A stretch of 64,000 nt of DNA. Origin: Thalassospiraceae bacterium LMO-JJ14. Lineage in GTDB: Bacteria > Pseudomonadota > Alphaproteobacteria > Rhodospirillales > Casp-alpha2. A program made the position numbers and the translations under genes. The DNA lies in contig CP134604.1 in the NCBI GenBank assembly GCA_021555105.2, forward strand, positions 3,712,001-3,776,000, written 5' to 3'. This document shows positions 1 through 64,000 of the stretch, piece after piece (the stretch's first letter is position 1; each line of letters starts with the position of its first letter). The notes under the pieces were generated by a model that was not told the origin of the DNA, ran no database searches, and was given only the letters and a program-made list of their open reading frames with translations.

Positions 1-412
1 GGCCCCGTTCCACGTATTCGATGGCCGCCATCATTTCCTCGGCAAGATTAAGGTGCTTTCGCGCTTCCTCAATCTCATGTTCCGTGGCCGAGGCTACTTT
101 TTCCTTGGCTTGTCGGAGTCGCTCTTCAGCATCCTGCCGATTGAGATCGTTAACGAGAACCGCCTCTTCCGCAAGCACGGTGCAACGTTCCGGCGAAACC
201 TCGCAGAAACCACCAGCAACGAAGATTTCCTCGGTTACCTTGCCGCCCTCAAACACCTTGATGACACCCGGACGGACCGAGCAGATCAAAGGTGAGTGGT
301 TCGGCAGGATACCGACGTCGCCTTCGGCGCCCGGCACGACAACCATCTCCACCGGCTCCGATTTAAGGAGCCGTGACGGTGAGACAAGTTCAAATTCGAC
401 CATTTCGGCCAT
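1..412 (-). CDS. atpC: ATP synthase epsilon subunit (3' end cut by window edge)
   Basis: This is the rotor-stalk subunit of F1, which couples proton flow through Fo to ATP synthesis at the inner membrane and can inhibit hydrolysis. The 137 visible residues cover the N-terminal beta-sandwich, including the typical stretch GAEGDVGILPNHSPL, and then the start of the C-terminal helical hairpin rich in Glu, Arg and Lys. The start is the first ATG of MAEMVEF; a second ATG lies three codons inside. It is the last gene of atpHAGDC, 21 bases after atpD. The stop codon lies outside the window. Confidence 0.95.
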   Translation of the reverse strand, partial: MAEMVEFELVSPSRLLKSEPVEMVVVPGAEGDVGILPNHSPLICSVRPGVIKVFEGGKVTEEIFVAGGFCEVSPERCTVLAEEAVLVNDLNRQDAEERLRQAKEKVASATEHEIEEARKHLNLAEEMMAAIEYVERG

Positions 413-433
413 TTGTCGCTCCTTCGGAAACGA

Positions 434-1858
<1,425 letters not shown>

Positions 1859-1889
1859 TTAGCTCCGTTGCCTTACGGCCTCTGGGTTA

Positions 1890-2786
1890 TCAGAGCGCTT
1901 CCGCGCCCGAGATGATTTCAATAAGTTCCTTGGTAATCACAGCCTGACGGGTCCGGTTATAGGTCATCGTCAGGTTATCGATCATATCGCCCGCATTTCG
2001 CGTTGCATTGTCCATAGCGGTCATTCGTGCGCCGTGTTCGGATGCCGAGCTCTCAAGAAGCGCCTGGAAGATCTGCGTCGCAATATTCCGCGGCAGCAGG
2101 TCTGCGAGGATTTCCTCTTCTTCAGGCTCGAAGATATAGACGGCACGTGCGCCACCAGCCTGCTTTTCTTCCTCACCCTCGTCGCCATTGTCTTCCATGG
2201 CGAACGGGATCAGTTGCTGCGGCGTAACGATCTGACTGATCGCCGACTTGAATTTGTTGAAGATGACGGTGCAGACGTCGAATTCATCCGCGTCGAACAG
2301 CTCCGTGATTTTTTCGGCAACTTCAACAGCTTCGTCGAATTCAACACCGCGACGGCCGATATCGGTGAAGCTCGCGATGATCTTATCGTCGAACTCACGA
2401 CGCAGAAGGTCGCGGCTCTTGCGGCCGATTGTGATGATCTTGAATTCAGTACCGTTCCGAGCACATTCGCGCAGACGCCGACGCGTTTCACGGACGATTG
2501 TACCGTTGAAACCGCCGCACAGCCCGCGGTCGGATGCGCAAACCACATAGAGCTGACGGTTGCCACCGGTGCCCGCCAGTAATTTCGGCGCGCCTTCGGT
2601 ATCACCGACGCTTTTTGCGATGGAAGTAAGAATGCGATGCATGCGCTCGGCATAGGGACGCGCCTGTTCGGCACCTTCCTGGGCACGGCGCAGCTTGGCA
2701 GCCGCAACCATCTTCATCGCGCTCGTGATCTTCTGCGTCTTCTTAACGCTCGAGATCCGGCCTTTCAGGTCCTTCAGATTAGCCAT
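1890..2786 (-). CDS. atpG: ATP synthase F1 gamma subunit
   Basis: This is the central rotating shaft of F1. The 298 residues begin [20 protein letters not shown] and end in the conserved helix with [16 protein letters not shown], which together form the antiparallel coiled coil inside the alpha3-beta3 ring. An insert rich in Glu and Asp ([15 protein letters not shown], about residues 198-212) falls where alphaproteobacterial and mitochondrial-type gamma subunits vary. It lies 30 bases after atpA and 34 before atpD. Confidence 0.98.
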
Positions 2787-2816
2787 GTGGCGTCTACCCG
2801 GTCCTTATTCGTCAGC

Positions 2817-4349
2817 TTACGAGAAGTTCTTCGTGAACTCGTCGAGCATCTTGCTCAGTTTGTCCTTGGTATCATCGGAAAGCGCGCCTTCTTCACGGAT
2901 CGCTTTCAGGATATCCTTACCCTTGTCACGGATTTCGTCGAGCCAGCGCTGTTCGAAATCGGTCACCTGGTTCAGATTGATACCATCGAGATAGCCTTCC
3001 ACACCGGCGAAGATCGCAACAACCTGCTCTTCAACCGGCAGCGGCTGGTACTGGCGCTGCTTGAGAAGTTCGGTCAGACGCGAGCCACGCGCCAGAAGCT
3101 TCTGCGTCGATGCATCCAGATCGGAGGCGAACTGCGCGAAGGCTTCCATTTCACGGTACTGTGCCAGTTCAAGCTTGATCGAGCCGGCAACCTGCTTCAT
3201 CGCCTTGATCTGTGCTGCAGAACCAACACGTGACACCGACAGACCGACGTTCACCGCCGGGCGGATGCCTTTGAAGAACAAGTCCGTTTCCAGGAAGATC
3301 TGACCATCGGTAATCGAGATAACGTTGGTCGGAATGTATGCCGACACGTCACCGGCCTGGGTTTCAATCACAGGCAGCGCCGTCAGAGAACCGGCACCGG
3401 CCGCATCGCCCATCTTAGCCGCGCGCTCGAGAAGGCGCGAGTGAAGATAGAAGACGTCGCCCGGATAAGCTTCACGACCCGGCGGACGGCGAAGCAAAAG
3501 CGACATCTGACGATAGGCAACCGCCTGTTTCGACAGATCGTCATAGAAGATAACCGCGTGCATGCCGTTGTCGCGGAAGTACTCACCCATGGCGCAACCG
3601 GCATACGGCGCCAGGAACTGCAACGGGGCCGGATCGGATGCTGTCGCGGCAACGACAACCGAGTATTCGAGAGCACCGAAGTCGGACAGCGTCTTGACCA
3701 GCTGAGCAACGGTCGAGCGCTTCTGACCAACGGCCACATAGATGCAGAAAAGTTTCTTGGAATCATCATCCGTCGCGTCGTTGATCGACTTTTGGTTCAG
3801 AATGGTGTCGATAATGACGGCGGTTTTACCGGTCTGGCGGTCCCCGATGATCAACTCGCGCTGACCACGACCGACCGGGATCAGCGAATCGATGGCTTTG
3901 AGGCCCGTCTGCATCGGTTCGTGCACCGACTTACGCGGGATGATGCCCGGCGCCTTGACTTCGACCAGTGCGCGCTCGGTGGAGTCGATTTCACCCTTGC
4001 CGTCGATCGGGTTGCCGAGTGCGTCGACAACACGGCCCAACAGGCCTTTGCCAACCGGCACGTCGACGATGTCGCCGGTCCGTTTGACGGTATCGCCTTC
4101 CTTGATCGTACGGTCATCGCCGAAAATAACGATACCGACGTTGTCGGTTTCGAGGTTCAGGGCCATCCCCTTGATGCCGCCAGGGAACTCGACGAGCTCG
4201 CCGGCCTGCACTTTGTCGAGACCATAAACGCGGGCGATGCCATCACCGACGGTCAGAACCTGACCGACTTCGGCGACTTCGGCTTCGTTCCCGAAGTCCT
4301 TGATCTGCTTCTTGAGGATATTGGAAATCTCTGCGGCTTTGATTTGCAT
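2817..4349 (-). CDS. atpA: ATP synthase F1 alpha subunit
   Basis: This is the regulatory nucleotide-binding subunit of F1. The 510 residues are full length. The P-loop GDRQTGKT is at residues 169-176, the beta-barrel domain is at the N terminus, and the signature [17 protein letters not shown] is near residue 370. Its start codon overlaps the atpH stop by one base (TGATG), which implies translational coupling. Confidence 0.99.
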
Positions 4350-4909
4350 CAGCCAATCCCTTTCATGGCGAGGCGCATTTTCTGCAGTTTGGTTTTTAAT
4401 GAATTATCGACCATTCGCGATCCGACCCGGACAACAAGACCGCCAAGCAGTGTCTCGTCGACACGTTGATCAACCTGTACTTTGGAGCCGATCGCTTTCT
4501 TAAGCGCGTCTTCGATGCCGGTAAGCTGAGCTTCGGTCAAAGCCTTGGCGGAAACCACCTCGGCATTCACTTCACCCCGGCTTTCGGCCAGCAATGTCTG
4601 ATACGCCTTGATCATGCCGGCAAGCGCGAACAAACGGCGGTTTTCCGCCACCACGCCGACAAAATTCTTCGTTAATGTCGAGAAGCCGGCCTGTTCGCAT
4701 ATCGCGTCCATGGCCTGGATCTGATTGTCACGAGAAATAACCGGCGATTTGATAAGACGGGCAAGATCGTCACTATCGTCGATCATCGCACGCAATTGCT
4801 GAAGATCATTAGCGACTTCATCGAGTTGCTTGTCGTATTCGGCCAACTCAAAGAGCGCCGTCGCATACCGACCTGACAACCCGGTCGCGCCCGAACTATC
4901 CGATGCCAC
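4349..4909 (-). CDS. atpH: ATP synthase delta subunit
   Basis: This peripheral-stalk subunit links F1 to the b subunits. The frame is open upstream to 5047, but the family begins at the segment [15 protein letters not shown], and the upstream part has no family-like sequence. I therefore place the start at a GTG (4909) giving [10 protein letters not shown], with a GAGAGG ribosome site about nine bases upstream. That gives 186 residues, the usual length. It is the first gene of atpHAGDC; as is usual in alphaproteobacteria, the Fo genes are not adjacent. The start is inferred. Confidence 0.93.
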
Positions 4910-5083
4910 CTGGGAAATCCCTCTCGTTAGGCCTTGTTTGGCCTGTTGTTTAGTGCTTCTGACGCGCCGTAGACCCGGCGTACGCCAATCCCACGACAAT
5001 CCCCGGTTCCGCAAGGCAACCCTGCGAAAGCGGGGAACAGGTATCATACTGATTAAGGCTGCGCAACCCGGCTAAATACGGTT

Positions 5084-5098
5084 TTTTGCAGTGCAAAA
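5084..5098. promoter_or_regulatory. Inverted repeat upstream of the atp operon
   Basis: The perfect seven-base inverted repeat TTTTGCA-G-TGCAAAA lies between priA and atpH, about 175 bases upstream of the atpH start. It may be an operator or part of the atp promoter region. I could not place convincing -35 and -10 boxes here, so the role is open. Confidence 0.25.
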
Positions 5099-5146
5099 CC
5101 ACTATTGTTTTCAATTGCTTATTATCTAAATTCCACAGCCGGTCCG

Positions 5147-5177
5147 GAAAAAATGCCGGGGGGACTAAAAAACCCGG
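5147..5177 (-). terminator. Probable terminator after priA
   Basis: Read on the minus strand, CCGGG and CCCGG form a five-base stem with a T-rich loop. The stem is followed by GCA and a run of six T. It sits just after the priA stop and before the atp promoter region. The stem is short, so the call is moderate. Confidence 0.4.
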
Positions 5178-5185
5178 AAATGCCC

Positions 5186-7408
5186 CTAGAAGAATGATAC
5201 CGGATCGACGTCAATCTGGACACGTACTTTCCTTGCAATAGGCGCCCTATGCACCCAGTCACGGACCAAAGCCTGCGGATTGGCCCCTTTGGGCGCAGAC
5301 AGCAAAAGGCGCCGCCGATGACGTCCGCGCAACAAGGCCAGAGGTGCCGGCGCGGGGCCCAGAACCCGAACCCCCTCTCCCCGTGGTGCGGCTCTGGCGA
5401 GATTCGCCGCCGACTGATCGACATCGGCTTCGTCGCGGCCGGAAACGATAAGCGCCACCAACCGGCCAAACGGCGGCATGTGCGCCGCTTCACGCGCGGC
5501 ACTTTCGGCATCGATGAAGGCATCTCGATCGCCACAGGCCATCGCTTTCATGACCGCATGGTCCGGCATATAGGTCTGCAGAAACACCCGGCCTGGCCGT
5601 TCGCCGCGCCCGGCCCGCCCGGCAACCTGATAAAGCAGTTGAAAGGTTTTTTCAGCAGCCCGGAACTCGCCGCCGGAAAGACCAAGATCGGCATCGACAA
5701 CGCCGACCAGCGTCAGCCCCGGAAAGTGATATCCTTTGGCAACGATCTGTGTGCCGATCACCAGATCTATATCCTTCTCTTCTATCAGGCGCACCAGTTC
5801 AGCCGCCTGTTTGGGTCCGTGCACCATATCGCTGGCGGCGATCACGGTCCGCACCTCGGGAAACAACAGTTGAATTTCTTCGGCTAGTCTCTCGACGCCC
5901 GGCCCGCAAGGCACCAGCGATTCCTTGTCCTCGCAGTTGGGGCAGGTTTCCGGGGGCTTGGTCTGGAATCCGCAATGATGACATTGCAACCGGCCGACCA
6001 GGCGGTGCTCGACCAGCCATGCCGTGCACCGCGGGCATTGCAGCCGATGCCCGCAGGTCCGGCACAGCGTCAGAGGTGCATAGCCGCGCCGGTTCAAAAA
6101 CAGCATCGCCTGATCGCCTGCCTCGAAAGTCTCCGCCAGCGCCTCGGCCAGCATCGGCGACAACCAGCGGCCGCGTGCCGGGCCGTCCTTGCGCATATCG
6201 ATCACCGAAACGCCGGCGAGTTCGGCGCCGCCATGCCGGGCGGGCAGGGTCACTTCCGAATACCGTCCGCGCTTGACGTTGGTGACGCTTTCGAGCGACG
6301 GCGTCGCCGATACCAGCACAATCGGAATATTTTCCAACTGCGCACGGACCACGGCCATGTCACGGGCATGATAGACGACGCCCTCTTCCTGCTTGAACGA
6401 TGCGTCATGTTCCTCGTCGACGACGATCAGACCCAGTTCATGAAATGGCAGAAACAGTGCCGAGCGTGCGCCAACGACAACGCGGATATGCCCCTCGGCA
6501 ACGGCGCGCCAGGTATCGCGGCGTTTCGCCATGGTCAGTTCCGAATGCCACATCGCAGGCGCGGTGCCGAAGCGGGCCTCGAAACGGGCCAGCCACTGCG
6601 CCCCCAATGCGATTTCGGGCAGCATCACAAGGACCTGCCTGCCCTGCGTCAGCGCCTTGGCCACGGCTTCGAAATAGACTTCCGTCTTGCCCGACCCCGG
6701 GACACCGTCGATCAGTGTGACGCCAAACCCGTCGCCGACGCCATCGCAGAGTGTCTGCGCCGCCGACGTCTGCTTTTCGCTGAGATCAACCCCCCGGCGC
6801 GCGGGTTGCGGGGTCGGCCAGTCACTGTCCGGGCTGACCTTGAGGGTCGCCAGTACACCCGCATCAGCAAGCCCCTTGATGACGGAAGCGCCGCAGCCCG
6901 CTTCGCGCGCAATATCGCCGACGGCGAGCGGCGGGCTTTCTTTCAGAAACGCGATCACCCGCTCGCGCGCCTTGGTCGTGCGGTATTCAGGTACGTGTGC
7001 CGCCAGGGCATACACCGTCGCGGGCTTTGGCGGGTCAAATGCATCGGGGACGCTTAAGGCCATTCTGAGCACCGCGCCTTGCGGATAGAGTGTGTATCTG
7101 GAAACCCAATCGACGAGTTGAACCAATGCCGGCGGCAACGGGGCCACATCGCGCCTGGCGATGACTTCACGTAGCTTGGCCGGATCGACATCACCGGTCC
7201 CCGCCCCCCAAATGACGCCGGTCGCCCGTCTTGATGCCAGTGGCACGTCAACGATGTCCCCGACCCGATAGACTTCGTCTTTGCTCACCAGATAGTCATA
7301 TGGTCCGGCCAAAGGCAGTGGCAGCAGGACTGCAACCCTGGCCCCGCCTGCGAATTCAGCCGGCTCAATAATGCCGTCATTAACTTCTATGAAACGTTCA
7401 TCGTGCAT
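5186..7408 (-). CDS. priA: Primosomal replication restart helicase PriA
   Basis: PriA is a 3'-to-5' superfamily 2 helicase that recognises stalled forks and reloads the replisome. The 740 residues show the N-terminal DNA-binding region (RVAVLLPLPLAGPYDYL, residues 24-40), Walker A GVPGSGKT at 235-242, a DEEH box near 330, the zinc-binding cysteine cluster (CRTCGH, CPRC, CHHCGF, CPNC), and the C-terminal helicase motif QVAGRAGRGERPG. An AAGGA sits almost against the ATG, unusually close for a ribosome site, so the start is less certain than the gene. It is divergent from the DUF484-xerC pair. Confidence 0.97.
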   Translation of the reverse strand: MHDERFIEVNDGIIEPAEFAGGARVAVLLPLPLAGPYDYLVSKDEVYRVGDIVDVPLASRRATGVIWGAGTGDVDPAKLREVIARRDVAPLPPALVQLVDWVSRYTLYPQGAVLRMALSVPDAFDPPKPATVYALAAHVPEYRTTKARERVIAFLKESPPLAVGDIAREAGCGASVIKGLADAGVLATLKVSPDSDWPTPQPARRGVDLSEKQTSAAQTLCDGVGDGFGVTLIDGVPGSGKTEVYFEAVAKALTQGRQVLVMLPEIALGAQWLARFEARFGTAPAMWHSELTMAKRRDTWRAVAEGHIRVVVGARSALFLPFHELGLIVVDEEHDASFKQEEGVVYHARDMAVVRAQLENIPIVLVSATPSLESVTNVKRGRYSEVTLPARHGGAELAGVSVIDMRKDGPARGRWLSPMLAEALAETFEAGDQAMLFLNRRGYAPLTLCRTCGHRLQCPRCTAWLVEHRLVGRLQCHHCGFQTKPPETCPNCEDKESLVPCGPGVERLAEEIQLLFPEVRTVIAASDMVHGPKQAAELVRLIEEKDIDLVIGTQIVAKGYHFPGLTLVGVVDADLGLSGGEFRAAEKTFQLLYQVAGRAGRGERPGRVFLQTYMPDHAVMKAMACGDRDAFIDAESAAREAAHMPPFGRLVALIVSGRDEADVDQSAANLARAAPRGEGVRVLGPAPAPLALLRGRHRRRLLLSAPKGANPQALVRDWVHRAPIARKVRVQIDVDPVSFF

Positions 7409-7434
7409 TCCTTATGTATTAAGGCGAAAGCAGC

Positions 7435-7440
7435 TATAAT
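7435..7440 (+). promoter_or_regulatory. Consensus -10 box ahead of the DUF484-xerC pair
   Basis: A perfect TATAAT lies 41 bases upstream of the DUF484 ATG, in the 73-base divergent gap with priA. No good -35 hexamer is seen at the right distance, so this is a candidate only. Confidence 0.35.
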
Positions 7441-7481
7441 GAAACGATTCGCGTGTTAACGGCTTTCACTGGGAGAAGGCT

Positions 7482-8207
7482 ATGAGTGTAAAGATCACCG
7501 ACGTCCTGGATTCTGACGAAAGCGGCGTTGCGGCAATAAGCCCCGACGATGTCGCTTTATATCTGATGCACAATCCGACTTTCTTTATTGAGCATCCGGA
7601 TGTTCTGGATTGCGTCGAACTGCCGGACAGGTTTGTCGCCGGTGGCGTGGTCGATTTTCAGCGCTATCAACTGCAGCGCCGCGAAAGCGAAATCGACGAA
7701 CTCAGGACATGCGCACAGGATGTGATCGAAACCAGCCGATCCAACATGTCGATCCAGACACGAACCCATGCCTCCATCCTGGCCCTGCTTCACGCAAGCA
7801 CCCTGGATCAGCTTTACCGCATTGTTTCCGACGACTTGCCCATACTGCTCGACGTCGATGTCGCCGCCGTCGGCTTCGAGCCATCTACACACGCCAATGT
7901 AACGGTTCTCAGTGAACATCTACGCACTCTGCCGCCGGGCACGGTCGACGCCATCGTTGGCGCCGATCAGGACGTCCAGTTGTATCGCGAGTTCTGGGAC
8001 GACGGCGTCGTCTTCGGCAACGCAGCCGGCCTTGTGAAATCAGCCGCCATTGCACGGATCAAGCCGTCCGTCGCCATGCCGAACGGACTAATCGCGCTGG
8101 GCGCACGCGACAACACATTTGCCCCCGGTCAGGGGACCGAACTGTTTTCCTTCCTGGCGCGCATCATTGAAGCATCTGTGATGCGGCTTTCCGGCGATAA
8201 ACCTTGA
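7482..8207 (+). CDS. DUF484 family protein
   Basis: This 241-residue protein has the DUF484 architecture. A short N-terminal helical part contains the phrase DDVALYLMHNPTFFIEHPDVL, then comes a coiled-coil stretch (about residues 60-90), then a GAF-like domain. The family's function is not established. It is widely found directly before xerC, as here, where its TGA overlaps the xerC TTG start. A GGGAGAAGG ribosome site precedes the ATG. Confidence 0.9.
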   Translation: MSVKITDVLDSDESGVAAISPDDVALYLMHNPTFFIEHPDVLDCVELPDRFVAGGVVDFQRYQLQRRESEIDELRTCAQDVIETSRSNMSIQTRTHASILALLHASTLDQLYRIVSDDLPILLDVDVAAVGFEPSTHANVTVLSEHLRTLPPGTVDAIVGADQDVQLYREFWDDGVVFGNAAGLVKSAAIARIKPSVAMPNGLIALGARDNTFAPGQGTELFSFLARIIEASVMRLSGDKP

Positions 8208-9142
8208 TCGGACTGCCGGTCCAACCCGCCGTAGCGACGGTGCTTGAGGACTGGGTTTCGTGGCTGCGTCATGAACGCCGGCTGTCCGAACGCACGGTCG
8301 AAAGCTACAGCCACGACATCACGATTTTCATGCGATTCCTTGATCGTCATTTCGGCTATGCCCCCGGCATCGACGATCTGCGGGAAATGGGCCGCAGCGA
8401 GCTTTGGGCTTTTCAGGCCGAACGCCAGGCGGACGGGTTGACCCCGGTTTCCATGGCACGCGCCTTAAGCGCAATGAAAAGCCTGTTTTCGTTTCTCGAC
8501 AAACGCGGCATCTGCACGAATACAGCCATCACCAATGCCGAGGCGCCAAGATTGCCGAAATCGGTACCGAAACCGATGAGCGTCGAAGATGCTTTTGAAA
8601 CCCTGGACGCCGCCGAGGATATTGCCCGCGAACCATGGTACGGTAAACGTGACCGCGCCTTGTTCGCGCTGCTTTACGGGTGCGGACTACGGATCGGCGA
8701 GGCGATCTCGCTGAACCGGCGCGACGTCGCCGGACTGGAACGGATCGTCATCACCGGCAAGGGCAATAAACAGCGCGTTGTCCCGATGCTGAAAAGTGTC
8801 TCGCGCGAGATCGAAGCTTATCTTGCCATCTGCCCCCATGATGTCGGCGAGGACGGACCGTTGTTCGTCGGCGCACGCGGCAAACGGTTAAACCCGGCAT
8901 TGGCGCAACGCACAATGCGCGGGGTGCGGGCTCTTCTTGGCCTGACGGAAACAGCGACACCGCATGCGCTCAGGCATAGCTTTGCAACGCACTTGCTGTC
9001 GGGCGGCGGCGACTTGCGCACCATTCAGGAACTGCTGGGGCATGCTTCGCTGTCGACAACGCAGCGCTATACGGAAGTCGACGGTGAGCGGCTATTGGAA
9101 GTGCACGCAGCGGCCCACCCCAGGGCGCGTCGCCGGACCTAG
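8204..9142 (+). CDS. xerC: Tyrosine recombinase XerC
   Basis: XerC works with XerD at dif to resolve chromosome dimers at division. The 312 residues have an N-terminal SAM-like core-binding domain (about 10-100) and a catalytic domain with the Arg in YGCGLRIGEA, the Lys in TGKGNKQRVVP, the box HALRHSFATHLL, and GHASLSTTQRYTEV carrying the nucleophilic Tyr. The start is a TTG embedded in the DUF484 stop (TTGA), so the pair is coupled. Position next to DUF484 supports XerC rather than XerD or an integrase. Confidence 0.92.
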   Translation: MIGLPVQPAVATVLEDWVSWLRHERRLSERTVESYSHDITIFMRFLDRHFGYAPGIDDLREMGRSELWAFQAERQADGLTPVSMARALSAMKSLFSFLDKRGICTNTAITNAEAPRLPKSVPKPMSVEDAFETLDAAEDIAREPWYGKRDRALFALLYGCGLRIGEAISLNRRDVAGLERIVITGKGNKQRVVPMLKSVSREIEAYLAICPHDVGEDGPLFVGARGKRLNPALAQRTMRGVRALLGLTETATPHALRHSFATHLLSGGGDLRTIQELLGHASLSTTQRYTEVDGERLLEVHAAAHPRARRRT

Positions 9143-10332
9143 GACGCGAAGCGGAGCGCCGAGCGGTATAAAACAAGCCCGCTGCAGGCCAGACCGATCA
9201 CCACCAGGATCGCCAGATCGTAACCGCCGGCTTCCCAAAGCAGGGACCCGGCGACCGGCGCCATCGCCCAGGACAGCAGATATGGCACCGCCATGGCCCC
9301 GCTGATCGCACCGAAGTTCCGAGATCCGAGAATTTCCCTGGTGATCACCGGGCGCATGATGCTGGTCACCCCATGGCCGCTGCCTTGCAGGATCACGAAG
9401 GCAACAACCAGCGCCGGAAAAGCCTGCGAGAAATAAAGCGCGGTGCCGGCACAGGCGACACCGACGAAGCACGCCGTTGTAATGCCGTGGCTTGAGACAC
9501 GCCGTTCCGCCGCCATCATGGCGAGCCGGCCCGCAACCTGCATCGGCCCGATCATGGACGCCGTGATCACGGCGGCGTCCGCGGAAAGCCCGCGATCGGT
9601 CAGGATCGGCAGAATGTGATTGATGATTACCCCGTGGTTCCCGCCCAGAATGGCAAAACCGATAGCCAGCAGCCAGAATGCCGGTTTCCTGAGGACGTTA
9701 CGGATGCTGAAAACGGGTTTCTCGACCCCGTCGTCATTTGCCGTCAGTACGGCATGTTCTTTTTGATATTCATTTTCCAGGAAGCGCGCCGCCGTCCAAA
9801 CCAAAGGCACACCCACAAAGACCACAAGTCCCGCCAATGTCCATGCTGCGGCGTGCCAGCCGAAAGCATCGGCAATCGAATTGCTGAGCGGAAAGGACAG
9901 TGTGCCGGCAAGCCCGGCGACCAACGTGACGAGGGTAATATCACGGCGCGCCCTGTCACCCCTGGTTCGGGTAATCAACGAGAAGCAGGTCTCGTAAAGG
10001 CAACCGCCCAGACACGCCCCGACGCCGAGCCATATCAATCCGAAGACCCAGACCGAATTGGTGAACGGCAACAACGCAACCAGCATCGCGGCTGTCAGCG
10101 CAGCAAATGTCAGAACATGCGGGCCGCGTCCTTGATCGACAAGCCGTCCGGCAATCGGTGCGAACACGGCGGCCATCAGGATAGCGCCGGTAAAAGCTGC
10201 CGTGATCGACGTCTTCGGCCAGGCTTCGGCCGCTTCCCACTGCACCAGCAGCGCCGCAAAGATATAATATAAACCGGCCCAATAGATGGTTTCGCCGATC
10301 GCCAGGAAAATGATGGCGCGCCGCGCGGTCAT
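9139..10332 (-). CDS. MFS transporter of unknown substrate
   Basis: This 397-residue protein has about 12 hydrophobic segments in two halves with a charged loop between them (around residues 190-215, with ENEYQKEH and NDDGVEKP), as in major facilitator proteins. The substrate cannot be read from sequence. It is the last gene of arsR-permease-MFS, 19 bases after the permease, so an exporter for the same toxic ligand is a reasonable inference. Its end overlaps the convergent xerC end by four bases. Confidence 0.85.
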   Translation of the reverse strand: MTARRAIIFLAIGETIYWAGLYYIFAALLVQWEAAEAWPKTSITAAFTGAILMAAVFAPIAGRLVDQGRGPHVLTFAALTAAMLVALLPFTNSVWVFGLIWLGVGACLGGCLYETCFSLITRTRGDRARRDITLVTLVAGLAGTLSFPLSNSIADAFGWHAAAWTLAGLVVFVGVPLVWTAARFLENEYQKEHAVLTANDDGVEKPVFSIRNVLRKPAFWLLAIGFAILGGNHGVIINHILPILTDRGLSADAAVITASMIGPMQVAGRLAMMAAERRVSSHGITTACFVGVACAGTALYFSQAFPALVVAFVILQGSGHGVTSIMRPVITREILGSRNFGAISGAMAVPYLLSWAMAPVAGSLLWEAGGYDLAILVVIGLACSGLVLYRSALRFAS

Positions 10333-10351
10333 CGCGATCTCCGTTCAGGGA

Positions 10352-11455
10352 TTAGACGACGAGAAACTGATATCCGACACCCGCCAACGTACCGCCGCAC
10401 AGTGCCAAGGCAATATAGAGGACAAAAACCGGACGTTTGACCAGCGCAAACACGGCGATGGCCGCAGGGATGCTGGTGATACCGCCCGACACGAGAAATG
10501 CCATCCCGGCACCCGGGCTGACGCCCATACCGAGCAATCCGTCAACCAGCGGCAGTGCGGCATAGCCGTTCAGGTACGCCGGAATGCCGACCAGAACCGC
10601 ACTTGGAATAGCCCAGACACTTCCCGTACCGAGCACGCTTGCAATGGATTCGCCCGGAACATATGCCAGCATAAGGCTTTCAATAAAGAATGCGATGGTC
10701 AGCCATTTACCGAGAAACAGGCTTGTCGCGAGGCTTTCTTTGCCGAACGTTTTTGACCGGGCCGGTTCCGACCAGAACTTCCACACCACTTCCTTAGGCG
10801 AGCGCACGCTGGACGCACCACAACCGCCGTTACCAACACCGTCGCGTAACGGATTCGCCAGCCAACCGTTGCTTTGCAGACCCCAGGTCACATACCCGCC
10901 GATCAGGCCGATACCGACCGCAGCCGCCGTTTTGGCAATCGCGAAGGGTGTCCCCAGTGTCGCGGCGGTCAGAACGAACATCGACGGATCCATGACCGGC
11001 GATGCGAGCCAGAATGCCATCACGGCCGGCAACGGCACGCCCATCGACAGCAGCGCCGCGATCAGCGGGATAACACCGCACGAACAGAACGGCGACAGAC
11101 CGCCAAAGAGTGCGGCAAAAACAATCATCACCCCGAGGTTTCCGGAAAAGACGTGCGCGATCAACCCATCCGCACCGCTCGCCTTGGCATAGGCCGCAAG
11201 CCCGATAGCGAGCGCCAGGAACGGGGCGATCTCAATCAGGGCCGACATCACGAACTTAAGCGTCGCGGGCACCTGTGCCGTATCCAAAAACGTGAGGGCG
11301 ACGAACGCCAAACCGGCGACCGTCCACGCCATGTTGTTCTTGATCGCCGTCCGCGCACGCTCGAACGGTGACGCATCGGCTTTCGCCTTGGCGGGACCGC
11401 AGCACGATGCGGCGGGTTTGTTTTCTTCGATGTTGATTGCGCTGCTCTCGTTCAT
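10352..11455 (-). CDS. Two-cysteine permease (DUF318/ArsP-like)
   Basis: This 367-residue membrane protein has about eight to ten hydrophobic segments. The motif GLSPFCSCGVIPL near residue 120 corresponds to the conserved Cys-x-Cys of the DUF318 permease family, which includes the organoarsenical exporter ArsP. The cytoplasmic N terminus also carries a Cys pair (AASCCGPAK). It overlaps the ArsR-type gene by four bases (ATGA), so a repressor-transporter pair for a metalloid or metal is likely. Arsenic versus another ligand (for example Cu or Zn) cannot be decided from the sequence. Confidence 0.82.
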   Translation of the reverse strand: MNESSAINIEENKPAASCCGPAKAKADASPFERARTAIKNNMAWTVAGLAFVALTFLDTAQVPATLKFVMSALIEIAPFLALAIGLAAYAKASGADGLIAHVFSGNLGVMIVFAALFGGLSPFCSCGVIPLIAALLSMGVPLPAVMAFWLASPVMDPSMFVLTAATLGTPFAIAKTAAAVGIGLIGGYVTWGLQSNGWLANPLRDGVGNGGCGASSVRSPKEVVWKFWSEPARSKTFGKESLATSLFLGKWLTIAFFIESLMLAYVPGESIASVLGTGSVWAIPSAVLVGIPAYLNGYAALPLVDGLLGMGVSPGAGMAFLVSGGITSIPAAIAVFALVKRPVFVLYIALALCGGTLAGVGYQFLVV

Positions 11456-11769
11456 GCTGCGTCGTCCTTAGCCAAAGCGCCGCCAAGACCCTGGCAACAG
11501 TTATCCGTCAGAAAATCAACCAGTTCCCGCATCTGCCCGTAATCGGCCTTCGTCGTCAGAACACGGCCATCACGTTGCTGCTGCACCAACCCGGCGCGGG
11601 TCAGGGTTTGGATGTGGTGCGTCAGGGTCGAACCCGGCACACCGAGCGTCTCCTGCAACGCACCCACCGGCGCGCCCGCATCACCGGCACGCACCAAGGC
11701 GCGAAAGATCGCAAGGCGCGTTTCGTGCCCAAGGGCGGCAAAACAGTCAGCGGCGGTTGTTTCTTTCAT
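11452..11769 (-). CDS. ArsR-family transcriptional repressor
   Basis: This is a 105-residue winged-helix protein with the ArsR phrases LGHETRLAIFRALVRAG, GVPGSTLTHHIQTLTRAGLV and QQRDGRVL. The frame is open upstream to 12009, but the family begins at MKETTAADCFAALGH, giving the usual length. Two adjacent cysteines near the C terminus (DNCCQG) could be an inducer site, since many ArsR proteins bind As(III) through nearby cysteines. The stop overlaps the permease ATG, and an AT-rich inverted repeat lies 37 bases upstream. It probably represses its own operon. Confidence 0.9.
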   Translation of the reverse strand: MKETTAADCFAALGHETRLAIFRALVRAGDAGAPVGALQETLGVPGSTLTHHIQTLTRAGLVQQQRDGRVLTTKADYGQMRELVDFLTDNCCQGLGGALAKDDAA

Positions 11770-11805
11770 GTCTGTCTTGTAGCACCAGCCAAACGCAAAA
11801 ACAAC

Positions 11806-11831
11806 TATATTTCTAGAATTATCGAAATATA
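11806..11831. promoter_or_regulatory. Candidate ArsR operator/promoter
   Basis: A perfect eight-base inverted repeat (TATATTTC, ten bases, GAAATATA) has the inner palindrome TTCTAGAA over part of its left arm and spacer. It lies just upstream of the arsR-like gene in an AT-rich patch that contrasts with its GC-rich surroundings. Imperfect AT-rich dyads of this size are typical ArsR/SmtB-family operators. Its position over the promoter supports autorepression. Confidence 0.6.
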
Positions 11832-11900
11832 ATTTACATAAACAGGACTCACCCCCGTTACGGGTCGGACTCCAAGGATATAGGCAAATACGTACGGATT

Positions 11901-11914
11901 CCGGCATTCGCCGG
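11901..11914. repeat. Short REP-like hairpin after lpdA
   Basis: CCGGC-ATTC-GCCGG is followed on the minus strand by GAATCC-type sequence. This resembles the short GC palindromes often found between genes in alphaproteobacteria. It has no T-run, so it is not a clear terminator. It could be the end of the lpdA transcript. Confidence 0.35.
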
Positions 11915-11930
11915 CTTGACCTGTCCCGTC

Positions 11931-13340
11931 CTAAATATGAATAGACCGGCCGTCGACACCCATGGCCGCTTCCTTGACGGCTTCGGGCAGGCCCGGGTGA
12001 CCGTGGCAAATCCGCGCGATGTCCTCGGCGGAACCGCCGAATTCCATGACGTTGACCACTTCCTGAATAAGGTCGCCGCCCTGCGGGCCGATGATGTGGC
12101 AGCCGAGCACACGGTCGGTCTTCGCATCGGCAAGGATCTTCACAAAGCCGTCCGCATCGCCGTTGCTGCGTGCGCGGGAGTTGGCTGAGAACGGAAACTT
12201 GCCGGATTTGTAGTCGACACCGTCATTTTTAAGCTGCTCTTCGGTCTTGCCGACGGCGGCCACTTCCGGATGCGTATAGACGATCCCTGGAATCGAGCCG
12301 TAATCGATATGCCCGGTCTGGCCTGACATGATCTCGGCGCAGACAACCCCTTCGTCCTCGGCCTTGTGCGCCAGCATGGCACCGCCGATGACATCGCCGA
12401 TGGCGTAGATGCCTGGAACATTGGTCTGGAAATCCTCGTCGACCTTGACGAAACCGCGGTCGGTCATTTCGACGCCGACCTTGTCGAGACCGAGGCCTTC
12501 GACATATGGGCGGCGGCCGATAGCAACCAGCACGATATCCGCTTTCAGCGTTTCCTTTTTACCGCCTTCTGCCGGTTCCATGGTCAAGGTCACACCCGTC
12601 TTGTCTTTTTTGGCGCCGGTGACTTTGGTCTTGAACTTGAATTTGAGGCCCTGCTTTTCGAGGATGCGTTTCATCTGCTTGGACACTTCGCCGTCCATGC
12701 CCGGCAGCGCGACATCGAGGAACTCAACAACGGTCACTTCGGCACCGAGACGGCGCCAGACGGACCCAAGCTCGAGACCGATTACACCCGCGCCGATGAC
12801 AACCATCGACTTCGGCACTTTTGGAAGCTCCAGCGCACCGGTCGAAGACACGATCTGCTTTTCGTCGATGTCCACGCCCTTGAGCGGCGTCGTTTCCGAC
12901 CCGGTCGCGACGATGATGTTCTTCGTCGCCAGGGTCTGTTTCTTGGCGCCCTTGCCGGACGGTGTGACCGTCACTTCTCCGGCCTTGGTGATGACACCCG
13001 CGCCGACGATATAATCGATCTTGTTCTTCTTCATCAGGAACTCGATGCCGCCGGTCAGGTCGTCGACGACCTTGTCCTTGCGTGCCAGCATGGTTTTCAG
13101 ATCGAGCGAGACCTGCGCCTTGATGCCGTGCGCGGCGAATTCGTGGCCCGCCATTTCGTAGTGATGCGAGGACTGCAACAGCGCCTTTGAAGGGATGCAG
13201 CCGACATTGAGGCACGTGCCGCCGAGCTTGCCGCGTTTCTCAACAACGGCCGTTTTCAAGCCGAGCTGCGCGGCGCGGATCGCCGCCACATAACCACCCG
13301 GCCCGCCACCGACGATCACTACGTCATAGGTATCGCTCAT
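11931..13340 (-). CDS. lpdA: Dihydrolipoamide dehydrogenase (E3)
   Basis: E3 reoxidises dihydrolipoyl groups of the 2-oxoglutarate dehydrogenase complex and passes electrons to NAD. The 469 residues are full length. The FAD-binding GGGPGGYVAAIRAAQLG opens the protein, the redox disulfide motif is GGTCLNVGCIPSKALL (about residues 40-55), the NAD-binding GAGVIGLELGSVW follows, and the C-terminal His-Glu pair is in CHGHPGLPEAVKEAA. It is the last gene of the suc operon, 67 bases after odhB. Confidence 0.97.
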   Translation of the reverse strand: MSDTYDVVIVGGGPGGYVAAIRAAQLGLKTAVVEKRGKLGGTCLNVGCIPSKALLQSSHHYEMAGHEFAAHGIKAQVSLDLKTMLARKDKVVDDLTGGIEFLMKKNKIDYIVGAGVITKAGEVTVTPSGKGAKKQTLATKNIIVATGSETTPLKGVDIDEKQIVSSTGALELPKVPKSMVVIGAGVIGLELGSVWRRLGAEVTVVEFLDVALPGMDGEVSKQMKRILEKQGLKFKFKTKVTGAKKDKTGVTLTMEPAEGGKKETLKADIVLVAIGRRPYVEGLGLDKVGVEMTDRGFVKVDEDFQTNVPGIYAIGDVIGGAMLAHKAEDEGVVCAEIMSGQTGHIDYGSIPGIVYTHPEVAAVGKTEEQLKNDGVDYKSGKFPFSANSRARSNGDADGFVKILADAKTDRVLGCHIIGPQGGDLIQEVVNVMEFGGSAEDIARICHGHPGLPEAVKEAAMGVDGRSIHI

Positions 13341-13407
13341 TTAACTACCCTCCAATTGGGTCTTTCAGCACAGCATTCTCAGCCGAAGCAGGTTCTGCAC
13401 AAAAGGC

Positions 13408-14727
13408 TTAAACGTCCAGCATGATCCGCTGCGGATCCTCGATCAGATCCTTCATGCGAACCAGGAACGAGACCGCCTCACGACCGTCGACGATACGGTG
13501 ATCGTAGCTCAGCGCCAGATACATCATCGGCCGGATTTCGATCTTGTCGCCGACCGCCATCGGGCGCTTCTGGATCTTATGCATCCCCAAAATCGCCGAC
13601 TGCGGCACGTTGAGGATCGGCATCGAATTGAGCGATCCGAACACGCCGCCGTTGGAGATGGTGAACGTACCGCCCATCATATCGTCCATGCCGAGCTTGC
13701 CGTCACGCGCGCGGCGCCCGAAATCGGAAATCGTGCCTTCGATTTCGGCAAAGCGCATTTCGTCGGCGTTCTTGAGCACCGGCACGACAAGGCCCTGCGG
13801 CGTGCCGACGGCGACACCGATGTTGTAATAGTTCTTGTAGATCAGCTCTTCGCCGTAAATCTCGGCGTTGATCGCCGGCCATTCCTTGAGCGCGATACAC
13901 GCGGCGCGGACGAAGAACGACATGAAACCGAGGCGAACGCCGTGCTTCTTCTCGAAGTTGTCCTTGTATTCGGCACGCAGTTCCATGGCGGCGCCCATGT
14001 CGACCTCGTTCCAGGTCGTCAGCATGGCGGCGGTGTTCTGTGCCTGCTTCAAGCGGCCGGCAATGACTTTGCGGAGCTTGGTCATGCGGACGCGTTCCTC
14101 GCGCGGGTCATCCGGACGCGGCGGCAGTTCGGATGACGGCGTGAAACCGAGGGACGATTGAGCCGCGCCACCCGCTGCCGGGGCGGCGCGACGCTTGGCG
14201 GTCCCAGCCGCAATCGCATCCATCACATCGCCCTTGGTCAGGCGGCCATCCGGGCCGGTCCCCTTGATCAGGGCCGGGTCGAGTTCGTTGTCGTCGACAA
14301 GCTTGCGCACCGCAGGTGACAGTGGCGGCCGGGCGGCCTGTGCAGGCGCGGGTGCCGGTGCAGGTGCAGGTGCAGGTGCGGCAGCGGGCGGCGGCGGCGA
14401 TGCCGCAGGGGCAGCCTCCTTCGGTGCCGCGGCGGGTGCTTCCTGTTTCTTTTCCGGCTCAGGCGGCGGTGAAGCGGCAGCACCGGCAGCCCCTTCATCC
14501 AGGGTCCCCAGCACGGCGCCGACACCGACATCGGCGCCTTCCGCGGCAACGATGTCCTTGAGTGCACCGGCGGCGGGCGAGTTGACCTCGATCGTCACCT
14601 TGTCGGTTTCAAGTTCGCAGACGGCTTCGTCCTGCGCCACGGCATCACCCGGCTGCTTGAACCACTTGGCAACGGTTGCTTCGGTCACGGATTCACCGAG
14701 CGTCGGGACTTTGATTTCAACGGTCAT
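13408..14727 (-). CDS. odhB: 2-oxoglutarate dehydrogenase E2, dihydrolipoyl succinyltransferase
   Basis: This is the core of the 2-oxoglutarate dehydrogenase complex. The 439 residues have a lipoyl domain (1-75) with the lipoylated Lys in [11 protein letters not shown], an Ala/Pro-rich flexible linker (about 85-140), a peripheral-subunit-binding domain ([27 protein letters not shown]) and the catalytic domain ending in [16 protein letters not shown], which carries the active-site His and Asp. It lies 43 bases after sucA. Confidence 0.97.
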
Positions 14728-14770
14728 GTGTCTTTTCCTTGATGCTTGATCCTGGATGTCCGCCTAGCGC

Positions 14771-17700
14771 TCAGCGCCGCGATTTGGATTTGGCCTGCGG
14801 TTTCTTAGCCACTGTTTTTTTAGCCTGTGGCTTCTTCGCCTGGGGTTTCTTCGCTTGGGGTTTCTTCGCCACCTTCGCCTTGGGCGCGGCTTTCTTTGCC
14901 GCAGTTTTTTTCGTCGCTGGCAGAGCCGATGACTTGACCTTGCGGCTGACGGCAACCCCGGGGGTGCCACGTTCAACCGTAATGGCCTCATCGACGAGGG
15001 CCGCCTGTTGTGCCAGGTGCTTTTTCGCAAGACCGGTTGCAGGGGCTGCGGCCGCCGTGCGTCCGGCATAACGGACAGTCGTCTCGCCGTGGCCCATTTT
15101 CACCAGATGCTCTTCCAGCGGTTCACGGATAAAGGTCCAGCTGCCCATATTCCGAGGCTCTTCCTGACACCATACTATTTTCGCATTCGGGAAACGTCTC
15201 AGCTCTTTTTCCAGCGCCTTTTCCGGATACGGATAAAGCTGCTCGACGCGCAGAACATATACATCCTTGATGCCACGCTTGTCGCGCTCTTCTGCGATGT
15301 CGTAGTAGACCTTGCCCGAACACAGCACGACCTGACGGATCTTGCTGTCGGCAACGAAGTCGCCTTCATCCCAAAGCACGCGATGGAAACTCGTCCCCTC
15401 ACCCATTTCCGAAAGCTTGGAGACGGCGCTTTTGTGGCGCAGCAACGATTTCGGCGTCATCAACACAAGCGGTTTGCGGAAGTCACGATGAATCTGACGG
15501 CGCAACACGTGGAAATAGTTTGCCGGTGTCGTGCAGTTGCAGACCTGCATATTGTCCTCGGCGCAGAGCTGCAAATACCGCTCAAGACGAGCCGAGGAGT
15601 GTTCCGGCCCCTGCCCTTCATAACCGTGCGGCAGCAGCATGACGAGACCCGACATACGCAGCCACTTGGCTTCACCAGAACAAATGAACTGATCGATGAT
15701 GACCTGTGCGCCGTTGGCGAAATCGCCGAACTGTGCTTCCCATAAAACCAGCATCCCCGGCTCGGCCAGCGAGTAGCCGTACTCAAAACCGAGCACGCCG
15801 GCTTCAGACAGCGGGCTGTTAAGTACCTCGTAAGGGGCTTGGCCGAAACGCAGATTGTTCAACGGCGTATGACGATCTTCATTCATTTGATCAATCAGCA
15901 CGGAATGGCGCTGTGAGAACGTACCCCGCTCGCAATCCTGCCCCGACAAACGCACCGGATGACCTTCGAGCAGCAACGTACCGAAAGCCATTGCCTCGCC
16001 CGTTGCCCAGTCGATCCCTTCGCCGGTGTCGATCATTTTCTTCTTGGATTCGAGTTGGCGTGCGATCTTCGGATTCAGGTGAAAATTGTCCGGGACTCTG
16101 GTCAACCCGGCACCGACTTCGAGCAAACGGTCCAGCGGCACACCCGTTACGCCACGGCGGTCTTCACCCGATGCCACCGACATCCCGGCCCATGCACCGT
16201 CAAGCCAGTCGGCCTTATTGGCCTTGTAGCCGTTGGCGACCTCGAAATCTTCTTCCAGATGACTCTGGAAACCCGAAATTTCATTGTCGACTTCTTCCTG
16301 GGTCATGATGTTTTCACGAACCAGTTTCTGCGCATAGATTTCCCGTGTCGTCGGATGTGCGGCGATCTTCTTGTACATCAACGGCTGCGTGAACATCGGC
16401 TCATCGCCTTCGTTATGCCCGTGACGGCGATAACAGATCATGTCGATGACCGCGTCTTTCTTGAACTTCTGGCGGTATTCCGTCGCGATGCGGGCGACGT
16501 GAACGACGGCTTCGACATCGTCCGCATTAACATGGAAAATCGGTGCGGCGACGGTTTTTGCCACGTCCGAACAGTACGGCGACGAACGGGAGTGTTTCGG
16601 GTTCGTGGTGAAACCGATCTGGTTATTGATTACGATGTGAATGGTGCCGCCGGTCTTGTAACCACGCAGGTTTGAAAGATCGAGCGCTTCCGGCACCAGG
16701 CCCTGACCGGCAAAAGCCGCGTCCCCATGCAAAAGAAGCGCCATAACTTTTTCGCGTTCGCTGTCGTTTTTCTGGCGCTGCTTGGCCCGCACCTTCCCAA
16801 GGCAAACCGTATTTACACATTCAAGGTGCGACGGGTTGGCGGTCAGCGAAAGATGCACGGAACGACCATCGAAGACGCGGTCCGATGACGAACCCAAGTG
16901 ATACTTCACATCGCCCGAACCTCCGACATCTTCTGGCTTGGTCGAGCCGCCCTGAAACTCGTGGAAAATCGCCTGAAACGGTTTCGACATGACGTTGGCA
17001 AGTACATTGAGACGACCGCGATGCGCCATCCCCAACACGATTTCCTCGATCCCGAGTTGAGAGCCGCGTTTGAAAATCTGCTCCATCGCGGGGACCAGGC
17101 TTTCGCCGCCATCGAGACCGAAACGCTTGGTTCCGGTGAATTTCTTGTCGAGGAATTTCTCGAAACCCTCTGTCTCGATGAGGCGGTTGAGGATCGCCTT
17201 TTTGCCCATCACGGTGAATTCCGGCTGATTGCGGATGCGCTCGATACGCTCCTGAATCCAGGATTTCTCATCGGGGTCTTGAATGTGCATGAACTCGACA
17301 CCGATCGAGCCGCAGTAGGTTTGCTCCAGCACGGTCATGATGTCGCGCATGCTTGCCTGTTCGAGGCCGAGCACATAATTAATAAAAATCGGGCGGTCGA
17401 GATCCTTGTCCTGGAACCCGTAGGATTTAGGATCCAGTTCTGAATGCTCTTCGCGATCCTGCAATCCGAGCGGGTCAAGATTTGCACGGAGGTGGCCACG
17501 CACCCGATAGGCGCGGATCAACATGAGAGCACGGATACTATCGAGCGTGGCGTCGCGAACCTGACGACCGCTGGCCTGAGGCTGTGCCTGCTGCACTCGC
17601 TCGCCAGCGATTTGCTGACCGGCGCTCATTTGTTCGGAAAGGGTTTCCAGATCGCCGCGATTGAGGACACCGGAATCTGAAGGCGCCCAGGAAGCGCCGC

Positions 17701-17863
17701 GGCGTTCCGCCATCAGATCGCGGGCATCGTCTTCCAGCGACGCGAAAAAGTCCTGCCAGCTATGATCGACCGAGTGCGGATCGTCGAGATAGCGCTCGTA
17801 TAGTTCAGCTACATAAACCTGATTGCCGGAAAAGAGAAACTGTGTCGGATCCATACCGTCCAT
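14771..17863 (-). CDS. sucA: 2-oxoglutarate dehydrogenase E1, with a Lys-rich C-terminal tail
   Basis: This thiamine-diphosphate enzyme decarboxylates 2-oxoglutarate. The 1030-residue protein opens with the E2-binding segment (VYVAELYERYLDDPHSVD) and carries DMICYRRHGHNEGDEP and VMLLPHGYEGQGPEHSSAR. The frame is open upstream, but between the cupin stop and ATG 17863 there is no other start, so MDGMDPTQFLFSGNQ is chosen. The GGGAGG ribosome site is 20 bases away, with a small hairpin between. After the normal end there is an unusual tail of about 55 residues, rich in Lys and Ala and built on KKPQA repeats. Confidence 0.96.
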   Translation of the reverse strand: MDGMDPTQFLFSGNQVYVAELYERYLDDPHSVDHSWQDFFASLEDDARDLMAERRGASWAPSDSGVLNRGDLETLSEQMSAGQQIAGERVQQAQPQASGRQVRDATLDSIRALMLIRAYRVRGHLRANLDPLGLQDREEHSELDPKSYGFQDKDLDRPIFINYVLGLEQASMRDIMTVLEQTYCGSIGVEFMHIQDPDEKSWIQERIERIRNQPEFTVMGKKAILNRLIETEGFEKFLDKKFTGTKRFGLDGGESLVPAMEQIFKRGSQLGIEEIVLGMAHRGRLNVLANVMSKPFQAIFHEFQGGSTKPEDVGGSGDVKYHLGSSSDRVFDGRSVHLSLTANPSHLECVNTVCLGKVRAKQRQKNDSEREKVMALLLHGDAAFAGQGLVPEALDLSNLRGYKTGGTIHIVINNQIGFTTNPKHSRSSPYCSDVAKTVAAPIFHVNADDVEAVVHVARIATEYRQKFKKDAVIDMICYRRHGHNEGDEPMFTQPLMYKKIAAHPTTREIYAQKLVRENIMTQEEVDNEISGFQSHLEEDFEVANGYKANKADWLDGAWAGMSVASGEDRRGVTGVPLDRLLEVGAGLTRVPDNFHLNPKIARQLESKKKMIDTGEGIDWATGEAMAFGTLLLEGHPVRLSGQDCERGTFSQRHSVLIDQMNEDRHTPLNNLRFGQAPYEVLNSPLSEAGVLGFEYGYSLAEPGMLVLWEAQFGDFANGAQVIIDQFICSGEAKWLRMSGLVMLLPHGYEGQGPEHSSARLERYLQLCAEDNMQVCNCTTPANYFHVLRRQIHRDFRKPLVLMTPKSLLRHKSAVSKLSEMGEGTSFHRVLWDEGDFVADSKIRQVVLCSGKVYYDIAEERDKRGIKDVYVLRVEQLYPYPEKALEKELRRFPNAKIVWCQEEPRNMGSWTFIREPLEEHLVKMGHGETTVRYAGRTAAAAPATGLAKKHLAQQAALVDEAITVERGTPGVAVSRKVKSSALPATKKTAAKKAAPKAKVAKKPQAKKPQAKKPQAKKTVAKKPQAKSKSRR
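14823..14867. repeat. 15-bp tandem repeat encoding the SucA KKPQA tail
   Basis: Three to four copies of a 15-base unit (CGCCTGGGGTTTCTT and variants on the plus strand) lie in frame within sucA. They encode the repeated Lys-Lys-Pro-Gln-Ala of the basic tail. In-frame tandem units of this kind can gain or lose copies by replication slippage. Confidence 0.8.
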
Positions 17864-17871
17864 GATGACTA

Positions 17872-17889
17872 CGCCCGAAGGCGCCTCCC
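17872..17889 (-). promoter_or_regulatory. Ribosome site plus UUCG hairpin ahead of sucA
   Basis: On the minus strand GGGAGG (17889-17884) is followed directly by CGCC-TTCG-GGCG (17883-17872), and then by eight bases before the ATG at 17863. The hairpin has the very stable C(UUCG)G loop. If it forms, it shortens the effective spacing from 20 to 8 bases. This supports the chosen sucA start. Confidence 0.5.
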
Positions 17890-17895
17890 TTAAAG

Positions 17896-18294
17896 TTATC
17901 CCTTGGGTGGCAGACTGTTTTCCCGCCAGTGGTCCGTCGGCTGCGGCGTCATTGTCATAACCTCGACGCCATCCACCGCTTCGAAGCGATGCCAGCAATT
18001 GCGAGGCACGATGACAAACATACCGGCTTTCATTTCGAGGATATTCTCCTCGTCTTCCTGCAACACCGTCACCTGTGCGCTGCCCTTGACGATCTGTACC
18101 AATTCGTCACCGTTGGGGTGCCGCTCCCATGCGCTTGTTCCCTGAAAGCTGGCCGCGAAGACGCCACCTGTTTCCGTTTTCGCCAACGTATCGAAAGCCG
18201 CTTCGAAGGCCGGCCCCGAACTGGTCGGGGTCCGGTCCTTCATAACCGTCAGCGGCGCAAACGCCGCTTCGATATCGATGGCGTTCAACGGCAT
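17896..18294 (-). CDS. Cupin-domain protein inside the suc operon
   Basis: This 132-residue single-domain cupin shows GTSAWERHPNGDELVQIVKGSAQV (motif 1, with the His and Glu metal ligands) and MFVIVPRNCWHRFEA (motif 2, with the second His). Such proteins bind a small ligand or a metal; no substrate can be assigned. It sits 7 bases after sucD and 32 before sucA, so it must be co-transcribed with the TCA genes. That is not the usual arrangement, in which sucA follows sucD directly. Confidence 0.85.
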   Translation of the reverse strand: MPLNAIDIEAAFAPLTVMKDRTPTSSGPAFEAAFDTLAKTETGGVFAASFQGTSAWERHPNGDELVQIVKGSAQVTVLQEDEENILEMKAGMFVIVPRNCWHRFEAVDGVEVMTMTPQPTDHWRENSLPPKG

Positions 18295-18301
18295 GCCAGC
18301 G

Positions 18302-19177
18302 TCATTTCCCGAGGGCTTTCAGCATCGTCTCCCCGATGCCCGCCGGGCTGTCGGTGACATGAATGCCGGCGGACTTCATGGCTTCGATCTTGTCGCCAGC
18401 GCCACCCTTGCCGCCAGAGATGATTGCACCGGCATGGCCCATACGGCGGCCCGGCGGCGCCGTAAGACCGGCGATGAAACCGACGACCGGCTTTTTGACC
18501 TTGCTGTCTTTCAGCAATTGCGCGCCGTCTTCCTCGGCGGAACCGCCGATTTCGCCGATCATGACAATGCTCTCGGTCTCGTCATCAGCCAGGAACAATT
18601 CCAGACAGTCGATAAAGTTAGTGCCGTTGACCGGATCACCGCCGATACCGATACACGTCGTCTGACCAAGTCCGACGGCTGTCGTCTGTGCGACCGCTTC
18701 ATAGGTCAGCGTCCCAGAACGCGAAACGATGCCGACCGAACCCTTGCGGTGAATGTGCCCCGGCATAATGCCGATCTTGCATTCCTCGGGCGTAATGATA
18801 CCCGGGCAGTTGGGACCGATCAGGCGCGTCGACGAATTCAACAGCGCGCGTTTGACACGCACCATGTCGAGAACCGGTATACCTTCCGTGATGCAGACGG
18901 CAAGCTCGACACCGGCATCTATGGCTTCGAGGATCGCATCAGCCGCAAACGGTGGCGGCACATAAATGACGGATACGTTCGCGCCCGTGGTATCCACGGC
19001 TTCGGCAACGGTATCGAAGACCGGCAGGTCAAGGTGCTTGGAACCGCCTTTACCCGGCGTAACACCGCCAACCATTTTCGTGCCGTAGGCAATCGCCTGT
19101 TCGGAGTGGAACGTCCCCTGTGCACCGGTGAAGCCCTGGCAGATGACCTTGGTTTGTTTATTGACGAGAACGGACAT
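18302..19177 (-). CDS. sucD: Succinyl-CoA synthetase alpha subunit
   Basis: This is the alpha subunit of the ligase that turns succinyl-CoA into succinate with formation of a nucleoside triphosphate. The 291 residues contain the CoA-binding fold ([18 protein letters not shown]), [14 protein letters not shown], and the phosphorylated His in [14 protein letters not shown]. The start overlaps the sucC stop by one base (TGATG), so the two subunits are translationally coupled. Confidence 0.98.
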
Positions 19178-20373
19178 CAGGAGGCCTCCTTCACGGCTTT
19201 GACAATTTTCTCGGCAGCATCGCTGAGATTGTCGCCGGAGATGATGGGCAGGCCGCTGTCGGCCATGATCTGCTTACCCTTCTCGACGTTGGTGCCTTCG
19301 AGGCGAACGACGAGCGGCACCGATATATTGACTTCCTTGGCCGCCGCGACGACGCCTTCGGCGATCACGTCACAACGCATGATTCCGCCGAAGATGTTGA
19401 CCAGAATGCCTTCGACGTTCGGATCGGCAAGAATGATCTTGAAGGCTTCGGTCACGCGTTCCTTGGTGGCACCACCGCCGACATCCAGGAAGTTGGCCGG
19501 CGAGCCGCCATAAAGCTGAATGATATCCATCGTCGCCATGGCCAGCCCGGCACCGTTGACCATGCAGCCGATGGTGCCGTCGAGCTTGATGTAGTTGAGC
19601 TCGTGCTTGGCCGCTTCCAGTTCGGCCGGGTCTTCCTCGTCCTCATCGCGCATATCGGCGACATCGGGATGACGATACAAAGCATTGTCATCGAAATTGA
19701 CCTTGGCATCGAGGGCGATGACATCGCCAGACCCGGTCACGACCAGTGGGTTGATTTCAACCATCGAGCAGTCGAGGTCATTGAACGCCTGATACAGCGC
19801 CATGATGAACTTCGAAGCCGACTTGATCTGCGAACCTTCAAGGCCTAGGCCGAAAGCCAATTTGCGTGCATGGAACGGCATGATGCCCGTTGCCGGATCA
19901 ACCGAAACCTTGATGATTTTCTCAGGCGTTGCATGGGCAACTTCTTCGATTTCCATGCCGCCTTCGGTCGACGCCATGATGGTCAGGCGCGATGTGTCAC
20001 GGTCCAGCAGCATGCCCAGGTAAAGTTCACGAGCAATATCACAGCCTTCTTCAACATAAAGGCGCTTCACTTCCTTACCGGCCGGGCCTGTCTGTTTAGT
20101 TACAAGGACATGGCCCAGCATTTCTTCGGCATTGGCGCGAACTTCGTCAACGGATTTGGAAACGCGAACGCCGCCCTTGCCGTCGGGGTTGTCCTGAAAC
20201 CGGCCTGCACCCCGACCGCCTGCGTGAATCTGCGATTTAACGACGCAAATACCACCACCCAGTTCTTCCGCCGCCTTGGCCGCCTCGTCAGCGGTATAGG
20301 CGACATGTCCCTTGGGCACGGCAACACCGTACTTGGCGAGTAATTGCTTACCCTGATACTCGTGAATATTCAT
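19177..20373 (-). CDS. sucC: Succinyl-CoA synthetase beta subunit
   Basis: The 398 residues begin [20 protein letters not shown], the start of the ATP-grasp domain, and include [13 protein letters not shown] and the C-terminal phosphate-loop region ([18 protein letters not shown]). It pairs with sucD. It lies 61 bases downstream of mdh, and that gap holds a strong hairpin. Confidence 0.98.
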
Positions 20374-20391
20374 TATTTATCCCCGGCTGAT

Positions 20392-20415
20392 CCGCTCCCG
20401 GATCACTGGGAGCGG
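20392..20415. other. Intercistronic hairpin between mdh and sucC
   Basis: A perfect eight-base stem CCGCTCCC/GGGAGCGG with an eight-base loop sits in the 61-base gap between two co-directional genes. There is no T-run on the transcribed strand, so it is more likely an mRNA-stability or processing element than a terminator. It could set different mdh and suc levels. Confidence 0.6.
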
Positions 20416-20434
20416 TGTTTCCTTTATGATCAGA

Positions 20435-21457
<1,023 letters not shown>

Positions 21458-21620
21458 TTAGCGCGACCATTCCTAGGATTCGTAACGCCTTTACGGAAAC
21501 AGGGCAAGGATAGAGCCGAATTTCGGACTTATCGGTCCATAATCAGGCAAAAGCTTTGTACTCGTATTGCTCGCCGACGAGAAATCTAATGAGCCTTCTT
21601 GACGTCCGATCGGGACAACC

Positions 21621-22757
21621 TTAGCCCGTAGCCCCGAGATGCCCCAAGGCGATATACTCCGGGGACTGCATTTCCATCAGTCGCGATACCGTGCGTTCAA
21701 ATTCGAACGCGCCGTCGCCTTCGGTATAGAGTTCCGCCGGGGGCACGGCAGCCGAGCAGATAAAATTGACCTTGGCCTCATAAAGCGAATCGATCAGGGT
21801 CACGAAACGCTTGGCCTCATTCCGGTTCGACGGCCCCAGCTTCGGCACGTTGCGTAACAGCACAGTATGGAACCGCGATGCTATGGCCAAAAAATCCCCC
21901 GGCCCGAGCGGTTTCGCGCAAAGCTCGTCAAAATCGACAAAGGCAACACCTTCGGCTGTTTTGGAAATCTCGACGTCGCGCCCGTTAACATCCAGCGTGA
22001 CGGGTCCCGCCTGGAAACCGACGGTCAGGCACTCGAAGTCCTGCTCAAGTTTCATATCGGCGACCGGCCCCGCGGGCGATAGGTAGGCATCCATCTTTTG
22101 CAGCCGCTCAAGCCGATAATCACGGGCTGCCTGCACTTCCAGAACATTCATCTTGTCGAGCAGGATATCGATAAACGGCAGAAAGCGATCACGCTGCAGG
22201 CCATCCTTGTAAAGGTCCTTCGGGTGGCGGTTCGACGTCGCAACAATAACCACGCCTTCGGCGAACAAGGCCTCGAACAGGCGGCCCAGTATCATCGCGT
22301 CGGCAATGTCGGTAACGTGAAATTCGTCGAAACAGAGCAGCCAGGCGCGTTCCGCAATAACCCGCGCCAACGGCGGCAGCGGATCCTTGGCATCCGAAAC
22401 CTTCCCCGCCTTCTGAGCTTCGCGGAATGCATGAATACGCCGGTGCACCTCCTGCATGAAGGCATGGAAATGCACGCGTTGTTTGTTTGCGATGGAAACG
22501 TGATCGAAGAACAGATCCATGACCATCGACTTGCCGCGCCCGACTCCGCCCCACAGATAAAGTCCCTTGGGCGGTTTCTGTTTCTTGGCCCCGATTCCGA
22601 GTCGGGCGGCCCAGCCCTGCTTGCCCATCTGCTCGCTGTAACTGAGAAGATCCTCGCCAAGTGTGCTGAGCAGCGCCATGGCTCGGGCCTGAGCCGGGTC
22701 TGCATTGATCTTTCCGGACGAGACAAGATCCTGATAAGCACGCTGCGGTGATGTCAT
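21621..22757 (-). CDS. zapE: Cell division ATPase ZapE (AFG1 family)
   Basis: This AAA-type ATPase is a relative of yeast Afg1. In Escherichia coli the homologue acts at the Z-ring under low oxygen or stress. The start MTSPQRAYQDLVSSGKI gives 378 residues. Walker A is GGVGRGKSMVMDLFF (about residues 75-90) and Walker B is LLCFDEFHVTDIADAMIL. The upstream open frame has no family match. It lies 25 bases after the SAF-domain oxidoreductase gene. Its place just upstream of mdh is conserved in alphaproteobacteria. Confidence 0.94.
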   Translation of the reverse strand: MTSPQRAYQDLVSSGKINADPAQARAMALLSTLGEDLLSYSEQMGKQGWAARLGIGAKKQKPPKGLYLWGGVGRGKSMVMDLFFDHVSIANKQRVHFHAFMQEVHRRIHAFREAQKAGKVSDAKDPLPPLARVIAERAWLLCFDEFHVTDIADAMILGRLFEALFAEGVVIVATSNRHPKDLYKDGLQRDRFLPFIDILLDKMNVLEVQAARDYRLERLQKMDAYLSPAGPVADMKLEQDFECLTVGFQAGPVTLDVNGRDVEISKTAEGVAFVDFDELCAKPLGPGDFLAIASRFHTVLLRNVPKLGPSNRNEAKRFVTLIDSLYEAKVNFICSAAVPPAELYTEGDGAFEFERTVSRLMEMQSPEYIALGHLGATG

Positions 22758-22782
22758 TGGCCGCTCGCCCCCCGCGCTTTTC

Positions 22783-24153
22783 TCAGGCGGCGCCGAGGGC
22801 GCTGGCGGGAGAGGCGTCAACAAACGCCTTTTCCATCTCGCGGCGAACCCGATAGGCCACACTGTCCTTTGGGGTTTCCACATCCGACCAGCAGATGACC
22901 GCATCTTTCGGTAACGGATGCTTGAGCGCGACCCCATGCGCCAATCCAATCGGCACGGCGTCCGCGGCACGGGAATCCGCCGCCGTCATCAAGCGGCCCC
23001 AGACCGTAAAACCGCCTTCGCCGTCGAGCATTTCGCCGCCATCCAGGTCACGCTTGGCAACGGCGACCACATCCCCTTTCCAATCGCGCGGCGCGCCGGT
23101 CGGCATATTCAATAGTCCCGCCCAGGCAACACTGACACCGAGTTCAAGCCCGATCAGGTGATACGGCCGGTACAGCGCCGAATATTTACCGCTTTGATCG
23201 GTCACCAGCCCATAGTCGGAGAAGCATCGCTGGACATAATCACTCGGCGCTTCGAACGTCACATAGACCCCCCAGCGGAGGTCATCGGGAATATCGATGC
23301 CTTCACGCGTGCGGCTGGAGACGACTTCAACCGTCCCCTTACGGTCAAGCACGCCGCCGGCACTGGACGGAATCAATTTGGCGGCCAGTTGCGCACGGCT
23401 GCACGGCGGGAACGTCAACCCACCTGCCGGCGCTTCCAGTTCACATGCGTTGGCAACGGCAGCCATCTCAATGGCCGATTTTGTGCCGTCCAGAAACGAA
23501 TTGAACATTTTCGCATTCATCCCGCTGGCAGCGGCGCGTTCCGGCGTCAGGCCGTAATAGTCCCAGACCGTATCCGGCGTCGAAGCATGGAATTCCGGCA
23601 TGTAAAGCGTGCCCTTGCCGGCACAGACCACCTCCAGACCGATTGAGCGTGCCCAGTCGACCTGCTCGGCAATCAACGACGGCTGATCGCCATACGCCAG
23701 TGAATAAACCACGCCGGCGGCATCGGCCTTGCGCTTCAGGAGCGGCCCTGCCAGCACATCGGCCTCGACATTGACCATGACGACATGGCGTCCGCGTTCG
23801 AATGCCGCCAGGGCATGCTTTATCCCAGCTTCCGGAACACCCGTCGCTTCGATCACGACATCCAACCCGCCGGCATTGATCAGCGCATCGCTGTCATCCG
23901 TCAGCCAGGTACTCCCCTTGGCTAGCGCCTTGGCGGCGGACGTTGCGTCAATCTGTTCTTTCGGCCAGCCGGTTTCGATTAAAGCCGCTTCGGCCCGCTT
24001 CAAATCAAGATCGGCGACCGCCATCAAATGCATGCCGGGCGTCAGCCTGACCTGTGACAGGAACATCGTGCCGAACTTACCGGCACCGATCAGGCCGACA
24101 CGTAGCGGGCGGTCTTGTTGGACACGGACTTGCAACAAATGACTGAGATTCAT
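22783..24153 (-). CDS. Homoserine-dehydrogenase-like oxidoreductase with SAF domain
   Basis: The 456 residues open with a Rossmann fold (LRVGLIGAGKFGTMFLSQV) and a homoserine-dehydrogenase-type NAD-binding region (GLDVVIEATGVPEAGIKHA). The C-terminal part (from about residue 350) resembles the SAF/antifreeze-like domain found in a group of oxidoreductases often mislabelled as flagellar biosynthesis proteins. The substrate is unknown; related proteins act on branched sugar acids or similar hydroxy acids. A GGAGAG ribosome site precedes the ATG. It is followed closely by zapE. Confidence 0.78.
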   Translation of the reverse strand: MNLSHLLQVRVQQDRPLRVGLIGAGKFGTMFLSQVRLTPGMHLMAVADLDLKRAEAALIETGWPKEQIDATSAAKALAKGSTWLTDDSDALINAGGLDVVIEATGVPEAGIKHALAAFERGRHVVMVNVEADVLAGPLLKRKADAAGVVYSLAYGDQPSLIAEQVDWARSIGLEVVCAGKGTLYMPEFHASTPDTVWDYYGLTPERAAASGMNAKMFNSFLDGTKSAIEMAAVANACELEAPAGGLTFPPCSRAQLAAKLIPSSAGGVLDRKGTVEVVSSRTREGIDIPDDLRWGVYVTFEAPSDYVQRCFSDYGLVTDQSGKYSALYRPYHLIGLELGVSVAWAGLLNMPTGAPRDWKGDVVAVAKRDLDGGEMLDGEGGFTVWGRLMTAADSRAADAVPIGLAHGVALKHPLPKDAVICWSDVETPKDSVAYRVRREMEKAFVDASPASALGAA

Positions 24154-24253
24154 CCGGCTCTCCTATGCGGGCGCAGACTGTAACATCCGATTTCACGGCT
24201 TGAAACACCGACAATACAGGGCCACCTTCGTTGTAATCGAACAAGGCGACGCC

Positions 24254-25051
24254 ATGCATCAGATACTGTCAAACGAAGGAGTCATCCGGATCGGCGTTTT
24301 TGCCGGTGTTTTGATCGTCATGATGCTGCTGGAAGCCGTATTGCCCCGCCGCAACCGGACACTTGGCAGAAGCGTGCGCTGGCCCGCGAACCTCGGGATT
24401 GTCGTCGTAGATACGCTGATTGCCCGCCTGCTTATCCCGTTACCGCCTGCCGCCGTCGCACTTTGGGCCACGGAAAACGGCATCGGTCTGTTCAACATGA
24501 CGGCGCTGCCGGCACTCCCGGTCATCGCTGTCTGCATCGTCTTTCTGGACTTCGCCATCTATGTCCAGCACGTCGTGTTTCATAAAGTGCCGATGTTGTG
24601 GCGCCTGCACCGCATGCATCACGCCGATACGGATTTTGATGTAACAACGGGAATCCGCTTTCACCCGATCGAAATAATCCTCTCACTGCTGATCAAGATT
24701 GCGCTCGTACTCGCGCTCGGCATACCGGCGGTGGCCGTGATTGTTTTCGAGGTTGTGCTGAACGCATCCGCGATGTTCAATCACGCCAACATGAAACTGC
24801 CGCTGTGGCTCGACCGCGCACTCAGAATCGTAATCGTCACTCCCGACATGCACCGCGTGCATCATTCCTGGCACCCCGAAGAAACCGACAGCAATTACGG
24901 CTTCTGCCTGTCGATCTGGGACCGGTTGTTCGCGACCTATACGCCTCAGCCGCGTGACGGCCATGACGGGATGGTCATCGGGCTGCATGGTTTCCGTGAA
25001 GACAGAGATCGTGGTTTGCTGGGGCTTTTAACGATACCGTTTCGCGGCTGA
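24254..25051 (+). CDS. Fatty acid hydroxylase / sterol desaturase family protein
   Basis: This 265-residue integral membrane di-iron enzyme has about four hydrophobic segments and the family's His clusters: HVVFHKVPMLWRLHRMHH (about residues 110-128), RFHPIE, and HRVHHSW near residue 200. The family hydroxylates or desaturates lipids; the substrate is unknown. I prefer the ATG at 24254, with AAGGCGA upstream, over an in-frame ATG 18 codons earlier that has no ribosome site. It ends six bases from the convergent PaiB-like gene. Confidence 0.87.
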   Translation: MHQILSNEGVIRIGVFAGVLIVMMLLEAVLPRRNRTLGRSVRWPANLGIVVVDTLIARLLIPLPPAAVALWATENGIGLFNMTALPALPVIAVCIVFLDFAIYVQHVVFHKVPMLWRLHRMHHADTDFDVTTGIRFHPIEIILSLLIKIALVLALGIPAVAVIVFEVVLNASAMFNHANMKLPLWLDRALRIVIVTPDMHRVHHSWHPEETDSNYGFCLSIWDRLFATYTPQPRDGHDGMVIGLHGFREDRDRGLLGLLTIPFRG

Positions 25052-25057
25052 ACCTGC

Positions 25058-25693
25058 TCAGCCGGCATTAAGAGCCCGCATCATCTTCGCCGTCTGCACA
25101 TCGTCCTGATTTCCACTTTTTTCCAGTGCGCCGACAACCCCGGCGATGTCATCTGGCGAACGGTTCTGACTCATTTTGAGTTTGCACTCGGTCCGCAAGA
25201 CCGGCATCTCGAATGCAATAATCCCCTTGATCTGACGGCCCAGCACACCCTCAGGCAATCTGCCCGTCGACCAGTTGCCGGTGGTATCATTTTCGAATGT
25301 CTCGACCAGCGTATCCAGTATCTCAATCGCGCCGGCATCATCGACCGCTTTCGGCATGCCGTGAAGATGCACGGCCGCGTAATTCCATGTCGGCACCAGC
25401 GCTTCGTTCGCATACCAGTTTGGCGAGATGTAGGCGTGCGGTCCGGAAAAGACGGCAACCGATGCCGTCCGGCCGTCGAAGCGCGCACCGTGCGGGTTGG
25501 CCTTGGCAACATGCCCGATAAGTCGTCCATACTCTCCACCGCCTTCGATCCACAGCATCGGCAGGTGCGATATATCCATATCGCCACCACCCGGTACTGC
25601 CGGCAGGGTTATCAGCATCCCGAAGGCATGCTCACCAGCAACCCGCTGTGCCAGTGCACTGTCGTCACTGGCAAAAAACCTGGGGATATACAT
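25058..25693 (-). CDS. FMN-binding negative regulator, PaiB family
   Basis: This 211-residue protein begins MYIPRFFASDD and contains HLPMLW, GHVAKANPH, FSGPHAYISPNWY, VPTWNYAAVHLHG and the C-terminal KMSQNRS, all hallmarks of the PaiB/FMN-binding split-barrel family. PaiB was named as a regulator of degradative enzymes in Bacillus, but a general role is unclear. The longer open frame to 25774 has no family sequence. Confidence 0.9.
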   Translation of the reverse strand: MYIPRFFASDDSALAQRVAGEHAFGMLITLPAVPGGGDMDISHLPMLWIEGGGEYGRLIGHVAKANPHGARFDGRTASVAVFSGPHAYISPNWYANEALVPTWNYAAVHLHGMPKAVDDAGAIEILDTLVETFENDTTGNWSTGRLPEGVLGRQIKGIIAFEMPVLRTECKLKMSQNRSPDDIAGVVGALEKSGNQDDVQTAKMMRALNAG

Positions 25694-25852
25694 CGCCGAT
25701 ACTCCAATCCGTCCCGATCCGACATTGCCCGCAATGCCGCTTGTACCTATATATGACAGCAGGACAGACAGCATCTAAAGCAGTTAAATGGTTCACGACA
25801 GGTCCGTTATCGGGTATCGACGGGGAGCCATTTCCAAGCAGGGGAGAACATT

Positions 25853-26059
25853 ATGGACGAAGAAGTATTCAACATGCAGTTGAGGAAGTTCCTCAAGAAT
25901 GTCGGCGTCACCTCGCAGCGCGAGATCGAGACCGCCGTACGTGCCGCCGTTGAAAACGGCACGCTTTCCGGCGATGAAGCCGTCGACGCGAAAGTAACCC
26001 TCTCCATCGAGAGTCTGGGCCTCTCGACCGATATAACGGGAAAAATCGAACTCAAGTAA
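25853..26059 (+). CDS. DUF6494 small conserved protein
   Basis: This 68-residue protein (MDEEVFNMQLRKFLKNVGVT...) matches the small, conserved, soluble DUF6494-type family of proteobacteria by its opening. No function is known. A GGGGAGAAC ribosome site precedes the ATG. It is a single gene, divergent from the PaiB-like gene and followed by a strong hairpin shared with sdhB. Confidence 0.85.
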   Translation: MDEEVFNMQLRKFLKNVGVTSQREIETAVRAAVENGTLSGDEAVDAKVTLSIESLGLSTDITGKIELK

Positions 26060-26068
26060 GCCCACGAA

Positions 26069-26098
26069 AAATGGCGCCGAAATCCATCAGCGCCATTT
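26069..26098. terminator. Bidirectional terminator between DUF6494 gene and sdhB
   Basis: A perfect nine-base stem AAATGGCGC/GCGCCATTT with a 12-base loop lies between converging genes. On the minus strand it is followed by a T-rich run (ATTTTTCG), so it should end the sdhCDAB transcript. On the plus strand it is followed by CACCTTTTCC, a weaker T-run. Confidence 0.8.
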
Positions 26099-26125
26099 CA
26101 CCTTTTCCCGGCCTTAAGCGCCTGA

Positions 26126-26899
26126 TCAGCGGCGCTGTACGAGGGCCTTTTTAATTTCCGCAATAGCCTTGCCCGGATTCAGATTTTTCGGACAGGTGTT
26201 GGTGCAGTTCATAATCGTGTGGCAACGGAAGAGCCGGTATGGATCGTCGAGATTGTCGAGACGCTTACCGGTCGCTTCGTCGCGCGAGTCCGCGATCCAG
26301 CGATAAGCCTGCAACAGGATCGCCGGGCCGAGGTAGCGGTCGCCATTCCACCAGTAGCTTGGGCAGGATGTCTGGCAGCAGAAACAGAGAATGCATTCCC
26401 ACAGCCCGTCGAGCTTGTCGCGTTCTTCTGGGCTCTGCAGACGTTCGGTCGTCGGTGCCTGGGTATCGGCCTGCAACCAGGGCTCGATAGAACGATACTG
26501 CGCATATGGCACGTTGAGGTCGGGGACAAGATCCTTGACCACCGGCATATGCGGCAATGGATAGACTTTAACGTCGCCCTTGATTTCGTCGATCGATTTG
26601 GTGCACGCCAGCGTATTGGTGCCATCGATATTGAACGCGCACGATCCGCACACGCCTTCGCGGCAAGAACGCCGGAACGTCAGCGTCGGATCGATCTCGT
26701 TCTTGATCTTGATCAGCGCATCGAGAACCATCGGCCCGCATTTGTCGAGATCGACTTCATACGTGTCGATACGCGGCGTGGCATCGCCATCCGGATCCCA
26801 GCGATAGACACGGAAGGATTTGATGTTGGTTCCGCCGGAAGATTTGAAGGTCTTACCTTCGGTGATCTTCGAATTGGCCGGAAGTGTGAATTCAACCAT
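26126..26899 (-). CDS. sdhB: Succinate dehydrogenase iron-sulfur subunit
   Basis: This electron-transfer subunit of complex II has 257 residues. The [2Fe-2S] ligands are in [22 protein letters not shown], and the [4Fe-4S] and [3Fe-4S] ligands are in [12 protein letters not shown] and [17 protein letters not shown]. It is the last gene of sdhCDAB, 14 bases after sdhA. Confidence 0.98.
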
Positions 26900-26913
26900 A
26901 TCTCAACCCTTCC

Positions 26914-28704
26914 TCAGTAGACCCGCGCCTTGGGCACGATATATTCAACTTCATCGGTCAGCGTATATTCATGGACCGGGCGATAGCTCAGTTTGCAGCC
27001 GCCGTCCTCGTCGATCCACGCCAGTGAATGCTTCATCCATTCCTTGTCGTCGCGATCCGGATGGTCCTCGTGTGCATGCGCACCGCGGCTTTCATGCCGT
27101 GCCTCGGCGCAATACATGGTCGAAACCGCATTCGGGACGAGGTTCGTCAGTTCCAGCGTTTCCACCAGATCGGAGTTCCAGATCAACGAGCGGTCGTGCA
27201 CCTTGATGTCGGACAATTTCGCGGTCACGGCATCGAGCTTTTCGACCCCTTCCTTGAGCACCTCGGCCGTGCGGAACACGGCAGCATTGTTTTGCATGAC
27301 ACGTTGCAGTTCGTCGCGAATTTTCGCGGTCGGCGTATCGCCATCGGCATGACGCAACTTGTCGAATCGCGCTAGCGCCTTGTCCGCCGATGCCATGTTA
27401 AGTGGCGGCAACGTTCCGCCCGGCTTGACGATTTCCGCCGCGCGGATCGCCGCCGCACGACCGAACACGACCAGATCGAGGAGAGAGTTCGTCCCCAGGC
27501 GGTTAGCCCCGTGCACCGATGCCGACGCACATTCACCAATCGCCATGATCCCCGGATTGACCCGGTCCGGATCATCGTCGGTCGGTGAAACCACTTCGCC
27601 GCGATAGTTCGTCGGCACCCCGCCCATGTTGTAATGCACGGTCGGCAGCACCGGTATGGGATCCTTCGTCGCATCGACGCCCGAGAAGATCCGTGCCGTT
27701 TCGGTGATCCCCGGCAGGCGCTTGTTCAAAACATCGCCGCCCAGATGCTCGAGGTGCAGGAAGATGTGATCCGTCTGATCGCCGACACCGCGGCCTTCAC
27801 GGATTTCAACGGTCATGGCACGGCTGACCACATCACGCGACGCCAGATCCTTGGCAGTCGGCGCATATCGCTCCATGAAACGTTCGCCCTTGGAATTTGT
27901 CAGGTACCCGCCTTCACCGCGCGCGCCTTCGGTAATCAGACAGCCGGCGCCGTAAATGCCGGTCGGATGGAACTGCACGAATTCCTGATCCTGCAGTGGA
28001 ATGCCGGCACGCGCCGCCATGGCGTTACCGTCGCCGGTGCAGGTATGCGCCGACGTCGCCGAGAAGTAGGCACGGCCGTAACCGCCCGTCGCCAATACCG
28101 TCATGTGCGCCTGGAAACGGTGCATCTTCCCGTCATCGAGATTCCACGCCAAAACACCCTGGCAGGTGCCTTCTTCGTCCATGATCAGGTCGATGGCGAA
28201 ATACTCGACAAAGAATTCAGCGTCGTTCTTGAGGGACTGTTGATACAGCGTGTGCAGGATGGCATGGCCGGTCCGGTCGGCAGCAGCACAGGCGCGCTGC
28301 ACAGGCTTTTCACCGAAATTGGCCATGTGGCCGCCGAACGGGCGCTGGTAAATCTTGCCCTCATCCGTTCTGGAAAAAGGTACGCCGAAATGTTCCAACT
28401 CATAGATCGCCGGCACGGCTTCGCGGCACATATATTCGATAGCGTCCTGATCACCGAGCCAGTCGGCCCCCTTGACGGTGTCGTACATGTGCCATTTCCA
28501 GTTATCCTCGGCCATATTGCCAAGTGATGCACTGATGCCGCCCTGTGCCGCCACGGTATGCGAACGTGTCGGAAAGACCTTGGTGATGCACGCCGTCTTC
28601 AGGCCGGCAGCCGCCATGCCCAGCGTTGCGCGCAATCCCGCACCGCCGGCGCCGACGACGATAACGTCGTATTTGTGATCTACGATCTCGTATGATTGAG
28701 GCAT
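26914..28704 (-). CDS. sdhA: Succinate dehydrogenase flavoprotein subunit
   Basis: This catalytic subunit oxidises succinate to fumarate. The frame is open further upstream, but the protein begins at [26 protein letters not shown], giving 596 residues, the usual length. The covalent FAD His is in [17 protein letters not shown], and the catalytic region is [20 protein letters not shown]. It begins six bases after sdhD. Confidence 0.98.
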
Positions 28705-28709
28705 CCGGA

Positions 28710-29090
28710 CTAGCTCCCGAAGGTCAGGCGTATTACGGCGAACACGGCGCACGCGCCGATCAGATAAATGGCAAACTTGACGAGGATCAGCGAGGTCAGC
28801 TTGGCGGCTTCGCCATGCACGTAGTCCTCGATAATGACCTGCAATCCAAGTTGTGCGTGATAAAACATGGTGACGATCAGCAGGATCAGAAGCACCGGAT
28901 TGTAGTGGCTGCCGACCCATGCCGTGAAGGTCGCAAGATCAGCGCCAACCACGCTCGATGCCGACAGCACGAACCAGATCACCAAAGGTACAAGTGCCAT
29001 ACCACTGACACGCTGCACCCAGAAATGGTGCGCCCCTTCGTGTGAAGCGCCGAGGCCGCGAACCCGGCTCAGTTGCGAACGCAGTTCCAT
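28710..29090 (-). CDS. sdhD: Succinate dehydrogenase membrane anchor SdhD
   Basis: This 126-residue protein has three predicted membrane helices and the motif [17 protein letters not shown], whose His region is involved in heme and quinone binding. With SdhC it anchors complex II to the inner membrane. It is two bases after sdhC. Confidence 0.93.
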
Positions 29091-29092
29091 GA

Positions 29093-29482
29093 TCAGCCCC
29101 CCACGTAATAGGCAAGACAGAATGTGGCCAACGTCAGGATCACCGAAACGGCGATCACGGCAATGCCACTCATTTTCAGCTTATCAAGCTCGAATCCCCA
29201 GCCGGCATCCCATGCCAGATGGCGGATACCGTTTGCCAGATGATACCAAAGTGAAAAAACCACACCAAACAGAACCAGCCTGCCGAACCATGATCCCAGG
29301 ATCGCCTGTGCGTTCGCAAATGCGTCCGGTCCATATGTCGCGGCCATCAACCAGTAGGTCAACAGCACAGCGCCACCGCACAGGGCAACCCCGGTGAGAC
29401 GGTGGGTGATGGACAAAATGGAAGTGATCTGCGGCTTGTATACTTGAAGGTGCGGAGAAACGGGACGATTCCGGGTAGTCAT
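29093..29482 (-). CDS. sdhC: Succinate dehydrogenase cytochrome b556 subunit SdhC
   Basis: This 129-residue protein has three membrane helices. The family motif is SILSITHRLTGVAL, and HLANGIRHLAWDAG carries the heme-ligand His. I choose the ATG giving MTTRNRPVSPHLQVYKPQ; an earlier start would add ten residues without family match. It is the first gene of sdhCDAB. Confidence 0.95.
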   Translation of the reverse strand: MTTRNRPVSPHLQVYKPQITSILSITHRLTGVALCGGAVLLTYWLMAATYGPDAFANAQAILGSWFGRLVLFGVVFSLWYHLANGIRHLAWDAGWGFELDKLKMSGIAVIAVSVILTLATFCLAYYVGG

Positions 29483-29539
29483 TATGAATGCCTTTCTTTC
29501 GGCAGCGCGCACATCCGCGAGTTTTCAACCGGTTATTAA

Positions 29540-29568
29540 GTGGTACCTGCCACCTTCCGGCAAGTCAA
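29540..29568 (-). promoter_or_regulatory. Likely sdhCDAB promoter
   Basis: Read on the minus strand, TTGACT (29568-29563) is followed by 17 bases and TACCAC (29545-29540), about 60 bases upstream of the sdhC ATG. The -35 and spacing are good; the -10 is only moderately like TATAAT, as is common in alphaproteobacteria. Confidence 0.5.
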
Positions 29569-29658
29569 CTTTTCACGGTGCAATGCAGCATGTATTTGGT
29601 ATTCCAATAAGGTGTCAGGGGGGTCAGAACCCGCCATTCCGGCAAAGAATGATAACTG

Positions 29659-29707
29659 TGTGGACAAACTGTGGATAGTTTGGGGAAAAAGCAGCATGTT
29701 TTACACA
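29659..29707. promoter_or_regulatory. Cluster of three DnaA-box-like sites
   Basis: TGTGGACAA (29659-29667) and TGTGGATAG (29670-29678) each differ by one base from TGTGGATAA and start 11 bases apart. TTTTACACA (29699-29707) fits the relaxed consensus TTWTNCACA on the other strand. Three sites in 49 bases upstream of sdhC could bind DnaA. An origin is not supported by the neighbouring genes. Confidence 0.35.
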
Positions 29708-29744
29708 GGAATCTGACTTTACCCCCAACATTCCACGTAGCGAT

Positions 29745-30170
29745 AGAAATCGATACGGCGCATTCTTAGCATGCACGCGAGTACATCGTCGCGATGCTGC
29801 CGGTTCGCCGGGAGTATCGGTCGCGGCAAAGGCGGGGGAACATCTGGTCCCGCGCCGGCGTCACGACGCCACTTGCTGCCTGCGGTCGGGCTTCGGTCCG
29901 CCGCTCCGTCCGTTCGCTGCCCAGGTGGGCGGATGGTGCGCAGATTGGTGACGTAGTGTCCGTTTGCAATCGGGATGCGCAAGCTTTCCGGGCGCGAGCG
30001 CGTAGAACGAGGCCGATCTCTGCCCAGGGTGCGGCCCCGCTTGAAGCGAGGACACGGTGTCTCATGGGCGAACGGAGCCTGGCCGGCTCCAAGAGGCGTC
30101 AGGTGCACTGATCCAGCAGTGCCGGGTGGAGGTTTCCCAGGACCGATACCGCTGACGCCTCTTTTATTAT
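29745..30170 (+). ncRNA. Candidate structured RNA of unknown family
   Basis: No convincing protein fits this GC-rich stretch, but it is unusually rich in perfect hairpins: 29784-29796, 29800-29811 (CCGG-TTCG-CCGG), 29857-29870, 29883-29903 (eight pairs, one bulge, C(UUCG)G loop), 29919-29930 and 30074-30090. It ends in an 11-base stem, 30092-30102 with 30152-30162, followed by TTTATT. That stem encloses a second hairpin, 30105-30110 with 30117-30122. Orientation is inferred from the UUCG loop and the terminal T-run. I looked for RNase P, tmRNA and SRP signature sequences and did not find them. The 5' end is a guess. Confidence 0.4.
30092..30166 (+). terminator. Terminal stem with T-run ending the structured region
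   Basis: AGAGGCGTCAG and CTGACGCCTCT pair perfectly over 11 bases across a 49-base interior that has its own hairpin (GCACTG/CAGTGC). TTTATT follows on the plus strand. It looks like the 3' end of a small RNA or a terminator with a large loop. Confidence 0.5.
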
Positions 30171-30219
30171 GTTCGCGTTTCTTCAGATGAAATCAGCCAG
30201 AAAAATCAGCCAGAAAAAA

Positions 30220-31272
30220 TCAACGGGGCATCAGCACCCAGTAATCCAGATCGAGCACAACATGCGGCATGTACTTGCCGTCATCGCTCTTGAGCGGGAA
30301 ATCGGCAGCCGGATGATCCTTGGTCGCCACGGTTCTGAGCCGCAACGCGCCAACATCGCTGCGCCCTTTGCATTCCGCCTTGTCCAGCACCTCGGACCAG
30401 GCAAACACCGTATCGCCTGCAAAGATCGGATTGGCATGTGAGCCGGCATTGATTGCGGCAATATGGAATGCATTGGCGAGACCATTGAAAGACAGGCCAC
30501 GCGCGATGGATATCACATGTCCGCCGTAGACCAACCGCTTTCCGAACCGCCCCTGTGCCTGCGCATGCTGATTGAAGTGTACTTTGGCCGTGTTCTGATA
30601 CAGCCGCGTCGCCAGCATATGCTCGGCATCCTCAACGGTATTGCCGTCAACATGATCGATCTTCTCGCCGACTTCATAAGCGCCCCAGAGATCGGCACTG
30701 CCGGAAAGCATCGTGTCATAGGCGCTGAAATCCGTCGCTGCCGGGACGACCAGATCAGCCGGCGCGACCTTATCGCTTAATTCGGGCACAACAGCACCCG
30801 GCGCCGGGCTTGCGGCATCGCGTTTGTTGACCATAACCCAGCGCTTGTAATCGACGACCGTGTCGCCGCGCTGGTTTGTAGCCACCGAACGCACATAAAC
30901 AACACCGGTCTTGCCGTTCGAATTCTCTTTGAGGCCGATGACTTCCGAAGTGGTCTGGATTGTGTCACCTGCGTAAACCGGGACGCCGAATATACCTTCC
31001 GCGTAACCGAGGTTGGCAACTGCGTTCAGCGAAACCTCGGGCACCGTTTTGCCGAAGGCGATATGAAACGCCAGCAGATCGTCAACCGGCTGTGATGCAT
31101 AACCCAGACTTCTTGCGAATTCTGCCGACGACTGAACCGCAAAACGTCCGCCGTAGAGACCTGTATAAAGTGCAATGTCCCCGTCCGTCACCGTGCGGGG
31201 GGTGGCATGTTCGAATATCCGCCCGATGCTGAAATCTTCGAAGAAATTTCCAGGGTTGGTTTTTCCGGCCAT
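30220..31272 (-). CDS. MaoC-family acyl-CoA hydratase, double hotdog (mesaconyl-CoA hydratase-like)
   Basis: This 350-residue protein has two MaoC-like hotdog halves: NFFEDFSIGRIFEHATPRTVTDGDIALYTGLYG at the front, and HFNQHAQAQGRFGKRLVYGGHVISIA in the second half with the catalytic Asn/His region. The size and double-domain form match mesaconyl-CoA hydratase of the ethylmalonyl-CoA pathway, but other enoyl-CoA hydratases share it. It starts one base after the stop of the malyl-CoA thioesterase-like gene, so the two are one unit. The start MAGKTNPGN is chosen; MPDMAGK three codons upstream is possible. Confidence 0.8.
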   Translation of the reverse strand: MAGKTNPGNFFEDFSIGRIFEHATPRTVTDGDIALYTGLYGGRFAVQSSAEFARSLGYASQPVDDLLAFHIAFGKTVPEVSLNAVANLGYAEGIFGVPVYAGDTIQTTSEVIGLKENSNGKTGVVYVRSVATNQRGDTVVDYKRWVMVNKRDAASPAPGAVVPELSDKVAPADLVVPAATDFSAYDTMLSGSADLWGAYEVGEKIDHVDGNTVEDAEHMLATRLYQNTAKVHFNQHAQAQGRFGKRLVYGGHVISIARGLSFNGLANAFHIAAINAGSHANPIFAGDTVFAWSEVLDKAECKGRSDVGALRLRTVATKDHPAADFPLKSDDGKYMPHVVLDLDYWVLMPR

Positions 31273-31273
31273 G

Positions 31274-32170
31274 TCAGGCATTCCCGCTGGCAATGGCATC
31301 GGCCAAGCTCAGCAAACGCTTGGCATCAGCGACGTGCAGATTTTCGATCAACTTCCCGTCGACAACAACAAGGCCCTTACCTTCCTTGGCGGCTTCGGCG
31401 TGCGCATCGATGATCTTGCGCGCCCAGGCGACTTCGGCTTCGGATGGCGCGAAAACTTCGTTCGCGGCTTCGATGGTTTTAGGGTGAATGAGTGTTTTCC
31501 CATCCATGCCCAGATCGCGTCCTTGTTCGCATGAAGCGCGAAAACCGGCATCGTCTGAAAGATCAAGGTGCACGCCGTCCAGGATCGCAATCCCGGCAGC
31601 CCGCGCCGCCAGCAGACAGTGCTCAAGTGAATACAGAAACGGCAGACGGTCCGGTGTATGTCGGCAGTTCAGATCCTTGGCAAGATCGGAGGTCCCCATG
31701 ACAAGACAGCCGACACGCGCATGCGCGAAGGCTACTTCCTTGGCATTCAGGATGCCGAGCGGCGTTTCCATCATGCACCATATCGCCATGTCCGCGGGCG
31801 CGCCGGCCGCTTCGAGAATCTGGACCGCTTCCAGCACCATGGCTGCGGTTTCGACTTTCGGCAAAACCACCGCGTGGCATTTCATCGCCGCAACGGCAGC
31901 CACGTCATCCCTGCCCCATTCGGTATCGAACCCATTGGTGCGGACACAGATTTCCCGGCTGCCATAGCCACCTTCATCCAGCGCCGCCTTGATCAGACCC
32001 CTCGCATCGGCCTTGGATTCAGGGGCAACGGAATCCTCCAGGTCGAGGATCAGGCCATCTGCGGGAAGCTCCCGGCCTTTCTGCATGGCACGGGTATTGG
32101 ACCCCGGCATATAAAGAACGGATCGTCTGGGACGGGTGGTTTTTTCAGTACTCACGGCGGTCTCCGGCAT
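31274..32170 (-). CDS. CoA ester lyase family; (3S)-malyl-CoA thioesterase-like
   Basis: This 298-residue CitE-like TIM-barrel protein shows RSVLYMPGSNTRAM, DGLILDLEDSVAPE, VLPKVE, MMETPLGILNAKEVA, MGTSDLAKDLN, CEQGRDLGMDGKTLIHPKT and VVDGKLIENLHV. From memory these phrases are closer to the (3S)-malyl-CoA thioesterase (Mcl2) of Rhodobacter than to the malyl-CoA lyase Mcl1. The pairing with a mesaconyl-CoA hydratase-like gene supports a role in C4/C5 acyl-CoA metabolism. Confidence 0.82.
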   Translation of the reverse strand: MPETAVSTEKTTRPRRSVLYMPGSNTRAMQKGRELPADGLILDLEDSVAPESKADARGLIKAALDEGGYGSREICVRTNGFDTEWGRDDVAAVAAMKCHAVVLPKVETAAMVLEAVQILEAAGAPADMAIWCMMETPLGILNAKEVAFAHARVGCLVMGTSDLAKDLNCRHTPDRLPFLYSLEHCLLAARAAGIAILDGVHLDLSDDAGFRASCEQGRDLGMDGKTLIHPKTIEAANEVFAPSEAEVAWARKIIDAHAEAAKEGKGLVVVDGKLIENLHVADAKRLLSLADAIASGNA

Positions 32171-32244
32171 CGGTTATTGTGCAGCGCAATAAACTACAAT
32201 TGTCCCAACTATAAAAGTCCTTCGCGCTGTGGCAAGCTCACCCG

Positions 32245-33102
32245 ATGGATGTCATATCGCTTCAATCATGCGTTACAAGCGGCTATGTCGGTAATGCCGC
32301 CGCGATACCAACACTGGAAGCCACCGGGGTCACACCATGGGCCGTGGACAGTGTCCGCTATGCCCATCATCCCGGACATGGTCCCGTCACCCCCGAAGTA
32401 CCGGCAACTTCCGCGCTCTCACGATCCCTCGCAGAGGCGATAAGCCATTGCACTCCCCCGGCATGCCTTTTGAGCGGATATCTGGTCAACGCGGAACAGG
32501 GGCGCATGCTCCTCGCGCAACTGCGCGAGGCACGGCACGACAACCGACTCGATGCCTATTATCTGGATCCGGTTTTCGGCGACGATGCCGAAGGCACTTA
32601 CGTCGATCCGGCATTGATTTCTTTTTTCAGGGATGAAGCCTTACCGGAAAGCACCGTCTTGCTACCGAACCGTTACGAGCTTGTATCGCTTAGCGGTATG
32701 CCCGTCGATAACATTGATGAAGCGGTGAAAGCGGCCAGATCCCTCATCGAACGGGGTCCCGAACTGGTCTTTGTGTCCTCGATCCCGGCTCCGGACAGAC
32801 AAGCTTGCAGGGCTTTGGCCAATGTTCTTGTCAACGGGAGAGAAGCCTGGTCCGTCACCGTTAAGAATCTTCCGCTCCACGCAAAAGGTACCGGCGACAT
32901 GCTGAGCGCCGCTTTTTGCGGGCTGCATGCGCAAGGCCTCTCTCCTAGCCTGGCCATGACCAAGGCGGTGTCCATCGTCGACGCTGCGGCAACAGACGCG
33001 GCCAACCAAGGCACCATTGAGCTTGATCTACCCAAAATACTGAAATCATTTGCATTATCGGCAAAAGTGTCGCCCCCCGCATCCCCTCATCGAATCGCTT
33101 GA
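32245..33102 (+). CDS. pdxY: Pyridoxal kinase
   Basis: This ribokinase-fold enzyme of 285 residues phosphorylates pyridoxal-type vitamers in PLP salvage. SLQSCVTSGYVGNAAAIPTLEATG opens the protein (vitamin-binding region), LLPNRYELVSLSG lies mid-protein, and HAKGTGDMLSAAF is the anion hole with the catalytic Asp. PdxK and PdxY cannot be told apart here with certainty. It is divergent from the CoA ester lyase gene and followed by the receiver-domain pair. Confidence 0.87.
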   Translation: MDVISLQSCVTSGYVGNAAAIPTLEATGVTPWAVDSVRYAHHPGHGPVTPEVPATSALSRSLAEAISHCTPPACLLSGYLVNAEQGRMLLAQLREARHDNRLDAYYLDPVFGDDAEGTYVDPALISFFRDEALPESTVLLPNRYELVSLSGMPVDNIDEAVKAARSLIERGPELVFVSSIPAPDRQACRALANVLVNGREAWSVTVKNLPLHAKGTGDMLSAAFCGLHAQGLSPSLAMTKAVSIVDAAATDAANQGTIELDLPKILKSFALSAKVSPPASPHRIA

Positions 33103-33121
33103 ACAGTGATCCGCAAAATGG

Positions 33122-33137
33122 AAGCATACGTATGCTT
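33122..33137. promoter_or_regulatory. 16-bp perfect palindrome upstream of the first receiver gene
   Basis: AAGCATACGTATGCTT is a perfect palindrome 28 bases upstream of the GTG start, next to a TATAAA (33143-33148) that could be a -10 box. A related stretch, CAAAATGAAAGCATATGC (33871-33888), lies at a similar place upstream of the second receiver gene; here the matching stretch begins CAAAATGGAAGCATACG at 33114. It is a candidate operator shared by the twin genes. Confidence 0.45.
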
Positions 33138-33165
33138 GAGGGTATAAACAGAAACAGGCTAAAGC

Positions 33166-33771
33166 GTGTCGGACTATCTTCGTGATGTATCCATCATGTT
33201 GGCTGAAGATCAGGAATTTTCCGCTAATCTGATGCGTAAGATGCTGAGGGTCATCGGCTGTACGGATGTGCACGTTTTCGAAAACGGCGAAGATGCTTGG
33301 GAATATTACAAAAGTAATTCCGTCGATCTGGTCATCACGGACTGGCAGATGGCACCGATAAACGGGATCAAACTGACCCAGTTAATCCGCAAGAGCGAAG
33401 AAACCCCAAACCCCTTCGTTCCCATCATCATGGTCACCGCCTACCGTGAACGGGAGCATGTATTCAAGGCGCGCGACACAGGCGTTACCGAATACGTCGT
33501 CAAACCGGTTTCCCCAAAAGGCCTTTTCAGCCGGATTGAAGCCGTTATCGAACGGCCGCGCCGTTTTGTTCGTGTCGGCGAATTCTTCGGCCCCGACCGC
33601 CGCCGCCACAATAAGGAATTCGATGGAGAAGACCGTCGCGGGCATGACGCAAAACCCAAGGCAAAACCGGATGCCACGCCAGGCGGAACGGAAAAGAAAC
33701 GTGACATGGAGCAGGATGAAATCAATCGGGCTTTCAATCCGAATGATGATTCCCGGACCGACGCCGACTGA
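33166..33771 (+). CDS. Stand-alone receiver-domain protein, copy 1
   Basis: This 201-residue protein has an N-terminal REC domain (about 1-130): acidic pocket in IMLAEDQEF, phospho-acceptor Asp in LVITDWQMAPINGIKL, Thr switch in IIMVTAYRE, and Lys in EYVVKPVSPKGLF. There is no DNA-binding or enzymatic output domain. The tail is charged and partly conserved with copy 2: RFVRVGEFFGPDRRRH, DGEDRRG, and EKKRDMEQDEINRAFNPNDD. The GTG start has only a weak upstream site (CAGG). It may act as a phospho-sink or adaptor. Confidence 0.85.
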   Translation: MSDYLRDVSIMLAEDQEFSANLMRKMLRVIGCTDVHVFENGEDAWEYYKSNSVDLVITDWQMAPINGIKLTQLIRKSEETPNPFVPIIMVTAYREREHVFKARDTGVTEYVVKPVSPKGLFSRIEAVIERPRRFVRVGEFFGPDRRRHNKEFDGEDRRGHDAKPKAKPDATPGGTEKKRDMEQDEINRAFNPNDDSRTDAD

Positions 33772-33870
33772 ACCTGGTGTTCACGTATGCTCAACGACCG
33801 TCTGAGCGATGCTTTCTCTGTTCTGGGCACCTGTAATGTCTGCTTTCGCGATCGCTTGATCACGAAGTGA

Positions 33871-33888
33871 CAAAATGAAAGCATATGC
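33871..33888. repeat. Second copy of the upstream motif of the receiver genes
   Basis: CAAAATGAAAGCATATGC matches CAAAATGGAAGCATACG at 33114-33130, upstream of the first receiver gene. This suggests that the duplication included regulatory sequence. The palindrome is shorter here (GCATATGC). Confidence 0.4.
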
Positions 33889-33907
33889 GGGAACGGAGGG
33901 CGCGACA

Positions 33908-34546
33908 GTGTCTGAATTGAACGACTTGAACTCTTCGGACTATCTTCACGATGTATCCGTGATGATTGTCGACGATCAGAAATTTACCGCAAATATGCTG
34001 CGGCAAATGATCCGGGTGCTTGGGTGTATGGATATCCAGGTGTTTTCAAATGCCGACTCTGCCTGGACATTTTACAAACACAATAAGATCGACCTAATCA
34101 TACTTGATTGGGAAATGTCGCCGGGCAACGGGTTAAAAATGACAAAACTGGTCCGCAGAAGCCCGGAAACGCCGAATGCCTTCGTGCCCATCATCATGGT
34201 CACTTCGTACCGCGACAAGGATCATGTTTTCAAAGCGCGCGACGCCGGAGTGACCGAATACGTCGTTAAGCCGGTGTCGCCGAAGGCCCTTTTCAGCCGC
34301 ATCGAAGCCGTCATCGAACGCCCCCGGCGCTTTGTCCGCGTCGGTGAGTATTTCGGCCCCGACCGCCGTCGACACCATACTGCATATGACGGCGATGACC
34401 GCCGCGGGAAAGGGCCTCCACCGGATGCAGAAGCACAGGCGGTCGAAAAAAAACGCGACATGCAGCAAGATGAAATCAACAAGACCTTCAATCCGGACGA
34501 CGATGTGCCCGACAAGACCCCGGATAGCGAGCCTGAAGAAAACTGA
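33908..34546 (+). CDS. Stand-alone receiver-domain protein, copy 2
   Basis: This 212-residue paralogue of the preceding gene has the REC residues in VMIVDDQKF, LIILDWEMSPGNGLKM (phospho-acceptor Asp), IIMVTSYRD and EYVVKPVSPKALF. The tail repeats the FGPDRRRH, DGDDRRG and EKKRDMQQDEINKTFNPDDD blocks. I place the start at GTG 33908 (VSELNDLNSSDYL), with GGAGGG eight bases upstream; an ATG 11 codons earlier has no ribosome site. It is followed by a bidirectional terminator. Confidence 0.86.
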   Translation: MSELNDLNSSDYLHDVSVMIVDDQKFTANMLRQMIRVLGCMDIQVFSNADSAWTFYKHNKIDLIILDWEMSPGNGLKMTKLVRRSPETPNAFVPIIMVTSYRDKDHVFKARDAGVTEYVVKPVSPKALFSRIEAVIERPRRFVRVGEYFGPDRRRHHTAYDGDDRRGKGPPPDAEAQAVEKKRDMQQDEINKTFNPDDDVPDKTPDSEPEEN

Positions 34547-34556
34547 CCGCACAGCA

Positions 34557-34589
34557 AAAACGCCCGCCGCAATCAGCGACAGGCGTTTT
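34557..34589. terminator. Bidirectional terminator between receiver gene 2 and asd
   Basis: AAAACGCC and GGCGTTTT pair over eight bases around a 17-base loop containing an inner CGC/GCG pairing. A-run and T-run flank the stem on both sides, so it can stop transcripts from both converging genes. Confidence 0.75.
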
Positions 34590-34617
34590 CCGCTTCGATA
34601 TACCCTGCAATAAAAAC

Positions 34618-35649
34618 TTACGCGGCGTCTTCCATATAGTGGCCGACCAGGGTCTCTGCGATCTGTACCGTGTTGAGTGCCGCACCCTTGCGCAGGTTGT
34701 CGGAAACAACCCACATGGAAAGCCCGTTATCGATCGTCGGGTCCATGCGGATACGGCTGACGTAAACATCGTCCTCGCCGGCACATTCCTGCGGCGTCAC
34801 ATAACCGCCGTCGACACGCTCGTCGAATACCGTCACGCCCGGCGCGGATTGCAGGGCGCGACGCGCTTCGGCCTCGTCGATCGGGCTATCGAATTCCAGA
34901 TTCACGGCTTCACCATGACCGATAAACGACGGCACACGAACGCAGGTCGCATGCACACGGATGGAGGGATCGAGAATTTTCTTGGTCTCGACCACCATCT
35001 TCCACTCTTCCTTAGTCGACCCGTCATCCATGAACTTGTCGATATGCGGAATGCAGTTAAAGGCGATCTGCTTGGTGAATTTCTGGCGGTGCTGTTCAGC
35101 CGGCTGGTTCGTGTAGATGCCCTTGGTCTGGTTGAACAGTTCATCCATCCCAGCCTTGCCGGCGCCCGAAACCGACTGATAGGTCGACACTACGCAACGC
35201 GTGATATGCGCCAGATCGTGCAGCGGCTTCATCGCCGTTACCATCTGGATCGTCGAGCAGTTCGGGTTGGCGATAATGCCCTTGCGGACATAACCGGCGA
35301 TGGCCTCAGGGTTCACTTCAGGCACGACCAGCGGCACATCTGGGTCCATGCGCCAATACGACGTATTGTCGATAACGACAGCACCGGCGGCGGCGGCTTT
35401 CGGGCTGTATTCAGCAGATACCGATGCCCCCGGCGACGACAGCACGATGTCCGTGCCCTTGAAGTCGAACTTGGCAAGGTCCTGACATTTGAGGACATCG
35501 TCCTCGCCGTAGCTGATCTCCGTTCCAACCGAACGCGATGACGCAAGCGCCACAACCTCGTCCGCCGGGAAACGGCGTTCCGCCATGATCTCCAGTAAGG
35601 CGCGGCCGACATTTCCGGTGGCACCGACAACTGCAACTTTGTAACCCAT
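34618..35649 (-). CDS. asd: Aspartate-semialdehyde dehydrogenase
   Basis: This enzyme reduces aspartyl phosphate to aspartate semialdehyde, the branch compound for lysine/diaminopimelate, threonine and methionine. The start MGYKVAVVGATGNVGRALLEIM has AAAGGAGAA upstream, giving 343 residues. The catalytic Cys is in ANPNCSTIQM and the catalytic His in SFIGHGEAVNLEF. A Thr/Lys-rich leader peptide and a terminator-like hairpin lie upstream, suggesting attenuation by threonine and/or lysine supply. Confidence 0.97.
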   Translation of the reverse strand: MGYKVAVVGATGNVGRALLEIMAERRFPADEVVALASSRSVGTEISYGEDDVLKCQDLAKFDFKGTDIVLSSPGASVSAEYSPKAAAAGAVVIDNTSYWRMDPDVPLVVPEVNPEAIAGYVRKGIIANPNCSTIQMVTAMKPLHDLAHITRCVVSTYQSVSGAGKAGMDELFNQTKGIYTNQPAEQHRQKFTKQIAFNCIPHIDKFMDDGSTKEEWKMVVETKKILDPSIRVHATCVRVPSFIGHGEAVNLEFDSPIDEAEARRALQSAPGVTVFDERVDGGYVTPQECAGEDDVYVSRIRMDPTIDNGLSMWVVSDNLRKGAALNTVQIAETLVGHYMEDAA

Positions 35650-35716
35650 CTCGTTTTCTCCTTTGGGGTCTTCGTTTACCCCGCCAACAATCTCTTGGGT
35701 GCCGTCCACATAAGAC

Positions 35717-35743
35717 TTCGGCCCGCGAGCGTTTCAGCGGGCC
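35717..35743 (-). other. GC hairpin downstream of the asd leader terminator
   Basis: On the minus strand CGGCCCGC and GCGGGCCG form a perfect eight-base stem. Its GCCCGC arm could instead pair with the GCGGGC just after the leader stop codon (35773-35768). The two structures exclude each other, as in attenuators. No T-run follows. Confidence 0.5.
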
Positions 35744-35759
35744 GTTTCATCAAAACACG

Positions 35760-35787
35760 AAAAAACCGCCCGCTAGTGCAGGGTTTT
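35760..35787 (-). terminator. Terminator/attenuator hairpin overlapping the end of the asd leader
   Basis: On the minus strand AAAACC (inside the last leader codons) pairs with GGTTTT. A possible inner CCC/GGG pairing helps, and the stem runs into six T (35765-35760). The hairpin includes the leader stop codon, so ribosome position would decide whether it can form. Confidence 0.55.
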
Positions 35788-35820
35788 GGTCTTCTTCGTG
35801 GTGGTCTTCGCAAACAGCAT
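35773..35820 (-). CDS. Thr/Lys-rich leader peptide of asd
   Basis: This short reading frame of 15 codons reads MLFAKTTTKKTKTLH and then TAG, with five Thr and four Lys. A CGAGGAA ribosome site lies seven bases upstream of the ATG. A candidate promoter is about 70 bases upstream and a terminator hairpin overlaps its end; asd begins 123 bases after its stop. Thr and Lys are the end products made from the Asd product, which is what an attenuation leader should sense. It is not homologous by sight to the enterobacterial thrL peptide, but the logic is the same. No expression evidence is available. Confidence 0.65.
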   Translation of the reverse strand: MLFAKTTTKKTKTLH

Positions 35821-35888
35821 TTAAAATTCCTCGTTCCGCCGGACATGCAATGCATAATCGCCTGTTGCTACCGGCCGAAATCGCGCGG

Positions 35889-35917
35889 AACATAACGCGA
35901 AGTAATGAATTACGCAA
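35889..35917 (-). promoter_or_regulatory. Candidate promoter of the asd leader
   Basis: On the minus strand TTGCGT (35917-35912), 17 bases, then TATGTT (35894-35889). A transcript would start near 35882, about 60 bases before the leader ATG. Confidence 0.5.
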
Positions 35918-35951
35918 GTAGCATACTCTAATCCGGCAATAAGGATTGCTT

Positions 35952-36314
35952 ATGATCATCCGATTTCTTGCTCTGATCCTGATCTGCCAATTGATCGGCG
36001 AAACCGTCAATGTCGCCACGGGAATCCCGGTGCCGGGGCCGGTGATCGGCATGGCAATCCTGTTTGCCGGGCTCCTGGTCCGCCGCGGCCTGCCGCAGGG
36101 TTTGAACGATACCGCAGGCGGACTGCTCAAGCATCTGGCTCTGCTGTTCGTGCCCGCCGGGGTCGGCGTGATGCTTCATGTGCCCAGGCTGGCCGACGAA
36201 TGGTGGCCGGTGTTTCTGGCCATCGTACCGGGCACCCTGATCGCCATCGTCATTACGGCGCTGGTCATGGAGCGTCTCGGCCGTGCCACGTTGCGCCCGG
36301 AGGACAAGGTATGA
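35952..36314 (+). CDS. CidA/LrgA family holin-like membrane protein
   Basis: This 120-residue protein has four hydrophobic segments and the family phrase TGIPVPGPVIGMAILF. LrgA/CidA proteins work with LrgB/CidB partners in murein hydrolase control or in export of small metabolites such as pyruvate. AAGGA lies six bases upstream of the ATG. It overlaps the LrgB-like gene by four bases (ATGA). Confidence 0.88.
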   Translation: MIIRFLALILICQLIGETVNVATGIPVPGPVIGMAILFAGLLVRRGLPQGLNDTAGGLLKHLALLFVPAGVGVMLHVPRLADEWWPVFLAIVPGTLIAIVITALVMERLGRATLRPEDKV

Positions 36315-37033
36315 CCGCCCCCGACCTCGCCGAGATCTGGGTCTATCTGGCGCAGAAACCGCTGACCGGGCTGACCCTGACATTGTGTGCCTACGTCGCC
36401 GGGGATTGGCTGTATGAAAAAAGCGGCCGCCATCCACTTTTGAACCCGGTGCCCATCGCCATCGCCCTGATCGCGGCGCTGCTGTGGGCGACAGATATTC
36501 CCTACCGTGACTATTTCGAGGGTGCGCAGTTCGTTCATTTCCTGCTCGGCCCGGCAACGGTGGCGCTGGCGGTGCCGCTGTATCAGCAACTGGAAACCCT
36601 GAAAAAATCCGGTGCGGCCTTATTGGCCGGCGTGCTGATCGGCTCGGGCACCGCCGCGGGCTGCGCTTACGGTTTCGCCTGGATCGGCGGTGCCAGCATG
36701 GAAACGCTGCTCTCCATCGCGCCGAAATCCGTAACCGCACCGATCGCCATGGGCATTGCCGAGCAGCTGGGCGGCCTGCCGTCGCTGACGGCAGTGCTGG
36801 TCATTCTGACCGGGATTACCGGCGCCGTGCTGGGGCCACTGGTGCTGAACCTTGCAAGGATCAAGGACTGGCGCGCACGCGGACTCGCCATGGGGGTTGC
36901 CGCGCACGGCATCGGCACGTCGCGTGCGTTACAGGTTAACGCCGTCGCCGGGGCATTCGCCGGTCTCGCCATGGGGCTCAACGGTCTTGCCACGGCGATT
37001 CTGATCCCATTGATTTTTGCGTTGGTGTTCTGA
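36311..37033 (+). CDS. CidB/LrgB family membrane protein
   Basis: This 240-residue protein has about six or seven membrane segments and the family region SIAPKSVTAPIAMGIAEQLGGLPSLTA followed by AAHGIGTSRALQ. It is the partner of the preceding CidA/LrgA-like protein. The start MTAPDLAEIW overlaps the upstream stop. It ends four bases before the convergent hydrolase gene. Confidence 0.9.
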   Translation: MTAPDLAEIWVYLAQKPLTGLTLTLCAYVAGDWLYEKSGRHPLLNPVPIAIALIAALLWATDIPYRDYFEGAQFVHFLLGPATVALAVPLYQQLETLKKSGAALLAGVLIGSGTAAGCAYGFAWIGGASMETLLSIAPKSVTAPIAMGIAEQLGGLPSLTAVLVILTGITGAVLGPLVLNLARIKDWRARGLAMGVAAHGIGTSRALQVNAVAGAFAGLAMGLNGLATAILIPLIFALVF

Positions 37034-37037
37034 AGCT

Positions 37038-37706
37038 TCAACCACCCTGAGCAAAACCGGCAAGTTCGTCCAGCCACAACGGGTCGGGCGCATAGAACAA
37101 TTTGTGGCCGCCGTGGCCGGCCGGCAGCACCTTGTTCCTGTAAACCGCCTTGCCCACTTTCATGGCGTCATCGCAATCGCCGGCAACGGTGTCATCTTCA
37201 GCCCAGGCAATCAAAAACGTGCCTTCAACATCTTCGGCGTCGGTCTTAATGAACCTCTTGAGCCCGCGACGATGTTCCGACCCTGCCTTGCCGCAGCCCG
37301 CGAGCACCGCATAGTTGATGCCGGGCTCACCCAGCAGGGCTGACGTCAAAAGCGTGATCATGCCGCCCTTGGAATGTCCGGCAACGGTAATCTGATACGA
37401 CGGCACGCCGGCACTCAGCAGGGTCTGCACCTGCTGCGCCAGACCTTTGGCGTAGCGCCCGGCGTTGGCGTGCTTCCGGGCCTCGCCGATGACGACAAAG
37501 CCCCGGGACTCCAACTCATCTAGAATGTCGTAATAGTGATAGGCCTCATAGGGACCCTGCCGCTCCACGTACAAGCCGTGCAGATAGAACATATAGCGCT
37601 TGGCCGGGTCGATCATGTCAGGCATGGGGCGGTCGGCGGCCTGAGCTGACGTGCTCATGCACACCAGCGCAACGCACAGCATACCGAACAAAAGACGCAA
37701 CAGCAT
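37038..37706 (-). CDS. Secreted alpha/beta-hydrolase-like protein
   Basis: This 222-residue protein has a clear signal peptide (MLLRLLFGMLCVALVCMSTSAQA). The nucleophile elbow is GHSKGG (Ser), an acidic residue occurs in AWAEDDTVAGD, and a His lies in LPAGHGGHKLFYAP. That order fits an alpha/beta hydrolase acting in the periplasm. The substrate is unknown. It ends against lrgB and lies downstream of the leuB terminator, so it has its own promoter. Confidence 0.78.
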   Translation of the reverse strand: MLLRLLFGMLCVALVCMSTSAQAADRPMPDMIDPAKRYMFYLHGLYVERQGPYEAYHYYDILDELESRGFVVIGEARKHANAGRYAKGLAQQVQTLLSAGVPSYQITVAGHSKGGMITLLTSALLGEPGINYAVLAGCGKAGSEHRRGLKRFIKTDAEDVEGTFLIAWAEDDTVAGDCDDAMKVGKAVYRNKVLPAGHGGHKLFYAPDPLWLDELAGFAQGG

Positions 37707-37777
37707 CGAAATCGTTCCTATCCAGAGTATGTGGAGATTATACGTCCGTTTCGGACTGCACAAAACACGCAAAGAAA

Positions 37778-37801
37778 AACCGGGGCATATCGGCCCCGGT
37801 T
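37778..37801 (-). terminator. Terminator after leuB
   Basis: A perfect nine-base stem AACCGGGGC/GCCCCGGTT with a six-base loop is followed on the minus strand by TTTC after the TT of the stem. It lies 27 bases after the leuB stop and should end the leuCDB transcript. Confidence 0.85.
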
Positions 37802-37827
37802 CATATTCTGGAGAGTTACAGAAATAT

Positions 37828-38934
37828 TTAAGCCGCCAGCTTGTCCAGCTCATCGCAGATTTTTTCGCCCATCTGCTGCGTCGAGACCAGGGTCTTGCCG
37901 TCCTGCATGATGTCGCCGGTGCGATACCCCTGATCGAGCACATTGGCGCAGGCCTTCTCGACCATGTCCGCGTCCTCGCCCATGTCGAACGAATAGCGCA
38001 GGCACATCGCGAACGACAGCACCGTCGCCAGCGGGTTGGCCTTGCTTTCGCCGGCGATGTCGGGTGCGGAGCCGTGGACCGGTTCGTACAGCGCCTTGCG
38101 GCGACCGCTTTCATCGGCGGCACCGAGCGATGCCGACGGCAGCATGCCGAGCGAACCGGTCAGCATCGCCGCGCAATCGCTGAGCACATCGCCGAACAGG
38201 TTGTCGGTAACGATGACATCGAACTGCTTCGGGGCGCGCACGAGCTGCATGGCGCAGTTGTCGGCGTACATGTGCTCAAGCTCCACGCCCGGATAGTCCT
38301 TGCCGACCTCGGTCGCGATCTTGCGCCAGAACACACCGGTTTCCATGACGTTGGCTTTTTCGACCGAGTGCAGCTTTTTGCCGCGCTTCATGGCCAGGTC
38401 GAAGGCGGCGCGCACCACGCGCTCAACCTCGTCATGCGTATACGCGGTGGTATCGACGCAACGCTCGACGCCTTCATAGGTCTGCATGCCCTTGGGCTGG
38501 CCGAAGTAGGTGCCGGCCGTCAGTTCGCGGACGATCATGATGTCGAGACCGGCGACCAGTTCGTTCTTCAGCGACGACGCATCGGCCAGTGCCGGCATGC
38601 AGGTCGCGGGACGCAGGTTGGCGAACAGGTCCATTTCTTTTCTAAGGCGCAGCAGGCCCGCTTCAGGGCGCGCATCGCGTTCGACGTTGTCCCATTTCGG
38701 ACCGCCGACGGCGCCCAGCATCACGGCATCGACATTCATGGCTTTGTCCATGGTGGCGTCGGCGAGCGCGGATTTATGCACATCGTAGGCGGCGCCACCA
38801 ACCAGATCGTCCTCGATGTCGAACGAGACGTGACGGCGCTTGTCCATCCAGTCGACGACGCGCTTCACCTCACCCATCACCTCGGGACCGATCCCGTCGC
38901 CGGGCAGCATCAGCAGTTTCTTGTTGGCGGCCAT
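37828..38934 (-). CDS. leuB: 3-isopropylmalate dehydrogenase
   Basis: This is the third enzyme of leucine synthesis. The start [20 protein letters not shown] gives 368 residues, close to the usual 370. The signature is [27 protein letters not shown], and substrate contacts are in [11 protein letters not shown]. The open frame continues upstream into a REP-like repeat, which is not coding. Confidence 0.97.
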
Positions 38935-38969
38935 TTTGTTTCCTCTTCCCTCTTTAACTTTACCTGTCA

Positions 38970-38987
38970 TTCCCGCGCACGCGGGAA
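38970..38987. repeat. REP-like palindrome between leuD and leuB
   Basis: TTCCCGCG-CA-CGCGGGAA, preceded by TGTCA and followed by CC, fits the short intergenic palindrome often seen scattered in proteobacterial genomes (TCATTCCCGCG...CGCGGGAA). Placed between co-transcribed genes, it may act as an mRNA stabiliser. Copy number cannot be judged from one window. Confidence 0.6.
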
Positions 38988-39042
38988 CCGATGGCACCCG
39001 GCACGTCGTTCAGAACGGAGTCCCCACTTTTGCGGGGGATAA

Positions 39043-39672
39043 TTACTCGGCAGCGGTCATGGCGCTGTTGAGCCATGCCTGACTGGTTTCTTTTTCTTTT
39101 TCATAGGTATCTATCTTGTCGCCGTTCTGCATGGTCAGACCGACATCGTCGAGGCCTTCGAGCAGGCATTTCTTCTTGAACGGATCAATTTCGAAATGAA
39201 CCTCGCCACCATCAGGCCCGGTGATGACCTGGTTTTCCAGATCGACGGTGAGGGTCGCGTTGGCGCCGCGCTTGGCGTCGTCCATGACCTTTTCCCAATC
39301 TTCCTTGGGCAGCTTGATCGGCAGGATGCCGTTCTTGAAGCAGTTGTTATAGAAGATATCGGCAAAGCTCGGCGCGATGACGCACTTGATGCCGAAATCC
39401 AGGATCGCCCACGGCGCGTGTTCGCGTGACGACCCGCAGCCGAAGTTCTCATCGGCTACCAGGATCTGCGCCTTGCGGTACGCCGGCTGGTTAAGGACGA
39501 AATCCTCGACCTCGTTACCATCGTCGTCGTAACGCATTTCGTGGAACAGATGCTTGCCGAGACCACTGCGCTTGATGGTCTTCAGGAACTGCTTCGGGAT
39601 CACCATGTCGGTGTCGATGTTGATCATGTCCATCGGCGCGGCAACGCTGGTCAGTTTATCGAACTTGTCCAT
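39043..39672 (-). CDS. leuD: 3-isopropylmalate dehydratase small subunit
   Basis: This 209-residue swivelling-domain subunit of the aconitase-like isomerase shows [18 protein letters not shown] and the loop [15 protein letters not shown] that contacts substrate. It works with LeuC and lies 21 bases after it. Confidence 0.97.
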
Positions 39673-39693
39673 TTTCGTTATCCTCTTCCCTAA

Positions 39694-41100
39694 TCAGTCC
39701 AACTCGCGAACGTCGGTCAGATGACCGGTGATCGCGGCAGCGGCGGCCATCGCCGGGCTTACCAGATGAGTGCGGCCTTTCGGGCCCTGACGGCCCTTGA
39801 AGTTGCGGTTCGACGTCGACGCGCAACGCTCGCCCGGCTCCAGTTTGTCGGCGTTCATCGCCAGACACATGGAGCACCCCGGCTCACGCCATTCCCAACC
39901 GGCTTCGATGAGAATCTTGTCGAGACCTTCTTCCTCGGCCTGATCCTTAACCAACCCCGAGCCCGGTACCATCAGCGCGGTGACGCCATCGGCGACCTTG
40001 CGGCCCTTGGAAATGGCGGCGGCGGCACGGATGTCTTCGATCCGGCCGTTGGTGCAGGAACCGACGAAGACCTTGTCGACCTTGATGTCGGTGATCTTCA
40101 TGCCGCCTTCGAGACCCATGTATTCAAGCGCCAGCTTGGCGGATTCCTGTTTCGCCGGATTTTCGAAATCTTCCGGACGCGGCACGGTGCCGGTGATCGG
40201 CGCGACGTCTTCCGGGCTGGTGCCCCAGGTAACCTGCGGCACGATTTCCGAAACGTCCAGTTCGACTTCCTTGTCGTAGACGGCGCCTTCGTCGCTGGGC
40301 AGCGTCTTCCAGTAAGAGACGGCAGCTTCCCAGGCGGCGCCTTTCGGCGACATCGGACGGCCCTTGAGGTATTCGAACGTGGTTTCGTCGGGAGCCACCA
40401 GACCGGCACGCGCGCCGCCTTCGATGGTCATGTTGCAGACCGTCATGCGGCCTTCCATCGACAGGTCGCGAATGGCCTGACCGGCGTATTCGATCACGTA
40501 ACCCGTTCCGCCGGCGGTACCGATCTTGCCGATGATCGCCAACACCAGATCCTTCGCCGTGCAACCTTCGGGCAGCGCGCCGGTAACGGTGATGCGCATG
40601 TTTTTCAGCGGGCTTTGCAAAAGCGTCTGCGTCGCCAGCACGTGCTCGACTTCCGATGTCCCGATCCCGAACGCCAGCGCGCCGAAAGCGCCGTGCGTCG
40701 CGGTATGGCTGTCGCCGCAGACGACCGTGGTGCCGGGCAGGGTAAAGCCCTGTTCCGGACCGATGATGTGGACGATGCCCTGACGAACATCTGTTACGTC
40801 GAACAGCGGCACACCGAATTCCTTGCAGTTTTTCTGCAGGGTTTCGATCTGGATGCGGCTTTCCTCGTCCGCAATGTAGCCGCCGCGTTCCGTCGTCGAC
40901 ACGTTATGATCGGGAACCGCCAGCGTCAGGTCCGGACGGCGGACCTTGCGGCCGGTCGCGCGAAGGCCTTCGAACGCCTGCGGGCTGGTGACCTCGTGAG
41001 TCAGGTGCCTGTCGATATATAAAAGGCAGGTGCCGTCGTCCTGGACGTTGACCAGGTGACTATCCCAAATCTTGTCAAACAGCGTTCTCGGCTGCGCCAT
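39694..41100 (-). CDS. leuC: 3-isopropylmalate dehydratase large subunit
   Basis: This aconitase-family subunit has 468 residues from [17 protein letters not shown]. The [4Fe-4S] ligands are in [10 protein letters not shown] and [40 protein letters not shown] is the usual family signature. It lies 78 bases after rplS, and that gap contains two hairpins. Confidence 0.98.
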
Positions 41101-41124
41101 TGCTTCCTCCACATCGGTTCTGCC

Positions 41125-41165
41125 GCCGCCGGGAGACCCCGGCGGCAAAGGTGTCAGGGACCTTT
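41125..41165. other. Two adjacent hairpins between rplS and leuC
   Basis: GCCGCCGGG-AGAC-CCCGGCGGC (41125-41146) is followed at once by AAAGGT-GTCAGGG-ACCTTT (41147-41165). Both are perfect. No T-run follows on the minus strand, so partial termination or RNA processing between the ribosomal-protein and leucine genes is the likely use. Confidence 0.5.
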
Positions 41166-41178
41166 AGGCCCCGGTTTC

Positions 41179-41670
41179 TTATTCGTCGCTGGTTGCAGGT
41201 GCTGCTGCGGCTTCGTCCTTGGCTTTTTTCGCTTCACGGGCCAGGGCGTCACGTGCGCTTTTCTCTTCCTTGGCGATCCGCTTTTCTTCGGCGGTCAGCT
41301 TGGCGGAGAAACCGTCGGTTTTCTCGGCGATACGTGCCGATTTACCCTGACGACCGCGCAGATAGTAAAGCTTGGCGCGGCGCACGTCACCACGGCGCAC
41401 GACATCAATGCTGTCGATGCTGGGCGAATAGACCGGGAATACCCGCTCCACACCTTCGCCGTACGAAATCTTGCGGACCGTGAACGATTCGTTGAGGCCG
41501 CTGCCGTTACGCGCGATGCAGACCCCTTCGAACGCCTGTACACGCTCGCGCGTGCCTTCGACGACCTTCACGTTGACGCGGAGCGTATCGCCGGGGGCGA
41601 ATGCCGGGACCTTACGGTCGGCGGCAAGACGGTCCTGCTGCTCCTTCTCGAGTTGTTCAATGATATTCAT
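41179..41670 (-). CDS. rplS: Large ribosomal subunit protein bL19
   Basis: This protein sits at the subunit interface. The start [20 protein letters not shown] gives 163 residues, longer than the usual 115-125 because of a charged C-terminal extension (from about residue 120) rich in Lys, Glu and Ala. The core RVKVVEG-like region, [31 protein letters not shown], is intact. It is in the order rpsP-rimM-trmD-rplS. Confidence 0.97.
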
Positions 41671-41690
41671 AGTTTGGTTTCCTTCTTGGC

Positions 41691-42413
41691 TTAAATATTG
41701 CCGCGCTCGTAGCGTTCCCACAAGTCGGGACGCCGCTCGCGCGTGATTTCCTCGGCCTGGGCATGACGCCAGGCGCGAACATTCTCATGATGACCGGACA
41801 GCAGGACGTCCGGGACACCCAGACCGCGCCAATCGCGCGGACGAGTGTAGTGCGGATATTCCAGCAAGCCGGTCTCGAAACTTTCCTCGTGAAGAGATTC
41901 CTCGGCGCCGATGACACCCGGCAGCAGCCGGACGCAGGCGTCAATCAGGGTCATCGCCGGCAACTCACCGCCGGACAGGACAAAATCACCGAGCGAGACT
42001 TCCTCGCCCGGATAGGCGTCCATGATGCGCGCATCGAACCCTTCAAAGCGCCCGGCAACGGCGATCAGGCCCGGACCTTCGGCAAGCGCGCGAACCCGTT
42101 CCTGAGTCAGCGGCCGGCCCCTCGGCGTCAGATAGACGAGCGCAAGGTCTTCATGTCCCTGCCGGGCGGCCTCGATGGCGCGGCCAAGCACATCGGCCCG
42201 CATCACCATTCCCGGTCCACCCCCGAACGGCACGTCATCGACGCTGGCGTGCTTGTCCTCGGCAAAGCTTCGGATATCAACCGCGTCCAGCGACCACAGA
42301 CCCCGGTTCAGCGCCTGCCCTGTCAGGGACACGCCGAGCGGCCCCGGAAACATGTCCGGGAAGATGGTCAGCACGCGGGCGCGCCACATCTTATCTGCCT
42401 GTTGGTCGTTCAC
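41691..42413 (-). CDS. trmD: tRNA (guanine-N1)-methyltransferase TrmD
   Basis: This SPOUT enzyme makes m1G37 in tRNAs and prevents frameshifting. The 240 residues contain [43 protein letters not shown] and [17 protein letters not shown] (knot and SAM site). The start overlaps the rimM stop by four bases. Confidence 0.97.
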
Positions 42414-42967
42414 GTCGTTTCGTCCTCTACGCTTTCTTCTTCCTTGCCCGGCGGATCAAACAATCCATCCGGGGGATCGATCACCATCTTGCCGCCTTCG
42501 ATGTCCACTTCCGGCACGGCTGCCCGTGTAAACGGGACCATGACATTGCCGGAAATCTCAACCACCGGACCGGCACCGAAATCGAAAACACCGATCACCT
42601 TTCCGATCACATCGCCAGAAACACTGACCGCTTTCAGCCCTTCCATGTCCGAGTGATAAAACTCGTCCTCGTCAGGCGCCGGCAGTTGATCTCGCTCGAT
42701 GAACAGTTCCGTTCGTTTGAGCGCTTCCGCTGCCGTGCGGTCGTTGATCCCGTCGACCCTGGCCAGAACAACACCCTTTTGTGTGCCCGTGACCTTAAGA
42801 TCGAACCGCCGTTCGCCCGTTTTATCGTAGAGCGGGCTGTATGCGCCGATTGCGGCCGGATCATCGGTGAAGCTCTTGATACGAACTTCGCCTTTGATGC
42901 CCCTGACCCCGACGATGATGCCGAGGCGGACGGGATTTTCCAGGCGCTGGTGCATGGCGGACGACAT
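42410..42967 (-). CDS. rimM: Ribosome maturation factor RimM
   Basis: RimM helps assemble the 30S head and binds uS19. The 185 residues have an N-terminal RimM domain ([19 protein letters not shown]) and a C-terminal PRC barrel ([24 protein letters not shown]), then an acidic tail. The start could instead be the ATG four codons later. Confidence 0.93.
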
Positions 42968-42982
42968 GGACCGGATCTGCGA

Positions 42983-43510
42983 TCAGGCCTCCTCTTTCTT
43001 CTCTTCTTCAGCCGGGGCTTCCTCAGCAGCGGCTTCTTCAGCCGGGGCTTCCTCAGCCGCAGCTTCTTCAGCCGGGGCTTCTTCGGCGGCAGCTTCTTCA
43101 GCCGGCGCTTCCTCGGCGGCGACTTCAGCTTCCGTCGGCGCTTCGGCGGCAGCGGCAGCTTCAGCGGCAGCAGCTTTCTTGGCTTCGGCTTCGGCCATAC
43201 GTTCTTGCGCTTTGGCTTTCGGCAGATGCTTTTTGGTCTGCTCGTGGATTACCGGGCGCTCGCCCATGTCCAGCACGGCCAGAAAGCGGGCAACACGGTC
43301 CGACGGCGTGGCGCCGACACCGAGCCAGTACTTTGCGCGGTCCTGATCCAGCTTGATCCGGTCCGGATGGTCCTTGGCCAGCATCGGGTTGTAGGAGCCG
43401 ATACGCTCGATGAAGCGGCCGTCACGCGCACGGCGGGAATCGGCGACAACGATGCGGTAGTAAGGGCGCTTTTTTGCCCCGCCGCGGGAAAGTCGAATTT
43501 TCAATGACAT
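42983..43510 (-). CDS. rpsP: Small ribosomal subunit protein bS16 with long acidic repeat tail
   Basis: The first 80 or so residues ([26 protein letters not shown]...) are the normal bS16 core. The protein is 175 residues because a tail of about 90 follows, first Lys/Ala-rich, then about four copies of the ten-residue unit [10 protein letters not shown]. Alphaproteobacterial bS16 proteins often carry Ala/Glu tails, but this one is long and regular. It is the first gene after ffh in the operon. Confidence 0.96.
43011..43128. repeat. 30-bp tandem repeat in the rpsP tail
   Basis: About four copies of a 30-base unit (each with AGCCGGGGCTTCCTC or a close variant) lie in frame and encode the acidic ten-residue repeats. 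It is a simple coding repeat, not a CRISPR: there are no spacers. Confidence 0.8.
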
Positions 43511-43603
43511 GTGCTGTTTTGTCCTTCTCAGTAGTCGTTCAAATCGTCTGTTAAAAGTTTCGGTTATCGTTTCAACGGCGAAACCCCATCGGGAGCCTCG
43601 GCG

Positions 43604-44986
43604 TTATCTCATGCCGGGGGGCAGTCCGCCCCCCATCGGAGGAAAGCCGCCGCCGGGCAAGCCGCGCATCATGCCCGCCTTCCCCATCTTGCCGACCTTC
43701 TTCATCATCTGTGACATCTGCTTGTGCTGCTTCAGCACGCGGTTCACTTCCTGCACCGTGGTGCCGGAACCGGTGGCAATGCGCCGGCGGCGTGATCCGT
43801 TGAGAATTTTCGGATTGCGGCGTTCCTTCGGCGTCATCGCCAGAATGATTGCTTCCTGGTGCGCCAGCATCTTGTCGTCGACGTTGGCGGCTGCCATCTG
43901 CTGCTTAGCCTTGGCCGCCCCCGGCAACATACCGAGAATACCGTCGAGACTGCCCATCTGGCGGATCTTGCGGAACTGATCGACCATGTCTTCCAGCGTG
44001 AACTCGCCTTTCATCATCTTCTTGGCGAGCTTCTCGGCCTCTTCTTCCTCAACGACCTGCTGTGCTTTCTCGACCAGGCCGACAACATCGCCCATCCCGA
44101 GGATCGAGCCCGCGACACGGTTCGCATCAAAGGCATCGAGCGCATCCATTTTTTCGCCGGTACCCAGCAGCTTGATCGGCTTGCCGGTCACGGCACGCAT
44201 CGACAGCGCTGCGCCACCGCGTGCATCGCCGTCGACACGGGTCAGCACGATACCGGAAATGCCGACTTTCTCGTCGAATTCGCTGGCCAGATTGACTGCG
44301 TCCTGACCGGTCATCGCATCAACGACCAAAAGCGTTTCCGCCGGCTTGGCCACATCACGGACCTGGCTTACTTCGCGCATCAATTCCTGATCGATATGCA
44401 GGCGGCCCGCGGTATCGAGAATGACGACGTCGTAACCTTCGGTACGCCCGGTATGCATTGCCCGCTTGGCAATGGCGACCGGTTGCTCACCAAAGATCGG
44501 TGACAACACGGTGACGTCGGTCTGCTGACCCAATTGCTGCAATTGCTGTTGCGCCGCCGGGCGGTAGATATCCAACGACGCCATCAGGACTTTCTTTTTG
44601 TCACGGTTGGTCAGCCTGAGGCCGATCTTCGCCGACGTGGTCGTTTTACCCGAGCCCTGCAAACCAACCATAAGAATACAGGCCGGCGGGCTGACATCGA
44701 TCCTGAGTGCTTCCGGAACGGTGCCGCCCAGCATCTCGACCATATGGTCGTTGACAATTTTGACGACTTGTTGACCCGGCTGCACCGAGCGCAGAACTTC
44801 CTGCCCGACGGCCTTTTCACGGACACCGTCGATGAACGTCTTGACGACGGAAAGCGCGACGTCGGCTTCGAGCAGCGCGACACGAATGTCACGCAGTGCG
44901 GCATCAACGTCGGCTTCCTTCAACGCGCCCCGTTTTTTGAGGCCGTCGAATATGTCGCCAAGCTTGCTTTGCAGTCCGTCAAACAT
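43604..44986 (-). CDS. ffh: Signal recognition particle protein Ffh
   Basis: This SRP GTPase binds signal sequences of nascent membrane proteins. The start MFDGLQSKLGDIFDGLKKRG gives 460 residues: N domain (1-90), G domain with GLQGSGKTTTSAK, DTAGRLHIDQELM and TRVDGDARGGAAL, and the M domain ending in a Met/Gly-rich tail (MMKKVGKMGKAGMMRGLPGGG). It lies 93 bases upstream of rpsP. Its receptor gene ftsY is 4 kb away. Confidence 0.97.
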   Translation of the reverse strand: MFDGLQSKLGDIFDGLKKRGALKEADVDAALRDIRVALLEADVALSVVKTFIDGVREKAVGQEVLRSVQPGQQVVKIVNDHMVEMLGGTVPEALRIDVSPPACILMVGLQGSGKTTTSAKIGLRLTNRDKKKVLMASLDIYRPAAQQQLQQLGQQTDVTVLSPIFGEQPVAIAKRAMHTGRTEGYDVVILDTAGRLHIDQELMREVSQVRDVAKPAETLLVVDAMTGQDAVNLASEFDEKVGISGIVLTRVDGDARGGAALSMRAVTGKPIKLLGTGEKMDALDAFDANRVAGSILGMGDVVGLVEKAQQVVEEEEAEKLAKKMMKGEFTLEDMVDQFRKIRQMGSLDGILGMLPGAAKAKQQMAAANVDDKMLAHQEAIILAMTPKERRNPKILNGSRRRRIATGSGTTVQEVNRVLKQHKQMSQMMKKVGKMGKAGMMRGLPGGGFPPMGGGLPPGMR

Positions 44987-45170
44987 CGCAAAATTCCATA
45001 ACTTGCGGATCGGCCAAAAGCCCACAACAGGTTACGCGCCAGTGCGCGAAACTCGCGGATTGGCGGCGCCCCTCAAGGCGTGGGTTTGGAATGACCCTGA
45101 AAACGGCGGCAAAATATGTGCAGGCGGCACGGAAGTCAAGCGTTCCGGCAGCCACCCGGTATCGCTTTCG

Positions 45171-45710
45171 TCAAAGCTCGGAGAACAGGATTCTGAGCTG
45201 ATCCCGCTCTTTACCGTATTCTTCGGCTGACAGAATCTTGTCTATTGTCTTTCCGTTCGATGACAAAGGCAGCCGCAAGGCAATATAAAACGTACTATAG
45301 CCTTCGGCCAGCGGCACTTCGGTAAGGAAAGTATGCGGCTGCTTCGATGAAAAAACCTTGTTGTACTGATCCCAAATACACTGTGCGTATTCCGGCGGCG
45401 TCAAATCCATAACGGATTTACCGGAGAGATCGTAATGATGCAGGTTTGTGATCGCCGTCCCCCAGTATCTGTATATGAAATTAAGCGGCTCGTGCTGAAC
45501 ATCGACAACACAGATTCTGGGCAGCAGTTCAGGGGGTAATTCAAGCATATTGAATTCCGACCATGACGGCGCAATACCACCCGACTCGGACTTTTTCATC
45601 GACCAGTAATTACACGTTTTGCGTAAATCTATAAAAGAATGATCGTTTAAATCGAGTATTTTAAATTTGATATCCTGCAAGGATTCCAGACCCCGTTTAC
45701 TGGCCGTCAT
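45171..45710 (-). CDS. PAS-domain protein
   Basis: This soluble 179-residue protein resembles the single-PAS family common in Rhodospirillales. The phrases LPRICVVDVQHEPLNFIYRYWGTAITNLHHYDLSGKSVMDL and YSTFYIALRLPLSSNGKTIDKIL show the sensor fold. There is no output domain. Its codon use looks less GC-rich than that of its neighbours. It is divergent from the ferredoxin-like gene. The ligand is unknown. Confidence 0.72.
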   Translation of the reverse strand: MTASKRGLESLQDIKFKILDLNDHSFIDLRKTCNYWSMKKSESGGIAPSWSEFNMLELPPELLPRICVVDVQHEPLNFIYRYWGTAITNLHHYDLSGKSVMDLTPPEYAQCIWDQYNKVFSSKQPHTFLTEVPLAEGYSTFYIALRLPLSSNGKTIDKILSAEEYGKERDQLRILFSEL

Positions 45711-45840
45711 GGCTTGGAGAAATAATCGCGATATTGGTCAACTAAAGCGAAGCTATATTAGAAGAACCTTATGATCCGTTAACTCGAGCGACCCTTTGAC
45801 TTATGTTGACCATTGCTAGGCTTCATTGCACGTTTCAACG

Positions 45841-46506
45841 ATGATTATCGAGCAACTCGACGATATCCTCCGGCCATTCGGTCTTTCTACCCGAGGTGCC
45901 CTTCATGCCGAAGCCCGCGAATCTATTCCGTCCAATATGGCCACATTGATCCTGATCGGCAACAAAGGACCTGATATGTGGCGCAGCTTTTCCGCGAATA
46001 TACCGGAAGACCCCAACCCATTAGACACATGGACAAAACAAATACTCGTACAGGTTGCCAATAGCTTTGATGCCTTGGCGATCTATCCGTTCGAAGGTCC
46101 CCCGCATTATCCCTTTCAACGCTGGGCAATGATGGCCGACGACGTCGCGCAATCGCCGATCGGTCCATTGATCCATCCCGTTTACGGCATGTGGCATGCC
46201 TATCGCGCCGCATTCCTGTTCAAGGAGAGACTGGATATACCGGATGTCGCGCACACACCGTCCCCCTGCACAACCTGCGCTGACCAGCCATGCCTGAAAA
46301 CCTGCCCGGTATCCGCCTTTCGCCCCGGCCAGTACGATGTCGCAGCTTGCCGGGACCATATAGCCAGTGAAGCCGGGCGGTCATGCCTTGAGAACGCCTG
46401 CCTGGCGCGCCGCGCCTGCCCGGTGGGGCGGGAGTACATATATCAACCGGCACAGGCCGCATTTCACATGCAGCATTTCCTGCGTGCCGGACAAAGCAGC
46501 GAATAA
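45841..46506 (+). CDS. 4Fe-4S ferredoxin-like protein of unknown role
   Basis: This 221-residue protein has a C-terminal iron-sulfur region: CTTCADQPCLKTCP (Cys spacing 2-4-3, as in a 4Fe-4S site) and CLENACLARRACPVG. The N-terminal 140 residues recall the region before the ferredoxin domain in QueG-like proteins, but the corrinoid domain is not seen. I take ATG 45841; a TTG five codons earlier is possible. No strong ribosome site is visible. The function is unknown. Confidence 0.68.
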   Translation: MIIEQLDDILRPFGLSTRGALHAEARESIPSNMATLILIGNKGPDMWRSFSANIPEDPNPLDTWTKQILVQVANSFDALAIYPFEGPPHYPFQRWAMMADDVAQSPIGPLIHPVYGMWHAYRAAFLFKERLDIPDVAHTPSPCTTCADQPCLKTCPVSAFRPGQYDVAACRDHIASEAGRSCLENACLARRACPVGREYIYQPAQAAFHMQHFLRAGQSSE

Positions 46507-46583
46507 CCAAAATCACCTTCGCTATGGACTTCAGGGGCCTGTCGGACCTATGTAAGGCCCTGAACACAAGCTTGAGCACAACC

Positions 46584-47429
46584 ATGAACACGGAATTGCC
46601 ATTTACGAAGATGCACGGTCTCGGGAACGACTTTGTCGTTATCGACGCGCGTGCGCGTGCCGTATCGTTCAATGATGCCCAGGCAAAACGAATTGCCGAC
46701 CGTCACACCGGCGTCGGCTGCGACCAGTTCATCGTGCTGGAACCCGCCAGCAACGCCGATGCCGACGTCTTCATGCGTATCCGCAATCATGACGGCGGCG
46801 AGGTCGGTGCATGCGGCAATGCGACCCGCTGCATCGCCGATCAGTTGATGAATGAGATGGGGACGGACAAAGCCATCATCGAGACGCTGGCCGGCAATCT
46901 GCAGACCTGGCGCGCCGACGGCGGCCTTGTCACCGTCGACATGGGGCCGGTCAACACGGACTGGGGCGACATACCGCTGGCGCGCGAGATGGACACCCTG
47001 CATGTGGACCTGACGCAGGGCCCGCTCAACGATCCGGCCTGCGTCAACGTCGGCAACCCGCACACCAGCTTTTTCGTCGACGATGTGGATGCTGTCGATC
47101 TGCAAAAGCTCGGCCCCCTGATTGAGAGCGATCCGCTGTTTCCCGAACGCACGAACGTGCAGGTCGTACAGGTTCTGTCGGAAAGCAAGATCCGCGTCCG
47201 GGTCTGGGAGCGCGGCGCCGGCATGACACTGGCCAGCGGATCGAGCGCGTGTGCCACCGGCGTCAACGCGCACCGGCGCGGCCTGACCGGGCCGCGTGTC
47301 GAGGTCGAGCTTCTGGGCGGCACGCTCGTTGTCGAGCACACCGCCGAAGGCCGCGTTACACAGACCGGGCCGTTTGCAACCAGCTTCCAGGGCGTGATCT
47401 CGGCCGAATTGCTGGGAGATGCCTTATGA
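46584..47429 (+). CDS. dapF: Diaminopimelate epimerase with one catalytic Cys replaced
   Basis: DapF converts LL- to meso-diaminopimelate for lysine and peptidoglycan. The start MNTELPFTKMHGLGNDFVVID gives 281 residues. The first catalytic Cys is present (C77 in GACGNATRC). At the second site the usual ACGxGAC reads ASGSSAC: the expected Cys is Ser218 (AGC at 47235-47237), with a Cys five residues on. The stop overlaps mtaB (ATGA), giving dapF-mtaB-ftsY. It could be active in an altered form or act on a related substrate. Confidence 0.88.
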   Translation: MNTELPFTKMHGLGNDFVVIDARARAVSFNDAQAKRIADRHTGVGCDQFIVLEPASNADADVFMRIRNHDGGEVGACGNATRCIADQLMNEMGTDKAIIETLAGNLQTWRADGGLVTVDMGPVNTDWGDIPLAREMDTLHVDLTQGPLNDPACVNVGNPHTSFFVDDVDAVDLQKLGPLIESDPLFPERTNVQVVQVLSESKIRVRVWERGAGMTLASGSSACATGVNAHRRGLTGPRVEVELLGGTLVVEHTAEGRVTQTGPFATSFQGVISAELLGDAL

Positions 47430-48676
47430 GCGGCGCCGAAGTCATCAGCATGGGCTGCCGCCTGAATGCATTCGAAAGCGAAGTGATCCGCGATCATGCC
47501 GGGCGCGCGCATCTGGACGATGCCATAATCGTCAACACCTGTGCCGTCACCGCCGAGGCCGAACGCCAGGCGCGGCAAACCATCCGCCGTGCCTATCGCA
47601 AGAATCCCGGCAAGAAGATCATCGTCACCGGTTGTGCCGCCCAGCTTGATCCTGCCGGGTTCGCCGCGATGCCCGAGGTCGCCCACGTGATCGGCAACGA
47701 GGAAAAGATGAAGGCCGAGACGTTTGCCGGCCTGAACGGCCATCCCGAAGTCCGTGTCGCCGACATCATGACGGTACGCGAAACGGCTTCGCATCTCGTC
47801 AAGGGCTTCGATGGACGTGCGCGCGCCTTCGTGCAGATTCAACAGGGCTGCGATCACCGCTGCACGTTCTGCATCATCCCGTTTGCACGCGGCAACAACC
47901 GCTCAGTGCCGCTGGGGGCCATCGTCGAGCAGACGCGGACGCTGGTGCGCGAAGGCTTCCGCGAAATTGTCCTGACCGGCGTCGACATCTGCTCGTATGG
48001 AAGCGACCTGCCGGGACAGCCGCGCCTCGGCGAAATCGTCAAGAGGCTACTGGTACAGGTGCCCGAACTGGAACGCCTGCGGCTCAGCTCGCTCGATCCC
48101 GCCGCCATGGATGATACACTGTTCGATGTGCTGGCGTCCGACCCCCGTCTGATGCCGCATCTGCACCTGAGTTTGCAGGCGATGGACGACATGGTGCTGA
48201 AACGCATGAAGCGCCGGCATTCCCGTGACGATGCCCTGCGCATTGCCGAGCGGGCGCGCAAAGCCCGTACCGATGTCGTGTTGGGCGGCGATTTTATCGC
48301 CGGCTTCCCGACCGAGACCGAAACCATGTTCGATAACACGCTCTGTGCGGTTCAGGACATGGGGCTGACACACCTGCATGTGTTTCCCTATTCGGAGCGC
48401 GACGGCACACCGGCGGCAAAAATGCCAGCAGTGCCAACCGGCGAACGCAAGGCCCGCGCCGAGCAACTGCGCCGCGTGGGAGAGACGCAGTTGGCCGAAT
48501 TCCTGAAGATGCAGATCGGCCAGGAAGCGCAGGTTCTTGTTGAAAAGGACGGCCGCGGCCACACGCAACATTACGTCGCAGCCGCGATTATCGACGGCGC
48601 ACAACCCGGCGAGATCGTCTCAGGGCGGGTTACCGGCGTGCACGAGAACGCGCTTCAGGTACAGCGTCTGTCATGA
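47426..48676 (+). CDS. mtaB: tRNA t6A37 methylthiotransferase MtaB
   Basis: This radical-SAM enzyme turns t6A37 into ms2t6A37 in tRNA. The 416 residues include the N-terminal cluster cysteines (MGCRLN, NTCAVT, VTGCAAQ), the radical-SAM CDHRCTFCIIPFARG, and a C-terminal TRAM domain (from about residue 360). MtaB is preferred over MiaB from the position next to dapF and ftsY and the opening EVISMGCRLNAFESE. It overlaps both neighbours by four bases. Confidence 0.92.
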   Translation: MSGAEVISMGCRLNAFESEVIRDHAGRAHLDDAIIVNTCAVTAEAERQARQTIRRAYRKNPGKKIIVTGCAAQLDPAGFAAMPEVAHVIGNEEKMKAETFAGLNGHPEVRVADIMTVRETASHLVKGFDGRARAFVQIQQGCDHRCTFCIIPFARGNNRSVPLGAIVEQTRTLVREGFREIVLTGVDICSYGSDLPGQPRLGEIVKRLLVQVPELERLRLSSLDPAAMDDTLFDVLASDPRLMPHLHLSLQAMDDMVLKRMKRRHSRDDALRIAERARKARTDVVLGGDFIAGFPTETETMFDNTLCAVQDMGLTHLHVFPYSERDGTPAAKMPAVPTGERKARAEQLRRVGETQLAEFLKMQIGQEAQVLVEKDGRGHTQHYVAAAIIDGAQPGEIVSGRVTGVHENALQVQRLS

Positions 48677-49605
48677 GCGACGGCGAACAGACAGGCTGGC
48701 TCGGCAGACTGCGCCGGGGCCTCGGCAAATCATCCGACAAAATCGCCGGTTCGATCACGTCCATCTTCCGCGCCCGGAAACTGGACCAGGCCGCACTCGA
48801 CGAGTTGGAAGAAGCACTGATCACCGCGGATATCGGCGTTACCACGTCGGCCAAGCTGGTCAATGCCCTGGCAAAATCGAAATTCGACAAGGACGTCACC
48901 GACGAAGAAGTCCGCGAAGCGCTGGCCGAGGAAATGTCGGCAATCCTGGATCCCGTCGCCCGGCCGCTTGAAATAAATACCCAGCACCGACCGCACGTCA
49001 TACTGGTCTGCGGCGTCAACGGCTCGGGCAAGACCACGACCATCGGCAAGCTCGCCAATCGCTTCAAGGCCGAAGGCAAGTCGGTGATGCTGGTCGCCGG
49101 GGATACCTTCCGCGCCGCCGCCGTCGAGCAACTCCAGATCTGGGGCGAACGTTCCGGCTGCCCCGTCATTTCCGGCAATCACGGCGCCGATGCCGCCGGT
49201 CTTGCCTATGGCGCACTGGAACAAGCCAAGGCGGACAATATCGAGGTCGTTTTGATCGATACGGCAGGCCGTCTGCAGAACCGCAAGGATCTGATGGCGG
49301 AGCTTGAAAAGATCATTCGCGTCATCAAGAAAATCGACGAAACGGCGCCGCACACCACCCTTCTAGTCATGGACAGCACCATCGGCCAGAACGCGCACAG
49401 CCAGGTCGAGACCTTCAAGGACATGGTCGATGTTTCTGGGCTGGTGATGACCAAACTCGACGGATCGGCCAAGGGCGGCGTCGTGATCGGTCTGGCCGAG
49501 AAATTTACCCTCCCCGTACATGCGGTCGGCGTCGGCGAGGGGATCGACGATCTGCGCCCGTTTGAGGCTCGCGCTTTTGCCCGCGCACTGATGGGGCTCT
49601 CCTGA
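48673..49605 (+). CDS. ftsY: SRP receptor FtsY
   Basis: This GTPase receptor takes Ffh-ribosome complexes at the inner membrane. The 310 residues contain only the N and G domains, without the long acidic A domain of enterobacteria: GVNGSGKTTTIGKLANRF, LIDTAGRLQNRKDLMAEL, MTKLDGSAKGGVVIGL. It is translationally coupled to mtaB. Confidence 0.97.
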   Translation: MSDGEQTGWLGRLRRGLGKSSDKIAGSITSIFRARKLDQAALDELEEALITADIGVTTSAKLVNALAKSKFDKDVTDEEVREALAEEMSAILDPVARPLEINTQHRPHVILVCGVNGSGKTTTIGKLANRFKAEGKSVMLVAGDTFRAAAVEQLQIWGERSGCPVISGNHGADAAGLAYGALEQAKADNIEVVLIDTAGRLQNRKDLMAELEKIIRVIKKIDETAPHTTLLVMDSTIGQNAHSQVETFKDMVDVSGLVMTKLDGSAKGGVVIGLAEKFTLPVHAVGVGEGIDDLRPFEARAFARALMGLS

Positions 49606-49700
49606 AGGCATCCATTAGGGGGCGCTTGATTTCCACGCCAATGCCACCAACATGACGAACCGGGGCAAACGCCCATCCACATCCAGGGGGAGACACCAAT

Positions 49701-50027
49701 ATGCTATACGAGCTTCGCATCTATCATTGCGCACCGGGCCGCATGCCTGCGCTTCTGAACCGCTTCGAGGAAACGACGTTGGCCAAATGGGAACAGCATG
49801 GCATCCGTCAGGCCGGATTCTGGGTCCCCGAAATCGGCGACAACAATCACGATCTTTACTACATGCTGGCATGGGAATCGCTGGCCGAGCGCGAAGAAAA
49901 ATGGAACGCCTTTATGACCGATCCTGAATGGATTGCTGCGCGTGCTGCAAGCGAGAAGGACGGGCCTATCCTCACAGGAATCTCCAACCACATCCTGAAG
50001 CCGACGGCATTTTCCTCGGTAAAGTAA
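49701..50027 (+). CDS. NIPSNAP-family protein
   Basis: This 108-residue protein with a dimeric alpha-beta-barrel fold shows LYELRIYHCAPGRMPALLNRFEETTL and YYMLAWESLAEREEKWNAF, the NIPSNAP pattern. The family has no settled function in bacteria. A GGGGGAG ribosome site precedes the ATG. It ends seven bases before the convergent PLP-enzyme gene. Confidence 0.88.
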   Translation: MLYELRIYHCAPGRMPALLNRFEETTLAKWEQHGIRQAGFWVPEIGDNNHDLYYMLAWESLAEREEKWNAFMTDPEWIAARAASEKDGPILTGISNHILKPTAFSSVK

Positions 50028-50034
50028 CGCCGCT

Positions 50035-51033
50035 TCAGGCGTCCGCGATTTCCGGATAGACGAACAGCGCCGGCGTGCCGCCGGTGTGCAAAAACACCAC
50101 GGCACCCGCGCTGTCGAGCTTTCCCGACCGTGCATAATCGATCAGCCCGGCCATTGCCTTTCCGGTATAGACCGGATCGAGAAAAATCCCTTCCGATTGG
50201 GCCAGCAGGCGGACGGCATCCGCCATTTCCGGCGTCTCGGCACCATAGCCCGGCCCGACATAAGCCCCGTCACAGTTGACGTCAATGACATCGGCAAGGT
50301 CCGGTCTGTCGATAAAGCTGCAGACATCCGCAACAAGGGCGGCGACCTTTGCTTTCTGCGCCGCAGCCGCACGGCTGACACACATGCCAAGAACCGGAAT
50401 TTCCAACCCGGCCAGCGCCAATCCTACCAGCAAACCGGCCTGCGTTCCGGCGCTGCCGCTGGCATGCACGATAAGCCCCGGATGGACACTCTGCGCCCTG
50501 AGTTGCGCCGCTAGTTCGAAGGCGCAGGCAACATAGCCGAGCGACCCCAGTGCGTTGGAGCCGCCGACCGGCACCACATACACCGTCTCGCCCGCTTGCG
50601 TCAGTTCATCCGCAAGTGTCGCCATGGCCGCATCCATGTCGGCGTCCTTGTCGATAAACCGCGGCACCACGCCAAACAGATGATCCAGCAATGCGTTGCC
50701 GTTGGTTTCATACAGTTCGTCGCTGCGCACGCGCTCAAGCACGCAGTGGCAGGCCATGCCGAGCCGACTTGCAGCGGCCGCTGTCTGACGCACATGATTG
50801 GACTGCGTACCGCCTGCCGTGACGATGACCGTGGCTTTCTTGGCGACTGCATCGGCCATCAGAAATTCGAGTTTTCGGACCTTGTTGCCGCCCAGCGCAA
50901 AGCCCGTGCAGTCGTCGCGCTTGATCCAGATATCGGGCCCGCCGAGGGACGCCGTTAAATTCGCAAGATGCTCCAGCGGTGTCGGCGCAAAGGCCAGCGG
51001 GACACGCGGATATTTGTCCAGAAGATCCCCCAT
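50035..51033 (-). CDS. D-cysteine desulfhydrase / ACC deaminase family PLP enzyme
   Basis: This 332-residue fold-type II PLP enzyme opens YPRVPLAFAPTPLEHL. The PLP Lys lies in GGNKVRKLEFLMADA, substrate and phosphate contacts in TAGGTQSNHVRQTAAAA, and HASGSAGTQAGLLVGL follows. D-cysteine desulfhydrase and 1-aminocyclopropane-1-carboxylate deaminase share this form, and I cannot separate them by eye. It overlaps the ABC ATPase stop by one base. Confidence 0.85.
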   Translation of the reverse strand: MGDLLDKYPRVPLAFAPTPLEHLANLTASLGGPDIWIKRDDCTGFALGGNKVRKLEFLMADAVAKKATVIVTAGGTQSNHVRQTAAAASRLGMACHCVLERVRSDELYETNGNALLDHLFGVVPRFIDKDADMDAAMATLADELTQAGETVYVVPVGGSNALGSLGYVACAFELAAQLRAQSVHPGLIVHASGSAGTQAGLLVGLALAGLEIPVLGMCVSRAAAAQKAKVAALVADVCSFIDRPDLADVIDVNCDGAYVGPGYGAETPEMADAVRLLAQSEGIFLDPVYTGKAMAGLIDYARSGKLDSAGAVVFLHTGGTPALFVYPEIADA

Positions 51034-51806
51034 CAGGGCGCTGTAACCGGCATATCGATGGGGCCTTCGGCACGGCTGTGCACGAATTGATCCACATAGT
51101 CATTGCCGCTGCCCATCATTTTACCGGCATCGCCATGCCAGATGATGCGTCCTTCATGCAGCATTGCGACCTTATCCCCAAGCCGCCCCGCGCCCGCCAT
51201 ATCGCTGTCGATGGAAATTGCCGTGCAGCCGATCTGGCGCACCAGGTCGAGAATAAGATCGTTGATAACGTTTGACATGATTGGATCGAGACCGGCCGTC
51301 GGCTCATCTAGCAGCAACAGCTCTGGGTCACCGAAAATGGCGCGGGCGATACCGACCCGCTTTTGCATGCCGCCGGACAGTTCCGCCGGCGACAAATCGG
51401 CGACGTCGGGGTCCAGCCCAACCATGACAAGCTTGTCGATGGCGGCGCTCTTGATCTCGGCGCGCTCGGTATCGCCGGCCTGCAAAGCCCGAAAGCCGAT
51501 GTTTTCCCACGTTGTTAAACTGTCAAACAGGCCCGAGCGTTGAAACAACATGCCGGTCCGGGCAATGAAAGCATCACGCGCGGCGCCCCGGTAGCGTGCC
51601 GTGTCCTCTCCGCCGACGATGACCTTACCGGCATCGATGGGAATCAGCCCGAGGATACATTTCAGAAGCAATGTTTTCCCGGAACCGGACGTGCCGATCA
51701 GCACCAGGGATTCGCCCTGGGTGACGCTCATGTCGACGCCCTTCAGCACATGCTTGGGACCGAAGCTTTTCGTCAGGCCGGCAACGTCGATAAACGGCTG
51801 CGTCAT
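51033..51806 (-). CDS. ABC transporter ATP-binding protein, Mla (MlaF/Mkl) type
   Basis: This 257-residue ATPase has Walker A GTSGSGKTLLLK, signature LSGGMQKRVGIARA and Walker B ELLLLDEPTAGLDP. The signature GGMQKRVG is typical of the MlaF family, which powers lipid transfer with MlaE. No MlaE or MlaD gene is nearby, so it may serve a partner encoded elsewhere. It overlaps the amidase gene by four bases and the PLP-enzyme gene by one. Confidence 0.86.
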   Translation of the reverse strand: MTQPFIDVAGLTKSFGPKHVLKGVDMSVTQGESLVLIGTSGSGKTLLLKCILGLIPIDAGKVIVGGEDTARYRGAARDAFIARTGMLFQRSGLFDSLTTWENIGFRALQAGDTERAEIKSAAIDKLVMVGLDPDVADLSPAELSGGMQKRVGIARAIFGDPELLLLDEPTAGLDPIMSNVINDLILDLVRQIGCTAISIDSDMAGAGRLGDKVAMLHEGRIIWHGDAGKMMGSGNDYVDQFVHSRAEGPIDMPVTAP

Positions 51807-53236
51807 ACGATGCTTTCCCATTGGCCCGGATCGGGGGCCGTTTTAAACCATTCGGTTTCGCGTTCATAGGCCCGCCCGACCCGGTACAGCGTTGCTTCGT
51901 CAAACGGCCGCCCTATAAACTGCACGGATGACGGCAGTCCGGCTGCGGTGAAGCCGGTCGGCACGCTGAGCCCCGGCAGACCCAGGAAATTCACCGGTCG
52001 AGAACAGTGCCCGACCCGCTGCAACATGGCGGCGGCGTTCGGGCCGTCCTTCATGTCCGTTTCGGCAATGCTCGGCACGTCCATGACCATCATCGGCGTC
52101 ATCAGGACATCAACCTTGCCGAATACCAATTCATTGAAATCCGCCAGCGCCCGGGTGCGCAGATTCAGCGCCTGAACGTATCGCGTCGCCGGCGTTGCAA
52201 AACCACCCGCGAACCGTGCGAATGTCTGTTTGCCATACTCATTCCCGCGCGTTTCCATCCACTGCTGATGCAAGGCCGCACCCTCGGTCGCTGTGATCAG
52301 ACTTGTCAGGGCATTGGTATATTGAATGATGTCCGGCAGATCGACGTCGACGAACTCGGTGCCTGCCTTCTTCAACACTTCGACCGTGTCGGCGAAACGG
52401 CTGGACGGTTCCTCGTCCATGCCGTCCATGAAGTGGCTGTTCGGCAAGCCGATCTTCAAACCGGCGACGCCGTCTTCGATACCGGCGAGATAATCCGCTA
52501 CCGGCACGTCTGCCGAAGACGCATCGTCCTGGTCGTATCCGGCGATCACGGAGAGCATCAGAGCGTTATCCGTCACTGTACGCGTCAGCGGTCCAATGGT
52601 ATCGAGCGTATGCGACAACGGCATGGCACCGAAGCGACTGACGCGGCCCATGGTCACTTTCATACCGACGACGCCGCAACACGCAGCCGGAAGTCGCACT
52701 GAACCGCCGGTATCCGACCCAAGCGCTGCGAATGTCGCCCGTGCGGCAACGGACGCGCCGGACCCGCTCGACGAACCGCCGGTGACATGCGCCGGATTCC
52801 AGGGATTGCGTACATTCCCGGTTATTTCATTATGGCCCGTCACACCAAGCGCGAACTCGACCATATTGAGCCGCGCGATATCAAGCGCGCCGGCCTGATC
52901 CAGCCTGCTCAACGCCCCCGACAATACGTCCGGCATGAACCCCTTGCGAATGGCCGAGCCGCATTCGCTAAGCCGCCCCGGCCGGTAGAACATATCCTTG
53001 TGCGCCAGCGGCACGCCCCAAAGCGGCGTCGTCGCCGGATTGGCATCGGCCTCGGCGGCCTGTTTTAATGCTGCGTCCTCATCCATCCCTGCGACTAGGT
53101 TCAAAGGTTTGCCGCGCGCATGAAACCGCGCAATGGAGGCTTCCGTAACCTCGCGTGATGATACCTTGCCGGATTTCAAGGCGGCGGCGACATCAACCAA
53201 GGTCGCATCGCAGGGATTGGACGGGAAATCAGTCAC
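51803..53236 (-). CDS. Amidase signature family protein
   Basis: This 477-residue protein has the Ser-cisSer-Lys triad elements: Lys in PLAHKDMFYRPG, cis-Ser and Ser in [13 protein letters not shown] and GSDTGGSVRLPA. It resembles GatA and related amidases, but the neighbourhood has no gatB or gatC, so a general amidase is more likely. It starts three bases after the 68-residue gene. Confidence 0.88.
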   Translation of the reverse strand: MTDFPSNPCDATLVDVAAALKSGKVSSREVTEASIARFHARGKPLNLVAGMDEDAALKQAAEADANPATTPLWGVPLAHKDMFYRPGRLSECGSAIRKGFMPDVLSGALSRLDQAGALDIARLNMVEFALGVTGHNEITGNVRNPWNPAHVTGGSSSGSGASVAARATFAALGSDTGGSVRLPAACCGVVGMKVTMGRVSRFGAMPLSHTLDTIGPLTRTVTDNALMLSVIAGYDQDDASSADVPVADYLAGIEDGVAGLKIGLPNSHFMDGMDEEPSSRFADTVEVLKKAGTEFVDVDLPDIIQYTNALTSLITATEGAALHQQWMETRGNEYGKQTFARFAGGFATPATRYVQALNLRTRALADFNELVFGKVDVLMTPMMVMDVPSIAETDMKDGPNAAAMLQRVGHCSRPVNFLGLPGLSVPTGFTAAGLPSSVQFIGRPFDEATLYRVGRAYERETEWFKTAPDPGQWESIV

Positions 53237-53239
53237 AGT

Positions 53240-53446
53240 TCAGTTGCCGGGTCTGATCGCTGAGATTTCTTTGAGAAGCTTATAGTACTGCGCCGGTTCC
53301 GTATCGAACTCAAGGCCACCACCCGCTTTACGGAGTGTGTCCCCGATCGACGTGCCGGATCGTGACGGGTCCATGATCTCGCGGTCACCAAGGTCGACTG
53401 CCTGCACATTCTCCATCCAATAGCGGAACGCATCTTTATCGTTCAT
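53240..53446 (-). CDS. Unknown 68-residue protein between ydbL and an amidase
   Basis: I do not recognise this family. The soluble, acidic protein (MNDKDAFRYWMENVQAVDLG...) has no signal peptide or Cys. Its start overlaps the ydbL stop by four bases (ATGA), and its stop is three bases before the amidase start, so it is very likely translated. It could be a small companion of the amidase, but it does not look like GatC. Confidence 0.65.
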   Translation of the reverse strand: MNDKDAFRYWMENVQAVDLGDREIMDPSRSGTSIGDTLRKAGGGLEFDTEPAQYYKLLKEISAIRPGN

Positions 53447-53799
53447 GGCTTCCTGATCCAGTTTCCCGATGCATCCTGAACATATTCGCCGGATGGCGCT
53501 CTGTTGATTGCCTTATCCGCGGCAAGTTTCTCAACGGTGTTGAGTGGGATGTTGTTCTTGCGGGCGATATCACGGTAAAGCTGACGGCGTTGAAGGTTCA
53601 CGTCATTGACCAGTTGCGCAACACCGGGGGCGTTCTGCACGATGCCGATATAACCATCCAGTTTCTCGCCCACGTAACCCTGCGCTTGTGCCTGCTGAAG
53701 CGTCAGCGACTGCGCGGCGGCAGGTTCCGGGGCAAAAAGCCCAAGGACAAGCCCCGATAACAGGGCAAAGACGGCAATCATTCGATGTAATCTGTTCAT
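53443..53799 (-). CDS. ydbL: YdbL family protein (DUF1318)
   Basis: This 118-residue periplasmic protein has a signal peptide (to about AAAQS) and the family's repeats LTLQQAQAQGYVGEKLDGYIG and QLYRDIARKNNIPLNTVEKLAA. In Escherichia coli YdbL works with YdbH and YnbE in envelope lipid transport. The ATG at 53799 has AGGAA at a good distance; an upstream GTG lies too near to it. Confidence 0.9.
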   Translation of the reverse strand: MNRLHRMIAVFALLSGLVLGLFAPEPAAAQSLTLQQAQAQGYVGEKLDGYIGIVQNAPGVAQLVNDVNLQRRQLYRDIARKNNIPLNTVEKLAADKAINRAPSGEYVQDASGNWIRKP

Positions 53800-53811
53800 G
53801 TCGATCACTTC

Positions 53812-54012
53812 CTAGAACAGGGCCGGATTGCTCGATAGAGCCTTATCCAGATCCTTTTCGACGCGGACCCGGACCTCGTGTTCGATCTTCACATTGAGAT
53901 TGATGACAATGGGCTTGTCCGGGGCTTCAACCTTGACCCGGGGTTCACAGGCAATAAGCGGAAATGTGATTGATACCGTAGCGAGTACAGCACAAAGTTT
54001 ACGGTACGACAT
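53812..54012 (-). CDS. ynbE: YnbE-like outer membrane lipoprotein
   Basis: This 66-residue lipoprotein has the lipobox LIAC after a short signal peptide, then EPRVKVEAPDKPIVINLNVKIEHEVRVRV, the YnbE pattern that extends the YdbH beta-groove at the outer membrane. It lies between ydbL and ydbH homologues. Confidence 0.9.
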   Translation of the reverse strand: MSYRKLCAVLATVSITFPLIACEPRVKVEAPDKPIVINLNVKIEHEVRVRVEKDLDKALSSNPALF

Positions 54013-54039
54013 CGGTCGCTCTCCGTCTGTTGGCTCCTC

Positions 54040-57000
54040 CTACGGCTTTCCGGAAGGACGCTGCACACGGTCCCGGATGTTTTCCGGAAGGTCTTGAATA
54101 ACGCTAGCGCTTTGCAGCAAATCCCGCAAGGCTCCTTGCAAGGTGACATTCAACTCGATCCGCTTGCCGTCATACAGCGCCGGATTTGCGCCATTGATTT
54201 TAGCTTTTGCCGTGATGTCCCCGGACAGCGGCCCATCCAGCGACATCTGCAGATCGCTGTAGCGGAAATCCGATAGGGCACGCGACAACAGCTCAGCCAT
54301 TTCACCACTCTGATGGAGGCTTTCAAGCGCCACTGCAGAGCGGAATTTGAGCACTCCGTTCCGGTCCGACCAGACCCGTGCATCGTCGATTACCGGGCCG
54401 TCTTCGCTGATACGGACCGGGATGCTACCGGCGAGCTTGCCTTCCGCCTCTAGTCCTTCGATAGCGATGCTACGGGCGAGATCCCCGGCATCGATGTTCT
54501 TAAGATTGGCGACAATGATATCCGGTGGACTGCTGAACGGAATGTCGAGGCCCTTGACCTCAAGCGACCCCCCGGCAACCGGCCAGACGGCATGATCGAT
54601 GTGCAGCACGTCATTGCCCGGCAGGTCGAAACCGATCGTGCCGCCTGTGAGCGGCAAGCCCGCATCCAGCAGACCGACCGTGAGGGTTTGCAGGCCTTCG
54701 GTTCTGAGACCGGTCAAATCGGCAAACGCAATTTCACCATTGAGGCCGGCAATCTCCGCCGGTGCCGTGCCGAAGGCAATATCCTCAAGCGCAACTTTCG
54801 CCGTCGACGTCATTCGCGCACCGCTCCAGCCGAACCGGGCCTCGGCGCCAATCTTGCCGGCCACATCTGTGACCAGTCCCTTCAATACAGGAAATAACGC
54901 CTGCGGTTGCCGACCGTTTCGTGTGATTTCCCAAGCCGGGATATTCACCTGCACAGCGCCACGTTTATCCGCCATCCGATAACGAGCATCGATGTTCGCC
55001 CTCGGCCCGTCCATATAGCCTGCGTCTGCGGTGAGCGTAACGGCCGAAGGCTGGTATTGCCCCTTGCCCTCGAAGCCGACAGGCAGAAAGCGAATAGGGC
55101 GATGATGATCGACAAGATGCGCCGAGCCGATATCGACACGTGCGCCGAGCAGTCTATCCTTACCTTCAAGGCTGAGCGTTCCCGTAATGTCGGCAACGGC
55201 GATATCAGGCCCGTCTATTCTGACATCGCCCCCCATTGAGGCGAGCTTCGCCCACCAGGTGCCACGGCGCGCATCGAAGCTCGCGGTGCCTTCGAGCCGC
55301 GGCAGCGTCCCATTGATCGGATACGGACCGGCACCTTCAAGCGTGATCTCTGTGCTTTTGAGGACCGCGGCAAGATCAATTCGCCCGATGCCATCTTCGC
55401 CCAATGCCGCATGCAGCATTGGCATATTTCCGCCACGAGGACAAACCAGCATCGGTCCCGGTCTGAGCCTGGCGGCAAAAGCATCGATACGGGACGCGCG
55501 AAGCTCGATACAACTGTCCGGGTACAGGCGGAAACCATCCGCACCGAAACCGACATTCCCGGCTAACGAAACCTGCCCACCATCAATCGCTATATCGTCC
55601 TTCAGTTTACCGGCGAAACGCGCGTCGACCGAGGCTTCCATCTCCAGTTCCCGGAAGGGTCCGGATAAATGCACGCCAATCTGATCGGTAACGACCTCCA
55701 GCCCATCCAGGCGCAACTGCCAAGGATCGAAACGAAGCGCCAGATCCTCGAAAACGACGCCATCCGTGGTTGCCGGCCAGACTGTGCCGCCGGCATCGCC
55801 CGAAAACGGCAGCCAGTTATTATATATGCCGTCGAAGACAGCGCCCAGGCGCAACGGGTCTGCCGCAGTCGGCCCACCCGCCAGAAATGGAATGTCAGAG
55901 AGATTGCCGAGCGTGAGATCAAGCCGCCGCGCGCCCCCTTTATCCGGCAGGCCAAGATCAAAATGCATTCCCGCGACCGGGCGCAAACGCCAACCTTGTG
56001 TATCGATCCCAAGATCAAGCTTGCCGTCCAATGTCACGTTCACCCCGCCAGGCGAAGCCAACCCAAGATGCGTCAGATCGATCACACCTGAAACGCCATC
56101 TGTCGCCCGCACAGCACCGATGGAGAACTGTTCGGGCAATACCTGCATATCCCGCCTTGAACCCGTCACGTTGAAGCTCAGCGCACCGACAACATCAAGG
56201 GCAATCGGCAGCTTGTACGGCCCCTTGAGGCCATCGGTCGCGGCATCGCCGGAAATCAACAGTTTCGCTTCGGGATCGAAAATATCCTCCGTTTGGGCGC
56301 GAAGCTGCATGGTCAAACCCGTTCCCATGCCGCCGAGAAGAAAATCGACGGATGCCGCCTTGCCGTTGACCTCCCCTGTCAGATCGACATTGCCGATGTC
56401 GATACCGTCGATCCGTGCGCTCTGCACCGACAACGATCCGCCACCTACGAGCGCTCCTGCGATTTGCCCTCTGATATTGACCGCCCCCTGCATTTCCGCG
56501 AACGCCAGGCGGGCATCGCTCGACGCATTCTGAATATCGAGGATCAACTGAAGTTGATCCGCAGCGTCCAGAATCCCCCGCATGCGCCCACTGACCCGCG
56601 CTTCAGGATGCTGCAGGGCAAACTGGATGTTGGCATCAGTGCCGATCCCGTCGGTGACAAGCACCAGCCCCTCGACGGCGGCATCCACAGCACCTAGCGG
56701 CGTCGTTACCTTGAGCAAACCGGCGGACACCGCCACCGGCCCGAGGACACGGATTTTCTTTCCCTCGGTCGAAGTACGATCTTCGCTGAGGAACCTGTTG
56801 AGCACGCCTGCATCGACACCCCCGGCGCTCACCGAAAGCGGCAATTCCGGCTGGTCGATACTCAACCCGTCAATGATGCCCTGAACAAGCCGGCCCGGCG
56901 AATAGTCGATGCTGATTTTCCGCACGCGTATATTGCTGTCCGAACCGAGGTCAACACCGCCAATCACCGCCTGCGTCAGACCGACGGATTCAATGTTAAG

Positions 57001-57138
57001 TTTAGCCGCGGGAAATCCCTCGTCCGCCAGATAGCTGCGCGCCGCCCAGCCCACCAGCCAAGGCAGCGTCAAATACGACGCGGCGATAACAGCAGCGACA
57101 AAGGCAACGAAAATCAGTGACAGAGCGGCCCGGCTCAT
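54040..57138 (-). CDS. ydbH: YdbH family AsmA-like intermembrane bridge
   Basis: This 1032-residue protein has one N-terminal membrane helix (LSLIFVAFVAAVIAASYL) followed by a very long, beta-rich periplasmic part. This is the AsmA-like layout of YdbH, which with TamB and YhdP moves phospholipids to the outer membrane in Escherichia coli. The C-terminal region ISEDGPVIDDARVWSDRNGVLKF matches the conserved end. A GTG four codons earlier is an alternative start. It heads an operon of ynbE, ydbL and four more genes. Confidence 0.88.
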   Translation of the reverse strand: MSRAALSLIFVAFVAAVIAASYLTLPWLVGWAARSYLADEGFPAAKLNIESVGLTQAVIGGVDLGSDSNIRVRKISIDYSPGRLVQGIIDGLSIDQPELPLSVSAGGVDAGVLNRFLSEDRTSTEGKKIRVLGPVAVSAGLLKVTTPLGAVDAAVEGLVLVTDGIGTDANIQFALQHPEARVSGRMRGILDAADQLQLILDIQNASSDARLAFAEMQGAVNIRGQIAGALVGGGSLSVQSARIDGIDIGNVDLTGEVNGKAASVDFLLGGMGTGLTMQLRAQTEDIFDPEAKLLISGDAATDGLKGPYKLPIALDVVGALSFNVTGSRRDMQVLPEQFSIGAVRATDGVSGVIDLTHLGLASPGGVNVTLDGKLDLGIDTQGWRLRPVAGMHFDLGLPDKGGARRLDLTLGNLSDIPFLAGGPTAADPLRLGAVFDGIYNNWLPFSGDAGGTVWPATTDGVVFEDLALRFDPWQLRLDGLEVVTDQIGVHLSGPFRELEMEASVDARFAGKLKDDIAIDGGQVSLAGNVGFGADGFRLYPDSCIELRASRIDAFAARLRPGPMLVCPRGGNMPMLHAALGEDGIGRIDLAAVLKSTEITLEGAGPYPINGTLPRLEGTASFDARRGTWWAKLASMGGDVRIDGPDIAVADITGTLSLEGKDRLLGARVDIGSAHLVDHHRPIRFLPVGFEGKGQYQPSAVTLTADAGYMDGPRANIDARYRMADKRGAVQVNIPAWEITRNGRQPQALFPVLKGLVTDVAGKIGAEARFGWSGARMTSTAKVALEDIAFGTAPAEIAGLNGEIAFADLTGLRTEGLQTLTVGLLDAGLPLTGGTIGFDLPGNDVLHIDHAVWPVAGGSLEVKGLDIPFSSPPDIIVANLKNIDAGDLARSIAIEGLEAEGKLAGSIPVRISEDGPVIDDARVWSDRNGVLKFRSAVALESLHQSGEMAELLSRALSDFRYSDLQMSLDGPLSGDITAKAKINGANPALYDGKRIELNVTLQGALRDLLQSASVIQDLPENIRDRVQRPSGKP

Positions 57139-57292
57139 GTGTTCCGGCACTCACGTGCGATAAACGGCATCCGCCACCACCCCGTCAGAAGATGGATAGG
57201 TTGATCAAGCATTCGCGCATGCTCGTGGTAACTTTGCAGGCGGTCAAGCGTGAGGACTTTCAGATCTGAGATCAGATGCCTATGTATACTCT

Positions 57293-57880
57293 ATGAACGA
57301 AGAAAATAGCATGCAGCATGTAACGCAAGCGGTGTTCGCATACTGGTTCGGCGGGCTTGATGAGGCCGCGGCTGAAACCGCTCAGCCGTTTTGGTTCAAA
57401 TCGACGCCCGAAATCGATACTGAGATTCGCGCCCGGTTTCAGGATTTCCATCTCCGGGCGAAGCAGGGCGGATTCGACAACGACGCCGAAAGCGCGGATG
57501 ATTTTCTCGCCATTATCATCATGCTGGATCAATTCCCCCGCAATATGTATCGCGGCACTGCACAGGCATTTGAAACCGACCCGCTGGCCAGGCAATGGGC
57601 CGCACGGGCTCTCGAAAAAGGCATGGATCAGCAGCAACCGGCGCCCAACCGGCGCATGTTCTTTTATCTGCCGTTTGAACATGCCGAAAACATGGCCGAT
57701 CAGAACGAAGCTGTTCGGTTATTCGAGAAAATGGGTTACGATGAACTCACGGGTTATGCCAAGGCGCATCGCGATATAATCACAACGTATGGGCGGTTTC
57801 CGCACCGAAATGCCGTGCTTGGCCGCACATCGACCCCAGACGAGGAAGTCTACCTGAGCCAACCGGGGGCCGGCTTTTAA
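57293..57880 (+). CDS. DUF924 family protein
   Basis: This all-helical, TPR-like family protein has 195 residues: VFAYWFGG, QPFWFKST, LIIMLDQFPRNMYRGTAQAFETDPLA, and FYLPFEHAEN with the final GRFPHRNAVLGR. The function is unknown. The start could be the ATG six codons later. A TATACT box lies just before the start. Confidence 0.9.
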   Translation: MNEENSMQHVTQAVFAYWFGGLDEAAAETAQPFWFKSTPEIDTEIRARFQDFHLRAKQGGFDNDAESADDFLAIIIMLDQFPRNMYRGTAQAFETDPLARQWAARALEKGMDQQQPAPNRRMFFYLPFEHAENMADQNEAVRLFEKMGYDELTGYAKAHRDIITTYGRFPHRNAVLGRTSTPDEEVYLSQPGAGF

Positions 57881-57898
57881 GTAAAGGAAGTTCAGAAT

Positions 57899-58681
57899 AT
57901 GCCCTCACTCAAGATCCTCAGAATATTTTGCGCAATCTCTTTTACGGCCACTCTTGGTGCGTGCACGTACAGTAAAATCGATACCGGCGTCTTCACGCAA
58001 CCTGCCGAGCAGAACGGCCGCGTCATTGTCGAGACCTCCGCGTTTCAGAATATCGCACCGACACGGGTGAATTACGCGGATTCGCGCATCACCGAGGAAT
58101 ATGTACTTTATCGCGCCGCTGGCGGTCAGGCGGAAATCCTGTTCTCAGAAACCCTGCCCCGATTTAAAAACAGAACGGTGCTCGATTTCGACAAGCTGAT
58201 CTCTAGCTCGGTCAAGATGTGGCGCTTTAATCAGGGGCAGCCGCTCGAATTCAGCGAAAGCTTCACCGTCGACAACGATTTTGCATCGTTCTGGGTGCAG
58301 CCGTACCGGCAAACCAAAACTGGACGTAACTGCGCCGGATTTTCGGCACGGTGGGATATCCGCATGGACGATCGCGATCTCCGGCCCAGCAAGATCATGT
58401 TCGGGTTCCATTGCGCCCCCAAGGGAACAGCTTTTGGCGCCGATGAAGCCCGGAAGCTCGTGCAAGCCATTCAGGTCCGGGGTATTTCGGTCCCGTTGCG
58501 GGTCGAATCCGTTTACGAACTCAACAGGAAGACACCGCCGCCATCAATAGACATCCAGACCATCAACCTTGTGTTGGCCCAGGATGGCGCCGGCGGCGGT
58601 ATTGCCGGACTGCCGGAATTCCCTTTGCTTTTTTCCAGGGTCTATAACGACTTTGACGGTGGTGACTGCATAAACTGCTGA
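57899..58681 (+). CDS. Hypothetical lipoprotein
   Basis: This 260-residue protein has a signal peptide and lipobox LGAC (about residue 21). The rest is beta-rich with no family I recognise. Three Cys occur in the mature part, two at the C terminus (DCINC). It lies 18 bases after the DUF924 gene and is likely co-transcribed. Confidence 0.72.
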   Translation: MPSLKILRIFCAISFTATLGACTYSKIDTGVFTQPAEQNGRVIVETSAFQNIAPTRVNYADSRITEEYVLYRAAGGQAEILFSETLPRFKNRTVLDFDKLISSSVKMWRFNQGQPLEFSESFTVDNDFASFWVQPYRQTKTGRNCAGFSARWDIRMDDRDLRPSKIMFGFHCAPKGTAFGADEARKLVQAIQVRGISVPLRVESVYELNRKTPPPSIDIQTINLVLAQDGAGGGIAGLPEFPLLFSRVYNDFDGGDCINC

Positions 58682-58691
58682 GTCGAGGCGA

Positions 58692-59117
58692 TTAGTTGCC
58701 GAGGTCGATCCGTATCCGGATTTCGGGTTCCGCAACCCTGAACGCAGCTTCATTGAAAGATGGCGGACCGAAGAAGACCTTGGCGTCGTTAGAGAATCCG
58801 TAGTCTTCCAACGGGATGCCGAACAGGCCCTGATCGAAGTCATGGTTGCCGTTTTCATCGTGATAGACGGCAATTGCATAACGCCCGGGCTGCAGATCTC
58901 TAAACGAGACCTCAGCCCTGAGACCGGCAATACCGACCTGGGTCTCGGCCCGCATGCCGTCGGAATCGGGAAAAGCATCGGGATTGTCGTACAACGCGAT
59001 ATGCACATCGCCATTGTTGCTGGCGAGTCCCAGAATTTCGACATTCAGGGTCGCGGCGATGGCCGCATACGGCAACAAAGCTGTCAGGATAAATATCGGA
59101 ATGCAGAGCCGTCCCAT
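58692..59117 (-). CDS. DUF2141 secreted protein
   Basis: This 141-residue protein has a signal peptide ending near AAIAA, then the DUF2141 beta-sandwich: GDVHIALYDNPDAF, LQPGRYAIAVYHDENGNHDFDQGLFGIPLEDYGFSNDA. The ATG at 59117 has GAGGG at a good distance. The function is unknown; the domain is related to transthyretin-like folds. Confidence 0.88.
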   Translation of the reverse strand: MGRLCIPIFILTALLPYAAIAATLNVEILGLASNNGDVHIALYDNPDAFPDSDGMRAETQVGIAGLRAEVSFRDLQPGRYAIAVYHDENGNHDFDQGLFGIPLEDYGFSNDAKVFFGPPSFNEAAFRVAEPEIRIRIDLGN

Positions 59118-59128
59118 GACGGCGGCCC

Positions 59129-59359
59129 TCAAACGCGGATGTTCAGATAATAACCGCGCGGCGCACGCTGATCGAGCGGCAGCCCCTGATTGAGAAGGCC
59201 ATTGAGGCGTTGCAGCCCGGCCTGCTCCTGCGGTGTCTGATTGTGTTCGAGAAAACGGGCACGTGACTGCACTTCCCGAACTTCCTCGGATTGATAATGC
59301 GAGCGTGCGGGCTTTGCTGCCCCCAGACCGCCACCACTTAGATTGATCCCATCCGTCAT
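59129..59359 (-). CDS. Hypothetical 76-residue protein
   Basis: This small soluble protein (MTDGINLSGGGLGAAKPARSHYQ...) is rich in Gln, Arg and Gly. No family is recognised and no strong ribosome site is seen. It ends 11 bases before the DUF2141 start, which favours co-transcription. Moderately likely to be real. Confidence 0.5.
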   Translation of the reverse strand: MTDGINLSGGGLGAAKPARSHYQSEEVREVQSRARFLEHNQTPQEQAGLQRLNGLLNQGLPLDQRAPRGYYLNIRV

Positions 59360-59457
59360 AGGATGGACGCTAGCGGGAAAAGGGTTAACGAGCGGTAAAC
59401 TATGCGGCCTGACTTGGGAAAATCTGTGGATACTCCAGAAAAACCGGCTTTCCCGGA

Positions 59458-60000
59458 TTACGGATGGCGCATGACCTCGAATTTCGGGCCGCCGCCTTCA
59501 CGGTAGACATTCAGGGCCCATGTGATGCTGGGGAAAGCGATCTCGTCCCAGGGGATATCTGCCCAATCGAATAAGGCCGCCTCGATGCTTTCCGGGCCCG
59601 GGTCCAGTTCGGGGCTGATCATGGCCGCTTGATAGACCATGTATATCTGCGAAATCCTGGGAATTTCGAACATGCCCAGAAACGCACCGATATCGACATT
59701 TGCACCGGATTCCTCCATAACTTCGCGCCGCGCACCTTCATCAGTCGTTTCATTCAGTTCGAGATAACCGGCCGGTATCGTCCAGTATCCGATCCGCGGT
59801 GCAATAGCGCGGCGGCACAGGAGAATTTTGTCCTGCCAGGTGCAAACCGCCCCAGCGACGATGCGTGGATTATCGTAATGAATGAACCCGCAATCGACAC
59901 AAACCATGCGTTCACGGTCATCGCCTTCGGGGATCTGACGGACCACCGGCCCCTGGGCCGCCGTAGCGGATATATTGTTGCTGTCTTGTGTATCGCTCAT
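59458..60000 (-). CDS. NUDIX hydrolase with zinc-ribbon
   Basis: This 180-residue protein has an N-terminal Cys pair ([17 protein letters not shown]) and the NUDIX box [22 protein letters not shown] (about residues 77-98). The layout matches NADH-pyrophosphatase-like or ADP-ribose-type hydrolases. The substrate is unknown. It is divergent from the membrane sensor gene. Confidence 0.9.
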
Positions 60001-60213
60001 TGTTTTACCGGAAATTCCGCTGCCTGCCGATTATTCGTATGATATTTCGTCCAAATCGGGCGTCGACCCGGATCATACCGCGGGGCATATTGTCAGGAAT
60101 AACAAATAGCTGCAAATGCGGCTGCGAAACCGGCATACGGGTGATATAAACGAGGTCCGAGACATTTTCACCGGTGTATTTCGCCCGTGAATAAGTGGAT
60201 ATGAAAGTTAACA

Positions 60214-62196
60214 ATGGCGATCCACGCTGAGCGCGAAGACGAGGCAGATTTCGATACCGCCGCCAGCGGCTTGGGTGACCGCACGTTTTTGGGCGGCCTC
60301 AGTCTCGGTGCCCGCTCCTGGCTGTATTTCCTGGCTTGCCTCATCGCCGCCGCCGCCTTCGGTGCGCTCTATTATCATGTCGACCAGCGTCTCGATCAGG
60401 CGCTGCAAAATCTGCAGCGTGCTTCGCGGATTGATGAACTTTCCAATACCGTGGAACGCGGCACCTACAGCCTGCAGGCGCGACAGCGGAAATTCCTGCT
60501 GACCCGGGACACTGAAATCGCCGACGGATTCTCGGTCGACCTTGCTGATGTCTCTGCGGCGCTGGACGAGTTATTCAGCTTCCCCGAAGCGCAACCGCTG
60601 GCGCAACACGTAACCACCATCCGCGACGGCCTGGTGCAGTATGACCAGCAATTTCAGACATTCCTCAATGCCGAACGGGCAATCGGCAGCGATTCCGAAA
60701 CGGGCCTCAGTGCGCAGCTGCGGCGCACATCTTCCGCGTTGCGCGCCGCGTTTCGCGAAAGCGGCAAAGCCAACCTGATCAACCAGGTTGAACGGATCGA
60801 TCAACAAGGCGAGGAAACGATCCTGTCGGGATCCGTAAAAGGCGTCGATGAAATCCGCAAACGCTACGATGCACTGACCGAATTTGTCGGCGCTGCGGAT
60901 ATCGCAACCCCGCAAAAATCGCAAATCGATCAGCTTCTGAAGCAGCACGAAACGCAGATGCTCTCGATCATAAATGCGCGCTTTGAACTTTCCGATCAAA
61001 CGCGCCGGTTCGAAGAACTGTTCGACTACTTCGTGCCAAGCCTGACGGGGCTTGCCGGATTCTCGGAACGGCTGCGGATTCAGGCCGCCGCCGAAGTACG
61101 CAACATGCAGTTGTTTGCCCGCTACACCATCCTCGGCGGATCGATGGCGATCATTCTTTGGCTGTTCTTTTTCGGCCTCGTGTTAATCAAGAGTCTAAGC
61201 GGCCCGGCGCGGCGGATCGCCGAAGCCACTGAACGCATTGCCCGGGGTGCCAGTCACATCACCGTGCCGGCGCAGGGCAACAAGGACGATTTCGGCCGGA
61301 TTGCCCGGATGCTCGATGGTTGGGCCGACACCATTATCGAAGTGGATCAATTGCGCACAGATCTTGAGCGAACGCGCGAACGCCTGAGCGAGGCCATTGC
61401 CGATGCCGACAATGCATCGGAGCGCGCCTACACCGCCGAGCAAAGGGCCGAACGTGCGGAACGGGCCCTTGAAGAAGAGCCCATGAAAGCACTGCCGCCG
61501 CCAACGATGCCGGAACCCGTGCAGGAACCTGAAGCGGAAACCGAAACCGAAGCCGAAGCCGCGCCTGAACGTCCGCCTTACCGTCCGCGTGGCCGGCCGA
61601 TCCCCGCACTCGAGTTGGGCGAAGATGTCCGTGGCGGCGCCATCTCGTCGGTCAGCCAGCAATTGCAGAACTTTACCCAATACGTGACCGCCGCCGCCAA
61701 TGACGTTGAACGCACGGAAGCCCTGATCAAGGGCATCGACCAAATGACGTTCCTCGTGGATGACATTTCGGAACTGGTGATGACAATCCGCGACCAGAGC
61801 AACTTGCTGGCCTTTCGCTCACCCGGCAAGGAAGCGACGCGCGATGCTGGGCGCGATGGGGATGATACCCTGATCGCCTTTTCCGGAGACAAGCGAACAT
61901 CGGAAGCGGAGCGCGTCTATGCGCAGCGTTTCGATCATCTCCGCGAAGCCACGGATCAGACGGAACGCACCGCGCATCGCATCAAGAACACCCTGGCCGA
62001 AGTCAGTGAAATCGCCCGCGAAATCGCTGAAACCGCTTCCCATCAGGCACTCGACGCGACGCACCGGCTACTCAACCAGTCGGAATATCTGCAAAATATG
62101 CTGGACGATATCCTGAGCCGGGTGCACCCCGCCAAGCCCGGTGCACTGTCCGAACAGCGCGCCCCCCGGCGCTCCAACGATGACCCGTTTGCCTAA
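60214..62196 (+). CDS. Chemoreceptor-like membrane protein with HAMP and degenerate signalling tip
   Basis: The 660 residues have TM1 at about 33-56, a helical periplasmic sensor (57-300), TM2 at about 304-328, and HAMP at about 329-385 ([19 protein letters not shown]). A coiled coil and a Pro/Glu-rich linker (about 427-465) follow, then a helical C-terminal domain. Around residue 522, [24 protein letters not shown] resembles the chemoreceptor hairpin tip (DQTNLLALNAAIEAARAG) but with key positions changed and no following GRGFAVVA. It probably signals other than through standard CheA/CheW. It overlaps the convergent pgk end. Confidence 0.75.
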
Positions 62197-63389
62197 TCGG
62201 TCATGATGGCGGCGACGCCGGGCAGTTGCTTGCCTTCAATCCATTCCAGAAAAGCCCCGCCCGCGGCGGAAACATAGGAAAATCCTGCTTCCGCACCGGC
62301 GTTGGCCAAGGCCGAGACCGTATCGCCACCACCGGCGACCGACAGCAAATTGCCAGCCTTCGTCAGTTCGGCAACCGTTTTCGCCACGGCATTGGTCCCG
62401 GCATCGAAAGGATCTACTTCGAACGCACCCAGGGGACCATTCCACAACACCGTCTTCGCCGACTTCAGCCGCGTTTGCAGATCGGCAATGCTTTTTGGCC
62501 CGATGTCGAGGATCATCATGTCATCGGGAACTTCACTCAATTCCGCTTGGGTTGCTTTCGCACCCGTTTCAAAAGCCTCGGCAATGACGACATCCAACGG
62601 CAGCACGATTTCGCAGTTGGCGCTGGCGGCCATGTCGACGATGGCACGGGCTTCGTCGGCCATATCCTTTTCGCAAAGCGATTTGCCGATGCCGACACCA
62701 TTGGCATACAGGAAGGTGTTGGCCATGCCGCCACCGATGACGATCTGGTCGACCTTTTCCGCAAGATGCCCCAGAACCGCCATCTTGGTTGAAACCTTGG
62801 CCCCGCCGACGACGGCGATGACCGGGTGTGCCGGTGTTTCGAGCGCATTGGCGAGAGCTTCGATTTCGGCCTGCATCAGACGCCCGGCAGCCGAAGGTAA
62901 ATGATGCGTGATCCCCTCGGTCGAGGCATGCGCACGGTGTGCGACGGAAAAGGCATCCGAGACGAAGGCATCCCCGTTCGCGGCAAGCGCCTTGGCAAAG
63001 TCCGGGTCGTTCTTTTCCTCGCCGCCATGAAAGCGCAGGTTTTCCAGCATCACAAAACCGCCTGCCGGTGCGGCATCGATCGCCGCCTTGGCGGCATCGC
63101 CAATGCAGTCTGCGGCAAATGTAACGTTTTTACCGGAAAGCCCGGCCAGCGCATCGGCGACCGGTTGCAGGCTCATGTCCGCATGCACCGTACCCTTGGG
63201 GCGGCCGAAGTGCGACAGGATGACGACCTTGGCGCCCTTGTCCGCCAGTTCGTTCAATGTTTCGAGCGCCCGGTCGATGCGCGTGGTATCGGTGATTTTA
63301 CCGTCCCGCATGGGGACGTTGAAATCGACGCGGACGAGAACCCGCTTACCGGCGACATCAAGATCATCAAGGGTTTTTAAATGAGCCAT
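62193..63389 (-). CDS. pgk: Phosphoglycerate kinase
   Basis: This enzyme transfers phosphate between 1,3-bisphosphoglycerate and ADP. The start [26 protein letters not shown] gives 398 residues. The family features are [31 protein letters not shown] and [10 protein letters not shown] near the end. It is not beside gap or tkt here. Confidence 0.98.
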
Positions 63390-63415
63390 GGTTTCCTTCC
63401 CGGGGAGAATTGAAA

Positions 63416-64000
63416 TCAGTTTCTGGTAGCGACGGCGCACCCGGCGGCAATCATCAGCGAACCGGCGCAACGGTTCATGTAGCGGACGGCACGCTCGGTA
63501 CGAAACAGCCGGCGCACCTGCGTTGCCGCCAGGGCATAGGTGACGAGGACACAGATCAGCACCGTCAGGACGGTCGTCACAATGGCAACGCCTTCGCCAA
63601 ACGTAAGGGTCTTCAGATCGGTGAAAGTCGGCAGAAAGCTCAGGTAAAAAATAATCACTTTCGGATTGCCGAGGGTCAGAAACAGCCCGCCCGCATAGCC
63701 ACGGGCATGACTGCCTTTTGATAAGTTAGCAGCCTCGCCGGATTGGGTGGGAAGCACGGCCGGCTGCCGCCAGGCCTTGATCCCCAGATAGATCAGATAA
63801 GCGGCACCGGTCCAGCGAACGAAAATGAACAGCTCGCCCAGCATTCCAGCAATCATGGACAGGCCGAATATGGCAAACAGAACATAAACCAGATCGCCGC
63901 TGGCAATGCCCAGAATGAACGGCAGGGTTGAGCGGAATCCAAAAGCCACGCTGCGGGCCGCCGTCGCGATAACACCAGGGCCCGGCGCCGCCATCCAGAC
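63416..64000 (-). CDS. LysE/RhtB family exporter (5' end outside window)
   Basis: This amino-acid export family protein has about six membrane helices, with the N-terminal [28 protein letters not shown]-type ([13 protein letters not shown]) and [19 protein letters not shown]. The reading frame is open past the right edge and the family usually has about 10 more residues before PGPG, so the true start lies outside. The substrate is unknown. It ends 26 bases before pgk. Confidence 0.87.

Follow-up and report, generated by a model that had tools for sequence, protein, structure and literature searches.

A conserved threonine/lysine leader peptide and putative transcription attenuator upstream of asd in Thalassospiraceae bacterium LMO-JJ14 and other Alphaproteobacteria

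Leaders rich in threonine codons control the thr operons of enterobacteria, the codons of the enterobacterial thr leader being those for Thr and Ile. In Rfam the leaders of enterobacterial thrABC are represented by the family Thr_leader (RF00506). Among Alphaproteobacteria, leader-peptide attenuation of an amino-acid gene is known from the ilvIH leader of Caulobacter crescentus (PMC4117421), and ribosome-mediated attenuation has been proposed for the uORFC-8-2 motif, which is found upstream of cysS in Rhodobacterales (PMC8632094). The locus considered here lies upstream of asd in a window of 64,000 nucleotides (the whole stretch of DNA that was analysed) from Thalassospiraceae bacterium LMO-JJ14, and has features in common with all three. 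With Thr_leader it shares a Thr-rich leader peptide and the succession of blocks, as well as a terminator-type hairpin built on a GCCCGC/GCGGGC core, with which an arm located where the leader frame ends competes; it differs in that the gene it would control is asd rather than thrABC, in having codons for Thr and Lys as opposed to Thr and Ile, and in that its block 2 overlaps the stop codon. Like uORFC-8-2 it combines, in an alphaproteobacterium, a leader frame carrying putative regulatory codons with a stem of the terminator type, although there the codons are for Cys and the gene encodes an aminoacyl-tRNA synthetase, and the likeness is one of description. Much the same applies to the ilvIH leader, which resembles it by description, as an alphaproteobacterial case in which a leader peptide attenuates a gene of amino-acid synthesis, but which concerns branched-chain amino acids and a different gene. 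The author of a preliminary description of this DNA knew of no alphaproteobacterial asd leader of this kind, and searches covering 5.39 million open-access papers brought up no asd leader, the likely places for a prior prediction lying beyond them, in Lopatovskaya et al. 2010 (doi 10.1134/S0026893310010164, cited in PMC4833913) and Vitreschak et al. 2004; the putative Thr/Lys attenuator of asd is real and conserved, and apparently undescribed so far.

Comparison with the Thr_leader model is an independent line of evidence, in which the relatives speak for attenuation and the window's own leader against it. Relatives of the asd leader match it over the full model at about 22 to 44.6 bits, with E values down to 3e-5, against a cut-off of 55 bits, and the window leader gave no match to it, for which reasons the asd leader is not filed here as a member of that family. 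The two could be homologous, or they could represent the same GC-rich solution reached separately. A more far-reaching proposal, that a single attenuator responds to the two end branches of the aspartate family, Thr and Lys (and Ile in part), at the enzyme common to all branches, and that it shares its descent with the enterobacterial thr leader, the same ancient device having come to serve asd in Alphaproteobacteria and thrABC in enterobacteria, must be considered doubtful.

The features of the leader region are collected in Table 1. The leader stands 125 nt before asd on the minus strand, with a promoter and a Shine-Dalgarno sequence ahead of it, and GC blocks repeated three times (block 2, UAGCGGGC; block 3, GCCCGCUG; block 4, GCGGGCCG) can be paired either as an antiterminator, 2:3, or as a terminator-type hairpin, 3:4.

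Table 1 Features of the asd leader region, listed from the promoter to the gene; positions are those of the window.
Feature	Position	Strand	Basis
Promoter TTGCGT-N17-TATGTT (predicted)	35889..35917; -35 = 35917-35912, -10 = 35894-35889	-	predicted
Predicted transcript start of asd leader	~35882	-	predicted from promoter
Leader Shine-Dalgarno GAGG, 8 nt 5' of leader ATG	35829..35832	-	sequence
Leader peptide gene MLFAKTTTKKTKTLH, 15 codons, stop TAG 35775-35773	35773..35820	-	conserved frame and Thr/Lys content
Leader codons ATG CTG TTT GCG AAG ACC ACC ACG AAG AAG ACC AAA ACC CTG CAC TAG			
Block 1, putative regulatory Lys/Thr codons -11 to -3, AAG ACC ACC ACG AAG AAG ACC AAA ACC	35782..35808	-	
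1:2 hairpin over stop codon, CACGAAGAAGACC...CCUGC-ACUA-GCGGG...GGUUUUUUCGUG	35756..35800	-	minimum-energy fold
Block 2 UAGCGGGC, overlaps stop codon, putative antiterminator 5' arm	35768..35775	-	8/8 pairs with 35742-35735
Six T after block 2	35765-35760	-	
Block 3 CGGCCCGCUG, arm common to antiterminator and terminator	35735..35744	-	GCCCG invariant, 54 relatives
3:4 hairpin CGGCCCGC-UGAAACGCUC-GCGGGCCG, conserved, terminator-type	35719..35744	-	in all aligned relatives
Block 4 GCGGGCCG	35726-35719	-	
Tail after 3:4 (AAGTCTTATGTG), poor U-tract in window's genus	35707..35718	-	
Shine-Dalgarno of asd, AAGGAG	35663-35658	-	
asd, aspartate-semialdehyde dehydrogenase, 343 aa, putatively regulated gene	34618..35649	-	translation

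Most of what the preliminary description had reported at this locus was recovered, namely the 15-codon Thr/Lys frame with its ribosome site, a candidate promoter upstream, and a second GC hairpin whose 5' arm is able to pair with UAGCGGGC at the stop codon. Its remaining element, a hairpin overlapping the stop codon and running into six T, is likewise present (35782-35760 in its short version), but its role as a terminator did not hold up: it corresponds to the 1:2 structure, for which no conservation as a terminator is seen, and the U-run that follows it is not conserved outside the genus, whereas 3:4 is. As judged by comparison of the predicted structures, the conserved attenuator hairpin is the downstream 3:4 rather than the hairpin over the stop codon. 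Taken by itself, the window sequence is unremarkable, in that a terminator scan found 3 hairpin-plus-T sites (including the short version of 1:2) against 3.0 in shuffles, which is the chance level, and the isolated fold of the leader has z = -1.6; the case consequently rests on the relatives.

Homologues of asd are present in 238 of the order's 248 genomes. For the comparison, upstream regions of the gene were drawn from 80 named genome contigs together with 110 genomes of the same order, making 169 distinct regions, and a leader was scored wherever a frame ending no more than 350 nt from asd held at least six Thr/Lys among its last 12 codons. Such a Thr/Lys-rich terminal frame occurs in 64 of the 169 regions, whereas reading the regions in antisense yields 1 of 169, and among all amino-acid pairs it is Lys plus Thr that ranks first. 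This frame-specific conservation contradicts the view that the locus is a plain terminator of upstream transcription beside a small frame that happens to be open by chance, as does the arrangement of the leaders between a promoter and asd: in the window's family, a promoter of the form TTGNNN-N17-TANNN[T/C] precedes the leader on the same strand in 22 of 22 members, with a spacing that is always 17 (16 to 18 having been allowed), so that transcripts should carry the leader. The chance-level hairpin count and ordinary fold of the single sequence are what such a plain terminator would lead one to expect, but with these results from relatives in hand it is scarcely credible.

The last 12 codons of the 64 leaders, 768 in all, include 347 for Thr (ACC 223, ACG 70, ACT 34, ACA 20) and 159 for Lys (AAA 100, AAG 59), counts that are not an independent test, because the members were chosen by their Thr/Lys content, although the pattern of change within them is still informative. 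Lys exceeds its number in shuffles (63, sd 6.5), Ile is mildly enriched (35 observed, 21 expected), and Asn, which is as A-rich as Lys, is depleted to 4 where shuffles lead one to expect 51; the other two frames of the leaders encode mainly Pro/Arg or His/Asp. It is strongly supported by these comparisons that selection on the leader is for amino acids rather than for bases, Thr and Lys being kept as the codons drift synonymously. The Thr/Lys run stops 1-2 codons short of the stop codon, and leader length ranges from about 15 to more than 40 aa, with free variation 5' of the Thr/Lys block and the block itself staying beside the stop codon. The leader peptides of the window's genus include MLFMTTTTKKTKTLR, MLLAMITTKKTKTLQ, MLLAITITKKTKTLL and MFFAPITTKKTKTLH.

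Given the preponderance of Thr over Lys, and the existence of relatives whose leaders are almost purely Thr (ATTTTTTTTTKAKK, RPTTTTTTPTG), it might be supposed that the attenuator senses Thr only (with Ile in part, in keeping with its mild enrichment), Lys being present as A-rich codons that block 1 needs for pairing to block 2 on its U-rich side; indeed, AAA or AAG does pair with GGUUUU in many leaders. However, this would not account for the strong avoidance of the equally A-rich Asn or for the excess of Lys over shuffles, and in the window leader Lys occupies codons -4, -6 and -7, at the modelled switch point discussed below (Thr occupies -3, -5 and -8 to -10). A purely threonine-directed device is accordingly regarded as unlikely, and a role for both amino acids is preferred.

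For the analysis of the stems an alignment of 54 leaders was used. Block 3 has an invariant GCCCG and blocks 2 and 4 an invariant GGG throughout, the antiterminator core GCGGGC:GCCCGC of 2:3 is intact in 48 of the 54, and 3:4 is complete in essentially all of them, so that across these relatives a mutually exclusive pair of structures, antiterminator 2:3 and terminator-type 3:4, is found with one arm in common. The core is nearly constant within the order, which limits the covariation to be had there; the closing pair of 3:4 does covary (A-U 28, C-G 15, G-U 6). The strongest support for the stems is found in a different family of the class (f68, leaders L200, L210 and L233), where the blocks are jointly changed to GCGGCC/GGCCGC/GCGGCC; they follow leaders of which ATITTPTKTIGTKTTGTKKTWS is an example and stand immediately ahead of asd. 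Both the conserved Thr/Lys codons and the compensated stems that the preliminary description had proposed to look for in relatives are therefore present, and its idea has survived a comparison in which an absence of conservation would have told against it.

This pattern of conservation also bears on whether the region might function mainly as a metabolite-binding riboswitch, or as a leader RNA or peptide acting in trans. The latter has a precedent in peTrpL, an attenuator leader peptide reported to act in trans (PMC7298713). At the asd leader, by contrast, only the codons and the simple complementary blocks are conserved, linkers and leader lengths being variable, and the whole window contains no Rfam family at gathering score; either possibility seems very improbable as the main function.

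Within the order, 58 of the 110 genomes sampled have the leader, as do 13 of the 29 families (here with a threshold of 5 Thr/Lys of 12), Magnetovibrio blakemorei (L025) being among them; one is also present in Marivibrio halodurans (L020). About half of the sampled order has no detectable leader. Outside the order it occurs in three families (f32, f68 and f178), and Thr/Lys frames precede asd in three more (f65, f135 and f151); in the Reyranella group no such asd leader was seen. In each genome tested there is a single copy, always at asd. A covariance model run against the organism's own genome found only the asd site (E 3e-17; the next best, at 0.04, is partial), and the exact block 2-3-4 pattern occurs once in that genome of 3.9 Mb, where a search of hom, lysC and dapA for Thr/Lys-rich leaders found none. 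Scanning 385 genomes of the class with the model returned mostly ordinary GGCCCGC terminators, and among the best-scoring loci inspected only those before asd had a Thr/Lys frame. The suggestion that asd goes without a leader where it follows leuB is unsupported (Fisher p = 0.39); where leuB is adjacent, the gap to asd is 238-439 nt with a leader and mostly below 175 nt without one.

Two further observations concern variants of the leader. One genome of the same order (G036; leaders L136 and L170) has two copies of asd with different Thr/Lys leaders, FFAKTTTTTTKTTRV and ASKRPTTTTTTPTG, for which assembly contamination is a possible cause. In other alphaproteobacterial families, Thr/Lys(/Ile)-rich frames before asd (L233, L276, L238 and L283) are accompanied by quite different stems, which implies either fast evolution or repeated origin.

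The consequences of ribosome position were modelled by folding the RNA downstream of a ribosome taken to cover 13 nt, counted from the A-site codon's first base. When the A-site of a ribosome on the window leader is placed at any of codons -1 to -3 or at the stop codon, P(3:4) comes to 0.85-0.87 (0.87 at the stop codon) and P(2:3) to no more than 0.02, and with no ribosome P(3:4) is 0.86; moving the ribosome back to codons -4 to -6 raises P(2:3) to 0.86-0.87 and brings P(3:4) down to 0.00, while codon -8 gives a P(2:3) of 0.72. The modelled switch point thus falls between codons -3 and -4. Over 60 leaders, the mean P(3:4) with the A-site at the stop codon is 0.94, and before block 4 is made P(2:3) exceeds 0.5 in all 60 for codons -3 to -8; shuffling the block-2 RNA reduces the share with P(2:3) above 0.8 from 57 of 60 to 23%. 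When all four blocks are allowed to reach equilibrium, 3:4 wins in 39 of the 60 relatives despite the stalled ribosome, from which it follows that in many relatives the switch must be kinetic, with 2:3 forming first. Kinetic switching is a feature of known attenuators. In the model, then, it is the position of the ribosome on the putative regulatory codons that decides between 2:3 and 3:4.

The anatomy of the leader, its conservation, the mutually exclusive pairing and, as a property of the model, the ribosome-dependent switch are what sequence and computation establish directly, and they include the classical mark of an attenuator, a (predictedly translated) frame with a conserved, frame-specific run of codons for pathway end products, in this case Thr and Lys; that the leader is translated, that transcription terminates and that asd responds physiologically are things we infer. 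On this footing it is considered very probable that asd is under ribosome-mediated transcription attenuation dependent on charged tRNA-Thr and tRNA-Lys, working in the manner of the enterobacterial thr leader. Comparison and modelled folding lend strong support to the preliminary proposal that charging with Thr and/or Lys governs the attenuation. RNA polymerase would start about 60 nt ahead of the leader, with a ribosome translating MLFAKTTTKKTKTLH behind it. When Thr- and Lys-tRNA are plentiful, the ribosome would reach the stop codon and cover block 2, allowing 3:4 to pair, and transcription would end before asd. When either is short, the ribosome would stall on the Thr/Lys codons and leave block 2 free, so that 2:3 could pair before block 4 is made, no terminator would form and asd would be transcribed. 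If there were no translation, 1:2 and 3:4 would both form and asd would stay off.

All this said, termination in the window's own genus may be a rather special case. The stretch of 12 nt following 3:4 holds on average 4.1 U in this genus (8 members), as against 6.4 in other leaders, the tail in the window being correspondingly poor in U (GAAGTCTTATGT), and the genus has a version of block 3 in which one pair is lost at the top of 3:4 and pairs with the stop codon are gained in 2:3. With a U-poor tail and a weakened top of 3:4, intrinsic termination may be weak here, implying either weak termination with a higher basal level of asd or, perhaps, help from another factor. One could go further and suppose that in this genus the device has lost intrinsic termination altogether and acts via Rho, or that the 1:2 hairpin with its UUUUUU has become the terminator, the U-poverty of the tail after 3:4 and the U-run after 1:2 both being in line with this. 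Yet 2:3 and 3:4 are fully retained in the genus, where 2:3 is even extended across the stop codon by an A-U and a U-G pair, and the 1:2 hairpin takes in codons over which a ribosome has to pass, in addition to having a U-run that is not conserved beyond the genus; such a departure is thus improbable. The tail after 3:4 carries a partly conserved GAAGTC.TATG in the window's genus only (35718-35707; at the same place in L083-L087, L004 and L006), 5 nt of which are able to pair with a leader codon in several species. Long-range pairing of leader AAGAC with tail GUCUU is seen in the window fold and, by eye, in some sister species, but it is not claimed, because five pairs within two short stretches arise too frequently by chance.

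Some neighbouring genes also deserve brief mention. Between leuB and asd the window contains, judging by eye, a pair of LrgA/LrgB-like membrane genes together with a frame that resembles a hydrolase (35946-37033, plus strand, and 37038-38997, minus strand); as asd lies directly behind leuB in many relatives, these were probably inserted into an old leuB-asd order. Ending convergent to asd are two tandem, clearly paralogous response-regulator-like proteins (33166-33771 and 33875-34546, plus strand). Further along, adjoining genes on the minus strand (30220-31299 and 31274-32170) appear by eye to be mesaconyl-CoA-hydratase-like and malyl/citryl-CoA-lyase-like, a pair that suggests the ethylmalonyl-CoA pathway.

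For leader-peptide attenuation in Alphaproteobacteria, asd with its Thr and Lys codons would represent both a new regulated gene and a new codon combination. The 54-sequence alignment and its model provide a candidate RNA family for Rfam, about 60 small genes are added of a kind that gene finders usually overlook, and the way in which the stem sequence changes across families under a constant logic makes the leader a good test case for the evolution of attenuators. The product of asd stands where the routes to lysine/diaminopimelate, threonine, methionine and isoleucine part. If the proposed mechanism is true, the mixture of Thr and Lys codons would amount to a natural two-input sensor, through which a shortage of either product would raise the supply of their common precursor.
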